DNA of 64,000 nucleotides from Clostridiales bacterium (lineage in GTDB: Bacteria; Bacillota; Clostridia; Christensenellales; Borkfalkiaceae). Positions within the stretch are counted from its first letter, which is position 1; each line of letters starts with the position of its first letter. The translations under genes and the position numbers were made by a program. This document shows, in pieces, positions 1-64,000 of this stretch. Below the pieces are notes generated by a model that ran no database searches, was not told the origin of the DNA, and saw nothing but the letters and a program-made list of their open reading frames with translations. Location: positions 1-64,000 of the forward strand of contig SVHO01000002.1 in assembly GCA_015055725.1 (NCBI GenBank), read 5' to 3'.

Positions 1-1422
1 CTTAGTAATCGTGCCATAATTTGTTACGCTTGCAGTTCTCAAAACGCACAAATATTCAGCAACTCTTTTTCCATCAGGTTGGTTAAAGATTCTGTCTAAT
101 TCGGTTGCATCATCAATCATTTCAGAAACGATGATTGCATCGGTGAACTTATAGATTTTGCCGTCATATTCAACAGAAATGGTCACACCAGTATATTCAT
201 CAGTGTGTGGGTTATAAGGAATTGACGCAACAACCGGGTCACCCGCGTTCTTAATCTGAGGTTGTAATGCATCCATTAAGTAACCAAAAGAATTTGTGTT
301 AGTGGTAGTATTACGATTTGAATCAGTATTAAAATGAACTGAATTAGCGTATTTGTAATTTACGTTAGACGTAAACGTGCCTTCGCCATCATAAGAACCT
401 AAAGCATAACTTGTTTCATTATCAACAACGTAAGCAAACGTTGAAGTTGCGCTACCTTGGATAGTATCTTTCATTCCGTTAAAGTAAATGATATCTTTAG
501 CAGAATCATAATATGCTTGGGTGTCAATGATTTCATACATTGAACCAATCGTCACGTTAAGGGTGTTGAGTGCACCTTCTTCAGAAACAACGTTAAGAAT
601 AAATTTATCGCCAATTTTCTTGTCGCTATAGAAAGATGCGGGCAATTTGCCTTCGCTAAGTTCAACGAGTTCGCTTCCGCAATATACTTTATCGTTAGCG
701 TTAAAGGTATAACCAAACGCGCCCGTTTCATAAACTAATTCAACTTCAGTTGCTTCGTTAACTTCGGTGAAGTATTTATCAGCAAGTGCGCTGTAATCTT
801 CAGGTGCTTCGGTTAGCCAATAAGATGCTAAACCCCACATAGAACGGGTAATTGATTCCGAATCATCATATTTCTTTTCACCCTCTTCACCAACGCGATA
901 GAACACGCGTGCGGTGATTTCCGTTCCGTATGCTTCATTTAAGTAATCGTTGAGTTGATCGTCAGTCAAAGTTGTTCCTAAAGCCGTTTCTAAATCAGCC
1001 TTTAACGTTGCTTTCGTGTAGGTGATTGAAGCGGTGTATTCATATTCCGTTTGACCGTCGTTAAAGATAATTTGGTTTTTAATATTCGTGATTTTATTGA
1101 CGTCGTCAACTAAATAACAAATATCAACCGGTACGTCGTTTGCAGTTAACTCCATACCGAAGTATACAGGTTCTGCAACGTTGTTAGTCAAGTTTTCGAA
1201 CTTGGTTTTTGAAATTGTTCCAAAGAAACGGATACCCGTGGTATCATCTTCTGGGTTTTCAGGGTCGCCTTGGCGAACAGATACGCCCGTTGTTGTAAAC
1301 GTTTCAACACCTACTGCGTCGGTTGCTTTAACCTTAAAAAGAGTGGTGCTTAAACTAAACGTTAACATAATAGCGGACAATGCTAAAATCACTGAAAACA
1401 CTTTTAAATATAATTTTTTCAT
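1..1422 (-). CDS. Exported protein, 3' part outside window (signal peptide MKKLYLKVFSVILALSAIMLTFS...)
   Basis: Open minus-strand frame from ATG at 1422 (GGAG RBS upstream) running without stop to the window edge; not in the ORF track because it is truncated. Confidence 0.8.
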   Translation of the reverse strand, partial: MKKLYLKVFSVILALSAIMLTFSLSTTLFKVKATDAVGVETFTTTGVSVRQGDPENPEDDTTGIRFFGTISKTKFENLTNNVAEPVYFGMELTANDVPVDICYLVDDVNKITNIKNQIIFNDGQTEYEYTASITYTKATLKADLETALGTTLTDDQLNDYLNEAYGTEITARVFYRVGEEGEKKYDDSESITRSMWGLASYWLTEAPEDYSALADKYFTEVNEATEVELVYETGAFGYTFNANDKVYCGSELVELSEGKLPASFYSDKKIGDKFILNVVSEEGALNTLNVTIGSMYEIIDTQAYYDSAKDIIYFNGMKDTIQGSATSTFAYVVDNETSYALGSYDGEGTFTSNVNYKYANSVHFNTDSNRNTTTNTNSFGYLMDALQPQIKNAGDPVVASIPYNPHTDEYTGVTISVEYDGKIYKFTDAIIVSEMIDDATELDRIFNQPDGKRVAEYLCVLRTASVTNYGTITK

Positions 1423-1463
1423 TTTTTTCTCCTTTTTTCTTTTTTTGTTTTCTAAATAATTTT

Positions 1464-1595
1464 TTACATTCCGCCTTTGCCTATAAACCAATCAGGCGAG
1501 AAGTTCATAGACTCTCCGTCCATAGATATAGTCAACACGTCACGCTCCAACAACTCACTGAAAATTATGGTTGCCTTTTGATATGGTTTTTTCAT
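1464..1595 (-). CDS. Small 43-aa protein MKKPYQKATIIFSELLERDVLTISMDGESMNFSPDWFIGKGGM
   Basis: ATG preceded by strong AGGAGGG RBS, in frame to TAA; same strand and spacing as flanking genes. Confidence 0.65.
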   Translation of the reverse strand: MKKPYQKATIIFSELLERDVLTISMDGESMNFSPDWFIGKGGM

Positions 1596-1627
1596 ACATA
1601 CCCTCCTTTAATTTTTTTATTATTTCC

Positions 1628-1659
1628 CGCAACCACGCCGTTTACTCGCCGTGGTTGCG
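1628..1659. repeat. Perfect 10-bp inverted repeat (cgcaaccacg/cgtggttgcg), intercistronic hairpin
   Basis: Arms 1628-1637 and 1650-1659; not followed by a clear U-tract on the minus strand. Confidence 0.6.
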
Positions 1660-1679
1660 ATCACATAACCTTATTTTTT

Positions 1680-4600
1680 TTACAAAATCCAGTCAACGTC
1701 AAAGTTTATTTCGGGGTCAGTTCCGTTATATAAATTTTGGCTTGCCCAATACAAATTGCCGTTAACCGTTCTCCACATACCCGTTGAAACTAAGGTTTCA
1801 ATCTTATCGGCTTCAACTTCATTTGCTTTATCATATCTATAAACGTTGTTATAAATATACGAGCCTTTGGTTGAATCTTCCGCTATCGGGTTGTGATAAT
1901 ATTGTTGCCCTTCTTCCATCCATACGCAACGCATACCCTGTTTGCCTATATCGTTTTCAGAATATGCAACGTACATATACCTATAATCAAATTCTTCTGC
2001 TAGTGATGCACCAACGAATTGACGGTATACCGAAGGATTCATTTTGGTTATCGTTATAACGTTTTCGAACCTTGAAGAACGCGCCGTTTGAGTTTTGCTA
2101 ATTCCTACGCTATCTCTTGATAAGATTGAACCGTGTGCGCGATATAAATCGTCCGTGTGGTCATCTTCGTTATTTATAGCGACGTAAACGTTCTTAAACT
2201 TAAAGGTGTTAACACTAGTCGAAGAATTGCAGTAGAACAACCCTTTATAGTTAACCGTTGGGTCATAGTTAGAAACGTACGTCCTATCGATTTGAACGTG
2301 AACGTTCGTTATTTCGGTGAGTTGCGTTCCGGCAGATTCCATAAACTTACCAAACACGGTGAAGTTTTTCTCGCTTTGCGAAATCAAGTTGATAAACGCG
2401 AGATTTTTAATAACCGTTCTGCCACCGTTATCTTCACTATCCGAATATACAGAACCTAAAAGTCCAGTCATAGTCGGTCTGAAGTTGTAAATTGCAAATC
2501 CACGCCCGTCTAACACGCCTTGGAACGCGTGTGTCTTGTCAAACGAGGTATCTGAAGTGAACAACGTTTCGTCGTGCCCGATAGAATATCCGTTTGCGTT
2601 GATATTTCTTTCCAACACGTAATATCCGTTAATTCTTCCCGTGCTCTTGGTGTGTTTAAACACTTCTAAGTCACTTACGTCAGATATGATATGCGTATAA
2701 ACTTTAACGTTTGTAAATCTATATTGCATATCGCTAGTTGTGATTAACAACTCTGAAACTTCAACGTCACTATAATCAGATTTGATTACCGTTTGCAATC
2801 CCTTTAATATTCCGCCCGCCATAACGTTAACGTTATAAGTTTGACCGCCAACCGTTTGTGAAACCGATAAAATATCCTTAGGTGCTTTTACGTAATCTTC
2901 AAGATTAAACACTCCGTCATAAGCCGACGTTTCAATAGCGGTTGCTATGGTGTAATCATCAGGATAAGCCAAAACCTTAATTGTTATTTCTTTGAGTTTG
3001 TTATTAAAGTTGCATTGAACTGTTATCGTGTATTCTTGCGGTTGAGCGATTGTGCTTGCAAGCGTCACCACGCCGTCCGAAGTGATATTGAGTTCTGCGC
3101 TATTATAGGTATATCCGATTACCGAAATAGGTTCTCCCTTAAAGGTTGCCAAAGTGAGTTGTTTGCCGTTAGTGGTTGAGTTCACTTTAATAGTGCCGTC
3201 AAATACCAATTCCCCGTCATATTTGGGATAAGCGCCTTCTGCCGTTTTGAATACGGGATAACCGTCAACAAACATCCAGCTTGAAGAATCAAACGTGCTG
3301 TAATCAAGGTCCGCAAGTTTCATCTCTGCAACGCTTTGGTATTGCATGAACTTAGTTGAGTAAATATCCCCCGTGTAATTAACCACGCGTTTTCCTTCAT
3401 CATTATAAGTTGCACCGTCAAGGATATTGCCAACGAGCAAGTTTTTGCCGTAAACTGTTGCTTTTGTGTTAAACGATGCAGGATATTCGTCCGTAATCAA
3501 ATATACGTCGTTAGCGAAAAATCTCGTTGAAATATTTTCAGCGCAAAGCCCAATCCCTTCGTAAATGAGTATACCGCCCGCAGTTTCACTGCCACGTTTA
3601 ACGCCAACTGCATCAACAATAACGTTGCTTAAAGTGGTTAAAACGTTTCCATAGTTATAGTTCTTATAAAGCAATGCGCCTTTGGGGTTAACCGTTTGTT
3701 CTGCCAATTTGATATATACGTCTTCTATAAGAGTGTTATTAGTTCTAAGCCCACGTTTATCAGTTGGCATAACCCTTCCGTTCGTTATGTTTTGAGCGTA
3801 CGCGATACCTGAAGAGTTTGTTATGTTAAGGTCAACGAGTGCGAAATCACTAACTTTTGCATTTCCTAATAAGTAGCCGAACAATCCACCGCCAACTTTT
3901 CCACTTTCGACCGAAGTGTTAAGGTTAAATATCGTGTATCCGTTTCCGTTGAACGTTCCTATAAATCCAAACTTTTCCGTACGAGTATCGTAGGTGCTTG
4001 AAAGTGTAGTGCTTTCGTTATACCTTTTTGCAATACCGTCAATATTAGTGCTTGTTGCTTTGCCATCCTTATCGACGTATGGGAAAGTGGTGTTAAACAC
4101 TTCGTGCGGGATTGTTATACCCGTTGCATCAATATCATTAAGCATTATTGAATAACCGTCAATGCAAGTGATTTGGGTTTCGTCAATGCCGTAAGTTTCT
4201 GGCAAGTCTTCTTTTATCTTCTTTAACGCAAAGAGTTCTAAGTCGCTTGCCTTTTGTACGACTATTGCGTAAACGTTTGCAGTGACAAAATACTTAACTT
4301 TTGCAGATTCAACGGTTAAAACCGCTTGATAACTACCAGTATAATCGTTAGGCAAACCGAAAATTTTTCCGTTTTCAGTTTGAAGTTGCTCACCATCAAA
4401 AGACGCCTTAAACCCTTCAACGTTATCAGAACCGAAAAGTTTTTTAGCAATCGTGGTGTCTGCGTAATCGTTATTTACGTCTTTAAACGTTCCCGCATAG
4501 GTTGAAAAATAATTGAGCGTTTCGCCAAATTCAGCTTGTGGTTTCATAACAGAAACGTTTACCGAACTTGTATATTCGCTACCAGTAGCATCAGAAAAAC

Positions 4601-5462
4601 TCAATATAATCGTTCCCGTGCCTTCTGCAATAGCACGTAAAACGTTGCCATCTCTTTGAACAAGTTCGCTAGGTAAGGTGACGTTAATATCGCTATACGT
4701 CGTTCCGTTCAAGTTTGCAGTCGGAACAAAATCAATTTCATTAACGTAGCTTTCCCCTTCAAATTCACTAACCGTGCTCAAATTAAGAGTGGTATATTGC
4801 TTACCGCTAATATAGAAATAAACTTCTTCAACTATTTCAACTTCAATCGTTCTATAAAGCGATGCAAAATCGCCGTCGTTCATACCGCGCCAAGTAGCCG
4901 AAAAACTTACCGTAAACTTTCCAGTGTCGTTTATGCAAAGTTTGCCGTTTTGGTCAAACGTTGCAATATTTTCGTCTGAAGATGCGTATTCAACTTGCGC
5001 ATCGTAAAACTTTTTGCCGTTAAAGGAAACGTAAGTTTCAAACGCGAAGTTTTGGTCGTTTTTACCTATGCGATATTCACTCTTTTCATTGTTTATTATA
5101 AGTTGTGGCAATTGTGTGCCCATTGAAACGGTCACGGTGCATTCTGAACTGTATTTGCCGTAGGTTGCCTTAATTTTAGCCGTACCAACGCTAATAGATT
5201 CTACTAGCCCTTCTTGCGAAACAGTTGCAACACCTGCGTTTGAAGTAGTCCAAACCAACTCATCTTCGTCAACAGCTTCTTTAACGAAAAGCAAATTCGT
5301 GTCGCCAATAAGTGTTTCTAAAGTGGTTTTATTAAGGTCTATCCCTTCGATTGCTGAGGGATTGCCTGTATCTCTTTCTTGACAAGATTGACAAGCAAAC
5401 ATTGGAAAAGCCGAAGTTATTAAGAGTAAACATAAAACTAAAATACTAATAAAACGTTTCAT
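1680..5462 (-). CDS. Lipoprotein with BIG2-like Ig domain and two GLUG/beta-helix-like modules
   Basis: Lipobox-like ...FPMFAC; BIG2-like VWTTSNAGVATVSQEGLVESISVGTAKIKATYG; repeated G-F-G-N-G-Y-x-I-x-N-L modules. Confidence 0.75.
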   Translation of the reverse strand: MKRFISILVLCLLLITSAFPMFACQSCQERDTGNPSAIEGIDLNKTTLETLIGDTNLLFVKEAVDEDELVWTTSNAGVATVSQEGLVESISVGTAKIKATYGKYSSECTVTVSMGTQLPQLIINNEKSEYRIGKNDQNFAFETYVSFNGKKFYDAQVEYASSDENIATFDQNGKLCINDTGKFTVSFSATWRGMNDGDFASLYRTIEVEIVEEVYFYISGKQYTTLNLSTVSEFEGESYVNEIDFVPTANLNGTTYSDINVTLPSELVQRDGNVLRAIAEGTGTIILSFSDATGSEYTSSVNVSVMKPQAEFGETLNYFSTYAGTFKDVNNDYADTTIAKKLFGSDNVEGFKASFDGEQLQTENGKIFGLPNDYTGSYQAVLTVESAKVKYFVTANVYAIVVQKASDLELFALKKIKEDLPETYGIDETQITCIDGYSIMLNDIDATGITIPHEVFNTTFPYVDKDGKATSTNIDGIAKRYNESTTLSSTYDTRTEKFGFIGTFNGNGYTIFNLNTSVESGKVGGGLFGYLLGNAKVSDFALVDLNITNSSGIAYAQNITNGRVMPTDKRGLRTNNTLIEDVYIKLAEQTVNPKGALLYKNYNYGNVLTTLSNVIVDAVGVKRGSETAGGILIYEGIGLCAENISTRFFANDVYLITDEYPASFNTKATVYGKNLLVGNILDGATYNDEGKRVVNYTGDIYSTKFMQYQSVAEMKLADLDYSTFDSSSWMFVDGYPVFKTAEGAYPKYDGELVFDGTIKVNSTTNGKQLTLATFKGEPISVIGYTYNSAELNITSDGVVTLASTIAQPQEYTITVQCNFNNKLKEITIKVLAYPDDYTIATAIETSAYDGVFNLEDYVKAPKDILSVSQTVGGQTYNVNVMAGGILKGLQTVIKSDYSDVEVSELLITTSDMQYRFTNVKVYTHIISDVSDLEVFKHTKSTGRINGYYVLERNINANGYSIGHDETLFTSDTSFDKTHAFQGVLDGRGFAIYNFRPTMTGLLGSVYSDSEDNGGRTVIKNLAFINLISQSEKNFTVFGKFMESAGTQLTEITNVHVQIDRTYVSNYDPTVNYKGLFYCNSSTSVNTFKFKNVYVAINNEDDHTDDLYRAHGSILSRDSVGISKTQTARSSRFENVITITKMNPSVYRQFVGASLAEEFDYRYMYVAYSENDIGKQGMRCVWMEEGQQYYHNPIAEDSTKGSYIYNNVYRYDKANEVEADKIETLVSTGMWRTVNGNLYWASQNLYNGTDPEINFDVDWIL

Positions 5463-5466
5463 ATTC

Positions 5467-7560
5467 TTACCCCACTAACGCATATAATGGCTTACCGTTA
5501 TATTGCAAACTTGGCGTAATCAAGCTGATTTCTCTTATTCTTTGCTTATACGCTGAAAGTGTGTCGTCATTAAACGGTCTTTCATTTTCTTTTCCGTATA
5601 GATCATATATTTTGTATAAATGCGCTATATTTTCAAGTTCTATTCTTTGATGAACAACTTTGTATAGCGTCGGGTCGGATTCTTTAAGATATGCAATCTT
5701 TTCAATCGCTTTATCACACATTTCAACCCAGCCTTTAAGAACTAAATACGGATAATTTTCTTTACTTTTAATATCGCGACCCCAGTTATTATCTGTTTCT
5801 GCATTAACCACAAGGTTTGCATAATGAATTCTTTCTTGCATTAAAAGTTCATACATAATATCTGATGCTTCTAAATACATGGCTTTCATATATTTTTGAA
5901 TGTAATAATTCATATCCCTCGTCACGTCCCATCTGATTTTTGATTGAACGTAACTTAAACAATTATGCCAAGCGGTCATTTCGCCACCACCTTGCAAATA
6001 ATGCGCGGAGTAAACAAGTTCATAATTACCGTAAGCCATCGCTTCAAAGAAGTTATTGCTATAAGTGGTAAAACCGTCTGAGAAATAAATGTTATTTACA
6101 ATATTGCCCGAATTATGCCAGAACCATAAACAGTTTGATTTTTGAGTAATTGCCTTCCAACCTTGTATTTGTTTAATTTGGTCAGGCCATTTTTCATCAT
6201 AAGTATCAGCGTGTGCACTTACACCCCTTGAACTTACGTGCCAGATACCGATATTTTCACGGCAAACAACTTCTTCGCTTAACGGCGTGCCGTTTTCGTC
6301 AACGGGTGGGTCGGTGTATACATTATAGCCGTAAGTTAAAATCTTAAAGTTTTCCCTATATGCATAGTGAAATTCAGCATCTTCATCTTTTTGGCTTTCT
6401 AACCACTCTTCAACTTTTTCGCCCAACTTATTTGCAAACTTAATTAGGTTCCCAGAATATTTTACTTGTGCGTAATCAGCCTTACAATTCGGACAAGAGC
6501 AAATGTCACCGTTATCAGTCATCGTGAAAGTGACGTAATTGCGGTAAGGATACTCCTCTGGCGTATAGTTTTTCAATGAGAATATAATTTTCTCAGCACA
6601 AATTTCAATCATTTTCTCAAGTACCTCAGGATTGCCGTGTGCTGTATAGCAAAGTTGAGATGCACTTGCAAACATATCATCTACTACGCCTTCAACTTGT
6701 GTGTTGATATAATACATAACGTTGTGTATAGGTCCAGATGGACTTGATATGTCGAACGTTCTGTGTATAGGCAAGAACATATAATTGGGATGAATAAATT
6801 GACTTGCGCGTAAATTTTTTGCCTTTATTTCATCAGCAACAGTATCATAACCTAAACCTTCAGCATCTAAATTATGAATGCTCTTATCATATTCATAAAC
6901 TTGTTGCGAACCGTAAAATGAGTTTACGTCAGGAATATCGGTGACATCTAAATTTTTAAATTTGCATTCAGTCACGTTCGTGTCAATTTCAATACAGTTC
7001 CTGTAATAATAATCAAAATTGAAATAAATTTCAAGGAATTTATAAACTGCATTGCAAACGCCAAAATCATCACCACCTAAAATAAAAACCGATTGGTTTT
7101 TGGTGATTATACGAATACCTTCTTTTTTGATATTCGCAACTGAAAATTCGTCTTTGCTTATTCCTGCTTTTGAAACAAGTGAGGTGTTGCCAATTGAAAT
7201 ATATTTAGAGTTTTCAGTAAAGTCAGTGATATTGTTATCAAATTGAAAACCAAGAGATATTCCCGTTGCTTTCTTGAAAAGAATAATAAAATCAGTTTTA
7301 ACTTGTGAAACCATATCACTTGCATCTTCTGAAATAACAACGGTGTAGTCAGTTCTGCCATCTCTAACTAAATAATTATCGGTATCAGAGACATTTATAT
7401 CGTGCGTACCAGCATAGCTTACTCTATCAATTGAACCAAAATCACTCGGCTCACCATCTCCAGGATAATAACCTTTATCACTATCGCTACACCCAACAAC
7501 ACCTAAAAGAAATGTGAACATCAATACAAATAAAATAAACTTAAAAAATTTGTTTTTCAT
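5467..7560 (-). CDS. DUF4838-type lipoprotein (putative glycoside hydrolase-like)
   Basis: Lipobox LLGVVGC; ISIGNTSL...GVCNAVYKFLEIYFNFDYYYRN and FTMTDNGDICSCPNCKADY motifs typical of DUF4838 proteins. Confidence 0.7.
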   Translation of the reverse strand: MKNKFFKFILFVLMFTFLLGVVGCSDSDKGYYPGDGEPSDFGSIDRVSYAGTHDINVSDTDNYLVRDGRTDYTVVISEDASDMVSQVKTDFIILFKKATGISLGFQFDNNITDFTENSKYISIGNTSLVSKAGISKDEFSVANIKKEGIRIITKNQSVFILGGDDFGVCNAVYKFLEIYFNFDYYYRNCIEIDTNVTECKFKNLDVTDIPDVNSFYGSQQVYEYDKSIHNLDAEGLGYDTVADEIKAKNLRASQFIHPNYMFLPIHRTFDISSPSGPIHNVMYYINTQVEGVVDDMFASASQLCYTAHGNPEVLEKMIEICAEKIIFSLKNYTPEEYPYRNYVTFTMTDNGDICSCPNCKADYAQVKYSGNLIKFANKLGEKVEEWLESQKDEDAEFHYAYRENFKILTYGYNVYTDPPVDENGTPLSEEVVCRENIGIWHVSSRGVSAHADTYDEKWPDQIKQIQGWKAITQKSNCLWFWHNSGNIVNNIYFSDGFTTYSNNFFEAMAYGNYELVYSAHYLQGGGEMTAWHNCLSYVQSKIRWDVTRDMNYYIQKYMKAMYLEASDIMYELLMQERIHYANLVVNAETDNNWGRDIKSKENYPYLVLKGWVEMCDKAIEKIAYLKESDPTLYKVVHQRIELENIAHLYKIYDLYGKENERPFNDDTLSAYKQRIREISLITPSLQYNGKPLYALVG

Positions 7561-7564
7561 AGTA

Positions 7565-10500
7565 TTACTCCTCTACCGTCACATTTACTAGTTTATAAGC
7601 AAAATTACCAGCTTCATCTTTTGCATAGATATAAACTTGATAACTGCCAACACGGTTAAAACGTATAGCATTCGTATTATAAGTATAGAAAGCATTTACC
7701 TTAATATCCCTTAAGAATATAGTAACGGCAATGTCTTTACCAGCAGTAATATCGTCGCTTACGCTATATTTAAGCGTGAAAGTGCTACCTTTTTTTATGT
7801 TAACGTTTTGATCAACATTGAGTTTAATAGTGGGTGCAACAGAGTCAACTACGCTAAGTATACAAGTAATATCACCATCGTTGTCCGAACCATCAAAGGC
7901 AGTAATCACAACCATATATTTACCATAGCTGTCAAGTTTAACTTGGTAAGAGCGCATAGCGTTAGCGTTATCTAGTTTTACGCCGTCAACACTGCTTAAC
8001 ACTTTGCCATCTTTAGTCACTTTAATAGTGACGTTTTGATTAATAATAGTAGAATAAACGTCCGTCACACACGGTGGCAAAATAGTTATAACCGAGCCAC
8101 GTTCGTATTCACCCGAAAAGTCCTTGATTGAGATTAATGGTGCTTGAGTATCGTTATATTTATTATTTCTTATGGTTTGACCGTTAATCTTATCAATGAT
8201 AATAGACGCATCGCCATAAGCGTTAACTACTTTAACGTCAATATAACAAAGTGACGAAGTAAACATTGAAGAAAGGTCTACACTAAATTCCAAATCATTA
8301 ATCGTGAATATTTTAGTTAAAACGTCATATTCTATTTCTTTCACGTTGCTATTGCTTGCAAACGGGAAATCAGACGCAAGTGTTCTTTCTCCGTTTAATG
8401 AAACGTAGCAAACACCGCCTTTATCAATGAACGAAATGGTATAAGAAACGTTTTCATCATAGTAATCGGTTAGAATAACGTCTGCCCTTTCGTAATAAGC
8501 GCGGTCTACAGGAATTTTAAGTCCAAACTCTAAAGAAGAAAAGTCAATGGCGTTAACGAACTTCAAAGTGCCGTTAGTGTTTGGAGCAATTAAATCGTAT
8601 TGAACGGCAGTTTTTTTGCTTTCAGAATAACTTTTTGCTTCAAACTCATCATGAATAAAGTAATCTCGAACAGCTAATCTTCCACCATAGCCAACGTCTA
8701 CGATAGTTATAGGTTCACTTATAATTTGGTCACTGCTATTACCTTTTTGACAAGTGTATTTAATAATTGCAGTATTTGACCCCGTGATTTCAACGCATCT
8801 ATAATCTTCAATTGGTAAGAAGGTTTGACCGTTATCATAACTAATAAACGCCGAAAAATCCACTGGTGATGGCGTTGCTTTATCATAAGCAAAACAAGGA
8901 ACGGCCTCTAACGAGTACTCTGCGTTTTTGATAAAATAACGTGGCAAATTAAATTTACCAACAAAACTTACGTTATTAGAAGTTTGGCTTTGAATAGCAT
9001 ATTTATAAATAACAGAATCATAAACGTTATCAGAGCAATCATAAACGATAGTATATTCGCCTGCATATTTTGGAATAAACGTTCTCTTTTCAGGGTCAAT
9101 ATTTATCGTTTCGTTATTATGAACGGCTTTAATAGCTACTTTAAGCGCACTTTGTTTATTAATGGTTTCAAGGCTAAATTCAGGCAAGATCACACGCGCG
9201 CCCGCTTCAACTGTGTTTAACCCCGCATAAGACGTGTTAAGGGTTATCGGCTTTTCAGTTTGAACAGGGTTGATAGTGAGCGTATAATACCCAACGCACC
9301 CCGCCGAATTCTTAACCACGTATACTGCGGTGTATTGTCTATCTTTATCAATTTTAATTTTTCCATCAACAACGGCAACGTCTAATTGAGCAGGCGTTCC
9401 GTAATTAGCGTAAACGTTAACGGTTGAAGAAACAATCGCTTCGTTGCTAACGACGTTTGGTGTAGGCAAAACGTAATCACTTCCAAGTGGAACGTAAATT
9501 CCCCTTTCGTCAGTATCAATCACGTCAAGATTGATAACGGGCAAAGCAACGTCATCAATAAAACCTAGTTTACCAAAGTTTTCAACTAACTCTTTACCGT
9601 CATAACCACCAATGCTGTTAATATCAATTCTACCCTTATCACCAGACACATAATCAGACATAAATACGCTGAGTTTAACCTTTCCCGAACTAAAACCAGG
9701 GAAAGTGTTAGTGCCATAAACTTCACTGCTTGAAAGTGCACCTACTAAAACTGATTGTGTGCCGTGTTGAATATAAACTTTATTAGAGTTAAAATCATAT
9801 TTCCAAGTGAAAGCCGAGTGGTCGTTAACCAACGGGAAACCTGAAAAAGTACGACCACCTTTTTCGTTGTTGTAGTAAAGTCCGTATTTTTCACCGTCAA
9901 TGGTGACGTTATAATACGTTGCGTATTCTTTAGAAACAGGGGCGGTTATAGCCGTGCGTTTTTGCCCTACTGCACAAACCGTAAAGCTTGGATAATAATT
10001 ACTCTTTTGGCTATTACCAACTGACGAACTATTAATATCCACAGAATTGTTATCAGGACAAGCAAGCCTACAATATAGTTCCACGTAATTCCCCAAATCA
10101 TAACTATCAGAAAGCCTAATAATGCAATAAGTTGCAATATTTGACTGTACCTTTAATTTTTTCCAAGAATTTGTTTGGTCATTTGGGTTATACAATTCGT
10201 TGGGAACAAAGTTTACGTTTCTATAATCGAGCGTGATTAAATCACAAAGCCCGTCTTCGCCAACTTGAGATAAATCGATACTCTTTGTAAAGTTAAAGGT
10301 ATCGCCTTCAGCCAATCTAACGATAAGCGCGTCTTCTTTATGGAAAGTCACGTCAACGTCGTTTCCAAGATACTCTGCATTTTCTTGTTGTTCTTTTGAA
10401 ACCGCAACTACACTGCCGTTTGTGGTAGAAACGCTATAAAGTTTATTGGTGACCACGAATGTTTTTTCAGCAATACATTTATCGCCGTTATCGTCATCAA

Positions 10501-10822
10501 AGTAATATCTAACGGCATAATCACCAAGTTGATCTAATCTTAACCAAGTTGCATAAACTGCTTTCCCGTTTGGATAAAAGACTATACCATTTGATGCTGT
10601 GTAAGTTTTCCCTTTATATTCAACTTGAATTTCCGACGGAAAATCCACTTCAGAATTCAAGTTATACTCATCGGAAAACACGCCTTGGCTAATAGTCACT
10701 TTATCAGCCAAAACGTAATTTAAACCGTTATTTTGCGTAAAAAAGAAACTCATAAAACAAGCTATTGCCAAAACGGAAAGCAAAATTATGATATTCAGTT
10801 TTATGTTTTTAATGTTTTTCAT
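7565..10822 (-). CDS. Large exported protein with C-terminal Ig-like domains
   Basis: N-terminal signal/TM; Ig-like repeats ending VGSYQVYIYAKDEAGNFAYKLVNVTVEE. Confidence 0.7.
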   Translation of the reverse strand: MKNIKNIKLNIIILLSVLAIACFMSFFFTQNNGLNYVLADKVTISQGVFSDEYNLNSEVDFPSEIQVEYKGKTYTASNGIVFYPNGKAVYATWLRLDQLGDYAVRYYFDDDNGDKCIAEKTFVVTNKLYSVSTTNGSVVAVSKEQQENAEYLGNDVDVTFHKEDALIVRLAEGDTFNFTKSIDLSQVGEDGLCDLITLDYRNVNFVPNELYNPNDQTNSWKKLKVQSNIATYCIIRLSDSYDLGNYVELYCRLACPDNNSVDINSSSVGNSQKSNYYPSFTVCAVGQKRTAITAPVSKEYATYYNVTIDGEKYGLYYNNEKGGRTFSGFPLVNDHSAFTWKYDFNSNKVYIQHGTQSVLVGALSSSEVYGTNTFPGFSSGKVKLSVFMSDYVSGDKGRIDINSIGGYDGKELVENFGKLGFIDDVALPVINLDVIDTDERGIYVPLGSDYVLPTPNVVSNEAIVSSTVNVYANYGTPAQLDVAVVDGKIKIDKDRQYTAVYVVKNSAGCVGYYTLTINPVQTEKPITLNTSYAGLNTVEAGARVILPEFSLETINKQSALKVAIKAVHNNETINIDPEKRTFIPKYAGEYTIVYDCSDNVYDSVIYKYAIQSQTSNNVSFVGKFNLPRYFIKNAEYSLEAVPCFAYDKATPSPVDFSAFISYDNGQTFLPIEDYRCVEITGSNTAIIKYTCQKGNSSDQIISEPITIVDVGYGGRLAVRDYFIHDEFEAKSYSESKKTAVQYDLIAPNTNGTLKFVNAIDFSSLEFGLKIPVDRAYYERADVILTDYYDENVSYTISFIDKGGVCYVSLNGERTLASDFPFASNSNVKEIEYDVLTKIFTINDLEFSVDLSSMFTSSLCYIDVKVVNAYGDASIIIDKINGQTIRNNKYNDTQAPLISIKDFSGEYERGSVITILPPCVTDVYSTIINQNVTIKVTKDGKVLSSVDGVKLDNANAMRSYQVKLDSYGKYMVVITAFDGSDNDGDITCILSVVDSVAPTIKLNVDQNVNIKKGSTFTLKYSVSDDITAGKDIAVTIFLRDIKVNAFYTYNTNAIRFNRVGSYQVYIYAKDEAGNFAYKLVNVTVEE

Positions 10823-10851
10823 AAATATAATCCTATTTAAAATATATAATG

Positions 10852-11790
10852 TTATTCTTTAACACCGCCAACCGATATGTTGCCCATAAGTTTATTCTTA
10901 AAGATTACGAACACGATTACCATCGGCATAGCAAGTGCCATTGCTGCCGCAAAGTTGAACGGCACGTTTGCTCCACTGTTATGCTGACCACCAAAAATCA
11001 AAACTGCATATGCAAGGGTTGGATGTGTTGGAATATACAACAACGACGTGTTGTAATCGTTATACATTGCAACAAATTGAAGTAAAAATATAGTTGAAAA
11101 CGTTTTGATTGCAAGTGGTATATATATAGTAAACATAACCCTAAAATAAGATGCACCGTCAAGTTGCGCGGCTTCTGCATAAGTGTCTGAAACACCACTA
11201 AAGAATGCGTAGAATATTAAGAAATAAGTATTTTCAAAGGTAAGATTTTTTATCCACATACCCCAAATAGTGTCATATATACAAAAACGGCGCATAAGTG
11301 TTATGACTGCTGTGGTATTGCCAATCATTGGCATAACCATTTTAAGCAACACGAAGCCATATATAATTCCGCTAAATTTATATTTAAACTTTGAACACAT
11401 ATACCCCATTATGCAAGGTGCAAGCGCACCAAAAAAAGCAGAGCCACCAGCATATAAAAGAGTGTTTAACGTAAAGCCGAAAAAGTCCACGTGAGACTTG
11501 TTTACTGTTGGAATATCAAGATTCCAACCTTGATGGAAGGTCTTTTCAAAATCCTTTTCAAGTGCTGAAAAAAGGCTTGTATAATTAGTGAATATATTTC
11601 CGCCTTTCTTTTCCCAAATTTCCATATTGGGAAGTCCTAACAAGTTATCCATAAAGTCTGTTCTATATTTAAGTGACGTTAGAACGCCCCACAATAAAGA
11701 GCCGATAACACTAATTGCATAAATTGCAAGAATTAAACCAACAACTATTGCATATATGTTAATTTTAAACTTTTTTTCTCTATTTTTCAT
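10852..11790 (-). CDS. Carbohydrate ABC transporter permease (MalG-like, CUT1)
   Basis: EAAQLDGASYFRVMFTIYIPLAIKTFSTI EAA loop. Confidence 0.85.
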   Translation of the reverse strand: MKNREKKFKINIYAIVVGLILAIYAISVIGSLLWGVLTSLKYRTDFMDNLLGLPNMEIWEKKGGNIFTNYTSLFSALEKDFEKTFHQGWNLDIPTVNKSHVDFFGFTLNTLLYAGGSAFFGALAPCIMGYMCSKFKYKFSGIIYGFVLLKMVMPMIGNTTAVITLMRRFCIYDTIWGMWIKNLTFENTYFLIFYAFFSGVSDTYAEAAQLDGASYFRVMFTIYIPLAIKTFSTIFLLQFVAMYNDYNTSLLYIPTHPTLAYAVLIFGGQHNSGANVPFNFAAAMALAMPMVIVFVIFKNKLMGNISVGGVKE

Positions 11791-11801
11791 AACGTCACCC
11801 C

Positions 11802-12788
11802 TTAATTAACGCTTGGCCCGAATTTTTCAAGTAAACGCCTTACCGTAAGCGTGACGGGCAACACAACTAAAGTAATCATAACACCTATTGCTGAAATTTG
11901 AGGATAAAGTAAATAACCGTTTGAGCCACCATATTCAGCTAGACCTTGTGATTTTGCAGTTTGCAAGTAGATATAATACCCTACTGACCAAATATCTTGC
12001 GGTGCATCTATTTGAAAGAAAGTATACAAGTTCATCTGGTTGCTAAAAACAGCAGCAAGGTCAATAACAACAAAGGTGACAATAGTTGGATAAATTGACG
12101 GCAAAGTGATGTAAATAAATTCTTGCACTGTATTACAACCATCTAAATGGCAAGATTCAACTATTGATTCGTTAATACCGCTCATTGCACCACTTGCAAG
12201 TAAAATGTTTGCACCAAAACCCATCCATAAATTATAGAAAATAAGAGTGGGCAAAATTATTGAGGTTTCGTTCATTTTATCAAGAAGGCCCTTTGCCCCC
12301 GACAAGAAGGTGTACACGTCGTTAACCAAGTATCTAAAAGTCATGGTCATAACAACGGTAGAAATAATTTGCGGAAAGAAAAGAATTATCCTAAAAAATT
12401 CCGAAAGCGGAAATTTTTTATAAACGTAAAACGAAAATATAATTGAAACCGGCGTTGCAACAAACGCAATGATTGCATACATAAGAAAGCTTACGCTAAA
12501 CATATGCACGTTTTTTTGTGAAAATAAAATTGTAAGAACCTCTTCAAAATTCTCAAACCAAGAAAATTTCCCAACAGAACCTACACCAGGAACGTAAGTA
12601 TATTTGGAAAAAGCAAGCATAACGTTGCTAAAATTAACGTAGATGTAAAATATTGCAGCTTGCGCCAAAAAAGGCGATATCATCAAAATATAGAATATAA
12701 TTCTTTTGGTTTTTTCATTAAGAACTTTTTTAGGCTTAACTTCACCACTTGGCGCGGTATTCAAGTCCGAAACATTTAATGAATCCAT
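11802..12788 (-). CDS. Sugar ABC transporter permease (MalF-like, CUT1)
   Basis: ESCHLDGCNTVQEFIYITLPSIYPTIVTF EAA loop; multiple TM segments. Confidence 0.85.
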   Translation of the reverse strand: MDSLNVSDLNTAPSGEVKPKKVLNEKTKRIIFYILMISPFLAQAAIFYIYVNFSNVMLAFSKYTYVPGVGSVGKFSWFENFEEVLTILFSQKNVHMFSVSFLMYAIIAFVATPVSIIFSFYVYKKFPLSEFFRIILFFPQIISTVVMTMTFRYLVNDVYTFLSGAKGLLDKMNETSIILPTLIFYNLWMGFGANILLASGAMSGINESIVESCHLDGCNTVQEFIYITLPSIYPTIVTFVVIDLAAVFSNQMNLYTFFQIDAPQDIWSVGYYIYLQTAKSQGLAEYGGSNGYLLYPQISAIGVMITLVVLPVTLTVRRLLEKFGPSVN

Positions 12789-12841
12789 AAATTTCCTCCA
12801 GTATTTTTTATAACACGCATAAAATCTTTACGCGCATTGAA

Positions 12842-14767
12842 TTAATTTGGTGAATAATCTTTCCCTTCGTATTTTATAGGTTGACCTTCTTTTTGGTGAC
12901 CTGCAGGATAATATTGCGCCTCAGGCATTTGTCCACCGTCTGCACCAAAGAAGCCAGACCAATCGTTAATATCTTGCGTCACTGCTTCAAAGCATTTTAC
13001 TATGTCAAAATTATGATATTTCAAGAATGCTCTAATATTTCTTGACCTATCTGTAAACAAATAACTAGTTGAACCACCGTGTTTACCAAGTTCAGTATAG
13101 TGTGCTTTATATACGCTACTTGAGCCGTAAGGATATACTTTGTTTGCGCTATTTAATAATTTTGCAAAAGATTTAGTATACACAGGCGCATTTTCCGTAT
13201 GTTCGTCTTTAATTTCATAATTTAACATATATCCATAGTTTGCCTTAGTGGTAAACAAAGAAAGTTCTTCATCTGAATAAATGAAGTGGAACCAATCTTT
13301 AAGTACGCTCATAACTTCAGTATCGTTAGCATACATTGAGTTAACACAAACGAATCCGCCGTCAGGAATATAAAGAGTTATGGGTTCACCCTTTTTACTT
13401 TCAATTGTTTCAATTTCCGTAGTGACAGATTGATTTGTTCCATCAACTGACGTGAAGATGTTTACAGGTAAACTCATCCAAGGTGTTTCACGCTCAGCAA
13501 AAGGAATTTTATCACCGTAGAAAATTTCGTAATCTTCATAGTTCTCTCTTATACGACTTTCGTTTGCCCAATATGAATTTTCAATTAACATACCAACTCT
13601 ATCTTTATTGCGATGCACACTGCTTAAGAAATGATATTGCGTTGCAGCAGCACCAGTGACTTCTTTATACCATTCGTTTTGTTCAGCAAGTTGCATAAAT
13701 GCAAACGCATAGTATTTTTCAACGGTATGAGATAAATAATAACCAAATTCTTCGTCAATTTTGACTCTTGCAGTAATAGGCTTTTTAACCCCTTCAAGAC
13801 CATTTTCACCAGGGAACAAATCTTCATCAGAATAACCAACAACAACGTCAACACCAGTGCTATAAAAATCTTTCAATGCTTTACCGTTTTCATAACCAAG
13901 CAAAGATACGTATAACGCTTCAACGAAATAGTTTATATAAAATGCTGGGTCGTTAGTTATAGCCAAGGGGTATATACTGTTGTCAGCCAAGTTTTCACAA
14001 AGGGCAATAAGTTCGTATAATGATGATGGCAAACCATCGTCTTCAGTATTTGGCAAGCCGTCAGGACCAACTGACCTTGAACCTAAATCTTTAGTAAACT
14101 TAAAGTCATAGCCTTCACCTAAAACCGCACTGCTAAACAACGTAGTGATGATTTCGTCGTCATCTTCATCGCTAACTTGAGCGTCGGGTTTAGCAAAGAA
14201 ATACCCTTCTTTTTCAAAAAGGTCTTTATCATATGAAAGTCCGCCGTATGCTTCATATGATGGCAAACCATAATATCCCGATGGAATAGCCGAATCTTTA
14301 GAATCGTCAAGACGGAACCTATATCTTATAGCTTCAGGGATTTTGTCTTCAATGCTTTTACCATCTGCTTCAATATTACTAGTCATAATATCGTCAATGT
14401 TTGCAATCCAGCCTTTTGATGCTGAAACGTCTGTAGGATTGTATCCGTCCCCTGTATATATAACGTGATAACCATCGTTTACAATACCCTGTCCTATTCC
14501 AACGTCTGTGCCAGGCATTTCAATTTTAACTTTTACGCCTTCTTTGCCTTCGGCATAACTATCGGTTTCGTGCAAAGCATTAAACCTTTTTGCTTGGTCC
14601 TCCAATAAATCTTTACCATACGCATTGTCACTAACTACAATGCGAATTACCGTTTTGTCACCCTCGTCACCAGACGGTGCAGAGCAGGCAACAACACCAA
14701 AAGACATAAATAAGCACAAAGCAAGTGATATAAACGTCTTAAACCATTTGAATGTTCTGTTTTTCAT
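12842..14767 (-). CDS. Extracellular solute-binding lipoprotein (family 1-like)
   Basis: Lipobox SFGVVACS; adjacent to two permeases; SBP-like fold motifs. Confidence 0.85.
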   Translation of the reverse strand: MKNRTFKWFKTFISLALCLFMSFGVVACSAPSGDEGDKTVIRIVVSDNAYGKDLLEDQAKRFNALHETDSYAEGKEGVKVKIEMPGTDVGIGQGIVNDGYHVIYTGDGYNPTDVSASKGWIANIDDIMTSNIEADGKSIEDKIPEAIRYRFRLDDSKDSAIPSGYYGLPSYEAYGGLSYDKDLFEKEGYFFAKPDAQVSDEDDDEIITTLFSSAVLGEGYDFKFTKDLGSRSVGPDGLPNTEDDGLPSSLYELIALCENLADNSIYPLAITNDPAFYINYFVEALYVSLLGYENGKALKDFYSTGVDVVVGYSDEDLFPGENGLEGVKKPITARVKIDEEFGYYLSHTVEKYYAFAFMQLAEQNEWYKEVTGAAATQYHFLSSVHRNKDRVGMLIENSYWANESRIRENYEDYEIFYGDKIPFAERETPWMSLPVNIFTSVDGTNQSVTTEIETIESKKGEPITLYIPDGGFVCVNSMYANDTEVMSVLKDWFHFIYSDEELSLFTTKANYGYMLNYEIKDEHTENAPVYTKSFAKLLNSANKVYPYGSSSVYKAHYTELGKHGGSTSYLFTDRSRNIRAFLKYHNFDIVKCFEAVTQDINDWSGFFGADGGQMPEAQYYPAGHQKEGQPIKYEGKDYSPN

Positions 14768-14818
14768 ATAACATCTCCTTAAATTTATTTTATTTTTATA
14801 TTTAACGCATGAGCGTTA

Positions 14819-17503
14819 TTATTTTATCCAGCCAAAGTCGTTTGGTGACAACAGGCATTTACCAAGCGTATAACAAGGTTCGTTGTCAACACACCACCTT
14901 GCCCCGTCATAGGTTGTTATTAAAAACTTATAAGGCAATTTAATGAAAGAACTTTCGTCTTTTTTGATACGAGCAATAACGTGCAAATTATTTTCACCTG
15001 ACAAGTTTTCAACTTTCCACTTTAAAAGTTCTTCTTCTCTATTTTCATCAAGTAAGGATTGATGCCCCGCTTCTATAAACGGAACTATCTTTCCGTCAGC
15101 CCTAATAACTAAGGTCGGCTCAGGAAAGAAAAGGCGGAATTCGTTGTCAATGCAGAAATTTTGTTTTTTATTGCTTTTAATTTCAATTTCTATATATTCG
15201 CCAACGGCTATCCTAAACTTACTTTCATTATCGTCAAGATAACCCCACTCGGCACTATCTAAGCCATTTAAGCCTGCCTTAATCGATTGATGCTCGTCTC
15301 CACCGTAATATGAAAGTGGGATAAGCCCTTTTTCTATGCGCTCTTTCACCTTAGGAAATTCAGTCTCTAAAAGGCCTTTTAATTTTTCAACCCTAGATTT
15401 TAGTTTTTCTGGGAAAAATTTATATCCTTCTGCTTCAGAATGATAACCAAGCCTATTATCGCTTTCGCAAAGAGGTATCATTTTTACGCTGTTTTTTATC
15501 TCTTCTTTAACCAAAACTATCATTTGGTTAAGAATTTCATTTAGATTACCTGTTTGATAACCCAATTTATCACGCAGTTGATAAAATCTTAAAACGTTTC
15601 TTCCGCTTTCAAACAACACGCCAAGTGCTTTTGCGACCGAAAGTTGTTCGTTTTTAGGATTATTCCATTCAGTTGTCTTAGCAAGAATTTCTAACCCCTT
15701 TTGCCAATTTTCACAAAGAATATTTGAAAGTTCAATTGCTTCGTCTATCGTATGCCCCTTAAACAAACACTCGCCTATCCTGTCACCGTTAGGAACGTCT
15801 TGCAACTGCCACGACCTTGAAAGCGGTTTATTCTTTGGTAATAACGATAATTCCCACACAACCCCGTCATGCATCGGGCCGTAGTAGTTAAACATAACGT
15901 TCACGGGATAATTCGAATATGCTTTTTCAAAATAATCCCAAGCAAGCGCAACCTTTTGGGCGTCTTGCTCACTCCAATAAAGTGACGCAAGTTTAAGCAA
16001 AAAATCTTCTTTGGTCAAAAAGTCGTTTTTTGCGCAAAGCAGTCCAACAGCCTTGCTCATTAAACACGGGTAGTTGCCAAAAAGCCAACTCTCCATCACG
16101 CCCGAAACCCCTTGTCTTTTTGCGCTTATAATCTTATCATATATAATTCCAGGAACTGGTATATATGGAACGGTTGCCAATTCATGTGAACAGCAAACCT
16201 GCATTTTTGCATAAATCTTTTTTTCTTGTTGAACGGCCTTTCTAGCGGTGAATTTAAACATTTCAGAAGGGCCCGTATAAGATAAGTAATAATCTAATGC
16301 AAACCGCTTTTTGCCAAGTTGAACCACCCTGCCGTCGTCTTCATAGTTTTGTAGCATAACAACGTTATCAGGGCATTTATCTACGTATTCACCAATAACG
16401 TCTAATGGTTGTCCCCTATGTCCGTAAGTCCAACTTATAAATTCAACTTGACTATTTGCGCTGTCAATAGCGTTTTTAATAATCTTCGCCGTGTGCGTGA
16501 CTATTTCCATTTGCGATTTGTCCGCACAGTGTGGGCAATCGTTGTGCCACGCCCCTTCTAAATCGGGCCACGTGTTCCCACACGACGTGACGCGTTCACC
16601 AAAAGTTATATCAATTATTCCGCCAAGATTTTTTGCGCTTTTAACCACGTTTTGTATGGCTTCGGTTAAATAACCTTTCCCAAACTCCGTGTACGTGCAA
16701 AAACCTTTTGGACCACGGTTATCGTTTCCAGCAACTTGCGGATATTTCTTTTCAATTCCAGGGTATCTATTTTTTATCGTCGGCTCGTCTAACGACATTG
16801 GCGCGATAATAAGTAAATAAACTTTAATCCCGTATAAAGCACACTTGTCAATTATGCGGTTAAGTTTGTTTATTCTTTTTTCAGAATCTTGACCGAATTC
16901 TTTAATATAAGAAGATTTAGCAAGTTGGTCTAAATCCGCATAAACCCAAACGGCGTTAGCCCCGTCACGCATAAGTCTATCTAAATAAGCGTCTGGATAA
17001 TAATCAACGTCATCATCAAGTTCGGCTAAATTTTTAGGTGGACGATTTATAGGCGCAAAAAAGCACCTTGCAAGCCTTACTTCTAAATCAAACTCTTTAT
17101 AAGCCTTTTCAATTTTCAGAAACCCACCGTTAATTAAAATCTGGTCTTGTATATAAACGAGTGCACGCCTTATTCCGCTAACACCACACGCACTTATTGA
17201 GCATCTCTCTTCGTCAATGCAATAAGTAAAACTTTCAGTATCTTCCCCAACTGTCTTAACAAGCAAAATTGGATAAGACTTGCCGTTTAAATCGTTTTCT
17301 TCTAAAAAGGCGTTAAAATTATCAAATGATTTTTCAAGCAATTTTTCATCCGAAAAGTCAGCAGTTTGAAGAAAAGCACCGCTTAAACGTATAAACCCTT
17401 TCTTTTCGATTGAGGCATGAAGCAATTTCGGAACGTAAAAATTCTCTAAATCTTTTTGAAAGTTTTTTTGTGGTTGTTTGTTAAAGAATTCGTCAATTTT
17501 CAA
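14819..17503 (-). CDS. Putative glycoside hydrolase (hexosaminidase-like TIM barrel)
   Basis: No signal peptide; RLMRDGANAVWVYADLDQL and ITFGERVTSCGNTWPDLEGAWHNDCPHC; TTG start preceded by GAAGGTG. Confidence 0.6.
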   Translation of the reverse strand: MKIDEFFNKQPQKNFQKDLENFYVPKLLHASIEKKGFIRLSGAFLQTADFSDEKLLEKSFDNFNAFLEENDLNGKSYPILLVKTVGEDTESFTYCIDEERCSISACGVSGIRRALVYIQDQILINGGFLKIEKAYKEFDLEVRLARCFFAPINRPPKNLAELDDDVDYYPDAYLDRLMRDGANAVWVYADLDQLAKSSYIKEFGQDSEKRINKLNRIIDKCALYGIKVYLLIIAPMSLDEPTIKNRYPGIEKKYPQVAGNDNRGPKGFCTYTEFGKGYLTEAIQNVVKSAKNLGGIIDITFGERVTSCGNTWPDLEGAWHNDCPHCADKSQMEIVTHTAKIIKNAIDSANSQVEFISWTYGHRGQPLDVIGEYVDKCPDNVVMLQNYEDDGRVVQLGKKRFALDYYLSYTGPSEMFKFTARKAVQQEKKIYAKMQVCCSHELATVPYIPVPGIIYDKIISAKRQGVSGVMESWLFGNYPCLMSKAVGLLCAKNDFLTKEDFLLKLASLYWSEQDAQKVALAWDYFEKAYSNYPVNVMFNYYGPMHDGVVWELSLLPKNKPLSRSWQLQDVPNGDRIGECLFKGHTIDEAIELSNILCENWQKGLEILAKTTEWNNPKNEQLSVAKALGVLFESGRNVLRFYQLRDKLGYQTGNLNEILNQMIVLVKEEIKNSVKMIPLCESDNRLGYHSEAEGYKFFPEKLKSRVEKLKGLLETEFPKVKERIEKGLIPLSYYGGDEHQSIKAGLNGLDSAEWGYLDDNESKFRIAVGEYIEIEIKSNKKQNFCIDNEFRLFFPEPTLVIRADGKIVPFIEAGHQSLLDENREEELLKWKVENLSGENNLHVIARIKKDESSFIKLPYKFLITTYDGARWCVDNEPCYTLGKCLLSPNDFGWIK

Positions 17504-17712
17504 AAGTACGACACCTTCGCTTTTTTCAACTTTTAATAAACATTGAAAAATTTATTTATAGTTTCGTTATGTTAAACAATTTAAGTTTTTATTTTCTTTT
17601 TAAGTAAAAAACAACAAATTGTTAAAAGTTAACCGCGCATAGCGAACTTTTACATAATATATGTATTTAAATGTTTACATACTACGCACCTATAATAATA
17701 AGTGTCATAAAA

Positions 17713-17741
17713 ATTATAGCAAAAAGCGTGTTTGTTGTACA
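17713..17741 (-). promoter_or_regulatory. Promoter of glycan operon: -35 TGTACA, N17, -10 TATAAT
   Basis: Minus strand TGTACA (17736-17741), 17-nt spacer, TATAAT (17713-17718). Confidence 0.65.
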
Positions 17742-17777
17742 TATGCTCACTTACTTAAAATATGTGTTTATTTACTT
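17741..17777. promoter_or_regulatory. Tandem half-sites ATATGCTCACTTACTT / ATGTGTTTATTTACTT, 21-bp spacing (AraC operator candidate)
   Basis: 12/16 identity at exactly 21 bp; same arrangement at 20090 and 21405. Confidence 0.7.
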
Positions 17778-17805
17778 TTTTAGCAATTATTTTTTAACTT
17801 AAGTC

Positions 17806-17834
17806 TTGACAGAAAGAACTCTATTCGTTATAAT
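17806..17834 (+). promoter_or_regulatory. Sigma70-type promoter of AraC gene: TTGACA-N17-TATAAT
   Basis: Consensus hexamers at 17806-17811 and 17829-17834. Confidence 0.85.
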
Positions 17835-17863
17835 TGTTTTAAAAATATTTTAGGAGTGGAAAA

Positions 17864-18712
17864 ATGGCTTCAATGTATTCAAAGTATAATTTCGGTATGT
17901 TTAACCCCACCAACACCTTAAAATGCATACACATTATGGATATCGGGTATCACGATCACAGCGTAGTTAAAGCATATACTGACAAGCCAAGAAAATCTTT
18001 TTATTCAAGCTTTCACATTATTTTAGATGGAGAAGGCACTTTGGATTTCGGAAACAAAGTCTATCCTTTATCTAAGGGTTCGGTTTTCTACTTACCGCCT
18101 TACGAACCTTTCCTTTATTTGCCATCTGCTAACAATCCGTATAAATTCGTTTGGATTGGCTTTGACGGAGATGAAATAAACGCTCTTTTACAAAAGAAAG
18201 GCATTAACCAAAACAACCCTATTCTAAATATTAAAAACACTAAGAAAATGTTGACGTTGGTTGATGATTTTATCGAACACAACAGCCAAAAAAACGTCAC
18301 CGAAGAAAAAATGCTCTCTTTTTTCTTTTCTTTTATACATTGCGTTCAATCACCAAAAAACACCACCAAAACCGCACATGCTTCAAACAACGTTGAGGCG
18401 ATAAAACGCTTGATAAGTCAAAACTATATGCATCACAACTTCACAATTCAATCAATTGCAAGCATTATGCACGTTAGCCACTCATGGCTTTGTGCAACTT
18501 TTAAGCGTGAAACTGGAACTTCTATGCACGAATATCTTATTAGCGTTAGACTTGGGCATTCAGCCGAACTTCTAACAAAGAGCAACCTTTCTATTAACGA
18601 AATTTCTTATACTTGTGGTTTTAACGATGCCCTTTATTTTTCTGCAGCATTTAAAAAGTCCTACAACGTTTCACCTCAAAATTACCGCAAAGCTTATAAG
18701 AGAGACAATTAA
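17864..18712 (+). CDS. AraC family transcriptional regulator (cupin plus HTH)
   Basis: C-terminal FTIQSIASIMHVSHSWLCATFKRETGTSMHEYLISVRL...SINEISYTCGFNDALYFSAAFKKSYNVSPQNYRK. Confidence 0.93.
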   Translation: MASMYSKYNFGMFNPTNTLKCIHIMDIGYHDHSVVKAYTDKPRKSFYSSFHIILDGEGTLDFGNKVYPLSKGSVFYLPPYEPFLYLPSANNPYKFVWIGFDGDEINALLQKKGINQNNPILNIKNTKKMLTLVDDFIEHNSQKNVTEEKMLSFFFSFIHCVQSPKNTTKTAHASNNVEAIKRLISQNYMHHNFTIQSIASIMHVSHSWLCATFKRETGTSMHEYLISVRLGHSAELLTKSNLSINEISYTCGFNDALYFSAAFKKSYNVSPQNYRKAYKRDN

Positions 18713-18720
18713 TTAAACAA

Positions 18721-20019
18721 TTATTTCAACAACATTGCCGGGCGCTCGTCCGGCTTTTGTGCTTTAAAAGAAACGTTTTCAAGTTTAAGATTTTCCGTGT
18801 TTTCAGAATAAAGCCCAAAACACGGCAAAACGAACTTACTGCTCTCAGGGTAATCTCCAGGAGTTGGAAAACAACTTTCAGTTGTCTTTTGACCCCCAAG
18901 CACCGAAACGTTAACGTTATATAAGTTTACGTTCTTAATTTTATTTTTAGCATTGGTGCTCATAATAATACTTGTATACGAGCAATTTGTTCCGTAATCA
19001 CTGCCTTCTTTTATATCGGGATACCAACTGTCTATACTCTTAAACCTTTGGTCGTTAACGTCTGCAAATAAATTGCTTATGTTAATATCCGAAATAGAGC
19101 CCATTTTTGTACCTTCTGGTGCTCTTAATCTTTCACTCAAATAAATAAATAACGGATTAGCAACGTTGCACATGGTAATGTTGCTTATATTTATTCCGAA
19201 AATATTTGCCCCGTCTGCGCTTTCGATTGCAATACCTGAATGTTGGGTGTTAAAAATAACGCAGTTCGAAACGTTGATATATTTAAAGTCACCAATAGAT
19301 TCAGAGCCAAATTTAATCGAATTTGCTCTACTACTTATAACACAGTTATTAACGGTAATTCTTTGACAATCTCTTTTGCAGTTGTCAAAATATGACGCTT
19401 TGAAAACGAGTGCGTCGTCACCAGTCTTAATTATACAGTCTGAAATAACAACGTCTTCACAGCAGTCAGGGCTAATGCCGTCAATATGTGAATTTATAAA
19501 CAGTTTACTTATAATAACGTCTTTACATCCGCCCATAAGAACGGAAATGTCCGTTGCATTTAAGATTTTAACGTCATAAAGCCTAAGCCCCTCAACCTTG
19601 CGTAAAGAAAAAACTTTCGCACCACGATGGTATCCGTCGCCTAACTTACTACGCTTATCTTCAGGGTCCCAAATAGATAGCATATCTATCGTTGCTTGAC
19701 CCTTTATGCTAACGTTTTTAACGTTATCAGCATAAAACATAGCACAAGTATATTTACTATGTGACAAATCTTGATAAAGCTTATAAGAAACTTCTTCGTC
19801 TGCATTAAAATCTGATAATTTTGGAGCAGAGTTAATTTTAACTCCGTCTTCAAAAACTATGTTTGTGTTATCTTTTAAAACTACCGTAGAAAGAGTATAC
19901 GTGCCGAAAGGAACGTATACGGTTTCCCCACCACGCATTGAACCCAAGTCAATCGCTCGTTGAAATGCTTTTGTATCTAATTCAGTCGTCTTGTCAATGA
20001 AATCTTTTAAGTTAATCAC
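18721..20019 (-). CDS. Glycoside hydrolase family 28-like / right-handed beta-helix protein
   Basis: INLKDF..TTELDTKAFQRAID...TVYVPFGTYTLSTVVLKDNTNIVFEDG; HIDGISPDCCEDVVISDCIIKTGDDALVFK. Confidence 0.85.
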   Translation of the reverse strand: MINLKDFIDKTTELDTKAFQRAIDLGSMRGGETVYVPFGTYTLSTVVLKDNTNIVFEDGVKINSAPKLSDFNADEEVSYKLYQDLSHSKYTCAMFYADNVKNVSIKGQATIDMLSIWDPEDKRSKLGDGYHRGAKVFSLRKVEGLRLYDVKILNATDISVLMGGCKDVIISKLFINSHIDGISPDCCEDVVISDCIIKTGDDALVFKASYFDNCKRDCQRITVNNCVISSRANSIKFGSESIGDFKYINVSNCVIFNTQHSGIAIESADGANIFGINISNITMCNVANPLFIYLSERLRAPEGTKMGSISDINISNLFADVNDQRFKSIDSWYPDIKEGSDYGTNCSYTSIIMSTNAKNKIKNVNLYNVNVSVLGGQKTTESCFPTPGDYPESSKFVLPCFGLYSENTENLKLENVSFKAQKPDERPAMLLK

Positions 20020-20061
20020 TTTTATGCCCTTCTTGTTTCAATTTATATCTATACACAATAA

Positions 20062-20090
20062 ATTTTACAACATAATATATTAATAGTAAA
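20062..20090 (-). promoter_or_regulatory. Promoter of GH28-like gene: TTTACT-N17-TAAAAT
   Basis: -35 at 20085-20090, -10 at 20062-20067, spacer 17. Confidence 0.55.
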
Positions 20091-20126
20091 TGTGTTCATT
20101 TATTTTGTTTATGTGTTTATTTACTG
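20090..20126. promoter_or_regulatory. Tandem half-sites ATGTGTTCATTTATTT / ATGTGTTTATTTACTG, 21-bp spacing
   Basis: 13/16 identity, 21-bp register, abuts -35. Confidence 0.75.
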
Positions 20127-20141
20127 TTTAAAATTTAAAAT

Positions 20142-20184
20142 AAAAAAACACCCTAATTTTATTCAAATATAAGGTGTTTTTTTT
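20142..20184 (-). terminator. Intrinsic terminator downstream of PHP-domain gene
   Basis: aaaaaaacacc ... ggtgtttttttt hairpin with A/T tracts. Confidence 0.65.
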
Positions 20185-20320
20185 AGTAAATTATTATTAA
20201 ATCGTTATATAATACGCGATTTTTAGTCATCTAAAAGTTTATCGCGAATAAAAAAGATAACTGTTAATATGTGAAAAATTATGGCGTTATTTAAATTTAT
20301 TTGTTTTATAAACGTATAGA

Positions 20321-21337
20321 TTATTTAATTAAATCTTCCATAAAATAAGCGTTTGTGTTTGCCCTTTTTCCAAACTTATCAACAAGAGTTAGTCTAAAAT
20401 ATCCAGCGTAATGTGGAATGTCAAAACACGCTTCAGTTAACCCGTTTTCGTCTTCAGAAAACTCAACGCGTGCTTCGCGCGCCCTACACGTCATATATAT
20501 TTTATCAACGGCAGAACATTTAATATATACCTTTCCATCTTCATAATAAAGGTCGTAAATTTCAGGTCCTTCAGAAGCGTAAAACCAACCGTTTTTAAGC
20601 GCAGTTGCAACGCTTTTATAGTCTAAACTTTCAGCCTTAATCATAGTAAAAGCCACCCCAGAATCCCAACGGCGAGTGTTTGGGCGTCTATTGTGATTAT
20701 CGTCACCACCTATACAAAAAAGTTTTTGACCACCGGTAAGCATATCGTCATACTCTTTTGAGTTATAATCCTCATATCCCCCCAAAAGACCGCCACCATT
20801 AATTATTTCAATCGCATCAAGATTATGATAATTCATGTAATCCAAATAATTTTCTCTTGACCAGTTAGGATGATTATAAGTGACGAAAAAACCCTTTTCT
20901 TTGCACTCTTTAGCAACTTTGCTCACGTATTCACCACTATATTCACGTATATGGTCAGGTTCGTTTTCATCAAATTTAACCAAATGTTTATTCTTTGGCG
21001 CATTACCAAAAAAATATAATTCCCTATGCCAAAAAGGTTGAATTTCAATTTTTTCGTCGAGCGCAACGATACAAAGGTGACAAATTTTATATCCCCCTTT
21101 TGACCTATCTTCAATTATAGACATTTCAAAACCGTTTAGCGCAAGAAAATCTTTATCGGTTAAATCATTATGCGTGATAAATAAATCGTGATCGGTATAA
21201 GCCACTATAGAATAGCCTAATTTTTTGTAAATTTCCTTAACTTCCTCAGGCGTTTTCGCTCCGTCTGATAATACCGTGTGGCAATGCATATTAGCTTTGT
21301 AAAAATTGTTTTTTTCAGGCAATAAATATTTTTTCAT
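20321..21337 (-). CDS. PHP domain-containing phosphoesterase-like protein
   Basis: ANMHCHTVLSDGAKTPEEV...IVAYTDHD and VTYNHPNWSRE metal-binding motifs. Confidence 0.85.
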   Translation of the reverse strand: MKKYLLPEKNNFYKANMHCHTVLSDGAKTPEEVKEIYKKLGYSIVAYTDHDLFITHNDLTDKDFLALNGFEMSIIEDRSKGGYKICHLCIVALDEKIEIQPFWHRELYFFGNAPKNKHLVKFDENEPDHIREYSGEYVSKVAKECKEKGFFVTYNHPNWSRENYLDYMNYHNLDAIEIINGGGLLGGYEDYNSKEYDDMLTGGQKLFCIGGDDNHNRRPNTRRWDSGVAFTMIKAESLDYKSVATALKNGWFYASEGPEIYDLYYEDGKVYIKCSAVDKIYMTCRAREARVEFSEDENGLTEACFDIPHYAGYFRLTLVDKFGKRANTNAYFMEDLIK

Positions 21338-21376
21338 TTTACATTTAGCCCCTTTAAATTCATTTGTTATTATTTA

Positions 21377-21405
21377 ATTATAACTTAATTATCACAGTTT
21401 GTAAA
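21377..21405 (-). promoter_or_regulatory. Promoter of PHP gene: TTTACA-N17-TATAAT
   Basis: -35 21400-21405, -10 21377-21382. Confidence 0.75.
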
Positions 21406-21441
21406 TGCGATTTATTATTTGCTATATGTGATTATTTATTT
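21405..21441. promoter_or_regulatory. Tandem half-sites ATGCGATTTATTATTT / ATGTGATTATTTATTT, 21-bp spacing
   Basis: 13/16 identity, same register as the other two sites. Confidence 0.65.
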
Positions 21442-21460
21442 TATTTTTAGACACGTAAAA

Positions 21461-21482
21461 AAGCCACCTTAGAAGGTGGCTT
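21461..21482 (-). terminator. Terminator of nagA-nagB-like operon
   Basis: aagccacctt-ag-aaggtggctt hairpin followed by T-tract on minus strand. Confidence 0.8.
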
Positions 21483-21502
21483 TTAGCGCGGTTTATTAAG
21501 GA

Positions 21503-22492
21503 TTAATAACCAACCTTTTCCCAGCAATCAAATGGAGCTGCAAGTTCATCAGAAACAAGAACTTGGGTCTTCATAAGTTGAAGCATAGAAGAAGGAATTA
21601 ACGGAGTGACAGGTCCATGAAGAACAAGACGTGAAGTCATTCTTTGCCATGAAGAGAACGTGCCGTTGGTTAAAAGTGCGTGAACTTCAATTCTTTCTCT
21701 TGCATTTTTAACGTCGATAGGTCCAATGGTTGCAGCCTTAGGTGGAACGTCAGCAATATAACCAGATTGACCGAACACACCGTGCAATGAGTTTTGAGCA
21801 ACGGTAAGTGGGTGCAAATCAACGATTCTAGCCTTCATATTGAGCCATTCGTCAATTTGAGCCTTAGTGGGTTCTTTAGAACCGTCAAAACCTTCAGGGA
21901 AGAAGTCTGCAACAGGGTCGATAAACGCCATATGACCAGTCCAACCAGGTGAAGAAGAGCAGATGTCTGCACCGCCTTCGCCACAATCAGTAATCATATC
22001 AGAATAACTGTTGATGTTTTTGTTGGTAGGATAGTGAACGTTTTCTAAAGGCATACGAAGTTTTTCATCAATTTGATAAACTAAGTATTTAAGCATTGAG
22101 TGTGCAAAACCAGCCTTGTAAGTTTCGGGTGCGATATTGCCATCTTGGTCAGCCCATTCGTCCATAGCAAAAAGGTGCACGTTTTTGCAGTCTACTTTAA
22201 AGTAGTTGATGAGTTGTGCAAGTGGAATATAAGTATCGGGTTCGGGGTTTCCGAGAATAAGGGTAATTTTCTTACCTTTTTCCGATGCTTCTTTAATCCT
22301 TGCAAAAAGGGTTGCGATAAGAACGGGGTGTGGGTTCATCATAACTTTGATGTTGAAATCAGGATTTGAGTGTTTTTCCAAATCCGTTCCACTGATTTTG
22401 CGAAGTTTTTCACAAAGTTCCCTGTCCTTGAAAGGTACGAAGTTCGCAGGTCTAAAAGCGAAATCCGTTGCCGGTTCAAATATTTTGTTCAT
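21503..22492 (-). CDS. Glucosamine-6-phosphate deaminase/isomerase-like protein (divergent)
   Basis: ITLILGNPEPDTYIPLAQL, FAMDEWADQDG, GWTGHMAFIDP. Confidence 0.75.
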   Translation of the reverse strand: MNKIFEPATDFAFRPANFVPFKDRELCEKLRKISGTDLEKHSNPDFNIKVMMNPHPVLIATLFARIKEASEKGKKITLILGNPEPDTYIPLAQLINYFKVDCKNVHLFAMDEWADQDGNIAPETYKAGFAHSMLKYLVYQIDEKLRMPLENVHYPTNKNINSYSDMITDCGEGGADICSSSPGWTGHMAFIDPVADFFPEGFDGSKEPTKAQIDEWLNMKARIVDLHPLTVAQNSLHGVFGQSGYIADVPPKAATIGPIDVKNARERIEVHALLTNGTFSSWQRMTSRLVLHGPVTPLIPSSMLQLMKTQVLVSDELAAPFDCWEKVGY

Positions 22493-23631
22493 TATTGTAT
22501 TTCTCCTTTTTTAATAGTTTTTTTAACGTTAAATTTATCGTCGACAAATATAAGGTCTGCATCACAATCTTCCCCTATTCTGCCGATAAAATTCATATTT
22601 AATGCACGTGCAGGGTTGGTTGAGCCAAACCTAAACGCATCACATACCGAACAGCCCGTATGCACCATGAAGTTTCCACAAGCGATATCAAGCGTTAAGC
22701 CTGAACCCGCAATTTCACCTGCATTATCGAAGTGAATGTCAGTTGCTTCTTCAAATCCTGGAGGAATTGGCCCGTCACAAACGAATTGGTCTGCTATAAG
22801 AATAATTCTATCATCACCTTTTATGCGACGAACAAGACGTTGCATATAAGGAACGACGTGTATTCCCATTCTATCCGATATGAGTTCTGCAAAAATTTCT
22901 TTATTGTAATTAACAGTTTCGTCAACACACACGCCCCTGCACTCAGAATAATGTTCAATAGTACCCGTAGCGTTAGTGTGGTGGGTTGCAATTTTTAAGC
23001 CGTAAGGAATATATTTTTCAATTTGCGCAGGCGTTGCTTCACTATGAGCAACTGAAAAAACGATGTTCGGTATTTCTTTTTTAACGTCTTTAACGAACTG
23101 GTCAATCCCTTCGCGTTCGGGCGCAATACACCAAACTTTTGCAGTATCTTTTGCCCTTTTAACTATGTCGATATATTCGTCGTGAACGATTGCGTCTTTC
23201 CAAACGTTTTTCTCCCTTTCACAGCCGAAGTTTGGCGACAAATACGGACCTTCCATATAAAAGCCTAAGAAGTTGTCAAAATCGCCGTTATCCCTTGCCT
23301 TTAATATGTTATCTATTGCGCCTATATAAGCGTCTTTATTAAGATTGTTGTAAAGAGCGGGCAAAACACTCGTCACACCGTGTTCCATAAGATGACGTGA
23401 AGTTTCTTTTGGATTTTCAAAAATCCACATGTTGTCTGCCGCATGCGTATGTATATCAATAAGGCCAGGGCCAACGTATAACCCTTCAGCATCAATAATT
23501 TCCGCGCCGACAGGAATTTCAACGTCTTTCGCTTTGCCGTGCTTAATAATCTTTCCGTCTTCAATCAAAATCACGCCGTTGGGAACGAAATGGTCATACA
23601 TAACCAAAGTTCCGTTAACTATCGCTTTCAT
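22492..23631 (-). CDS. nagA: N-acetylglucosamine-6-phosphate deacetylase
   Basis: GPGLIDIHTHAADN, YMEGPYLSP, THHTNATG, amidohydrolase pattern. Confidence 0.88.
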   Translation of the reverse strand: MKAIVNGTLVMYDHFVPNGVILIEDGKIIKHGKAKDVEIPVGAEIIDAEGLYVGPGLIDIHTHAADNMWIFENPKETSRHLMEHGVTSVLPALYNNLNKDAYIGAIDNILKARDNGDFDNFLGFYMEGPYLSPNFGCEREKNVWKDAIVHDEYIDIVKRAKDTAKVWCIAPEREGIDQFVKDVKKEIPNIVFSVAHSEATPAQIEKYIPYGLKIATHHTNATGTIEHYSECRGVCVDETVNYNKEIFAELISDRMGIHVVPYMQRLVRRIKGDDRIILIADQFVCDGPIPPGFEEATDIHFDNAGEIAGSGLTLDIACGNFMVHTGCSVCDAFRFGSTNPARALNMNFIGRIGEDCDADLIFVDDKFNVKKTIKKGEIQ

Positions 23632-23677
23632 CTGCGTTTTTATCTCCTATTAGGCATTTTCTACCAATTATACGTCT

Positions 23678-23706
23678 ATTATAAAGTGTTTTATTGCTTT
23701 TGTCAA
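23678..23706 (-). promoter_or_regulatory. Promoter of nagA operon: TTGACA-N17-TATAAT
   Basis: Exact consensus hexamers with 17-nt spacer, no 21-bp repeat. Confidence 0.85.
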
Positions 23707-23763
23707 TGGAAAAACTAAAATTAAAATTCAATTTGCAGTTTTAATTGTTTTTTACTATAAATT

Positions 23764-24405
23764 TTATATACCTTTTGGCATTGAAGTGATAAGCCCTTGA
23801 AGGTGATTTGAATAGCCGAACTCACCCGCAATAAAATTTTCACCGTCACAACTAAAAGTGCTAACTGATGCGTTAACCACGTACGGCACTTGTTGCATTT
23901 GTGATAAGTCAATTCCACAAACGGCACATTGCAATGCGCGTATAAATCCACCGTGCGTACAAACAACAACTGTTTTCCCATTTTGCTCTTTGGCAATTTT
24001 TTTAATAACGTTAATTGCTCGTATTTGCAATTCAGAATAAGATTCGCCACCCGTGGGGCGCGCAAACCCGACGTTTTCTTCCCAAACTTTATAATCTTCT
24101 GGGAACAATGTTTTTAAGTCTAAAAACTTTAAGCCTTCCCACTTGCCACCGTAAAGTTCACGCAAGGCGGTATCTGTGACTATTTCTTTTGAAAGTTTTT
24201 TAGCAAGTGGCAAAACGGTATCGTATGCTCGAATTAAATCACTTGAATACACGCTATCAACCTTAAAGTTTTGATACACGTATTCACACGCGCGTTCCGC
24301 CTGTTTAATGCCCGTCTCTGATAATGGTGAGTCTATGTGCCCCGTATACGTTTTATCCACGTTAGACGCGCTGTTTCCGTGCCTTATAATAATAAAATTA
24401 GTCAT
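23764..24405 (-). CDS. Histidine phosphatase family protein (phosphoglycerate mutase-like)
   Basis: IIIRHGNSASN, ELYGGKWEGL, VVCTHGGFIRAL. Confidence 0.9.
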   Translation of the reverse strand: MTNFIIIRHGNSASNVDKTYTGHIDSPLSETGIKQAERACEYVYQNFKVDSVYSSDLIRAYDTVLPLAKKLSKEIVTDTALRELYGGKWEGLKFLDLKTLFPEDYKVWEENVGFARPTGGESYSELQIRAINVIKKIAKEQNGKTVVVCTHGGFIRALQCAVCGIDLSQMQQVPYVVNASVSTFSCDGENFIAGEFGYSNHLQGLITSMPKGI

Positions 24406-24470
24406 AATTCACCTCTAAATTTTATTTTACAATATTTGATTGTAAAAGTCTAACGAATATTTGCAAAATA

Positions 24471-24500
24471 AAAATATCCTTTGTAGTTAAAGGATATTTT
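24471..24500 (-). terminator. Terminator after plsC-like gene
   Basis: 12-bp perfect stem aaaatatccttt / aaaggatatttt. Confidence 0.75.
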
Positions 24501-24502
24501 AG

Positions 24503-25273
24503 TTATTTTGATTTTGGATAATCTTTCTTTTTTATGTTAGCATAAGGAACAACCGTATGCACTGGCAACTCTTTTGCAAGATTTGTAATAGCCTGCTTTA
24601 GCTCGTCCCTGATTTCTTTTTTATGTTCTTCTACGGGTGCGTTCGCGTTGTACTTTATAGGTTTACCAAACACAACTTTTTTAAGTTTTGGCGCGTTATA
24701 CATAGGCACGAAATTAATTTCTTTCCCCGTGCTTTTATAGTAAAGCCTTGCAACGTCAACGAAATTATCTTGAAACTCGTTAACAATCTCGTTATAAGGG
24801 GTGTGACACTCTGGGAAAATTATTATATGCGCGCCCTCTTTAAGCCCTGTCACCGACTGCTTAAACGTGTTCATTATTCGCATATCCTTATAAACACCTA
24901 TTCCATCCGCATTTCTATGTAAATATGCAAAAAGTGGAGCTATAACATGCGCTACTATTTTATAAAACCAACGCGTGCTTTTGGGTTTATACGGCCAAAA
25001 ATCTTCCATTGCGTAGGCTGGAATTTCTTTCGCACTCATCATATGCCCTATAAGCCATATATACTTCTTTTTTGGGAAAAGAAGTTCTGCTGTTAACGGG
25101 CCGTGAATTTGCGAGTGATTGCCAACAATAACGCACGCTTCGTCGGGTATATTTTCAAGCCCAACGAATTCTTTTTTTCCGTAAAAGAACCGCACCATAC
25201 TTTCCAAAAATAAGAAAAATTTACCTTTCTTTTTTTGAAAACAACTTTTGTTCTTTTTATTCTTTTTCGCCAT
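24503..25273 (-). CDS. 1-acylglycerol-3-phosphate acyltransferase-like (PlsC family)
   Basis: VIVGNHSQIHGPL (NHxxxxD-like), IIFPECHTPYNE; start refined to MAKKNKKNK at 25273. Confidence 0.8.
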   Translation of the reverse strand: MAKKNKKNKSCFQKKKGKFFLFLESMVRFFYGKKEFVGLENIPDEACVIVGNHSQIHGPLTAELLFPKKKYIWLIGHMMSAKEIPAYAMEDFWPYKPKSTRWFYKIVAHVIAPLFAYLHRNADGIGVYKDMRIMNTFKQSVTGLKEGAHIIIFPECHTPYNEIVNEFQDNFVDVARLYYKSTGKEINFVPMYNAPKLKKVVFGKPIKYNANAPVEEHKKEIRDELKQAITNLAKELPVHTVVPYANIKKKDYPKSK

Positions 25274-25760
25274 TTTCTTCCGTGTTAGCCTTCTCTTTTG
25301 CTTTTGCGCGTGCGTTAGTATCAACGCTCTTTCCATACACCACAAGGCGTTGGAAAATAAATTCGGTCACAAAGTTTACAAGCATAGTCACAAACTTAAC
25401 TAAAATTTCATTCCAACCGAGAGTTTGCACCAAATATATATCTGCAAGATGTATTGAAAGGGGCGCAAAAACCAAGTAATATCCAAGTGTTTTAAGCATT
25501 GCAACAGGAACGTTGTTCGCCGATTGGAAAGTAAATTTTCTATTCAACGTAAAATTCCATAAAACTGAAAGCGTTAACGAAATATACGCCTTAATAACGT
25601 AATCAAGGTTAGGAATTAAATCCAACAACGTAAAACTAATCAATTCAATCGCGCCTGCACTGATTGAAAACATCAAGAACTTAAGCGCACGAAAAACTTC
25701 TTTTTTCTCTTTAACCACGTAAGCCACCTTTCCTTTAATTAAATTTTCTTCACGAAACAA
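25257..25760 (-). CDS. GtrA-like membrane protein
   Basis: FLMFSISAGAIELISFTLL...LSVLWNFTLNRKFTFQS. Confidence 0.85.
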   Translation of the reverse strand: MFREENLIKGKVAYVVKEKKEVFRALKFLMFSISAGAIELISFTLLDLIPNLDYVIKAYISLTLSVLWNFTLNRKFTFQSANNVPVAMLKTLGYYLVFAPLSIHLADIYLVQTLGWNEILVKFVTMLVNFVTEFIFQRLVVYGKSVDTNARAKAKEKANTEENGEKE

Positions 25761-26863
25761 CGGCGACGCTTATGGTTGCGCACAGAAAAATGTTTCCACA
25801 TGCTTTGGACTTCTGCATTGAGTTCTAATTCAGGGCCCGTTTCACAATATTTAACGCCGTTATCAATAAGCATTTTAACCACGTGGTCCATAATAATAGC
25901 AGGAACGCCTTGGCTTTGATATTCAGGCTTAACCGCAATAAAGAACATTTCCAACACGTCGTTTTTGCCACGAAGCGCTTTAAGAAGCCTAAAAATACCA
26001 AAAGGCAAAAGTTTTCCGTTAGATTTTTTAAGAGCCTTCGCAATTGACGGAACGAGAACTGCAAAGCCAACTAAAACGTTGTTTTTATCTTTTACTGAAC
26101 AAATATATTTTAAATTCATTAAAGGTATATTATCAGCAACCGTTTTATTGATAACGTTATCTGTTAGCGGGACCGTGCCGTATAGTTTAGAAAAGGCTTG
26201 GTCAATAACCTTAAACGCTTCATATGCATCGGCTTCTAATTCTTTCGTCTTTTTGTAAGTGACGAGTTTATATCCGTTTTTCTTTTGTAAATATTCGCTT
26301 ATTTTAGCAAGTTTAGGGTCGCGCTTTTCAGGAACGGTTAAAAGATATTCAACCCAGTCAACTTCCTTCGTTAGCCCCAATTTTTCCATATGGGTTAAAT
26401 AATATTCGTAATTATAGAAAGTTATTGACATATTGAGTTCGTCAAACCCTTCTATAAGCATGCCTTCGTGATCCATATCGGTAAACCCAATCGGCCCTAT
26501 AACGCCGTCGTATCCCCTATTTTTGCCCCATTCAACGACCTTGTTAAAGAGAGCGGAAGAAACTTCAAAATCGTCAATAAAATCAAAGCGAGTAAAACGG
26601 ATATACGAAGTACCCCATTTTTTGTTTGCTGCGTGGTTTATTAACCCAGCAATTCTACCAACTATCTTATCGTTTTTATAAGCAAGATACAACTTGGTTT
26701 CACAAAAATCGTAAGCAGGGTTTTCTTTTTTGGTAAAAGTCGCAAGTTCATCACTCGTTAAAAACGGCACGAAAGCAGGTACGTTTTTATAAAGTTTGTT
26801 TGGGAATTCCACCCATTTTTTTAAATCTTTTTTAGTTAAAACTTCCTTAACAACAACAGCCAT
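25739..26863 (-). CDS. GNAT-like N-acyltransferase family protein
   Basis: NKIVGRIAGLINH, FFIAVKPEYQSQGVPAIIMDHV. Confidence 0.65.
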   Translation of the reverse strand: MAVVVKEVLTKKDLKKWVEFPNKLYKNVPAFVPFLTSDELATFTKKENPAYDFCETKLYLAYKNDKIVGRIAGLINHAANKKWGTSYIRFTRFDFIDDFEVSSALFNKVVEWGKNRGYDGVIGPIGFTDMDHEGMLIEGFDELNMSITFYNYEYYLTHMEKLGLTKEVDWVEYLLTVPEKRDPKLAKISEYLQKKNGYKLVTYKKTKELEADAYEAFKVIDQAFSKLYGTVPLTDNVINKTVADNIPLMNLKYICSVKDKNNVLVGFAVLVPSIAKALKKSNGKLLPFGIFRLLKALRGKNDVLEMFFIAVKPEYQSQGVPAIIMDHVVKMLIDNGVKYCETGPELELNAEVQSMWKHFSVRNHKRRRCFVKKI

Positions 26864-26877
26864 AATCCACCTATAAA

Positions 26878-27750
26878 TTAAAGAAATTCAATCAAAGATT
26901 TACCATTTATTTTTGGTGAAACAACTACGCCTATCGTTCCAGGCCCACAATGCGCACACGCGTTAATGGGAACTACGCCTTTTATATATTTACCACCAAG
27001 CAAGTTTTCTGCATAATCATAAACGTATTGAGCAACTTTTTCGTTGCAATCAAAGTTTATAATAGTGTAATCATATTCTTCTTTTGAGAATTCTTTAAGT
27101 CCTAAATCTAAAGCATCAATCATCGCTCTTTTAACGTTTTTAATTATGCCGTCTTTTTCAAGAGCGCCGTCTTTAAGAACTATAACGGGTTTAATGCCAA
27201 TCGTGTTGCCAATAAGCGCAACCGTTGGAGATATTCTACCACCGTTTTTAAGCGCAGTTAAATTTTCGGGAATAAATACGAAAGAACCCATCTTGTTTCT
27301 GCCGTTTTCAATAACGCTTGCAATTTCTTCAATAGGCGTTCCCTTTGCAATCTCATCGTAAGCATAAAAAACGTGGGACAACATGTTTGATGAAAGTGAA
27401 TAAGAGTCAACAACCACAAGTTTATCTTTAAAGTTTTGTTCGGCAACGTTTTTAAACAATTCATACATTGAAGAAAGTTTGCTCGAAATAGTAAAGTGAA
27501 TAATCTTTTCGTATCCCTTAGCAAAAAGATTTTCAAAATAATCTATAATTTCACCAAGCGGTGGGGTTGAAGTTTTAATGTTCTTTCCACCACGCATAGC
27601 GTCTTTAAGTTGGTCTTGATTGATAGTGACACCGTCTAAATATTCTTCCCCATCAATAATGACGTTTAGAGGAAAAACGCTTATTTCATACTTTTTTAAC
27701 GCTTCATAATTAACTAAGCACGAAGTATCGGTTGAAACTAAAATTTTCAT
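26878..27750 (-). CDS. DegV family (fatty acid-binding) protein
   Basis: STDTSCL, TSTPPLGEIIDYFE, FTISSKLSSMYE, GGRISPTVALIGNTIGIKPVI. Confidence 0.93.
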   Translation of the reverse strand: MKILVSTDTSCLVNYEALKKYEISVFPLNVIIDGEEYLDGVTINQDQLKDAMRGGKNIKTSTPPLGEIIDYFENLFAKGYEKIIHFTISSKLSSMYELFKNVAEQNFKDKLVVVDSYSLSSNMLSHVFYAYDEIAKGTPIEEIASVIENGRNKMGSFVFIPENLTALKNGGRISPTVALIGNTIGIKPVIVLKDGALEKDGIIKNVKRAMIDALDLGLKEFSKEEYDYTIINFDCNEKVAQYVYDYAENLLGGKYIKGVVPINACAHCGPGTIGVVVSPKINGKSLIEFL

Positions 27751-27923
27751 TTGTTCTCTCTCCTACAACTTTTTACGAATATACTTAAAACACACACTCG
27801 CCCTTATTATAAGTGTATTCATACTATCACACAAAAATAAACACTAAATAAACAAACGGCAACTTTTTTAATTTTTATAAAAAATTATTTAGTGATTATT
27901 TAAAGATATATGCCCTATCCTTT

Positions 27924-27992
27924 CACACTACGAACCATAACAAAAAGCACGGCATAAAACCGTGCTTTTCATTATGGTGCGAGTAGCAGGAC
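27924..27992 (-). repeat. Copy 1 of 69-bp direct repeat: tRNA-Leu 3' end fragment plus terminator
   Basis: 62/69 identical to 28072-28140; includes GTCCTGCTACTCGCACCA without the rest of the tRNA. Confidence 0.85.
27939..27973 (-). terminator. Terminator in repeat copy 1
   Basis: GCACGG/CCGTGC stem with flanking A/T tracts. Confidence 0.65.
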
Positions 27993-28071
27993 GCTCGTAC
28001 GCTTTCGCTCCCGAGTCCTTGTCCGTCTAAAGTTTGCCCATCACTTGACGGATGAACGACAGGTTCATTCA

Positions 28072-28140
28072 CACACTACGTGCAATAACAAAAAACACGG
28101 CATAAAACCGTGTTTTTTGTTATGGTGCGAGTAGCAGGAC
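28072..28140 (-). repeat. Copy 2 of 69-bp direct repeat, spanning the 3' end of the intact tRNA-Leu and its terminator
   Basis: 148-bp offset from copy 1. Confidence 0.85.
28087..28121 (-). terminator. tRNA-Leu terminator
   Basis: 14-bp perfect stem aacaaaaaacacgg / ccgtgttttttgtt. Confidence 0.85.
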
Positions 28141-28208
28141 TTGAACCTGTATGGCTGTTAACCATTAGAATCTGAATCTAACGCGTCTGCCAATTCCGCC
28201 ATACTCGC
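28123..28208 (-). tRNA. tRNA-Leu (anticodon CAG), CCA encoded
   Basis: Acceptor GCGAGTA/TACTCGC, anticodon stem TTAGA/TCTAA with loop TTCAGAT, long variable arm. Confidence 0.95.
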
Positions 28209-28234
28209 CTAAGCAGTTATTTTTTCTGCTTAAA

Positions 28235-28519
28235 TTAAATTTCAAAATCAACTGCAACGCTAGTTTTAGTGACTGCGTGCATATGTTTTTTTACAACGTT
28301 TACGTGATATTCATCTTTTTGATAGTCGCTAAGAGCATTCATATCGTCTAAGACGACTGCCAAAATAACGTCGTAAGACCTTGCAGAGTGCAAGCAATCT
28401 ACACCCACTTCTATATCTTTAAGCATAGGAACGTTCCCTTTCATGCTCAAAAGAACTTCTTTTGCTTTTTGGGGACTTTCCCCGTCGTTTAGTTTAAAAC
28501 ATACAACGTGTTTAATCAT
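28235..28519 (-). CDS. Dabb (stress-responsive A/B barrel) domain protein
   Basis: MIKHVVCFKLNDGE...LKDIEVGVDCLHSARSYDVILAVVLDD; start refined. Confidence 0.85.
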   Translation of the reverse strand: MIKHVVCFKLNDGESPQKAKEVLLSMKGNVPMLKDIEVGVDCLHSARSYDVILAVVLDDMNALSDYQKDEYHVNVVKKHMHAVTKTSVAVDFEI

Positions 28520-28538
28520 AAGTGTTCTCCTAACAATT

Positions 28539-29591
28539 TTATTTAAGCGGGACAACCGCTTTCGCATTTAAAGTTAAGTCTGCAAAATTACGGCGTTGAT
28601 ATTGTAAATAGCCTTCTGCTCCTATCATTGCGCCGTTATCCGTGCAATAGCGTTTTTCTGGCAACACTAAATAAACGTTTTCTTTTTTTGCTCTTTTTTC
28701 TAGTGCTTCACGTAAATATCCGTTTGCACCAACGCCACCAGAAACGGCAAGCGTTTTATATCCGCACTCTTTGACCGCCTTAAACGCCTTATCCACAAGC
28801 ACGTCTATTGCAGAGTGTTGAAAACTTGACGCAACGTCGGCTTTATTTATTTCTACGCCTTTACTTTGTTGATTATGAACGTAATTTATAACGGCAGTTT
28901 TAAGCCCGCTATACGAAAAGTCGTAATCTCCGCCGTCATAATTTTTTAACATTTTTGGTAGTTTGATAACGTTTTCACCTTCTCGCGCAAGCCTTTCAAC
29001 GTTAGGTCCGCCAGGGTAATTTAACCCAAGCACTCTCGCAACTTTATCAAAGGCTTCGCCAACCGCGTCGTCTAGCGTGCTTCCTAAAACTTTTAAGTTG
29101 TAATAATCGTCAACGGCAATTATAGCCGTATGCCCACCGCTAGCCAAAATGGTTATAAAAGGTGGTTCTAATTTTTTATCCGCTATATAAGACGCGGATA
29201 TATGCCCCCTTATGTGACTGACGGGAACGAGCGGTTTACCAGTAGAAAAAGCGAGCGCCTTTGCAAACGACACCCCAACTAAAAGCGCGCCCAAAAGCCC
29301 CGCTCCTTCGGTGACGGCAAAAGCGTCTATATCGTTAAGCGAAAGATTAGCACTCTTTAAGGCTCGTTCAGTTGCGGTTAAAATTGCCGTAGTGTGCGTT
29401 CTTGACGCAATTTCTGGCACAACACCGCCAAAGCGCGCGTGTTCGGTTGCAGAACTGATAATCTCATCTGCCAAAACTTCTCTACCGTTTTTAACGATAG
29501 CAACCGCCGTTTCGTCACAAGACGTTTCTATCCCCATAATTATAGGGTCTTTTGCAAGCGGTAAATTTTTTATTTTTTCAAAATAACTCAT
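28539..29591 (-). CDS. tsaD: tRNA N6-adenosine threonylcarbamoyltransferase
   Basis: MGIETSCDETAVAIV, SHIRGHISASYI, TILASGGHTAII, GGVGANGYLREAL. Confidence 0.96.
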   Translation of the reverse strand: MSYFEKIKNLPLAKDPIIMGIETSCDETAVAIVKNGREVLADEIISSATEHARFGGVVPEIASRTHTTAILTATERALKSANLSLNDIDAFAVTEGAGLLGALLVGVSFAKALAFSTGKPLVPVSHIRGHISASYIADKKLEPPFITILASGGHTAIIAVDDYYNLKVLGSTLDDAVGEAFDKVARVLGLNYPGGPNVERLAREGENVIKLPKMLKNYDGGDYDFSYSGLKTAVINYVHNQQSKGVEINKADVASSFQHSAIDVLVDKAFKAVKECGYKTLAVSGGVGANGYLREALEKRAKKENVYLVLPEKRYCTDNGAMIGAEGYLQYQRRNFADLTLNAKAVVPLK

Positions 29592-30689
29592 TGTGATTTC
29601 TTTAAGTAATCGTTTATAAACCCTTGAATATTTCCGTTCATAACCGAATCGATATCGGTTATTTCAAAACCTGTTCTGTGGTCCTTAGCAAGAGTATACG
29701 GGCAGAAAACATAACTTCTAATTTGGCTTCCCCACTCTATTTTTTTGATTTCGCCTTTTATTTCTTGGTCTTGTTCCATACGTTCGGCTTCACGCTTTTC
29801 AATAAGCTTACTTATAAGCATTTTCATAGCCATTTCACGATTTTGGGTTTGACTTCTTTCGTTTTGGCAAGCGACAACGATACCTGTGGGAATGTGGGTA
29901 ATTCTTATTGCCGATTCAGTTTTATTGACGTGCTGTCCACCTGCACCACTTGAACGGTAGGTATCTACTTTAAGTTCATCTGGACTAATTTTAATTTCTT
30001 CGTCGTCTTCAATTTCAGGCATAACTTCTAAAGATGCAAAAGAAGTGTGACGGCGTTTATTTGCGTCAAAAGGCGAAATTCTAACCAAACGGTGAACGCC
30101 TTTTTCCGCCTTTAAATAACCATATGCGCAATCGCCTTCAATCTTGAACGAAACCGACTTGATACCCGCTTCGTCACCTTCTAATCTATCAAGTTCTGTA
30201 AGCGTATAGCCGTTCTTTTCTGCATAATACATATACATTCGATAAAGCATTTCAGTCCAGTCACACGCTTCAGTTCCGCCTGCGCCTGCGTGCAAAGTTA
30301 AAAGCGCGTTAAGTTTATCATACTTACCGCGTAAAAGTGCGGAAAGGCGCATTTCTTCTATAACTTTTTCAACGGCTAAAAGTTCTTCACTTAGTTCATC
30401 TAAAACGCTTTCATCATTTTCTTCTTCAGCAAGGTCGATAATGTCTGATGCGTCGTTTATAACTTTTTCAGCCTTATCATACGCAGAAACTTTGTTAGTT
30501 AATGATGCTATTTCCTTAGAAATTTGTTGTGATTTTGCAAGGTCGGTATAAACTTCGGGTTTTTCAGAAAGTTCTATTTTTTCTTTTAATTCTTTGCGCA
30601 AATTATCTACGTCAAAGAGAGTGTCCCGTCTCCGCAAGGATACCTTTTAATTCTTTTACTTTAAGTCTATATTCTTCGCTTTTAATCAT
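29588..30689 (-). CDS. prfB: Peptide chain release factor 2, programmed +1 frameshift at CTTTGAC (30611-30617)
   Basis: ATG at 30689 gives MIKSEEYRLKVKELKGILAETGHSL then UGA (30612-30614) in CUUUGAC; +1 frame continues DVDNLRKEL...; RSSGAGGQHVNKTESAIR. Confidence 0.95.
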
Positions 30690-30717
30690 TTTTGCTCCTA
30701 CAGATTATCGCGATATA

Positions 30718-33411
30718 TTATTTTTTACCGCAACAATTTTTATATTTTAATCCACTTCCGCAAGGGCACGGGTCGTTCCTGCCAATTTCTTTAACTACGG
30801 GGCGTTTGCGAATAACGGGCCCACTCGCTTGGTTTGTTTGTAAGTTTTCTTTTTGTTTATCAACTTCGGTTTTTTGCGGGATTTTTTGAAGTTCGGCTTT
30901 TAACAATAAGGTGATTGTGTCTTCTTGAATAGAAGCGGTTAAATCTTCAAACATTTCAAAGCCTTCTTTTTTATATTCAAGAACAGGGTCAATATTGCCG
31001 TATCCACGCAAACTTATACCCTTTCTAAGTTGATCCATAGAGTCGATATGGTCAATCCACTTAGTGTCAATATTGCGCAAAAGAACCATTTTTTCTATTT
31101 CGGTAAAATCAATGCCTTCTTCTTTATATCTTGCTATCTTTTGGTCATATGCGTCAATAGTTGCTTGGGTAAGTTTTTCAATAAAATATTCGTAATCCCA
31201 ATTTTCAATCTTTTCCTTGGTGACAAACTCAGTGTCTTTGGGTAAAAGTTTAAGTTCGATTATATTGTTAAGAGCGTCAACGTCCCACGTTTCAGGCTTG
31301 TTTTCGTTGTTGATAACCGTGCCTGCCACGTATTTAACGAAGTCGGGAACAAGTTTTAATACGTCTTCGTGAACGTTTTCGTCTTTTATAACCTTCATTC
31401 TTTCGGCATACATAACTTCACGTTGTTTATTCATAACGTCGTCATATTCTAAGACGTGTTTTCTTATGCCAAAGTTTTTGCCTTCTATTGTGCGTTGCGC
31501 GTTTTCAATACTGCGTGAAAGCATTTTCGACTGCATAGGTTGGTTTTCGTCTATATTAAACATTTCGTAAATTCTTTGCATCCTTTCGCCACCGAAACGC
31601 TTAGCCAAATCGTCTTCAAGAGAGATAAAGAATATAGAAGAACCTGCGTCGCCTTGACGACCACTACGCCCCCTTAACTGATTATCTATACGACGAGATT
31701 CATGCCTTTCCGTACCTAAAATATGCAAGCCACCTGCTTGAACAACTTTTTCCTTTTCAGCATCCGTTTGTGTTTTGAATTTATCATAGATTTCTCTATA
31801 ACGTTCCCTAACTGCCTTTGCGTCTTCGGGAATATCTGCAACGAAAGAAGTTGCAACTTCAATAAGGTCTTCACTAACACCTTCGTCACGAAGTTTGCGT
31901 TTTGCTAAAAATTCAGCATTACCGCCAAGCAAAATATCCGTTCCACGACCAGCCATGTTCGTTGCGATGGTGACTGCACCGTATCTACCTGCTTGCGCAA
32001 CGATGTCTGCTTCGCGAGCGTGGTTTTTAGCGTTTAGAACGTTGTGTTTAACACCTTTTCTAATCAAAAGTTTTGATATTTCTTCGGATTTTTCAACCGT
32101 GACAGTACCAACGAGCACGGGTTGACCTTTTTGGTGACGCGCAACTATTTCTTCAACTATAGCCTTATTCTTCCCCGCCGTCGTTTTATAAATAACGTCA
32201 GGCATGTCCACTCTTGCAACAGGCTTGTTTGTGGGGATTTCAAGAACGTCTAAACCATAAATAGACCTAAACTCTTCTTCTTCCGATTTAGCAGTACCCG
32301 TCATGCCTGAAAGTTTTTTATAAAGACGGAAATAGTTTTGGAAAGTAATCGTTGCATACGTTTTGTTTTCGTTGCGAACTTTAACGCTTTCTTTTGCTTC
32401 TATCGCTTGATGCAAACCGTCAGAATATCTTCTACCAATCATAAGACGACCGGTAAATTCGTCAACTATAATAACTTCCCCGTCAGAAACAACGTAATCG
32501 TTATCGCGCTTAAAGATATAGTTTGCTTTTAATGCTTGTTGAATATGATGCGATAAACTTGCGTTTTCAATATCAGCAAAGTTATTTAAACCGAAAAACG
32601 CTTCTGCTTTTTGTGCACCGTCTTCGGTTATTTGAACACTTTTTTCTTTAATGTCTATTGTAAAGTCTTTATCAAGAACGAGCGTTTTAACGAACTTATT
32701 AGCCGTGATATATTTTTCGCTTGATTCACCACCTTTACCAGATATAATAAGCGGAGTTCTAGCTTCGTCAATCAAAATCGAGTCAACTTCGTCAACGATA
32801 GCAAACGATAAGGGGCGTTGAACCATGCGGTCTAACTTAGTTTTAAGATTATCTCTTAAATAATCAAAACCCATTTCGTTATTCGTGCCGTAAGTGATAT
32901 CGCAAGCATAAGCTTTCTTTTTGTCTTCATCGTCCATACCTGAAATAGCAACGCCGACGGTAAGCCCTAAAAATTTATAAACTTTGCCCATCCACTCGGC
33001 GTCACGTGATGCCAAGTAATCGTTGACCGTGACTATATGCACACCTTCGCCCGCAAGCGCGTTAAGATACGCAGGAAGCGTTGCAACGAGAGTTTTACCT
33101 TCACCCGTTTTCATTTCAGCAACTCTGCCTTGGTGTAAACATATACCGCCAATAATTTGCACTTTATAATGGCGCATGTTGAGAACACGCTTAGACGCTT
33201 CTCTAACAACTGCAAAGGCATCGTATAAAATATCGTCAAGCGTATCGCCTGATTTTAAACGCGTGCGCAAAAAATCAGTTTGGTCACGCAGTTCTTCATC
33301 AGTAAAGTTTTCATACTTACTTTCAAGTTCTAAAACCTTATCCGCCATCTTATCAAGTTTTTTAAGATTGCGCCTACTTTCTCCACCTAATATATACCTA
33401 AATAATCCCAT
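30718..33411 (-). CDS. secA: Preprotein translocase ATPase
   Basis: AEMKTGEGKTLVATLPAYLNAL, DEVDSILIDEARTPLIISG, C-terminal CPCGSGLKYKNCCGKK. Confidence 0.98.
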   Translation of the reverse strand: MGLFRYILGGESRRNLKKLDKMADKVLELESKYENFTDEELRDQTDFLRTRLKSGDTLDDILYDAFAVVREASKRVLNMRHYKVQIIGGICLHQGRVAEMKTGEGKTLVATLPAYLNALAGEGVHIVTVNDYLASRDAEWMGKVYKFLGLTVGVAISGMDDEDKKKAYACDITYGTNNEMGFDYLRDNLKTKLDRMVQRPLSFAIVDEVDSILIDEARTPLIISGKGGESSEKYITANKFVKTLVLDKDFTIDIKEKSVQITEDGAQKAEAFFGLNNFADIENASLSHHIQQALKANYIFKRDNDYVVSDGEVIIVDEFTGRLMIGRRYSDGLHQAIEAKESVKVRNENKTYATITFQNYFRLYKKLSGMTGTAKSEEEEFRSIYGLDVLEIPTNKPVARVDMPDVIYKTTAGKNKAIVEEIVARHQKGQPVLVGTVTVEKSEEISKLLIRKGVKHNVLNAKNHAREADIVAQAGRYGAVTIATNMAGRGTDILLGGNAEFLAKRKLRDEGVSEDLIEVATSFVADIPEDAKAVRERYREIYDKFKTQTDAEKEKVVQAGGLHILGTERHESRRIDNQLRGRSGRQGDAGSSIFFISLEDDLAKRFGGERMQRIYEMFNIDENQPMQSKMLSRSIENAQRTIEGKNFGIRKHVLEYDDVMNKQREVMYAERMKVIKDENVHEDVLKLVPDFVKYVAGTVINNENKPETWDVDALNNIIELKLLPKDTEFVTKEKIENWDYEYFIEKLTQATIDAYDQKIARYKEEGIDFTEIEKMVLLRNIDTKWIDHIDSMDQLRKGISLRGYGNIDPVLEYKKEGFEMFEDLTASIQEDTITLLLKAELQKIPQKTEVDKQKENLQTNQASGPVIRKRPVVKEIGRNDPCPCGSGLKYKNCCGKK

Positions 33412-33438
33412 AATTTCTCCTTAAAATTAAGAAAAAGT

Positions 33439-34167
33439 TTAATATTTATCAATGGGTGGCGTGCTTGCCACCGTTAAAAGATACACTTTAATTGCTCCCG
33501 CCTTTTTCAAGCGTTCGGCAACTGCTTGCGCTGTCGCGCCTGTGGTTGTCACGTCGTCAACTATAACAACCGTTTTGCCTTTTATAGATTTTTTATCCGT
33601 CACTCGAAAGGCTTTCTCTAAGTTTTTCAATCTTTCCGCCCTATTTAAAGTTGCCTGGCGTTTGGTTTCTTTAACCTTTTGCAAACAATCGCTTACAGGC
33701 ACGTTTATTTTCTCTGACAACCGCCTTGCAAGGATTTCGGACTGATTATAACCCCTTTTACGCATAGCCTTTTTAGTCATTGGCACGTAAACCAAAAAAT
33801 CGGCGTTAAAATAATTTTTTAAATAAATCAAACGTAAGCGTTCAACAAAGTAATCTTGCAAATACCTTGCATTATGATACTTAAAGCGCATTATAAGAGT
33901 ACTAATAGGCTTTTCATAATTAAATACGCTTCGTCCAAGGTCTATTTGCGTCAGTTTTCCCTTGCACGTTGAACAATAATTTTCCGAAAACAAAGTTTTT
34001 CTTCCACAATGTGCGCAAATATACCCGTCGTTAAAAGGCAAAGTCCTTAAACAGTCTTCACAAAAACTCTCGCCTTCGAAAATTTCTTTTCCGCAAACTA
34101 AACAACGCCATTTGGGATTGAAAAAATATTTGACGAAAAAATTTGAAATAGCCGTTTTAAGCGACAT
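33439..34167 (-). CDS. comF: ComF family phosphoribosyltransferase-like protein
   Basis: CLVCGKEIF..C, CAHCGR zinc motif, TVVIVDDVTTTGATAQAVAERL. Confidence 0.88.
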   Translation of the reverse strand: MSLKTAISNFFVKYFFNPKWRCLVCGKEIFEGESFCEDCLRTLPFNDGYICAHCGRKTLFSENYCSTCKGKLTQIDLGRSVFNYEKPISTLIMRFKYHNARYLQDYFVERLRLIYLKNYFNADFLVYVPMTKKAMRKRGYNQSEILARRLSEKINVPVSDCLQKVKETKRQATLNRAERLKNLEKAFRVTDKKSIKGKTVVIVDDVTTTGATAQAVAERLKKAGAIKVYLLTVASTPPIDKY

Positions 34168-34169
34168 AA

Positions 34170-35336
34170 TTAAAAATATTTTTTAAGGTCCATAACCTTA
34201 TCAGTTTTTTCCCACGCAAGTTGATTTTTACCAAAATGCCCATAACTTGCAGTTTGCTTATATACGGGTTTATTAAGCCCTAACTTTTCTATAATAGCCA
34301 AAGGTCTTAAATCAAATTCTTTAACGATTATATCTGCGATTTTGTCGTCCGAAAGTTTGCCTGTGCCGAAGGTGTTAACCATTATTGATACGGGTTTTGC
34401 AACGCCGATAGCGTAAGCAACTTGAATTTGACATTCGTCTGCAAGCCCTGACGCAACTATGTTTTTGCAAACGTATCTCGCCATATACGTTGCGGAACGG
34501 TCAACTTTAGTAGGGTCTTTCCCACTAAACGCACCGCCACCGTGCGGGCATTTTCCACCGTATGTGTCTACGATAATCTTTCTACCCGTAAGCCCTGAGT
34601 CGCCGTTCGGCCCGCCAATTTCAAATCTGCCAGTTGGATTTATAAAGAACTTAGTTTTTTCATCAATATATTCTTGCGGAATAACTTTATCAATTACCAA
34701 CTCTCTTAAATCTTTGCGCAAACGTTCTGTGGTGACAGTGTCATCATGCTGAGAAGATAAAACAACGGCTTCAACACGCAAAGGTTTTCCGTTAAAATAT
34801 TCAACAGTCACCTGTCCTTTCCCGTCTGTACGAAGATAACTTATTTCGCCATTTTTTCTAACTTCTTCAAGGCGAGCACACATTTTATGCGCAAGCATAA
34901 TAGGAAGTGGCATAAATTCTTCAGTTTCGTTTGTTGCATAACCAAACATTATCCCTTGGTCGCCTGCCCCAATCAAGTCGTATTTATCGCCACCCGCTTT
35001 TGCCTCAACTGAATTGTCAACACCAAGCGCAATGTCCGCACTTTGCTTGTTGAGTTTGATTAACACTTTAACGTCATCAGCGCAAAAGCCCGTGTTTTTA
35101 TCCGTATAGCCTATTTCTCTGATAGCATTTCTTGCAACGCTTTCCACGTCAATTTTAGCACTCGTTGTTATTTCACCCATAACGAGCAAAAAATCGGTGG
35201 TCACGCTACACTCACACGCTACCCTTGCAGAAGGGTCTTGCTCTAAAATTGCATCTAAAACCGAATCGGATATAACGTCACAAACTTTATCGGGGTGCCC
35301 CGAAGTCACACTTTCACTTGTAAAAAAATTTTTCAT
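34170..35336 (-). CDS. metK: S-adenosylmethionine synthetase
   Basis: [47 protein letters not shown]; start refined. Confidence 0.97.
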
Positions 35337-35498
35337 AATATCCCTTTTTCTCAATGAGTATAAAATTCCACTATTTGTTTATTATACAACAATAATTATA
35401 CATTGTCAATCGACGGGCTAAACATAATGCGTTTTTTTCTTTATTTTTTACGCCTTTTCCCCACGTTTTTTCATTATGCGACAAATCTAACATAACCA

Positions 35499-35514
35499 TT
35501 GACTTTCGTGTCAA
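35499..35514. promoter_or_regulatory. TetR operator candidate O1: TTGACTTTCGTGTCAA
   Basis: Inverted repeat TTGAC-N6-GTCAA, duplicated at 35580. Confidence 0.8.
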
Positions 35515-35542
35515 TAAAAATTTATTTTCGCCTTTTATTTAC

Positions 35543-35571
35543 TTGACTTTTATTTTATGCGCGTTTATAAT
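35543..35571 (+). promoter_or_regulatory. Promoter of tetR-ABC operon: TTGACT-N17-TATAAT
   Basis: Hexamers at 35543-35548 and 35566-35571. Confidence 0.85.
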
Positions 35572-35579
35572 TATAACCG

Positions 35580-35595
35580 TTGACTTTCGTGTCAA
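35580..35595. promoter_or_regulatory. TetR operator candidate O2: TTGACTTTCGTGTCAA, next to RBS
   Basis: Identical 16-mer to O1; extended 25/26 identity; 81 bp apart. Confidence 0.8.
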
Positions 35596-35607
35596 TAAAG
35601 GAGAAAT

Positions 35608-36237
35608 ATGAACGCTACGATTTCAAGGCATGACCGCCTTAAAGAAGAACGCAAACAGTTGATAGTTCAAAGCGCGTTAAAAGTCTTTTGTGAAAAGGGA
35701 TATGACGGTGCAACCATCAACGATATAGTTAAAAAAGCAAAGTGCAGTCACGGGCTTTTTTATCATTATTTTGATAACAAAAAAGCCATTTTTGACGCCG
35801 TTACCGAAACACGTGGGAAAAATATGATGGACTTTCTCGACCAAGTGCTTCAAGAAAACAGTTGTTATATTGACAAGCTTCGCAAAATGACAGAATACAC
35901 TTTCGTCAATATGAAAAAAGACGAGATTTTTGCTTATAGATTTTACTTTTTTGTTTCAACCGTTTTTGCAAAAGCGGAATCAGGCGAATTACCCAAAAAA
36001 TGCTCAGGGAGAGTTCCCCCACATATAAGAATGTTTTCATTTTTTGAAGAAGGGGTTAAACGCGGTGAGTTTAGCGATAAATTTCCACCAAACGAAAGTG
36101 CAAAACTTTACAATTCAATCATACGAGGCACAACGTTAAATTATATACTTTACCCCAAGGAATTTAAACATAATTTCCAATTCCCACTTATAGACTATAT
36201 AATAGATGTTTTCAAAAAGGAGAAATATAATGGCTAA
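35608..36237 (+). CDS. TetR family transcriptional regulator
   Basis: IVQSALKVFCEKGYDGATINDIVKKAKCSHGLFYHYFDNK HTH. Confidence 0.93.
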   Translation: MNATISRHDRLKEERKQLIVQSALKVFCEKGYDGATINDIVKKAKCSHGLFYHYFDNKKAIFDAVTETRGKNMMDFLDQVLQENSCYIDKLRKMTEYTFVNMKKDEIFAYRFYFFVSTVFAKAESGELPKKCSGRVPPHIRMFSFFEEGVKRGEFSDKFPPNESAKLYNSIIRGTTLNYILYPKEFKHNFQFPLIDYIIDVFKKEKYNG

Positions 36238-38068
36238 AAACACAACTAACGCGACTGGTTTTATCCCTGCAGTTAAAACCCTATCAAAATCCATTAGAGA
36301 ATACAAAAAACCTTCTCTTTTAGCCCCATTTTTCGTAGCAATCGAGGTGATTTTAGAATGCCTTATTCCCTTTGTTATGACTCTTCTTCTCGGTGCTATG
36401 GACTACATAACTGCTAACCCAACCAACCCAAACCCTATTTCAGTTAAAATAGTTAAACTTATTTTTGGCAATTCACAGCCCGTTCTTTTAACTACTATAT
36501 TGTGGTTTGGATTAGCGCTTTTATTGTTGGCTTTTTTGTCGCTAACTTGCGGTGCATTGTCAGGTAGATTTTGCGCCGTTGCTTCAAGCGGTTTTGCGAA
36601 AAACCTTAGAAAAGACATGTTCTATAAAATTCAAGATTTTTCTTTTTCTAACATAGATAAGTTTTCTTCTTCGAGTTTAATAACCCGCTTAACCACAGAC
36701 GTTATGCACGTTGAAATGAGTTATATGATGATTATAAGAACGGCTATCCGTTCCCCTTTTATGCTCATCTTTTCCATGGTAATGGCGTTTACCATAAATG
36801 CTAAAATGGCTTTAATCTTCCTGTGCACCACTCCTATTTTGGCTGTCGGCTTAGTTTTAATTATGACAAAAGCCGTGCCATTCTTTCATAGAATTTTCAA
36901 AAAATATGATAAAATGAACGAATCAGTTGAAGAAAACATAAGTGGTATGCGCGTAGTTAAATCTTACGTTAGAGAAGACTATGAAAAAGAAAAATTTGAC
37001 AAAGCGTCATCAAACGTTAAAAACGATTTTATAAAAGCCGAAAAAATAATCGCTTTAAACGGCCCGCTTATGAACTTTTGCGTTTACACGGGACTTATCG
37101 CAATATATATCGTAGGCTCTTCACTCATCATAAACTCAAACGAAGCTTTACTTAAAATGACCGAACTTCAAAGTTTTATGACTTATTCATTCCAAATGCT
37201 TATGAGCCTTATGATGCTTTCAATGATTATGGTTCAAATGATTATGTCAACCGCAAGCATGAAACGTATTGCTGAAGTTCTTAACGAAGAATCAACTATT
37301 ACTTCACCTGAAAACGCCGTTAAAAACGTTAAAGACGGAAGCATCTCTTTCAAAAACGTAAGTTTTAAGTATTCTGAAAAGGCTGAAAGGTTTGCCCTTT
37401 CAAACGTTAACTTAGAAATAGAAAGCGGACAAACGATTGGTATAATAGGTGGCACGGGTTCGAGTAAATCTTCACTCGTTGGTCTTATTCCAAGGTTATA
37501 CGACGTTAACGAAGGAATCGTTGAAGTTGCTGGCGTTAACGTAAAAGATTACGACGTTGAAAGTTTGAGAAACGCCGTTGCTATGGTTTTACAAAAAAAC
37601 GTTTTATTTTCAGGCACCGTTCGTGAAAATATGCAATGGGGTGATAAGTTTGCCACAGACGATGAAATTAAACACGCTCTTTCTCTTGCACAAATAGATA
37701 TGGATTTAGACAAATCTATTGAACAAGGCGGTGTTAACGTTTCGGGCGGGCAAAAACAAAGATTGTGTATTGCGCGAGCTCTTCTTAAAAAACCTAAAAT
37801 TCTTATCCTTGACGATTCAACGAGTGCAGTAGACACCAAAACAGACGCATTGATAAGAAAATCTTTCAAAGAATATATACCGCAAACTACGAAAATTATA
37901 ATCGCTCAAAGAATTGCTTCTGTTGAAGATGCCGATAAAATTATCATAATGGACGGTGGAGCAATTTCTGCAATCGGAACACACGAACAACTACTCGCAA
38001 ACAACGAAATTTATAAAGAACTTTATTACTCTCAAAACAGTCATAAAAAAGATGAGGAGGTGTGCTAA
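36230..38068 (+). CDS. ABC exporter half-transporter 1 (degenerate catalytic site)
   Basis: TMD plus NBD; Walker A GGTGSSKSS, VSGGQKQR, ILDDSTSAVD; start refined to MAKNTTN with AAGGAG RBS. Confidence 0.92.
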   Translation: MAKNTTNATGFIPAVKTLSKSIREYKKPSLLAPFFVAIEVILECLIPFVMTLLLGAMDYITANPTNPNPISVKIVKLIFGNSQPVLLTTILWFGLALLLLAFLSLTCGALSGRFCAVASSGFAKNLRKDMFYKIQDFSFSNIDKFSSSSLITRLTTDVMHVEMSYMMIIRTAIRSPFMLIFSMVMAFTINAKMALIFLCTTPILAVGLVLIMTKAVPFFHRIFKKYDKMNESVEENISGMRVVKSYVREDYEKEKFDKASSNVKNDFIKAEKIIALNGPLMNFCVYTGLIAIYIVGSSLIINSNEALLKMTELQSFMTYSFQMLMSLMMLSMIMVQMIMSTASMKRIAEVLNEESTITSPENAVKNVKDGSISFKNVSFKYSEKAERFALSNVNLEIESGQTIGIIGGTGSSKSSLVGLIPRLYDVNEGIVEVAGVNVKDYDVESLRNAVAMVLQKNVLFSGTVRENMQWGDKFATDDEIKHALSLAQIDMDLDKSIEQGGVNVSGGQKQRLCIARALLKKPKILILDDSTSAVDTKTDALIRKSFKEYIPQTTKIIIAQRIASVEDADKIIIMDGGAISAIGTHEQLLANNEIYKELYYSQNSHKKDEEVC

Positions 38069-38069
38069 T

Positions 38070-40022
38070 ATGGCAAGAGGAATTTCTATGCGTGGCGGAA
38101 AAGCAGGCATGCGCGGTGGCCCTCGCCCCAAAGCAAAAAAAGGAACTTTAAAACGCGTTCTCAGTCTTTTATTCAAAAACAACAAAGGTAGAATCGCTAT
38201 AGTTTTTGCTTGTTTAACCATTAGTGCTATAACGGGCGTCACCTCTTCACTATTCTTAAAGCAACTGCTCGTTCATATCAGATTAGGGCTAAAAGACGGC
38301 TATTCTGCCGTGGCAAGTGGCTTAGCAACTCTTTTCGTTATAATGGGCACGGTGTATTTAACTTCAATTCTTTGCAACTTTATACAAGCGCGCACTATGG
38401 CAACGGTTTCGCAAAACTTTTTACACCAAATAAGAACGGGCGTTTTCAATAAGATGCAGTCGCTCCCTATTCGCTACTTTGATTCGCACTTAACGGGCGA
38501 TATTATGAGTTCATACACCAACGACACCGATGCTATAAGACAATTAGTTTCACAAAGCATCCCCCACCTTTATTCATCACTAATCAGCGTGACAACTCTG
38601 CTCGTTATAATGTTAACTTCAAGTATTTGGCTTTCACTAGTTATATTCGTTGGCGTTATATTTATGTTTTTAATAACCAAAGTTGTTGGTGGAAACAGTG
38701 CAAAATATTTCGTTAAACAACAAATTTCTTTGGGTGCTGAAGAAGGTTATATCCAAGAAATGATACAAGGTCAAAAGGTTGTAAAAGTTTTTTGTCACGA
38801 ACAAGAAAGCAAAGAAATGTTTGACCAAAAGAACGACCAACTTTGTAAGGACGCAACGAGCGCGCACACTTTTGCAAACATCTTAATGCCAATCATGGGA
38901 AACCTTGGCAATATATTATACGTTCTACTTGCATTTATCGGCGGTTTGTTAGTTGCGCTTAACGTTGGAAACATAACCATAACGGGAAAAGTTGAAAGCG
39001 CGTCAACCTTCCTTATTACGATAATTGCCTTCTTGCCTATAAGCAAGCAATTTACAGGTCAAGTATCACAATCGTCACAACAAATAAACGCAATAGTTAT
39101 GGGGCTTGCAGGTGCATCAAGGCTTTTTGAACTTATGGACCAAACGCCCGAAACTGACGAAGGCTACGTGACGCTTGTCCGTTGCAAAATTTCAGATGAC
39201 GGAACTATCACCGAAACGGAAGAACGCACGGGGCTTTGGGCATGGAAACACCCACACAAAGCAGACGGAACTATCACCTATACTCAATTAAAAGGCGATA
39301 TTCAAATGTTTGACGTTGACTTTGGATACGTTCCTGAAAAAATCGTTTTACATAACGTTTCTCTTTACGCTCACCCTGGTCAAAAAATTGCTTTCGTTGG
39401 CGCAACGGGTGCAGGCAAAACAACTATTACTAACCTTATAAACCGCTTTTACGATATTGCTGACGGTAAAATTCGCTACGACGGTATAAATATAAATAAA
39501 ATTAAAAAAGCCGACCTTCGCCGTTCTCTAGGCATAGTTTTACAGGACACTAACCTTTTCACAGGCACGGTTATGGAAAATATTCGCTACGGCAGACTTT
39601 CCGCAACTGATGAGGAGTGCATTGAAGCCGCTAAACTCGCTTATGCACACGACTTTATTTCAAGGCTTCCTGACGGTTATAACACTATGCTCACGGCAGA
39701 CGGTGCAAATCTTTCACAAGGTCAACGCCAACTTTTATCTATCGCGCGCGCTGCCGTTAAAGACGCGCCCGTTATGATTATGGACGAAGCGACTTCTTCT
39801 ATCGATACGAGAACTGAAGCCTTAGTTCAGAAAGGCACGGATAGGCTTATGCAAGGTAGAACGGTTTTCGTTATTGCACACAGGCTTTCAACAGTTCAAA
39901 ATTCTGACGTTATAATGGTGCTTGAACAAGGGCACGTTATTGAGCGCGGTTCACACAAAGAACTAATTGAAAAACGCGGTAAATATTATCAATTATACAC
40001 GGGAGCGTTTGAACTTGAATAA
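38070..40022 (+). CDS. ABC exporter half-transporter 2
   Basis: Walker A GATGAGKTT, LSQGQRQL, MIMDEATSSID; start refined with GAGGAGG RBS. Confidence 0.92.
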   Translation: MARGISMRGGKAGMRGGPRPKAKKGTLKRVLSLLFKNNKGRIAIVFACLTISAITGVTSSLFLKQLLVHIRLGLKDGYSAVASGLATLFVIMGTVYLTSILCNFIQARTMATVSQNFLHQIRTGVFNKMQSLPIRYFDSHLTGDIMSSYTNDTDAIRQLVSQSIPHLYSSLISVTTLLVIMLTSSIWLSLVIFVGVIFMFLITKVVGGNSAKYFVKQQISLGAEEGYIQEMIQGQKVVKVFCHEQESKEMFDQKNDQLCKDATSAHTFANILMPIMGNLGNILYVLLAFIGGLLVALNVGNITITGKVESASTFLITIIAFLPISKQFTGQVSQSSQQINAIVMGLAGASRLFELMDQTPETDEGYVTLVRCKISDDGTITETEERTGLWAWKHPHKADGTITYTQLKGDIQMFDVDFGYVPEKIVLHNVSLYAHPGQKIAFVGATGAGKTTITNLINRFYDIADGKIRYDGININKIKKADLRRSLGIVLQDTNLFTGTVMENIRYGRLSATDEECIEAAKLAYAHDFISRLPDGYNTMLTADGANLSQGQRQLLSIARAAVKDAPVMIMDEATSSIDTRTEALVQKGTDRLMQGRTVFVIAHRLSTVQNSDVIMVLEQGHVIERGSHKELIEKRGKYYQLYTGAFELE

Positions 40023-40875
40023 TTTTTGCGACCTTTGCCCCAACGGGTGCAATATTGACAAAAGTATAAATAAAGGTGCTTGCGGTACGGACGATAAAAT
40101 CCGTATCGCAAAATTTTACTTGCACCCTTTTGAAGAGCCGATTATAAGTGGCACTAATGGTTCGGGTACGGTATTTTTTTGCGGTTGCTCGTTAAAATGC
40201 GTTTTCTGCCAAAACTATGAATTATCAAGAAATTTACGCGGAAAAGAAATAAGCACTAGTGAGCTTGCCGATATTTTTAAGCAACTTGAAAATATGGGTG
40301 CGCATAATATTAACTTGGTTAACCCCACGCATTATGCAAATAAAATTATAGATGCACTAAACATATATCGCCCGAATATCCCCATAGTTTACAACACCCA
40401 CGGGTATGAAAACGTTGAAATGCTTGAAAAGATGAACGATTACGTTGACGTTTATTTGCCCGATATGAAATACTTTTCCCCTGCCATTTCTAAACGATAT
40501 ACGGGCAAAGGAAACTATTTTGAAGTTGCAAGCCGTGCTATCGAATTTATGATTAAAAGTAAGCCATTAGTTTTAGACAACGGACTTATAAAACAAGGGG
40601 TTATCGTTAGACATTTGGTTTTGCCACAATGCACTTCTGATAGTAAAAAAATTATAGACTGGTTTTTACCGTTGAAAGATAGCGCGTATATAAACGTGAT
40701 GAGCCAATATACCCCTTTTGGTGATATCGAAAAATTCCCTGAACTAAATAGAAAAATAACACGGCGCGAATACGATAGCGTTATGGATTACGCACTTTCT
40801 AAAAATATCGTTAACATGTTTTATCAGAAGTTTGAAAGTGCAGACGAAAAATATATTCCCGTTTGGGATTATTAA
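40015..40875 (+). CDS. Radical SAM protein (pyruvate formate-lyase activating enzyme-like)
   Basis: FFCGCSLKCVFCQNYELS CxxxCxxC-type cluster; NLVNPTHYA; TTG start at 40015 after GGGAG. Confidence 0.85.
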   Translation: MNNFCDLCPNGCNIDKSINKGACGTDDKIRIAKFYLHPFEEPIISGTNGSGTVFFCGCSLKCVFCQNYELSRNLRGKEISTSELADIFKQLENMGAHNINLVNPTHYANKIIDALNIYRPNIPIVYNTHGYENVEMLEKMNDYVDVYLPDMKYFSPAISKRYTGKGNYFEVASRAIEFMIKSKPLVLDNGLIKQGVIVRHLVLPQCTSDSKKIIDWFLPLKDSAYINVMSQYTPFGDIEKFPELNRKITRREYDSVMDYALSKNIVNMFYQKFESADEKYIPVWDY

Positions 40876-40885
40876 ATAAAATGAA

Positions 40886-40913
40886 AAAGCACTGCCAAGT
40901 TTGGCAGTGCTTT
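40886..40913. terminator. Bidirectional terminator between convergent genes
   Basis: 12-bp perfect stem aaagcactgcca/tggcagtgcttt, AGTT loop. Confidence 0.9.
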
Positions 40914-40927
40914 ATTTTAACTATATT

Positions 40928-41707
40928 TTATAACCCTGGAACGATATCGCCAACGTCATTTAAAACGTATTTAGGAGCGTAAGCAAAGTTAACTAAATCT
41001 TCTCTATTGGTCACACCCGTTAATACGAGAACTGTGTCAAGTTCACTTTCTATACCCGAAATAATATCTGTATCCATTCTATCCCCTATGATAGCCGCGT
41101 CAACTCTATGGCAATCAAGCTTTTTTAACGCGTGTCTCATCATAAGTGGGTTGGGTTTACCAACGAAATACGCATTTCTACCCGTAGTCAATTCGATAGA
41201 AGAAATAAGTGCGCGACAAGCGGGGATTATCCCACTTTCAACCTTTGCGGTTAAGTCACTGTTCGTTCCTATAAGTTTTGCACCGTTAAAAACGAGTTTA
41301 ACGGCTTTTTCAATTTTTTCATAGTTGAGTGAACGCGTTTCACCAAACACAACGTAATCAGGGTTGATATCGTTCATAGCAAACCCAGCTTCGTAAAGTG
41401 CGTTTGTAAGCCCTGGCTCACCTATAACGTAAACAGACCCGTCAGGACATTGACTTTTTAAGTATGACGCAGTTGCCAAAGCACTAGTGTAAAAATGTTC
41501 TTCGCCAACTTTTAAACCCATACGCGCTAATTTTTGAGCAAGTTCCTTGGGTGAACGCTCTGAACTGTTGGTTAAAAACAAAAAGTTTTTTCCACTTTTT
41601 TCAAGCCATTCAACAAACTCTTTAACCCGTGGTATTAAACGGTTGCCGTGATATATAACACCATCCATGTCGCATATAAAACTTTTTTTATTTCTTAAAT
41701 TTTCCAT
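40928..41707 (-). CDS. HAD-IIA family hydrolase (NagD-like)
   Basis: FICDMDGVIYHGNRLIP, FLTNSSERSP, VGKPNPLMM, IIGDRMDTDI. Confidence 0.92.
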   Translation of the reverse strand: MENLRNKKSFICDMDGVIYHGNRLIPRVKEFVEWLEKSGKNFLFLTNSSERSPKELAQKLARMGLKVGEEHFYTSALATASYLKSQCPDGSVYVIGEPGLTNALYEAGFAMNDINPDYVVFGETRSLNYEKIEKAVKLVFNGAKLIGTNSDLTAKVESGIIPACRALISSIELTTGRNAYFVGKPNPLMMRHALKKLDCHRVDAAIIGDRMDTDIISGIESELDTVLVLTGVTNREDLVNFAYAPKYVLNDVGDIVPGL

Positions 41708-41755
41708 AATACACCTATTAGATATTATATATCAAAATTCGCTTAATAACAAGCG

Positions 41756-43288
41756 TTAAAAGTCAATTCTTTCAATTTTTACCACTTTATAACCTTTTCT
41801 TTCGGCGCGAGTGGTTTTTCTTTGAGGTAATTTAATCCATTTGATTTTATCTTTATTTCTATAAAGCACCACTAAAATTGCAAGCAATATTACCAAAACG
41901 GCTATTAATATTATTAACCACGTTGGGAAGGTTTCACCTTTAACACTTTCCCACATATCGTTAATTCTCATGAGAGTGTCGTTATCAAAATAACTCATAA
42001 CGGCGCAACGGTCAACGATATCAGCGGTTGGATATTGCGCGATAAGTCTACCCATTCCTTCTTCAGAAACCATAACTGTATAATTACCCGTATTCGCCCC
42101 TTCAAAAAAGTAGGATAAATCTACTTCTTGCGCTTGTGGGTTATCTGATTCGTCAAACCAACCGAGCACAACGGCTTCGTACAAATCTTTATAAACTTCA
42201 CCATCAACTTCAATAGGAGAATTAAAATCGCCGTTCGCAATCATACTTGTGTATCCAGTATAATTCATATTGCGATAAACGTTTTCTGGGCGTGAAATAA
42301 ATTCTAAAAACTGATAAGCATATTCGTGTTTTGTGCTACCCGACGGCATAACGAATCCGTCAAACCAAATATTAGAGCCTTCTTCGGGAACGGAATAACT
42401 TAAATCTCTTAAAAACTTATCTTCAATAATTTCTCCGTCTTCATCTTCCACTTCACCACAAGCAACGTCAATAGCGTAGCACGCGTCACCACTCCAAGCA
42501 ACGTAAGCGTCAATGCGCCCTAAAACTATGTCGTTTTTACCACTATCAACTTCAAACCCGTAAAGCATAGGTTTTAACGAGTTTAATTTTTCGCCAACCT
42601 TGTTTATTGCGCTCTTTTCAACGTTGTTAAGAATTTGAGTTATAGTTTGATTTCCTAAATTGTTTTCTAAAGCGTATTTTAACTCGTTTTCATATACCAT
42701 CGCAAGTCCGACGATATAAGAATCTCTAACAGCGTCTTTAATAGTAATTTTCTTTTTTAATGCAGGGTTATTAAAGGGGCTATACCAATTTTTAACGTCG
42801 CTATCAGAAACGTGGTCACGATTATAAACCCAACCCATAGTTCCCCACATATAACCAACCATAAATTCGGATAAACTTGAACCTTGGTTTTTGCCTTCTT
42901 TAAGCAAAATTCCGTCAAGCCTATCCTTTATAAATGGTGACAAATTATCTTTATAATCGCTAAGCACCGATTTACTAAAATCGATTTTTTGAATTCTGCC
43001 TTCAACGGCAAGTTTTTCAATCATATATTCCGACGGAACGACTAAGTCATAACTGTTAGGGTTGATAACTAATTCGTTATATAGGTTTTCGTTTGTTCCG
43101 TAAGTTGAATAAATAACTTCTATGCCCGTTTCTTCGGTAAATTCAGCGAGTAAATCTTCATCAATGTAATCTTCACAGTTGCAAACGCGCAAAACCTTTT
43201 CACTATTTGAAACTTGTTTGCACCCAAACATTGAAAAGGTGGGCAAAAGCATAAATATTGCTAAAAAGAGAGTTATAAATCTTTTCAT
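41756..43288 (-). CDS. potD: Spermidine/putrescine-binding lipoprotein with C-terminal TM anchor
   Basis: Lipobox FSMFGC; LRVCNCEDYIDEDLLAEFTEETGIEVIYSTYGTNE; C-terminal TM WLIILIAVLVILLAILVVLY. Confidence 0.9.
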   Translation of the reverse strand: MKRFITLFLAIFMLLPTFSMFGCKQVSNSEKVLRVCNCEDYIDEDLLAEFTEETGIEVIYSTYGTNENLYNELVINPNSYDLVVPSEYMIEKLAVEGRIQKIDFSKSVLSDYKDNLSPFIKDRLDGILLKEGKNQGSSLSEFMVGYMWGTMGWVYNRDHVSDSDVKNWYSPFNNPALKKKITIKDAVRDSYIVGLAMVYENELKYALENNLGNQTITQILNNVEKSAINKVGEKLNSLKPMLYGFEVDSGKNDIVLGRIDAYVAWSGDACYAIDVACGEVEDEDGEIIEDKFLRDLSYSVPEEGSNIWFDGFVMPSGSTKHEYAYQFLEFISRPENVYRNMNYTGYTSMIANGDFNSPIEVDGEVYKDLYEAVVLGWFDESDNPQAQEVDLSYFFEGANTGNYTVMVSEEGMGRLIAQYPTADIVDRCAVMSYFDNDTLMRINDMWESVKGETFPTWLIILIAVLVILLAILVVLYRNKDKIKWIKLPQRKTTRAERKGYKVVKIERIDF

Positions 43289-44088
43289 TACTTATCCGCC
43301 CTCCTTCTTGAATAAATATTTTTTCCAACAACAACTAAAATTATCACAACGAAAATAATTGCCGAAAGAGCACGCAAAGCGGGTAATGAAGAGTTTGCGT
43401 TCGATTTTGCCATTGCGCCGTAAACGTAAGTTGAAATGGTGTCAAAACCCGCAGGCTTTGTGTATGCTGAAATAATGTAATCGTCGAGTGAAAGAGTCAC
43501 AGCGAGCATAAATCCACTTAAAATGCCAGGTAATATCTCAGGCAAAACGACTTTGATTAACGCACCAAAAGGTGATGCGCCCAAGTCGAGTGCCGCTTCA
43601 TACATATTTGCATCCATTTGCTTTAATTTAGGCATAACGGAAAGCACCACAAAAGGTGTAGTTATAACCAAATGCCCTATAAGCATTGAAAAATATGAAC
43701 GGCTTTCGGTAAAAACCAATGCAAACAACAACACCAAAGCAACCGCCGTCACAATTTCCGCGTTTATAACTGGAATACGTGAAGATGCCGAAACGGCTTT
43801 GCCAAACTTATTCTTGCTATAATATATACCTATTGCACCGATAGTTCCCAATATAGTTGCAATAACCGCCGTCAATAGCGCTAAAAGCAAAGTATCCCAA
43901 ACGATAGTCATAAGCGCTTGGTCGTTAAAGAGTTGTTTATAGAGTTCAAACGAAAAACCTATACGGAAAGCGTCTTGTATGCTGACGATAGGCGAATCGA
44001 CGAAACTATATAAACACAATGTGAAAATAGGCGCGTAAATAAAAAGGAGAATAAGCGCAATATACGCGATTTGAAAAAACTTTTTCAT
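43288..44088 (-). CDS. potC: Spermidine/putrescine ABC transporter permease
   Basis: EAALDLGASPFGALIKVVLPEILPGILSGFMLAVTLSLDDYIISAYT. Confidence 0.93.
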   Translation of the reverse strand: MKKFFQIAYIALILLFIYAPIFTLCLYSFVDSPIVSIQDAFRIGFSFELYKQLFNDQALMTIVWDTLLLALLTAVIATILGTIGAIGIYYSKNKFGKAVSASSRIPVINAEIVTAVALVLLFALVFTESRSYFSMLIGHLVITTPFVVLSVMPKLKQMDANMYEAALDLGASPFGALIKVVLPEILPGILSGFMLAVTLSLDDYIISAYTKPAGFDTISTYVYGAMAKSNANSSLPALRALSAIIFVVIILVVVGKNIYSRRRADK

Positions 44089-44936
44089 AAGTTTGTCCCC
44101 CTTGTTTCTTCGCTTTTAAATCCACCCGTCACCCACATTGATACAAGCATAATAACTAAAAGCACCATTGCCATAGCAGACCCTAAATTCCAGTTTTGGA
44201 AAGTTGTGAACTGTTCGTCAATAAGTTTACCTATTATTGTTATAAGTCCGTTGCCAAACGTGTCTGAAATAACGTAGCAAGTCATCGTTGGCATAAACAC
44301 CATAGTTATTCCACTTGCAATACCGGGCATTGAAAGTGGGAAAGTCACTTTTGTAAACGTTTTAAGTGGACTTGCGCCTAAATCCATGCTTGCTTCAACG
44401 TAGCTTTTATCCATTTTGATAAGCACGGTATAAATTGGCAAAATCATAAACGGCAAATAGTCGTAAACCATACCAATTACAACGTTTAGGTAATTATTAA
44501 ACCCAAAAACACCTATAATGGTGAGCAAATCTTTCATAGCCATAGCGCGCAAAACGAAGTTTATCCACATAGGCATAATGAAAAGCATTAAGAGCGTTCC
44601 ACCCTTATTGAGTTTACTGTTCGCTAAAATATAAGCGACCGGATATGCAATAATTATGCAAATCACCGTTGTCACAAGCGCAAGCAATATACTTATAATA
44701 AGCGTTGTTATGGTAGTTGGGCTACTAAAAAACCTTATAAAATTTTCAAAAGAAAGAGTGCCGTTTGCATCTGTCAACGCATAAAAAACAATCAAAAGCA
44801 AGGGCAACACGACGAATAACGCTAAAAACAAACCGTAAGGAACGCAAAGAGAACTTCTCGAAAAGCGGAAAGCGGATTTTTTAGCGATTACGTCCGGGCG
44901 ATATTCCGCCCTTGAAATAACCTTTTGTTCTCTCAT
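44085..44936 (-). CDS. potB: Spermidine/putrescine ABC transporter permease
   Basis: [45 protein letters not shown]. Confidence 0.93.
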
Positions 44937-46465
44937 CTCTTTATCTCCTGTTTAAGAGAAAGTTTGATTTTTTCCTTAGGAATAATAACGCTAACTCTAT
45001 CGTTTTCGTTCCAAGTGTCTTCCGTGTCAAAAACGAAGTCTTCTTCGTTTTCATCAGTGCGAACTATAAGTTGATAGTGGTCAACTTTATAAATTATAGA
45101 TATAATGTTTCCAACTGCTCCGCCCTTTTCAGCGTCGTCACTAATCTCAATATCTTTTAAACCAACTTCAACGTTTACGTCAACGTCGGTTAGGTCAATT
45201 CTATCCCCTTCCGCCGTTATTAAATAGCCTTCTTCATCAAGAATAGAGCCTGGGTAAAGTTGAGTCACGTCACACTCAAATTCACCGTCACCAAAACATA
45301 CGGTGTTGCGCTTTGTAATATACCCGTCGTATTTATTAGAAGAAAAATTCTTCGCCATTATGTGTATATCGTTAGGTTTAATCAAAAGGCTAACCTTTTC
45401 ACCAACCTTTCTTTCTATGGTGTCTTGAATAACTATTTCGGCTTTTCCAACGAGCATAACCATTTCATAATGGACGCCCTTAAAAATTGAACTTATAATT
45501 TTGCCGTCAACTTGCCCTTTTCCTTCATCAAGCAAGGTCACGTCTTCAGGGCGAACAACAACGTCAACCTTTTCGTTCTTTTCAAACTCGTCAACGCAGT
45601 CAAAGTTATGGTTGATAAATCTAACTTTTTTATCACCGACGATTGTTCCACTAAAAATATTGCTTTCGCCAATAAAGTCTGCAACAAACGAGTTTTTAGG
45701 TTCGTTATAAATATCGGTTGGCGTGCCGATTTGTTGGATAACGCCGTCTTTCATAACCACGATAGTGTCACTCATAGTAAGTGCTTCTTCTTGGTCGTGC
45801 GTGACGTAAATAAACGTTATGCCAAGTTTTTTATGCATTTCTTTAAGTTCTAATTGCATATCTTTGCGCATCTTTAAATCGAGTGCGCCCAAAGGTTCGT
45901 CTAAAAGCAAAATTTGTGGTTCGTTAACTATTGCGCGCGCAATAGCAACCCTTTGTTGTTGCCCACCTGAAAGGGTTGAAACACTTCTCTTTTCAAAGCC
46001 TTCAAGGTCAACCATTTTAAGCGCCTTTTCAACTTTTAAAGAAATTTCTTTTTTAGATAGTTTTTCAATTTTTTCAAAACGTTTTCCATCTTTATCTTCA
46101 TAAGTCACTTTCACTTTTTTAAGTTTAAGTCCAAAAGCAATATTATCGTAAACGTTGAGATGCGGGAAAAGCGCATATCGCTGGAAAACGGTGTTTATCG
46201 GTCGCTTATTAGGTGGCAAATGACTTATATCTTGACCATTTAAGAGAATTTTCCCCTTGGTTGGCTTATCAAACCCTGCAATCATACGAAGAGTTGTAGT
46301 CTTCCCACAACCAGACGGGCCTAAAAAGGTTATAAATTCACCCTTTCTAACATAAAAACTAATGTCATCAACGGCGACGACGCCATCTTCAAATTCTCTG
46401 GTTAGGTTGACTATTTCAACAATTTTGTCACTTTTAACCACGTCATCTTTTCTTTGGTTAGCCAT
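44933..46465 (-). CDS. potA: Spermidine/putrescine ABC transporter ATPase with extended C-terminus
   Basis: [41 protein letters not shown]; start refined to MANQRKD at 46465. Confidence 0.93.
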
Positions 46466-46490
46466 AAAAAACACCTCTCTAAACAACTTT

Positions 46491-46521
46491 AAAATAAAAA
46501 ACGCAAGTCTTACAACTTGCG
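46491..46521 (-). terminator. Intrinsic terminator between leader RNA and potA
   Basis: CGCAAGT-TGTAAG-ACTTGCG stem followed by TTTTTTATTTT on the minus strand. Confidence 0.85.
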
Positions 46522-46798
46522 AAGTAATCCCCGTAAACGATATAATCGGCTGACAAATCAACCCTTCGTTATAGGGAGTGGGTAATCAGAGTCTATATAG
46601 CAACAAAACTTTTACTACTCTTTATTGACCGTTTCACAAGTTTAACTTATAAAATTTGAGCTTTTAACTCAATCAATAAGACGGTTTAATCCGTCAATCG
46701 GCAGTGGACCCGGCTGTCCGTATGGCCTAAACTCTATTAAGAGTGGTCCTTTATCGCTTGGAAAGACTCTGCTTTTATATAAAGTTCAATTCCGCTTT
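46495..46798 (-). ncRNA. Structured RNA of unknown family (independent ncRNA or potA leader)
   Basis: Own promoter, 8-bp long-range stem (46764-46771 with 46587-46594), several local hairpins and a terminator; no good protein-coding frame. Confidence 0.75.
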
Positions 46799-46800
46799 AT

Positions 46801-46829
46801 ATATTAAATTATTTTTTATTTATTGTCAA
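46801..46829 (-). promoter_or_regulatory. Promoter of structured RNA: TTGACA-N17-TAATAT
   Basis: -35 46824-46829, -10 46801-46806. Confidence 0.8.
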
Positions 46830-46908
46830 TCATTTTTTAGTCACTTTTTAATTTTTTTCTTATCTAAACCTATTTTTTGCTTATTTAACCTTTTAACACC
46901 CTTTTTGA

Positions 46909-46937
46909 TTGATTTTACTACCGTTTTAATGTATAAT
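46909..46937 (+). promoter_or_regulatory. Promoter of YgjV gene: TTGATT-N17-TATAAT, 6 nt before ATG
   Basis: -35 46909-46914, -10 46932-46937. Confidence 0.75.
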
Positions 46938-46943
46938 CTTTGT

Positions 46944-47531
46944 ATGTTTTTTAAAATTTTCGTTCAAGTTATAGGCTTTATAGGTATCGCTCTTAATATC
47001 CTTTCCGTGCAATTTAATTCGCATTGGAAAATTATGTTATTTAAGACGCTTGGCTCTTTAACTTTCGTAGTTCAATATATCCTTTTAGGCGCGTGGGTAG
47101 GCATGATTATGGATTTAATAGGCTCGATTAGAAACGTAATTTTCACCCTTAACGTTAGAAACGGCAAGTCGAATAAATGGTGGATTGTTTTCTTTTCTGC
47201 TTTTACCTTTATCGCAGGCGTTTTAACCATAATTTTAACGTGGGAAAAATCAATCGGATATGCAAGCAACTGGTCTAACGACACACTAATTATAACAACT
47301 ATAGCGGTTTCAATTAGCATCATTTCAATCGTTGCAAAACTCTTAACCACTATTGCTTACGGATTTAAGGACCCTCACGTTATAAGAATGGTTAATCTTC
47401 CGTCTAACGCTTGTTGGGTTATCTATAACTTAGTCGCTTTCTCTATCGCAGGCGTTATAAACGACCTTATGTGCTTAGTATCTATAGTCGTTGCAGAATT
47501 ACGATTTAGAAAAAAGCCTAAAAACGTTTAA
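46944..47531 (+). CDS. YgjV family membrane protein
   Basis: MFFKIFVQVIGFIGIALNILSVQFNSHWKIMLFKTLGSLTFVVQYILLGAWVGM; start refined from 46743. Confidence 0.8.
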   Translation: MFFKIFVQVIGFIGIALNILSVQFNSHWKIMLFKTLGSLTFVVQYILLGAWVGMIMDLIGSIRNVIFTLNVRNGKSNKWWIVFFSAFTFIAGVLTIILTWEKSIGYASNWSNDTLIITTIAVSISIISIVAKLLTTIAYGFKDPHVIRMVNLPSNACWVIYNLVAFSIAGVINDLMCLVSIVVAELRFRKKPKNV

Positions 47532-47543
47532 TTATTAAAAATT

Positions 47544-47574
47544 AACGGCACAGTTGAAACTGCGCCGTTTTTAT
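47544..47574 (+). terminator. Terminator of YgjV gene
   Basis: AACGGCACAGT-TGAA-ACTGCGCCGTT followed by TTTTT. Confidence 0.85.
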
Positions 47575-48879
47575 TTATTCTATATCCATTTCTACCACTT
47601 TTCCCGTCTTTCTTGCTTGCTCAGCCTTAAAAACTGCTAGATGGCTTATCTTTGAATCGTCAAGCGTGGTACAGCGGAAAGAAGGTTCTTTATCCCCTTG
47701 AACGTAATCAATAAAATCGTGAACGATAATTTTATCACCGCCACCGTGTCCACCGTTTGCACCTATCTTATCGTCACCTAAATCCTTAACGTCAATAAGT
47801 TCTTCAGTATATCCTTTGCTTGTAAATGGAGCAATTCTTCTTATAACGTATTTTGAATCTTCAAACGTGCCCTTTATTTCACCAAGCGTGCCAACGATAT
47901 GAATATTTCTCTCTGACTTAACGCTTCCGCCTATCATATTAAACGAGCCTGTTGCTCCGTTTGCAAATTTAATAATAACGGTTTGGTGGTCAACGTTTCC
48001 GTCACGTTCAAAATCCCAAACACACTTTCCGTATGGATTAAACGTTTTAAGTGATTCTTCTTTATCTTCAAAGGTGTAGTTTTCTTTAGCTTCTATACAT
48101 TTCCAAACGTAATGCCCCCATCTTTCCGCCGCCAAATAGTTGGCTTTAGAAGAAAATCTGCACTCATCAACGTAGGGACAGTCCGCCATACAGCGAGTTC
48201 CCGCGCCTTCGGGTTTTCTTTCTTTGCCGAATTGAAAATCGTCACCAAAACTTGATATATATTTAGGTTTAGTTTTATTCATCATCCAAAGCAATATATC
48301 CATATCGTGACAAGATTTTGCCAAAATCATAGGCGCAAAACAAAGTTTTTCAGAACGCCATTTACCACGCACGAACGCCGCTGCTAAGTGATGATAATTT
48401 ACGTGTTCGCACGTTTCAATTGAAATTATTTCCCCTATTTCACCACTATCAATGATTTTTTTGATTGATGAATAAAAATCCGTATAACGCAAAACGTGGC
48501 AAATAACAACCTTTCTTCCACATTTTTTTGCAACTGCAGAAAGTTCATGAACTTCAGCCTCGTTTACAGCAAAAGGTTTTTCAAGCAAAAGGTCATATCC
48601 CTTTTCAAGCACGGGAACTGAAGTTTTTATATGCAAATGGTCCATAGTGCAATTAAAAACTGCATCGGCAAACTTATCACGCGCAACAAATTCTTCAACG
48701 GTTGTAAAACAATTTTCTTTCGGAACGTTATACCTTTTGCGCATTAATTCCGTTCTTATAGGGTCTGGGTCAACTATCCCCACAATTTTCAATTTTTCGG
48801 GAAAGTCAAGTGAAACGTTAGCGTAAACGCTTCCCCTATTGCCTATACCCATAACTACAACGTTAAACTGTTTTTCCAT
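47575..48879 (-). CDS. Gfo/Idh/MocA family oxidoreductase
   Basis: NVVVMGIGNRGSVYANV, DLLLEKPFAVN, GSFNMIGG. Confidence 0.9.
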   Translation of the reverse strand: MEKQFNVVVMGIGNRGSVYANVSLDFPEKLKIVGIVDPDPIRTELMRKRYNVPKENCFTTVEEFVARDKFADAVFNCTMDHLHIKTSVPVLEKGYDLLLEKPFAVNEAEVHELSAVAKKCGRKVVICHVLRYTDFYSSIKKIIDSGEIGEIISIETCEHVNYHHLAAAFVRGKWRSEKLCFAPMILAKSCHDMDILLWMMNKTKPKYISSFGDDFQFGKERKPEGAGTRCMADCPYVDECRFSSKANYLAAERWGHYVWKCIEAKENYTFEDKEESLKTFNPYGKCVWDFERDGNVDHQTVIIKFANGATGSFNMIGGSVKSERNIHIVGTLGEIKGTFEDSKYVIRRIAPFTSKGYTEELIDVKDLGDDKIGANGGHGGGDKIIVHDFIDYVQGDKEPSFRCTTLDDSKISHLAVFKAEQARKTGKVVEMDIE

Positions 48880-49036
48880 AACTCACCTATAGTTTTTTTT
48901 ATATTTTAACACCTAAAAAGATAGGTGTCAATATTAAACTCAATATTTAACTATAATAATTTTATCTTTTATTATCTTTTATTACAATACATTTTTGTCC
49001 TTTATTTTTATAAAAAAAGACACAAAATTTTGTGCC

Positions 49037-49537
49037 TTATAAGTCTAATATATAAACGTTTCTTTCATATCCGCCATCTCTAATTAACGTGGTTTTATAA
49101 GTCATCCCGAGTTTTTTTAGCGAATTATTACTTGCAACGTTATCTGGGTGCGCTGTTGCGATAAAATACTCTATACCCATTTTGCGAGCCTCGTTAATAA
49201 GAGCGTAATTTATTTCGAGCATCAAGTTTTTACCCCTGTATTCAGGCAAAACCATGCTTCCGCCTAATTCTGCTCCTATTTTCTCACAATAACCAACGGT
49301 TTTTGCCATTTCAGCAAATTCATCATTATTTGCGTCAAATAACGATACAGCGCCTAAATCTCCGTCTATAAACGCACCGAAAACAACAAGCGTGCTACCT
49401 TCGTTAAACATGTTATTTATATTTTCTTCCGAAAATGGCATAAACCATTTTTGGTTAACTAGCGCTTTTCTAATTTTTGCGTTTATCAACTTGAATTGTT
49501 GGTGATGCTCTTTACTAAGCCTTTTAATTTCTATCAT
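49037..49537 (-). CDS. GNAT family N-acetyltransferase
   Basis: AELGGSMVLPEYRGKNLMLEINYALINEARKMG...NNSLKKLGM; start probably MIEIKRL. Confidence 0.8.
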   Translation of the reverse strand: MIEIKRLSKEHHQQFKLINAKIRKALVNQKWFMPFSEENINNMFNEGSTLVVFGAFIDGDLGAVSLFDANNDEFAEMAKTVGYCEKIGAELGGSMVLPEYRGKNLMLEINYALINEARKMGIEYFIATAHPDNVASNNSLKKLGMTYKTTLIRDGGYERNVYILDL

Positions 49538-49541
49538 TTTA

Positions 49542-49706
49542 TTACCAATCATCCTTTGGGGTTAATTTTATATCGTCGTAATATTCAAAATATTTCTCTT
49601 TATCGCTTTTTGAACGGTTTTCTTCCCATTCTTCTGGAAAACAAGCGTCTTCTTCTTTATTATCCGCCTCTCTCATCAAATCGTAAAGCGTTTTTCCTTT
49701 TGACAT
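49542..49706 (-). CDS. Small 54-aa acidic protein MSKGKTLYDLMREADNKEEDACFPEEWEENRSKSDKEKYFEYYDDIKLTPKDDW
   Basis: ORF below track threshold; overlaps the feoB 3' end by 31 nt in another frame and ends 4 nt before the GNAT ATG. Confidence 0.6.
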   Translation of the reverse strand: MSKGKTLYDLMREADNKEEDACFPEEWEENRSKSDKEKYFEYYDDIKLTPKDDW

Positions 49707-51601
49707 TTTTCACCCTTTTTGCAAATTGAGCACATAGTGCATTTGCTCGATTTTAAGCGTTTTATCGCAAAGCAAACGCCTAATATAATTAGTATAACTA
49801 TACTTAAAGACAAAGTCAAGTAAATCCCACGGCAAACTAAAAGTCCTATACCGTTAATAATTAATGCCACCAAATAAGCAGAACACGTTTGAAAAACAAT
49901 CATAAACGCAAATTGTTTTTTTGAATTGAGTTCTTTATACGCCGTTGCAAGACTTGCCGTACACGGTGGTGACAATAAAATAAACGTCATAAAAGCGTAT
50001 ACCGAATATTTTGAACTAAACGCAACGTTTACGTCACTACACAAAAGGGAAAGTGTTTCTACAACTGCTTCTTTTGCAAAACTACCTGAAATTACCGCAA
50101 CAGACGCTTGCCACGTTCCAAATCCAAGTGGATAAAACACGTATTTAATAGCGTTTGCGAGCGCGTATAAGAAACTATCTTCAACTCTTTCGCCAACGTA
50201 CCCGTTAAAGCCTACGCTCTTAAACAACCACAAAAAAACAGAAACGCAAAAAACTATAAGCCCAGCCTTAGTGAAAAATTCCTTCACCTTTTCATAAAGG
50301 ACGAAATAAACGTTTTTAAGGCTTGGTAGTTTTAATTCAGGGATTTCCATAACAAACACTCTATCTTTTGTTTTAAATGCCTTAAATTGCCTTAAAATTG
50401 CCCCAAAAATCCCTACGCACGCTATACCAACGAAATACATAGACGTTGCAACCAACGCGCTTCCGCCAAAGAATACTGATGAAAACCAACCGAACACCGC
50501 CGTCTTTGCACCGCACGGCATAAAGGGAGATAAAAATAAGGTCATTTTGCGCTCACTCTCACCCTCAATAGTGCGCGTTGCCATAATTCCTGTCACCGTA
50601 CAACCGCAAGAGACAATCATTGGTAAAATTGATTTTCCACTCAAGCCGAACGCCCTGAAAAATCTATCGAGCAAAAACGCAACGCGTGAAGCATATCCAC
50701 TTTCTTCGATTAACGCCATAAGCGCAAACAAAATTAATATTTGTGGTAAAAAGGAAAGAACGCCCCCTATTGAACTAATAATAGCATCACAACAAAGCGA
50801 AACTATCCAAGATGAAATTTTTTTATCATTTAAAAAAACACTTGCCTTGTTTTTTACCACGTCTATAACATTGACTATTCCTTCCCCAAAAAAACTACCG
50901 ACGTTTATTGATAAAAAATAAACCGCAAGCATAATTAAAAAGAAAATAGGAATTCCAAAAAACTTGTGTAATAAAACTTTATCAATCGTTTGAGAAATTT
51001 GTTTCTTAGTTTCTTTTTGGTGTATAACGTTTCTTAAGTTTTCTTTAAGAAACGCGAATTTGTTTTGTGTTAAAGTTTGCCCATTATATTTAGTGAAATT
51101 TGGATAGACGGGTAACGAATTAGTGTCGCATGCAGTTTTAATGAGTTTGTCTATGTTAAAATTTTTAACTGCGGAAACCAAAACTATCGGCACGCCAAAA
51201 AGGGACGAAAGTTTATCTAAATCTATTTTTAAGCCTTTATTTTTAAGCTTATCACTAAAATTAACCGCAATAACCATAGGGATTTTTAGCGAGCACAAAT
51301 CAATCGTTAAAGATAAATTTCGCTCTAAATTTGTTGCATCAACAACGTTTATTATAGCTTTCGGCGGTGTCTTAATTAAATAATTATACGCAACGGTCTC
51401 GTCATTAGCGTTAGATTTAAATGAATAAAGCCCTGGCAAATCAACAATTTTTATTTGCTTGTCCTTTTTATATTTACCTTCCTTTAACTCAACGGTGACT
51501 CCCGTCCAATTTCCAACGCGCTGATGTGCGCCCGTTATACAATTAAAAAGCGAAGTTTTGCCCGAATTTGGGTTGCCAACTAATGCAATAACGTCGTTCA
51601 T
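49676..51601 (-). CDS. feoB: Ferrous iron transport GTPase, with C-terminal Cys-cluster tail
   Basis: ALVGNPNSGKTSLFNCITGAHQRVGNWTGVTVE; C-terminal KCTMCSICKKGEKC. Confidence 0.95.
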   Translation of the reverse strand: MNDVIALVGNPNSGKTSLFNCITGAHQRVGNWTGVTVELKEGKYKKDKQIKIVDLPGLYSFKSNANDETVAYNYLIKTPPKAIINVVDATNLERNLSLTIDLCSLKIPMVIAVNFSDKLKNKGLKIDLDKLSSLFGVPIVLVSAVKNFNIDKLIKTACDTNSLPVYPNFTKYNGQTLTQNKFAFLKENLRNVIHQKETKKQISQTIDKVLLHKFFGIPIFFLIMLAVYFLSINVGSFFGEGIVNVIDVVKNKASVFLNDKKISSWIVSLCCDAIISSIGGVLSFLPQILILFALMALIEESGYASRVAFLLDRFFRAFGLSGKSILPMIVSCGCTVTGIMATRTIEGESERKMTLFLSPFMPCGAKTAVFGWFSSVFFGGSALVATSMYFVGIACVGIFGAILRQFKAFKTKDRVFVMEIPELKLPSLKNVYFVLYEKVKEFFTKAGLIVFCVSVFLWLFKSVGFNGYVGERVEDSFLYALANAIKYVFYPLGFGTWQASVAVISGSFAKEAVVETLSLLCSDVNVAFSSKYSVYAFMTFILLSPPCTASLATAYKELNSKKQFAFMIVFQTCSAYLVALIINGIGLLVCRGIYLTLSLSIVILIILGVCFAIKRLKSSKCTMCSICKKGEKCQKEKRFTI

Positions 51602-51825
51602 AATTTCTCCACGATAATTTTTGATGCGCTTGATTTTCTTAATGCTAATGAGAAGTTATTGATTTTAATCATAACAGGGTCACCAAGCGGTGCTTGCCTT
51701 AGCATAATAAGGTTAACACCTTCAATAAGCCCTAACGCGCCAACCCTTTCTTTATCATTATATGATAGATTTATTTTTTTTACGTGCGCAACTTCGCCAA
51801 CCTTTAAATCACTCAATAACATCAT
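51598..51825 (-). CDS. feoA: Ferrous iron transport protein A
   Basis: LSDLKVGEVAHVKKI...RVGALGLIEGVNLIMLRQAPLGDPVMIKI. Confidence 0.92.
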   Translation of the reverse strand: MMLLSDLKVGEVAHVKKINLSYNDKERVGALGLIEGVNLIMLRQAPLGDPVMIKINNFSLALRKSSASKIIVEKL

Positions 51826-51857
51826 TATAATTTATGTGATGAAATTATTTAAAATGA

Positions 51858-51885
51858 AAAATCCGCCGTAAAACAGCGGATTTTT
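51858..51885 (-). terminator. Terminator of ribosomal protein cluster after rplQ
   Basis: aaaatccgc/gcggatttt stem with T-tract. Confidence 0.8.
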
Positions 51886-51894
51886 TTATTACAA

Positions 51895-52404
51895 TTAGTC
51901 AACGAGTTCAATAATTGCAACTTCAGCAGCGTCACCTTTGCGTTGGCCAAGTTTATAAATTCTGGTGTAGCCACCGCCTTGACCTTTTTCTTCTTTACGA
52001 GAAGCGTATTTGGGAGCATATTCATCAAAAATCTTTTCAATTAAAGGATATTTGATTGCTTTAGTTCTCTTTTTGAAATCGGGTTTGCTTTCTTTAAAGC
52101 CTTTAACTTCTTGCAAATCGTTTACCAAAGACATAATTTTTCTTCTTGCGTTAAGCTTTTTAACGCCGTCTTTGATAAGGGTTTTGCTGGTTTCCTTACC
52201 CTTTTCGTCAGCAACCTTAACTTCGGTTTCAACGGTGTCGGTATAAGTATTAACAGCAAGCGTGATGATTTTTGCAACGTATGAAGCAACTTCTTTTGCT
52301 CTTGCTTCAGTCGTTTCAATTTTGCCGTGCCATAAAAGCGCGGATGCTTGGTTTTTAATAAGTGCTAATCTTTGCGTAGCATTTACGCCCAATTTTCTTG
52401 CCAT
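51895..52404 (-). CDS. rplQ: Ribosomal protein L17 (with internal insertion)
   Basis: TTEARAKEVASYVAKIITLA...GGGYTRIYKLGQRKGDAAEVAIIELV. Confidence 0.95.
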   Translation of the reverse strand: MARKLGVNATQRLALIKNQASALLWHGKIETTEARAKEVASYVAKIITLAVNTYTDTVETEVKVADEKGKETSKTLIKDGVKKLNARRKIMSLVNDLQEVKGFKESKPDFKKRTKAIKYPLIEKIFDEYAPKYASRKEEKGQGGGYTRIYKLGQRKGDAAEVAIIELVD

Positions 52405-52408
52405 TGTT

Positions 52409-53362
52409 TTAGTCCTCCTTGTCCTTCAACTTCAAGCCGTAGCTTTCGAGTTTGAATATAACTTCATCGAGAGATTTTTTGCCCAAGTTGCGGACTTTAA
52501 GCATATCGTCTTCGGTTTTCTTTGTCAAATCTTCAACAGTATGAATGTTTGCTCTCTTTAAGCAGTTGTATGAACGAACTGATAAATCCATATCTTCAAT
52601 AGTTTGTTCCAAAATTTTCTTTCTCTTATCGGGTTCTGGTGGAACTAAGATATCCCATTCGCCAATTTCTGATAAAGAAACGAACATGCTAATGTGTTCT
52701 TTCATAATTTTAGCCGCTAAACTTACGATATCTCTACCTGAGAAAGCACCGTTAGTCCAAACTTCAAGCGTAAGTTTATCAAAGTCAACGCTTTGACCAA
52801 CACGCGTTGCAGTCACGTTATAACTAACCTTTTTAACGGGTGTATAAATACTGTCGATTGCGATATTGTCAATAATATCTGTTTTATGTTCATCTGCACC
52901 TTGATATCCACGGCCCCTACCTACCGTAAGTTCCATATCTATCTTACCACCTTCGTCAATAGTACAAATATATTGGTCGGGGTTAAGAACTTCTAATTCA
53001 GCATCACATTCAATGTCGCCTGCTTTTACTACGCAAGGTCCTTCCTTAACAAGTTTAACAACCTTTTTGTAGTCTTTGTCTAAGCAAGTAGACTTGAAAG
53101 TCACGCTTTTGAAGTTAAGAATGATTTCAGTCACGTCTTCCTTAACCTTAGGAACTGCTGAAAATTCGTGTTTTACAGCAAGTTCTTCAGCGAACTTAAT
53201 ATTTTGTATTGCAACTCCGGGGAGCGCTGAAAGCAAAATTCTGCGAAGTGCGTTTCCTAAAGTTAAGCCAAACCCTTTTTCTAAAGGTTCAACAACTACT
53301 TTCGCATAACTTCTGTTTTCGTTTTCTTCCACTGCTATTTTTGGCATTTCAATTTCCATCAT
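52409..53362 (-). CDS. rpoA: RNA polymerase alpha subunit
   Basis: YAKVVVEPLEKGFGLTLGNALRRILLSALPG; alpha-CTD. Confidence 0.98.
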   Translation of the reverse strand: MMEIEMPKIAVEENENRSYAKVVVEPLEKGFGLTLGNALRRILLSALPGVAIQNIKFAEELAVKHEFSAVPKVKEDVTEIILNFKSVTFKSTCLDKDYKKVVKLVKEGPCVVKAGDIECDAELEVLNPDQYICTIDEGGKIDMELTVGRGRGYQGADEHKTDIIDNIAIDSIYTPVKKVSYNVTATRVGQSVDFDKLTLEVWTNGAFSGRDIVSLAAKIMKEHISMFVSLSEIGEWDILVPPEPDKRKKILEQTIEDMDLSVRSYNCLKRANIHTVEDLTKKTEDDMLKVRNLGKKSLDEVIFKLESYGLKLKDKED

Positions 53363-53404
53363 AAGAAATTATCCTCCTTAAAAAATAGTTCCGATATAGA
53401 TTAT

Positions 53405-53454
53405 TGCGGGAATTCTTGTCAAGTCGTGGAAAAACTCAACTTTCCCCCCGCAAA
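53405..53454 (-). other. Two-tier hairpin in rpsD-rpoA intergenic region
   Basis: Outer stem ttgcggg/cccgcaa (53405-53411/53448-53454), inner stem ggaaa/tttcc. Confidence 0.5.
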
Positions 53455-53490
53455 AACCCATCGAATTTTATAAATTATTTTAATTTTTAA

Positions 53491-54114
53491 TTATTTAGAG
53501 TACAATTCGACAATCATATGCTCAGCAATTTGAACGTCAACGTCTTCTCTAACAGGGAGAGCAAGAATCTTACCCGTCAAGGTTTCGGGGTTAAATTCTA
53601 ACCACTTAGGCATGGTTCCAACTTTCATTTGCTTAATTTCAGCAAAATATTTGTTGTCTTTCTTGCTTTCTTTAACGGCGATAACGTCACCAACTTTTAC
53701 TGAGTAAGAAGCAATGTTTACGTTTTTGCCGTTTACAGTAAAGTGTGAATGTGTCACGAGTTGGCGAGCTTGTGCTCTTGAAGAACCAATACCCATTCTG
53801 TAAATAACGTTATCAAGTCTTCTTTCCAAAAGTGAAAGCATGTTTTCACCGGTAATACCTTTCATACGGTCAGCCTTTTCATAATAAGTTCTGAATTGAC
53901 CTTCAAGCACACCGTAAATTCTCTTGCATTTTTGTTTTTCACGAAGTTGCAATCCGTATTCAGAAACTTTCTTTCTGCCCATACCGTGTTGACCGGGAGC
54001 AACGGGTCTTTTTTCGAAAGCACAAACGCCTTTATAGCATCTTTCGCCTTTCAAAAATAATTTAGCACCTTCACGTCTGCATAAACGACATTTAGATTCA
54101 GTATATTTAGCCAT
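53491..54114 (-). CDS. rpsD: Ribosomal protein S4
   Basis: [16 protein letters not shown] zinc motif; S4 domain [32 protein letters not shown]. Confidence 0.97.
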
Positions 54115-54128
54115 TTATCTTTCCTCCA

Positions 54129-54521
54129 TTATACTCTACGTTTCTTAGGCGGTCTGCAACCATTGTGCGGAATGGGTGATACGTCTTGAATAAGCGTCAC
54201 TTCCATATCGCAGTTTGCAAGCGCGCGGATAGCAGATTCTCTACCTGCACCTGGGCCCTTTACGTATACTTCTACGAAACGCATACCTTGATCTCTTGCA
54301 ACTTTACCAGCTGCTTCTGCTGCCATTTGTGCTGCAAAAGGAGTGCTCTTCCTTGAACCCTTAAAGCCAAGGCTACCTGCACTTGACCAAGAAACCGTGT
54401 TTCCTTGCATGTCGGTAATCGTCACCAACGTGTTGTTGAAAGACGCTTGAATATGAACTTGACCTTTGTCAACTTTTCTGGCGTCTTTTTTCTTTTTAAC
54501 AATTTTCTTTGCTGCTGCCAT
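54129..54521 (-). CDS. rpsK: Ribosomal protein S11
   Basis: [30 protein letters not shown]...[13 protein letters not shown]. Confidence 0.98.
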
Positions 54522-54536
54522 TATAGTTTCCTCCCA

Positions 54537-54914
54537 TTATCTAGTTGCCGTTTTCTTCTTAGCAACGGTACGGCGAGGACCTTTCCTAGTCCTTGCATTT
54601 CTCTTAGAACTTTGTCCACGAACGGGAAGGTTCTTTCTATGACGAACACCGCGATAGCAACCGATTTCAATCAATCTTTTGATTGAAAGGCTAACTTCAC
54701 TGCGCAAGTCACCTTCTACGCGAAGGTTATGTTCAATATATTCTCTGAGTTTTGCGATATCGCTTTCACTCAAATCTTTAACTCTGGTATCGGGGTTAAC
54801 GCCCGTTTCACTGATGATTTTCTTTGCCGTGGTGAGACCGATTCCGTAAATATACGTCAAACCGATTTCTACTCTTTTGTTGTTCGGCAAATCAACGCCG
54901 GCTATACGTGCCAT
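54537..54914 (-). CDS. rpsM: Ribosomal protein S13
   Basis: [42 protein letters not shown]. Confidence 0.98.
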
Positions 54915-55055
54915 TGAATTTTCTCCTTAATTTTTTATTTATTTTATCTATGTCAATGCCTAAACACGTTTTTGCTTTGGAATGAAATGCTACTCACACG
55001 TTTAAGCGGTTATTTTCGCGTTTAACTTCCCTTTAGAAAGTTAAATTCGTTGGGA

Positions 55056-55172
55056 TTAACCCTGTCTTTGTTTGTGGCTCTTGTTCTTTGAACAAATAAC
55101 CATAACTTTTCCGTTTCTTTTAATAACTTTGCACTTGTCGCACATAGGTTTAACTGATGGTCTAACTTTCAT
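55056..55172 (-). CDS. rpmJ: Ribosomal protein L36, [38 protein letters not shown]
   Basis: 38-aa ORF with classical L36 zinc motif; below ORF-track threshold; canonical infA-rpmJ-rpsM order. Confidence 0.97.
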
Positions 55173-55202
55173 TTTTAATCTCCTTTGGAATTCGTTTATG
55201 TT

Positions 55203-55424
55203 TTAGTTTTTGCTTCGCCAAATTATTCTGCCTTTCGTCAAATCGTAAGGGCTCATTTCAAGTTTTACACTGTCACCGGGAATAATTTTAATGTAATGCA
55301 TACGAAGTTTTCCCGAAATATAAGCCGTTATAACGTGACCGTTCGATAACTTAACTTTAAATGCTGCGTTAGGCAACGCTTCTACAATCACGCCTTCGGT
55401 TTCTATTACGTCATCCTTTGACAC
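55203..55424 (-). CDS. infA: Translation initiation factor IF-1
   Basis: [47 protein letters not shown]. Confidence 0.97.
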
Positions 55425-55428
55425 AAAC

Positions 55429-55740
55429 TTAATCCTCCTGTATTTTTTGTGTTGCGGATTTTACCGCGCGATATACCCTTTCGTTTGAAACGGGCTTACC
55501 GCTTTGTATTTGATTTGCAAGCCAAGTTTGGCTTTCAACAAATATTTTTTGCAAATGCTTTATTTTTTTCTTTTTAGGGTTGTTTACTTTTCTAACCTTG
55601 CCGTCAACGATAAATGCAAATTCATCATCAACTTTAACTGCTAAAAAATATCTTCCAACGTCACGCCCTGCTTTACTCAAAACCAAGTCGCCTTGATTTA
55701 TAACGTTTAACTCTTTCATATCACAAGGTAAGAATTTCAA
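55429..55740 (-). CDS. KOW-domain RNA-binding (L14e-like) protein
   Basis: [47 protein letters not shown]; located between map and infA. Confidence 0.8.
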
Positions 55741-56467
55741 CGCCGTTATCGGTTATAACAACGGTATTTTCATAGTGAGCGGAAGGTTTCCTATCGCGCG
55801 TTCTAACCGTCCAACCGTCTGGCATAAAATCAACTTGGTATACACCCGCGTTAATCATCGGCTCAATAGCTATTGCCATACCTTTCTTTAAGCGTATGCC
55901 CGTACCCATTTTGCCGTAATTTGGAACGGAAGGGTCTTCGTGCATTTCTTTGCCTATTCCGTGACCAACTAGCGCGCGAACTACTGAATAGCCGTTTGCT
56001 TCAGCGTGTGACTGAACTGCATAACCTATATTCCCAAGTGGAGTTCCGTCACGAAGATTTTCAATCGCCTTGAAAAAGCACTCTTCCGTCACTTTAACAA
56101 GTTTTCTTTTTTCTTCACTAACTTTGCCAACTAGAAACGTTCTCGCCGCATCACCTTGCCAACCGTTAAAAACAACGCCAACGTCAATACTAACTATTTG
56201 ACCGTCTTTAATAACTTGTTCGTTTGAAGGTATGCCGTGAACGACAACGTCATCAATCGAAGCGCAAATCGAAGCAGGATAGCCCGAATACCCTAAAAAC
56301 GAAGGATAAGCACCACAACTCGTTATATAGTCGTAAGCAATTTTATCTAAGTCTTTAGTAGTAAGCCCTGGTCTAATTTGATTACCAATAAGGTCGAGAA
56401 CTTCTTTGGTTATTCTACCACTTTCGCGCATCAATTGGATTTCTGCATCAGTTTTTATAGTAATCAT
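55721..56467 (-). CDS. map: Type I methionyl aminopeptidase
   Basis: DDVVVHGIPSNEQVIKDGQIVSIDVG, VGHGIGKEMHEDPSVPN. Confidence 0.97.
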   Translation of the reverse strand: MITIKTDAEIQLMRESGRITKEVLDLIGNQIRPGLTTKDLDKIAYDYITSCGAYPSFLGYSGYPASICASIDDVVVHGIPSNEQVIKDGQIVSIDVGVVFNGWQGDAARTFLVGKVSEEKRKLVKVTEECFFKAIENLRDGTPLGNIGYAVQSHAEANGYSVVRALVGHGIGKEMHEDPSVPNYGKMGTGIRLKKGMAIAIEPMINAGVYQVDFMPDGWTVRTRDRKPSAHYENTVVITDNGVEILTL

Positions 56468-57087
56468 TACCCTAAAACCTTTACAATGTCGCTAAAAACG
56501 TTTTCAATAGATTGGTCGCCGTTGATAACCACTAATTTACCTTGCTTTTTGTAATAATCAATAAGCGGAGCGGTTTGATTTTCATAAACTTCAAGCCTTT
56601 CTTTAACGGTTATAGGATTATCGTCTTTACGAATAACGAGTTCGTCTCCACACTTAGGGCACTTAGAAACGTTGCCGATAAAATCAACGTGGAACGAGCC
56701 ACCGCATGAAAGACAACTTCTTCTACCCGTTATTCTATGTTCAACTTTAGCCAAATCAACTTTGATTTCAATCACAACGTCTGGGGAAGCAAACTCGTCA
56801 AGAGCAACGGCTTGTGGTATATCACGGGGAAACCCGTCCAACAAGTATCCGCTTTTACAATCAGCTTCTTCCAACCTATCCTTAACGAGTTCAACGGTTA
56901 AATCGTCTGGACACAATTGCCCCGTACTCATAACCGATTTAATCTTCTTACCCAAAGGCGTTTCGTTTTTGATGTTTTCTCTAAATAAATCACCAGTCGA
57001 GATATGCGGCAGGTCGTACTTATCGGAAATATACGCCGCTTGAGTACCCTTGCCACTCCCTGGAGCGCCAAGTAATATCAATTTCAT
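56467..57087 (-). CDS. adk: Adenylate kinase
   Basis: LLGAPGSGKGTQAAYIS, LDGFPRDIPQA, LID-domain zinc cysteines. Confidence 0.97.
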   Translation of the reverse strand: MKLILLGAPGSGKGTQAAYISDKYDLPHISTGDLFRENIKNETPLGKKIKSVMSTGQLCPDDLTVELVKDRLEEADCKSGYLLDGFPRDIPQAVALDEFASPDVVIEIKVDLAKVEHRITGRRSCLSCGGSFHVDFIGNVSKCPKCGDELVIRKDDNPITVKERLEVYENQTAPLIDYYKKQGKLVVINGDQSIENVFSDIVKVLG

Positions 57088-57089
57088 TT

Positions 57090-58385
57090 TTATTTCAAGA
57101 AACCTTTGTAATTTTTCATCATGATTTGTGATTGCAACGCTTGTTCAAATTCAAGGGCTACGGAAACTATAATCAAAAGTCCCGTTGCACTGAACGCATT
57201 TACTAAACCGATATCAATAGCCTTAAATACTAATGAAGGAACAAGTGCAACTACTGCAAGGAAGATTGCTCCGAAAAGCGTTATTCTGTTTGCAACTCTT
57301 TTGAGATAGTCTGCAGTAGGTTTACCAGGACGCGTGCCAGGAATAAAACCACCATTGCCTTGTATACTCTTACTAATATCATCAGGGTTAAATTGAATTT
57401 GATTATAGAAATACGAAAAGAACAATATTAACAAGCACAAGAGAACCATATACAACCAACTGTCAGTTCCAACGTAAGTTGACCACCAGTTGTCAGATTT
57501 AACACCAAACAAGTTGATAATTAAATCAGGGAAGCTCAATATTGCAAATGAGAAGATTAACGGCATAACGCCAGAAGCGTTAACTTTAATGGGAATGTGG
57601 GTTGATTGACCACCATACATTTTTCTGCCTTTAACTTGTTTTGCATATTGAACGGGAATTTTACGTTCAGCGTCGTTAACAGCAACGATTGCAGCAAAGA
57701 TAACGATTGCAGCAACTAAGAAGCCAACTAACGTCCAAGTTGCACTCATAACGGTTGCGGGATTACCCATTTGTTGCAAAAGGTTAATAATTGCAGTACC
57801 TGCGGTTGATAAAATACCAGCGAAGATAAGCAAAGATATACCGTTTGAAATACCATAATCGGTAATTCTTTCGCCAAGCCACATAGTGAGCGCTGCGCCT
57901 GCTGTATATACGATAACTAAGAAAGCATAACTTAAAAATTCAAGGAATGCACTGTCACCGTAAGTGTTGAAAATTTTGCCGGTATTAACTGAGCCTTGGA
58001 AAGCCACCAAAATACCGATTGCTTGTGCAATAGCAAGGAATAAAGTTAAGATACGAGTATACGTGTTAATTCTTCTCTTTCCTTCCTCACCTTGCTTGCT
58101 CAATCTTTCAAGCGCGGGAATACCCACGGATAAAAGTTGAATAATAATTGATGCGTTAATATATGGACCGATACCCATTGCAAAGAACGTTCCGTAAGTC
58201 AACGCTCCGCCAGATACGGCACTCATAATTTGCAAGAAAGTGAAGTCTTGTAAACCGCTAAAAATTTCAACGCCCGGTACGGGGATATAACATCCAAGCC
58301 TATACACGAACAACAATGCGATTGTTATAAAAATTTTCTTTCTTACTTCTTTTATTTTAAACGCATTTACTATCGTTTGAAACAT
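57090..58385 (-). CDS. secY: Preprotein translocase subunit SecY
   Basis: FVYRLGCYIPVPGV; GGFIPGTRPGKPTADYL. Confidence 0.98.
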   Translation of the reverse strand: MFQTIVNAFKIKEVRKKIFITIALLFVYRLGCYIPVPGVEIFSGLQDFTFLQIMSAVSGGALTYGTFFAMGIGPYINASIIIQLLSVGIPALERLSKQGEEGKRRINTYTRILTLFLAIAQAIGILVAFQGSVNTGKIFNTYGDSAFLEFLSYAFLVIVYTAGAALTMWLGERITDYGISNGISLLIFAGILSTAGTAIINLLQQMGNPATVMSATWTLVGFLVAAIVIFAAIVAVNDAERKIPVQYAKQVKGRKMYGGQSTHIPIKVNASGVMPLIFSFAILSFPDLIINLFGVKSDNWWSTYVGTDSWLYMVLLCLLILFFSYFYNQIQFNPDDISKSIQGNGGFIPGTRPGKPTADYLKRVANRITLFGAIFLAVVALVPSLVFKAIDIGLVNAFSATGLLIIVSVALEFEQALQSQIMMKNYKGFLK

Positions 58386-58409
58386 TTTGCCCTCCTTATT
58401 TAGTGGGTA

Positions 58410-58856
58410 TTAGATTTCTTCTGCCTTTCCGCCAGCTTTTTCTATTGCATCTTTAGCCGATGCGGAAAAACTTGAAGCTTTAACGGTAAGTGCTTTTGTC
58501 AAAGTGCCGTTGCCGAGAACTTTAAGTCCGATACTGCCTTTAACAATTTTAATAAGCCCTTTTTCGCCAAGCATAGCCATATCCACTACGGAGTTTGCTT
58601 CTAATCCTTCAAGAACTGAAAGATTAACAATACTGTAAACTTTTTTGAAATGATTGTTGAAGCCACGTTTTGGAATTCTTCTGATTAAAGGCATTTGACC
58701 ACCTTCAAATCCGGGACGAACACCGCCACCGCTTCTTGCCCATTGACCTTTATGTCCTTTACCACTAGTTTTGCCTAGACCCGAACCGATACCTCTACCA
58801 AGTCTCTTTTTCGCAGTCGTTGCACCCATAGCGGGACTTAATTCACCTAATCTCAT
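58410..58856 (-). CDS. rplO: Ribosomal protein L15
   Basis: [41 protein letters not shown]. Confidence 0.97.
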
Positions 58857-58879
58857 TTTATTACTCCTTAATAATGAAC

Positions 58880-59083
58880 TTAAATCTTTTCTACTTTCAC
58901 GAGATATCTAACCTTTGCAATCATACCGAGAATGCATGGGTTTTCATCGTGAATACGGAAAGAACGAATCTTTTTAAGTCCTAATGCCGCTACGATTTTT
59001 TTATGTTGCGGTAATACCGCAATCGTACTTTTAATAAGCGTGACTTTTATTTTACCAGTTTGTTCAACTTTTGCCTTTGCCAT
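58880..59083 (-). CDS. rpmD: Ribosomal protein L30
   Basis: [30 protein letters not shown]; start refined to MAKAKVE. Confidence 0.95.
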
Positions 59084-59096
59084 AAAAGTACCCTCC

Positions 59097-59618
59097 TTAA
59101 CCGTTGATTTCTTCCACGGACTTACCGCGAATTGCCGCAATTTGTTCTGCGGTTCTTAACATTTTTAAACCTGCAAGCGCTGCTTTTACGCAGTTAATTG
59201 GGTTGTTCGTTCCGTGTGATTTGGTTCTGATGTTGGTTATACCAACTGCTTCCATAACCGCACGTACAGGACCACCTGCGATAACACCGGTACCTTCTTC
59301 AGCCGGCATCATAAGAACTGAACCGCTTCCGAATTTACCCAACACTTCGTGAGGAATACTCGTTCCCAAAAGTGCTACGGGGAACATATTCTTTTTTGCT
59401 CTTGCAGTAGCTTTATCGATTGCTTCTGGAACTTCGTTTGCTTTACCCATAGCACAACCAACTTTACCTGCACCGTCGCCTATAACAACGAGTGCAGCAA
59501 ACCTCATATTTCTACCACCTTTGACAACTTTGGTGACACGATTTACGCAGATAAGCTTTTTAATCAAACCGTCGTTTTCATCCGCCTTTCTAGGCGCTCT
59601 GTTATTATCTCTTGCCAT
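59097..59618 (-). CDS. rpsE: Ribosomal protein S5
   Basis: [38 protein letters not shown]. Confidence 0.98.
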
Positions 59619-59639
59619 TTTCGTTTTCTCCTTGATTTT

Positions 59640-60008
59640 TTAGAATTCCAAGCCACCCTTTCTTGCGCCGTCTGCGAGACTTGCTACACGACCGGTATAA
59701 AGATATCCGCCTCTGTCAAACACAATGGCTGTGATGTCTTTTGACTTTGCCTTCTTTGCAATAAGTTCGCCAACAGCGAACGCTTGCGCCTTCTTGTCTT
59801 TGCCTTCAAAAGTTCCTTTAAGTTCTTTATCGAGCGTAGACGCCGTAACCAAGGTTATTCCCTTAACGTCGTCTATAATTTGAGCGTAAATATGGGTCAA
59901 ACTTCTATAAATTGAAAGTCTGGGTGCTTCTGCAGTACCTTTTACTTTCGCTCTGACTCTTTTATGTCTTTTAAGTCTGTCTTTGTTTTTATTGATTTTA
60001 GTAATCAT
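59640..60008 (-). CDS. rplR: Ribosomal protein L18
   Basis: [35 protein letters not shown]; start refined to MITKINK. Confidence 0.96.
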
Positions 60009-60110
60009 AGTTTTACTCCTATTTAATAACTTTTCGCGCTTATTCCGAAAAGCGCACTCGGCAGCCACGCCAAAACTTGAAACGTGGCCACTAAAAGCCC
60101 TTTAAATTTA

Positions 60111-60656
60111 TTAACCTTTACCGCCTGCAGCTTTACCAACTTTACGTTCGATAACTTCGTCACTATAGCGGATACCATATCCGTGATAGGGTTCGGGTTC
60201 TCTAACTCCTCTAATCATAGCAGAGAATTGACCAACTTTTTCTTTATCGATACCGCTAACGGTAATTTCGGTTTGTGAAGGACAATCTAAAACGATTCCG
60301 TCAATTTCTTCAATTTCAACCGGATGGCTGAAGCCTACGTTCATTACTACTTTTTTGCCTTGTTTAGCAACCTTCCAACCTACACCGTTTACGATAAGAG
60401 TCTTTTTGAAACCTTCGGTCACACCCTTTACCATGTTTGCACAAAGTGCTCTGTAAAGACCGTGTTTAGCCTTGGTGGGTCCCAAATCGTTTGCTCTGGT
60501 AAACTTTGCAACGTTGCCTTCAACAGTCAACGTGATGATTGGATCGTATTCTTGTGACAAAGTTCCTTTCGGACCTTTTACGGTAATAACGTTGTTTGCG
60601 CAACTAACGGTCACACCTGCAGGGATATTAATGATAGCATTTCCTATTCTTGACAT
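60111..60656 (-). CDS. rplF: Ribosomal protein L6
   Basis: MSRIGNAIINIPAGV...EPYHGYGIRYSDEVIERKVGKAAGGKG. Confidence 0.97.
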   Translation of the reverse strand: MSRIGNAIINIPAGVTVSCANNVITVKGPKGTLSQEYDPIITLTVEGNVAKFTRANDLGPTKAKHGLYRALCANMVKGVTEGFKKTLIVNGVGWKVAKQGKKVVMNVGFSHPVEIEEIDGIVLDCPSQTEITVSGIDKEKVGQFSAMIRGVREPEPYHGYGIRYSDEVIERKVGKAAGGKG

Positions 60657-60670
60657 ATCTAAATACCTCC

Positions 60671-61057
60671 TTACCAAACGTAGGCGAGAACTTCGCCACC
60701 TTGGTGTGCCTTTTTAGCTTCTTTACCGGTCATAATACCTTTTGAAGTTGAAAGAATTGCGATACCGAGACCACCGAGAACTTGGGGAACTTCATCAGTA
60801 CCAACGTATACTCTCAAACCGGGTTTACTAACCCTTTTAAGTCCGGTAATAACTTTTTGATTACCATCGTATTTAAGGGTAATTTTAATAGTACCCTGAA
60901 CACCTTCAATAATTTCAACGCCTGAAATATAGCCTTCTCTTAAAAGGATATCAGCGATTGCTTTTTTGGTGTTTGAAGCAGGGATTTCAACAGTTTCATG
61001 CTTAGCCATTAGAGCATTTCTAATTCTAGTAAGCATATCTGCAATAACGTCTGTCAT
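60671..61057 (-). CDS. rpsH: Ribosomal protein S8
   Basis: [38 protein letters not shown]. Confidence 0.97.
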
Positions 61058-61071
61058 TTCTTTATCCTCCT

Positions 61072-61257
61072 TTACCAACTAGCCTTCTTAACGCCTGGAA
61101 TTTGACCTTTGTAAGCCAATTCTCTAAAGCATATACGGCAAATACCGTATTTACGGAGTACAGCGTGCGGACGACCGCAGATACTGCATCTGGTGTAGGC
61201 TCTGGTGGAAAATTTAGCAGGTTTTTGCTGCTTATTTATCATTGCTTTCTTAGCCAT
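61072..61257 (-). CDS. rpsN: Ribosomal protein S14 type Z (zinc-binding)
   Basis: [41 protein letters not shown]. Confidence 0.98.
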
Positions 61258-61274
61258 TTTATAACTCCTTTACC

Positions 61275-61826
61275 TTACTTGTTTGCGAAGGGCATTCCGA
61301 GTAATGCAAGCAATTCTCTTGCTTCTTCATCGGTATTAGCCGTCGTGGTAATGCAAATATCAAATCCTCTTACTTTTTCAACTTGGTCGTATGAAATTTC
61401 AGGGAAAATCAATTGTTCTTTAACGCCCATTGAGTAGTTGCCTCTTCCGTCGAAAGACTTCTTAGATACACCGCGGAAGTCTCTAACTCTGGGGAGAGCG
61501 ATTGAAATGAATTTATCAAAGAATTCATACATTCTTGCGCCACGAAGAGTGACTTTCATACCAACGCTTTGTCCTTCCCTAACTTTGAAGTTAGCAACTG
61601 ACTTTTTAGCCAACGTTAACACGGGTTTTTGCCCAGCAATAAGTTCTAACTCTTTTTGAGCAAGTTGAATGCTCTTTGAGTTGTCTTTTACGTCACCCAA
61701 ACCGGAGTTAATGGTAATTTTAACGAGCTTGGGAACTTGGTTTACGTTTTTATAATTGAACTTTTTAATCATAGCGGGGATAACCGTTTGGTCGTACAAC
61801 GCTTTAACTCTATTTAATTCAGCCAT
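61275..61826 (-). CDS. rplE: Ribosomal protein L5
   Basis: [46 protein letters not shown]. Confidence 0.98.
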
Positions 61827-61841
61827 TTAAGTTACCTCCCG

Positions 61842-62231
61842 TTAGTTTTGTTCAGCGGGTTTATCCGCTTCTTTCTTAGTTTTTCTCTTGGTAGCCTTTT
61901 TAACTTCTTTAGCTTCCTTAGTTGCATCAAGAACTGCACCGCACTTTTTGCAAATACGTGCTTTCTTATCCCCTTCGATTGCATAAGCAACTCTAGTTGC
62001 TTTGTTGCATACGGGGCAAACTACCATTACGTTTGAAACGTCAATAGGTCCAGCTTGATTTTGAATCGAACTAACTTCTTGAGCGCTTCTTGCTTTTTTA
62101 TGTTTCTTTTGGACGTTAATTCCATCAACAATAACTTTGTTATCTTTTGGGAGAGCGGTTAAAACCTTTGCAGTCTTTCCCGCGTCTTTACCCGTTATAA
62201 CTAAAACTGTGTCGTTCTTCTTAACTTTCAT
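61842..62231 (-). CDS. rplX: Ribosomal protein L24
   Basis: VKKNDTVLVITGKDAGKTAKVL...VMVVCPVCNKATRVAY. Confidence 0.96.
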   Translation of the reverse strand: MKVKKNDTVLVITGKDAGKTAKVLTALPKDNKVIVDGINVQKKHKKARSAQEVSSIQNQAGPIDVSNVMVVCPVCNKATRVAYAIEGDKKARICKKCGAVLDATKEAKEVKKATKRKTKKEADKPAEQN

Positions 62232-62242
62232 AGTCTTTCTCC

Positions 62243-62611
62243 TTATAACACTTCGGGCGCGAGAGAGATAATACGCATATAGTCTTTATCCCTTAATTCT
62301 CTTGCTATCGGTCCAAAAATACGAGTACCTTTGGGTTGTTTTTGAGCGTCGATAATAACTGCAGCATTTTCGTCAAAACGAACGTAAGTTCCGTCGTTTC
62401 TTCTTACACCGCTAGTTGACCTAACGATAACTGCCTTTACTACGTCACCTTTTTTAACTGCACCACCTGGGGTTGCCGTTTTAACACTTGCAACGATAAC
62501 GTCACCAATGTTTCCGGTTCTTCTGAATGACCCGCCAAGTACTCTGATGCACATCAATTCTTTTGCGCCGGAGTTGTCCGCCGCTTTTAATCTAGATTGT
62601 GGTTGTATCAT
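62243..62611 (-). CDS. rplN: Ribosomal protein L14
   Basis: [37 protein letters not shown]. Confidence 0.98.
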
Positions 62612-62622
62612 AGCGCGCCTCC

Positions 62623-62877
62623 TTACTTCGCCTTTTCGATGATTTCAACTACGCGCCAGTTCTTGTCTTTTGACAATTTTCTGGTTTCGGCAATAAGAAC
62701 TTTATCGCCAACGCCGCAGGTGTTTAATTCATCGTGTGCTTTGAATTTATGAGTTTTCTTAATAGTTTTCTTATACAAGGGGTGTTTAGCCCTTTCTTCG
62801 ATGGCAACAACAACGGTTTTGTCCATCTTATCGGAAACAACTATACCGACTCTTTCTTTTCTTAAATTTCTTTCCAT
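62623..62877 (-). CDS. rpsQ: Ribosomal protein S17
   Basis: [50 protein letters not shown]. Confidence 0.98.
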
Positions 62878-62888
62878 ATTCTCTACTC

Positions 62889-63089
62889 CTACGCCTTAGC
62901 CTTGAGTTCTCTTTCTCTCAAAATGGTCTTAATTTTAGCAATATCTTTTTTGCATGTTTTGAGAGATGCGGGATTTTCTAATTGACCTATTGCGTGACGG
63001 AAACGAAGGTTAAACAACTCTTCAGAGAGTTCTTTAAGCTTAGTATTTAATTCGTCTACCGTTAATTCGTGAAGTTCTTTCGTTTTCAT
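62889..63089 (-). CDS. rpmC: Ribosomal protein L29
   Basis: [39 protein letters not shown]. Confidence 0.97.
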
Positions 63090-63535
63090 TAACCTTCACC
63101 GCCTTCTTCTTTAATTTCTTCAGCTACAACTTCTCTCTTGATGAATTTGGTCTTCACAGGAAGTTTGTGTCCAGCAAGACGCATAGCTTCTTTTGCGATA
63201 TCTTCTGGAACACCTGCCATTTCGAACAATACTCTGCCCGGTTTAACAACTGCTACCCAGAATTCTACAGAACCTTTACCGCTACCCATACGGCTATCAG
63301 CAGGTTTCTTAGTCACAGGTTTGTGGGGGAATATGTCAATCCATACCTTACCACCACGTTTAATAAATCTTGTCATTGCGATACGCGCTGCTTCGATTTG
63401 GTTAGATTTAATCCAACCTGGTTCCATAGCAACTAAACCGTATTCGCCGTATGCTATCTTATTACCTTTGGTGCATTTACCGGTCATTCTACCGCGATGC
63501 ACTCTTCTTCTTTTTACTCTCTTAGGCATTAACAT
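63089..63535 (-). CDS. rplP: Ribosomal protein L16
   Basis: [40 protein letters not shown]. Confidence 0.98.
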
Positions 63536-63537
63536 AA

Positions 63538-64000
63538 TTAAGCTTCGCCTCCTTCACTTTTCTTCTTGGGAGCGCCGATAACTTCGCCTTTATATATCCA
63601 GCATTTAATACCGATAACACCAAAGGTCGTGTGCGCTTCCGCAAAGCCGTATTCAATGTCTGCTCTCAAGGTTTGAAGGGGAATTGAACCTTCGTGATAA
63701 CTTTCGCTACGTGCAATTTCAGCGCCGTCAAGACGACCGCTAACCATTACCTTAATACCCTTGATACCACTTCTCATTGATCTACCGATAGCTTGTTTCA
63801 TCGCTCTTCTGAAAGATACACGTTTTTCGAGTTGTGCTGCGATGCCTTCTGCTACGAGTTGTGCGTCTGCATCAGCTTTTTTAACTTCAGAAATATTGAT
63901 AGAAATTTGTTTGCCTGCGCAAATTTTTGCTACCGTTTTCTTAATTACTTCGATTTCGCTACCTTGCTTACCGATAAGAACACCAGGGCGTGCAGTATAA
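63538..64000 (-). CDS. rpsC: Ribosomal protein S3, 5' end outside window
   Basis: Frame open to the window edge: ...[19 protein letters not shown]...[36 protein letters not shown]. Confidence 0.96.

Follow-up and report, generated by a model that had tools for sequence, protein, structure and literature searches.

Genes, promoters and repeats at the locus

The stretch of DNA analysed here (the window, 64,000 nucleotides in length) carries a gene for an AraC-family regulator, glycan-related genes read from the opposite strand and three pairs of direct repeats. The features are listed by position.

5467..7560, minus strand: DUF4838 protein, 697 aa (DUF4838, 1.8e-11); likely in the operon of the 894-aa protein, the extent of which is judged from gene spacing
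7565..10822, minus strand: secreted protein, 1085 aa; likely in the same operon, again judged from spacing
10852..11790, minus strand: ABC permease, 312 aa (BPD_transp_1, 9.5e-6; GlcU-like, 1.8e-11)
11802..12788, minus strand: ABC permease, 328 aa (BPD_transp_1, 2.1e-11)
12842..14767, minus strand: protein of 641 aa, probably the substrate-binding component of a carbohydrate ABC system (TIGR03850, 2e-8, a weak match under the cut-off)
14819..17503, minus strand: 894-aa protein, encoded at the head of the operon; its fold is predicted to be GH138/GH20/GH67-like
17713..17741, minus strand: promoter 1, TGTACA-N17-TATAAT; its -35 box overlaps the proximal half-site by one base
17741..17777, minus strand: putative operator 1, direct repeat with a 21-bp period, before the 894-aa hydrolase/ABC-importer operon; 0 mismatches to the dimer pattern
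17806..17834, plus strand: promoter of the araC gene, TTGACA-N17-TATAAT, 12/12; clear of operator 1
17864..18712, plus strand: AraC-family regulator, 282 aa, AraC_binding cupin and double HTH; presumed operator binder, by position
18721..20019, minus strand: GH28-like hydrolase, 432 aa (Glyco_hydro_28, 7.9e-15); proposed target of operator 2
20062..20090, minus strand: promoter 2, TTTACT-N17-TAAAAT; one-base overlap with the proximal half-site
20090..20126, minus strand: putative operator 2, direct repeat with a 21-bp period, before the GH28-like gene; 0 mismatches
20142..20184, minus strand: hairpin resembling a terminator, following the PHP gene and close upstream of operator 2; read from sequence
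20321..21337, minus strand: CehA/McbA-family PHP metallohydrolase, 338 aa (NF038032, 83.4 bits, cut-off 80); proposed target of operator 3
21377..21405, minus strand: promoter 3, TTTACA-N17-TATAAT; one-base overlap with the proximal half-site
21405..21441, minus strand: putative operator 3, direct repeat with a 21-bp period, before the PHP gene; 2 mismatches
21459..21484, minus strand: hairpin resembling a terminator, following the nagB-like gene and close upstream of operator 3; read from sequence

A preliminary description of this DNA had named a GH/transporter operon, a GH28-like gene and a PHP gene as the targets, and these are indeed found downstream of operators 1, 2 and 3 respectively. 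No family of Pfam or NCBIfam matched the 894-aa protein. The fold predicted for it (mean pLDDT 78, pTM 0.81) is closest to GH138 (rhamnogalacturonan II) and then to GH20, GH67 and GH84, with TM-scores of about 0.5, which indicate fold class and not function. The GH28-like protein is nearest to the model of the rhamnogalacturonidase BT4146 (8e-77, below the cut-off of that model). A pectic substrate is our best guess for the locus.

The regulator gene is located between operators 1 and 2. Its product has an N-terminal cupin (AraC_binding, 2.4e-13, residues 49-122), as is found in the carbon-source subgroup of the family, and a C-terminal double HTH (HTH_18, 1.1e-20, residues 198-276; HTH_AraC in two stretches; all Pfam). 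When compared with named equivalogs (AraC, RhaS, MelR, AryK and others), the best score was 83.8 bits against the NCBIfam cut-off of 208 for AraC, the rest being far below; the 282-aa regulator is no named equivalog. The araC promoter is overlapped by no operator, and this separate 12/12 promoter suggests a steady expression of the gene.

The coordinates of the three repeat pairs, their 21-bp period and the -35 and -10 boxes of the three minus-strand promoters, every spacer being 17 bp, agree base for base with the preliminary description. At all three window sites a direct repeat unit of about 16 bp lies upstream of the promoter. In promoter sense, operator 1 reads AAGTAAATAAACACAT-ATTTT-AAGTAAGTGAGCATAT, operator 2 reads CAGTAAATAAACACAT-AAACA-AAATAAATGAACACAT and operator 3 reads AAATAAATAATCACAT-ATAGC-AAATAATAAATCGCAT, with 12/16, 13/16 and 13/16 identical positions between the half-sites of each pair. 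Promoters 1, 2 and 3 gave 10/12, 9/12 and 11/12 matches in a consensus promoter scan. The one-base overlap of half-site and -35 box described earlier was also confirmed, except that the shared base had been called the last of the hexamer, which is the plus-strand view; in promoter sense, the -35 hexamer begins with the base on which the proximal half-site ends (3/3 window sites).

Operators 2 and 3, and a further site on contig C53 of the same genome, each have a hairpin with a T-run immediately upstream, as read from the sequence. Since these hairpins adjoin the operators, each of these targets appears to have its own terminator-operator-promoter unit. No known RNA elements were found between positions 17000 and 22000.

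Recurrence and rarity of the spaced repeat

A dimer pattern was derived from the three window sites, with the promoter left out and up to 3 mismatches allowed. By dinucleotide shuffles of the window, 0 matches are expected by chance. The whole 1.48-Mb genome contains 4 matches as against 0 for the reversed control. Among 44 genomes of the genus one further match was obtained, in the sister species G034, and 42 of the 43 other members searched gave none; the repeats thus do not occur at the random genome-wide frequency that the preliminary description had taken as speaking against operators. In 396 genomes of the order, the pattern matches this genome and one other, G366. The G366 match was rejected, as it has no promoter at the offset (-35 box 2/6). 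The pattern extended by the -35 box, which was built with all five sites already seen, gave exactly 5 matches among the 44 genus genomes and 0 for the reversed control. The dimer is not a product of chance.

The genome-wide repeat search proposed in the preliminary description is therefore specific for the spaced pair and for that alone, because single half-sites are common: a lone half-site gave 79 matches against 60 in the control. A scan with one half-site and a -35 box remained at background and was not specific.

The fourth site of the genome (C53:25592-25627) has TTGACA-N16-TATTAT at the window offset (11/12), with a promoter spacer of 16 bp against 17 bp elsewhere, and precedes a gene for an MGH1-like glycoside hydrolase. 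At the fifth site (G034:C102:594-629), the promoter is TTTACA-N17-TATAAT (11/12), and its offset is exactly that of the window sites. The frequency of noncoding positions scoring at least 11/12 as promoter is 0.0004. Because the search pattern held no promoter and yet both sites have one at the identical offset, they serve as independent tests. The rarity of the spaced pair and the full architecture kept in G034 support the preliminary reading of the repeats as AraC-type operators of a small regulon. The same operator is found before functionally linked units, with four sites in one genome at glycan-related genes.

The G034 site precedes a gene for a 1050-aa secreted protein without family, which is followed by an AraC gene with its own 22-bp repeat and by an ABC-importer cluster. 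This AraC protein, encoded on contig C102, was considered as the binder of the G034 site and thought unlikely, as it is absent from the HTH matches at E 1e-4; the 22-bp repeat of the adjoining gene (L086:6640) is a second ground against it.

The 21-bp period is present in 5/5 sites, which places the half-sites about two helical turns apart, and so is the one-base overlap with the -35 box; the promoters are of sigma-70 type with 9-11/12 matches. Mean agreement over the five sites is 13.4/16 for distal half-sites, 11.1/16 for proximal half-sites and 2.2/5 for spacers, values that describe conservation and not affinity. CACAT/CATAT blocks are conserved among the sites and are no A-tracts. The sites, five of which are known in total, are AT-rich.

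The putative binder and its probable mode of action

From the sequence evidence, it is quite probable that the repeats are operators of an AraC-family activator that acts in a class II-type manner on a plant-glycan regulon; the 282-aa protein is the most likely candidate. Since the genome has 17 AraC-type HTH matches, i.e. 16 besides the protein encoded at 17864, position is the only link of this protein to the operators, and it is on this ground that we infer it to be the binder. A search for orthologs of the 282-aa protein for phylogenetic footprinting returned none, the best matches being 31% identical in the genus and 28-30% across the 396 genomes of the order.

In the mechanism proposed, two subunits of the activator would occupy adjacent positions on the same face of the DNA, two helical turns apart, one held firmly at the distal half-site and the other more weakly at the proximal half-site that touches the -35 box. 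Binding of a sugar, probably a pectin (rhamnogalacturonan-type) oligosaccharide, to the N-terminal cupin would allow the proximal subunit to settle and to recruit RNA polymerase (class II-type activation). Four units may be switched on together in this way. Three belong to the locus, namely the operon of the 894-aa hydrolase and the ABC importer, the GH28-like gene and the gene for the CehA/McbA-type PHP hydrolase; the fourth is the gene for the MGH1-like glycoside hydrolase on contig C53.

The operators could be real and be bound by another protein, e.g. an AraC-type response regulator or the closest HTH paralog, which is encoded at the end of contig C45, with the 17864 protein controlling something else. 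The 17 HTH matches, the 44.6% identity of the C45 HTH to that of the 17864 protein, and the presence of the site in G034, where a clear ortholog of the 17864 protein was not found (assembly 58% complete), are all consistent with such an arrangement. However, three of the four genome sites are no more than 3.6 kb away from the 17864 gene, which has two of them as its immediate neighbours, and no dimer site is present near the C45 paralog; a different binder is thus unlikely. Repression by the 17864 protein itself, in which a dimer at the -35 box would keep RNA polymerase out until sugar releases it, appears more improbable still. The proximal half-site does cover one base of the -35 hexamer, and promoters 1, 3, C53 and G034, at 10-11/12, could work without an activator. 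But with a one-base overlap the -35 box is largely free, the sites lie upstream of the promoter and not across it, and promoter 2 scores only 9/12; published AraC-family sites of such layout are activator sites (PMC4514859, PMC5481539, PMC8579813).

That the repeats are AT-rich, UP-element-like DNA or a coincidence, with no specific binder, is hardly credible. Their base composition, the commonness of single half-sites and the background level of the half-site scan with the -35 box could be accounted for in this manner, but the absence of the spaced pair from nearly all of the 396 order genomes, the restriction of the dimer with the -35 box to five matches in the genus, and conserved blocks other than A-tracts could not. 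Activation from a dimeric operator is the reading retained. An unnamed regulator of an uncultured herbivore-gut Clostridia genus gains with it an operator, a target set and a likely substrate class.

Operator geometry at related loci and in known systems

A geometry scan was carried out at 81 loci around relatives of the 894-aa protein, covering 628 noncoding positions that resemble promoters. Among direct repeats in contact with the -35 box, a spacing of 21 bp is the most frequent, with 9 positions (8 distinct promoters, 3 in the window); 40 shuffles gave 0.42 on average and never more than 2, and any other spacing was seen at 0-2 positions. Unrelated half-sites in the 21-bp geometry are seen in G036 (TGGTCAAAGATTCATA/TGGTCAAACTCTCATA, before an SBP operon), at L183 and L169, both close to an AraC gene, and at L096 directly before its 894-aa homolog. 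Since repeats with other sequences pile up at 21 bp near the 894-aa relatives, the geometry is one shared by AraC-type activators in general, and it is the sequence alone that is regulator-specific. The loci were picked by their hydrolase, and the geometry is supported for such loci and not for the clade at large. The scan suggests that no orthologs are needed to predict regulons of this sort. As a tentative and rather doubtful extension to this Clostridia clade, the AraC-type activators of related glycan loci may share a rigid grammar of direct repeats (21 bp, sometimes 22, in contact with the -35 box), with half-site sequences that diverge between regulators; geometry alone might then suffice to recognize regulons in raw sequence, and one operator type could stand before different operons in sister species. 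The regulon proposed here is new; its geometry and mechanism are already known, ordinary and expected for AraC specialists, and the sequence evidence for it is unusually clean.

At araI1 and araI2, the half-sites of AraC have a 21-bp period and a 4-bp overlap with the -35 box. The window operators resemble these in their direct repeats, in a proximal copy beside the promoter that is the weaker one for AraC and the less conserved one here, and in the cupin and double HTH of the regulator; they differ in that no looping half-site is seen here, the overlap is one base and the protein scores 83.8 against 208 bits. The half-site sequences are TAGC-N7-TCCATA for araI1 and TAGC-N7-ACCTGA for araI2 (PMC4514859).

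The AraC-type geometry claimed in the preliminary description matches published AraC/XylS-family operators (PMC4514859, PMC5481539); periods for XylS, MekR and MtlR were counted from the printed motifs. XylS recognizes TGCA-N6-GGNTA-N6-TGCA-N6-GGNTA at Pm, i.e. two 15-bp direct repeats with a 21-bp period, and as in the window the activator and RNA polymerase sites overlap (PMC5481539, PMC4514859), whereas half-site sequence, effector (benzoate) and phylum are different. MtlR at PmtlE (22 bp) and MekR at PmekA (21 bp) are dimeric AraC/XylS activators with direct repeats reaching the -35 box (PMC4514859), unlike the present system in sequence, effector and host. A strong distal and a weak proximal half-site have been reported for MelR, RhaS and MtlR, and the promoter became constitutive when the proximal MtlR site was made strong (PMC4514859). 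At the sites described here, the distal half is the better conserved one (13.4 against 11.1 of 16), as would be expected from these systems. Caldicellulosiruptor AraC regulators (PecR, PecR2, HemR and others) have predicted tandem-repeat sites upstream of glycan-gene promoters, which were read as activator sites; they too are local Firmicutes AraC regulators proposed to activate pectin and glycan genes (PMC8579813).

Promoter-abutting direct repeats at other loci

Direct repeats abutting a promoter were also seen at further loci (locus:position, spacing):

L088:12184 (genome G036), 21 bp
L096:6377, 21 bp
L183:7851, 21 bp
L169:15018, 21 bp
L086:6640, 22 bp

The repeats are placed ahead of glycan operons or close to AraC genes, and their half-site sequences are unrelated. 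They are candidate operators of other AraC regulators.

Second copy of the 894-aa protein and its neighbours

A second copy of the 894-aa protein, 38% identical, is encoded in both species, with an AraC-type gene immediately ahead of it in each:

G000:C34 (L091:1822-5411), window's own genome
G034:C26 (L093:5669-9180), sister species

In the sister species the copy adjoins an SBP/permease set 40-53% identical to that of the window. The probable substrate-binding protein of the window and its 616-aa counterpart in G034 had no match in Pfam and only a weak one in NCBIfam.

12842-14767 (-), probable substrate-binding protein, 641 aa

Family, predicted fold and candidate active site of the 894-aa protein

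14819-17503 (-), 894-aa protein (relatives, loci L162-L224)
17504-17706 (-), untranslated leader

The leader, of ~200 nt from promoter 1 to the gene if the TTG start is correct, matched no Rfam family. The protein family has no model in Pfam or NCBIfam, and relatives are present in MAGs of Clostridia, Bacteroidota, Lentisphaerota and others. E303, E388 and D389 are invariant and are candidate active site residues. The family may represent a hitherto uncharacterised glycoside hydrolase family; the predicted fold is closest to GH138 (rhamnogalacturonan II) and GH20/GH67/GH84.
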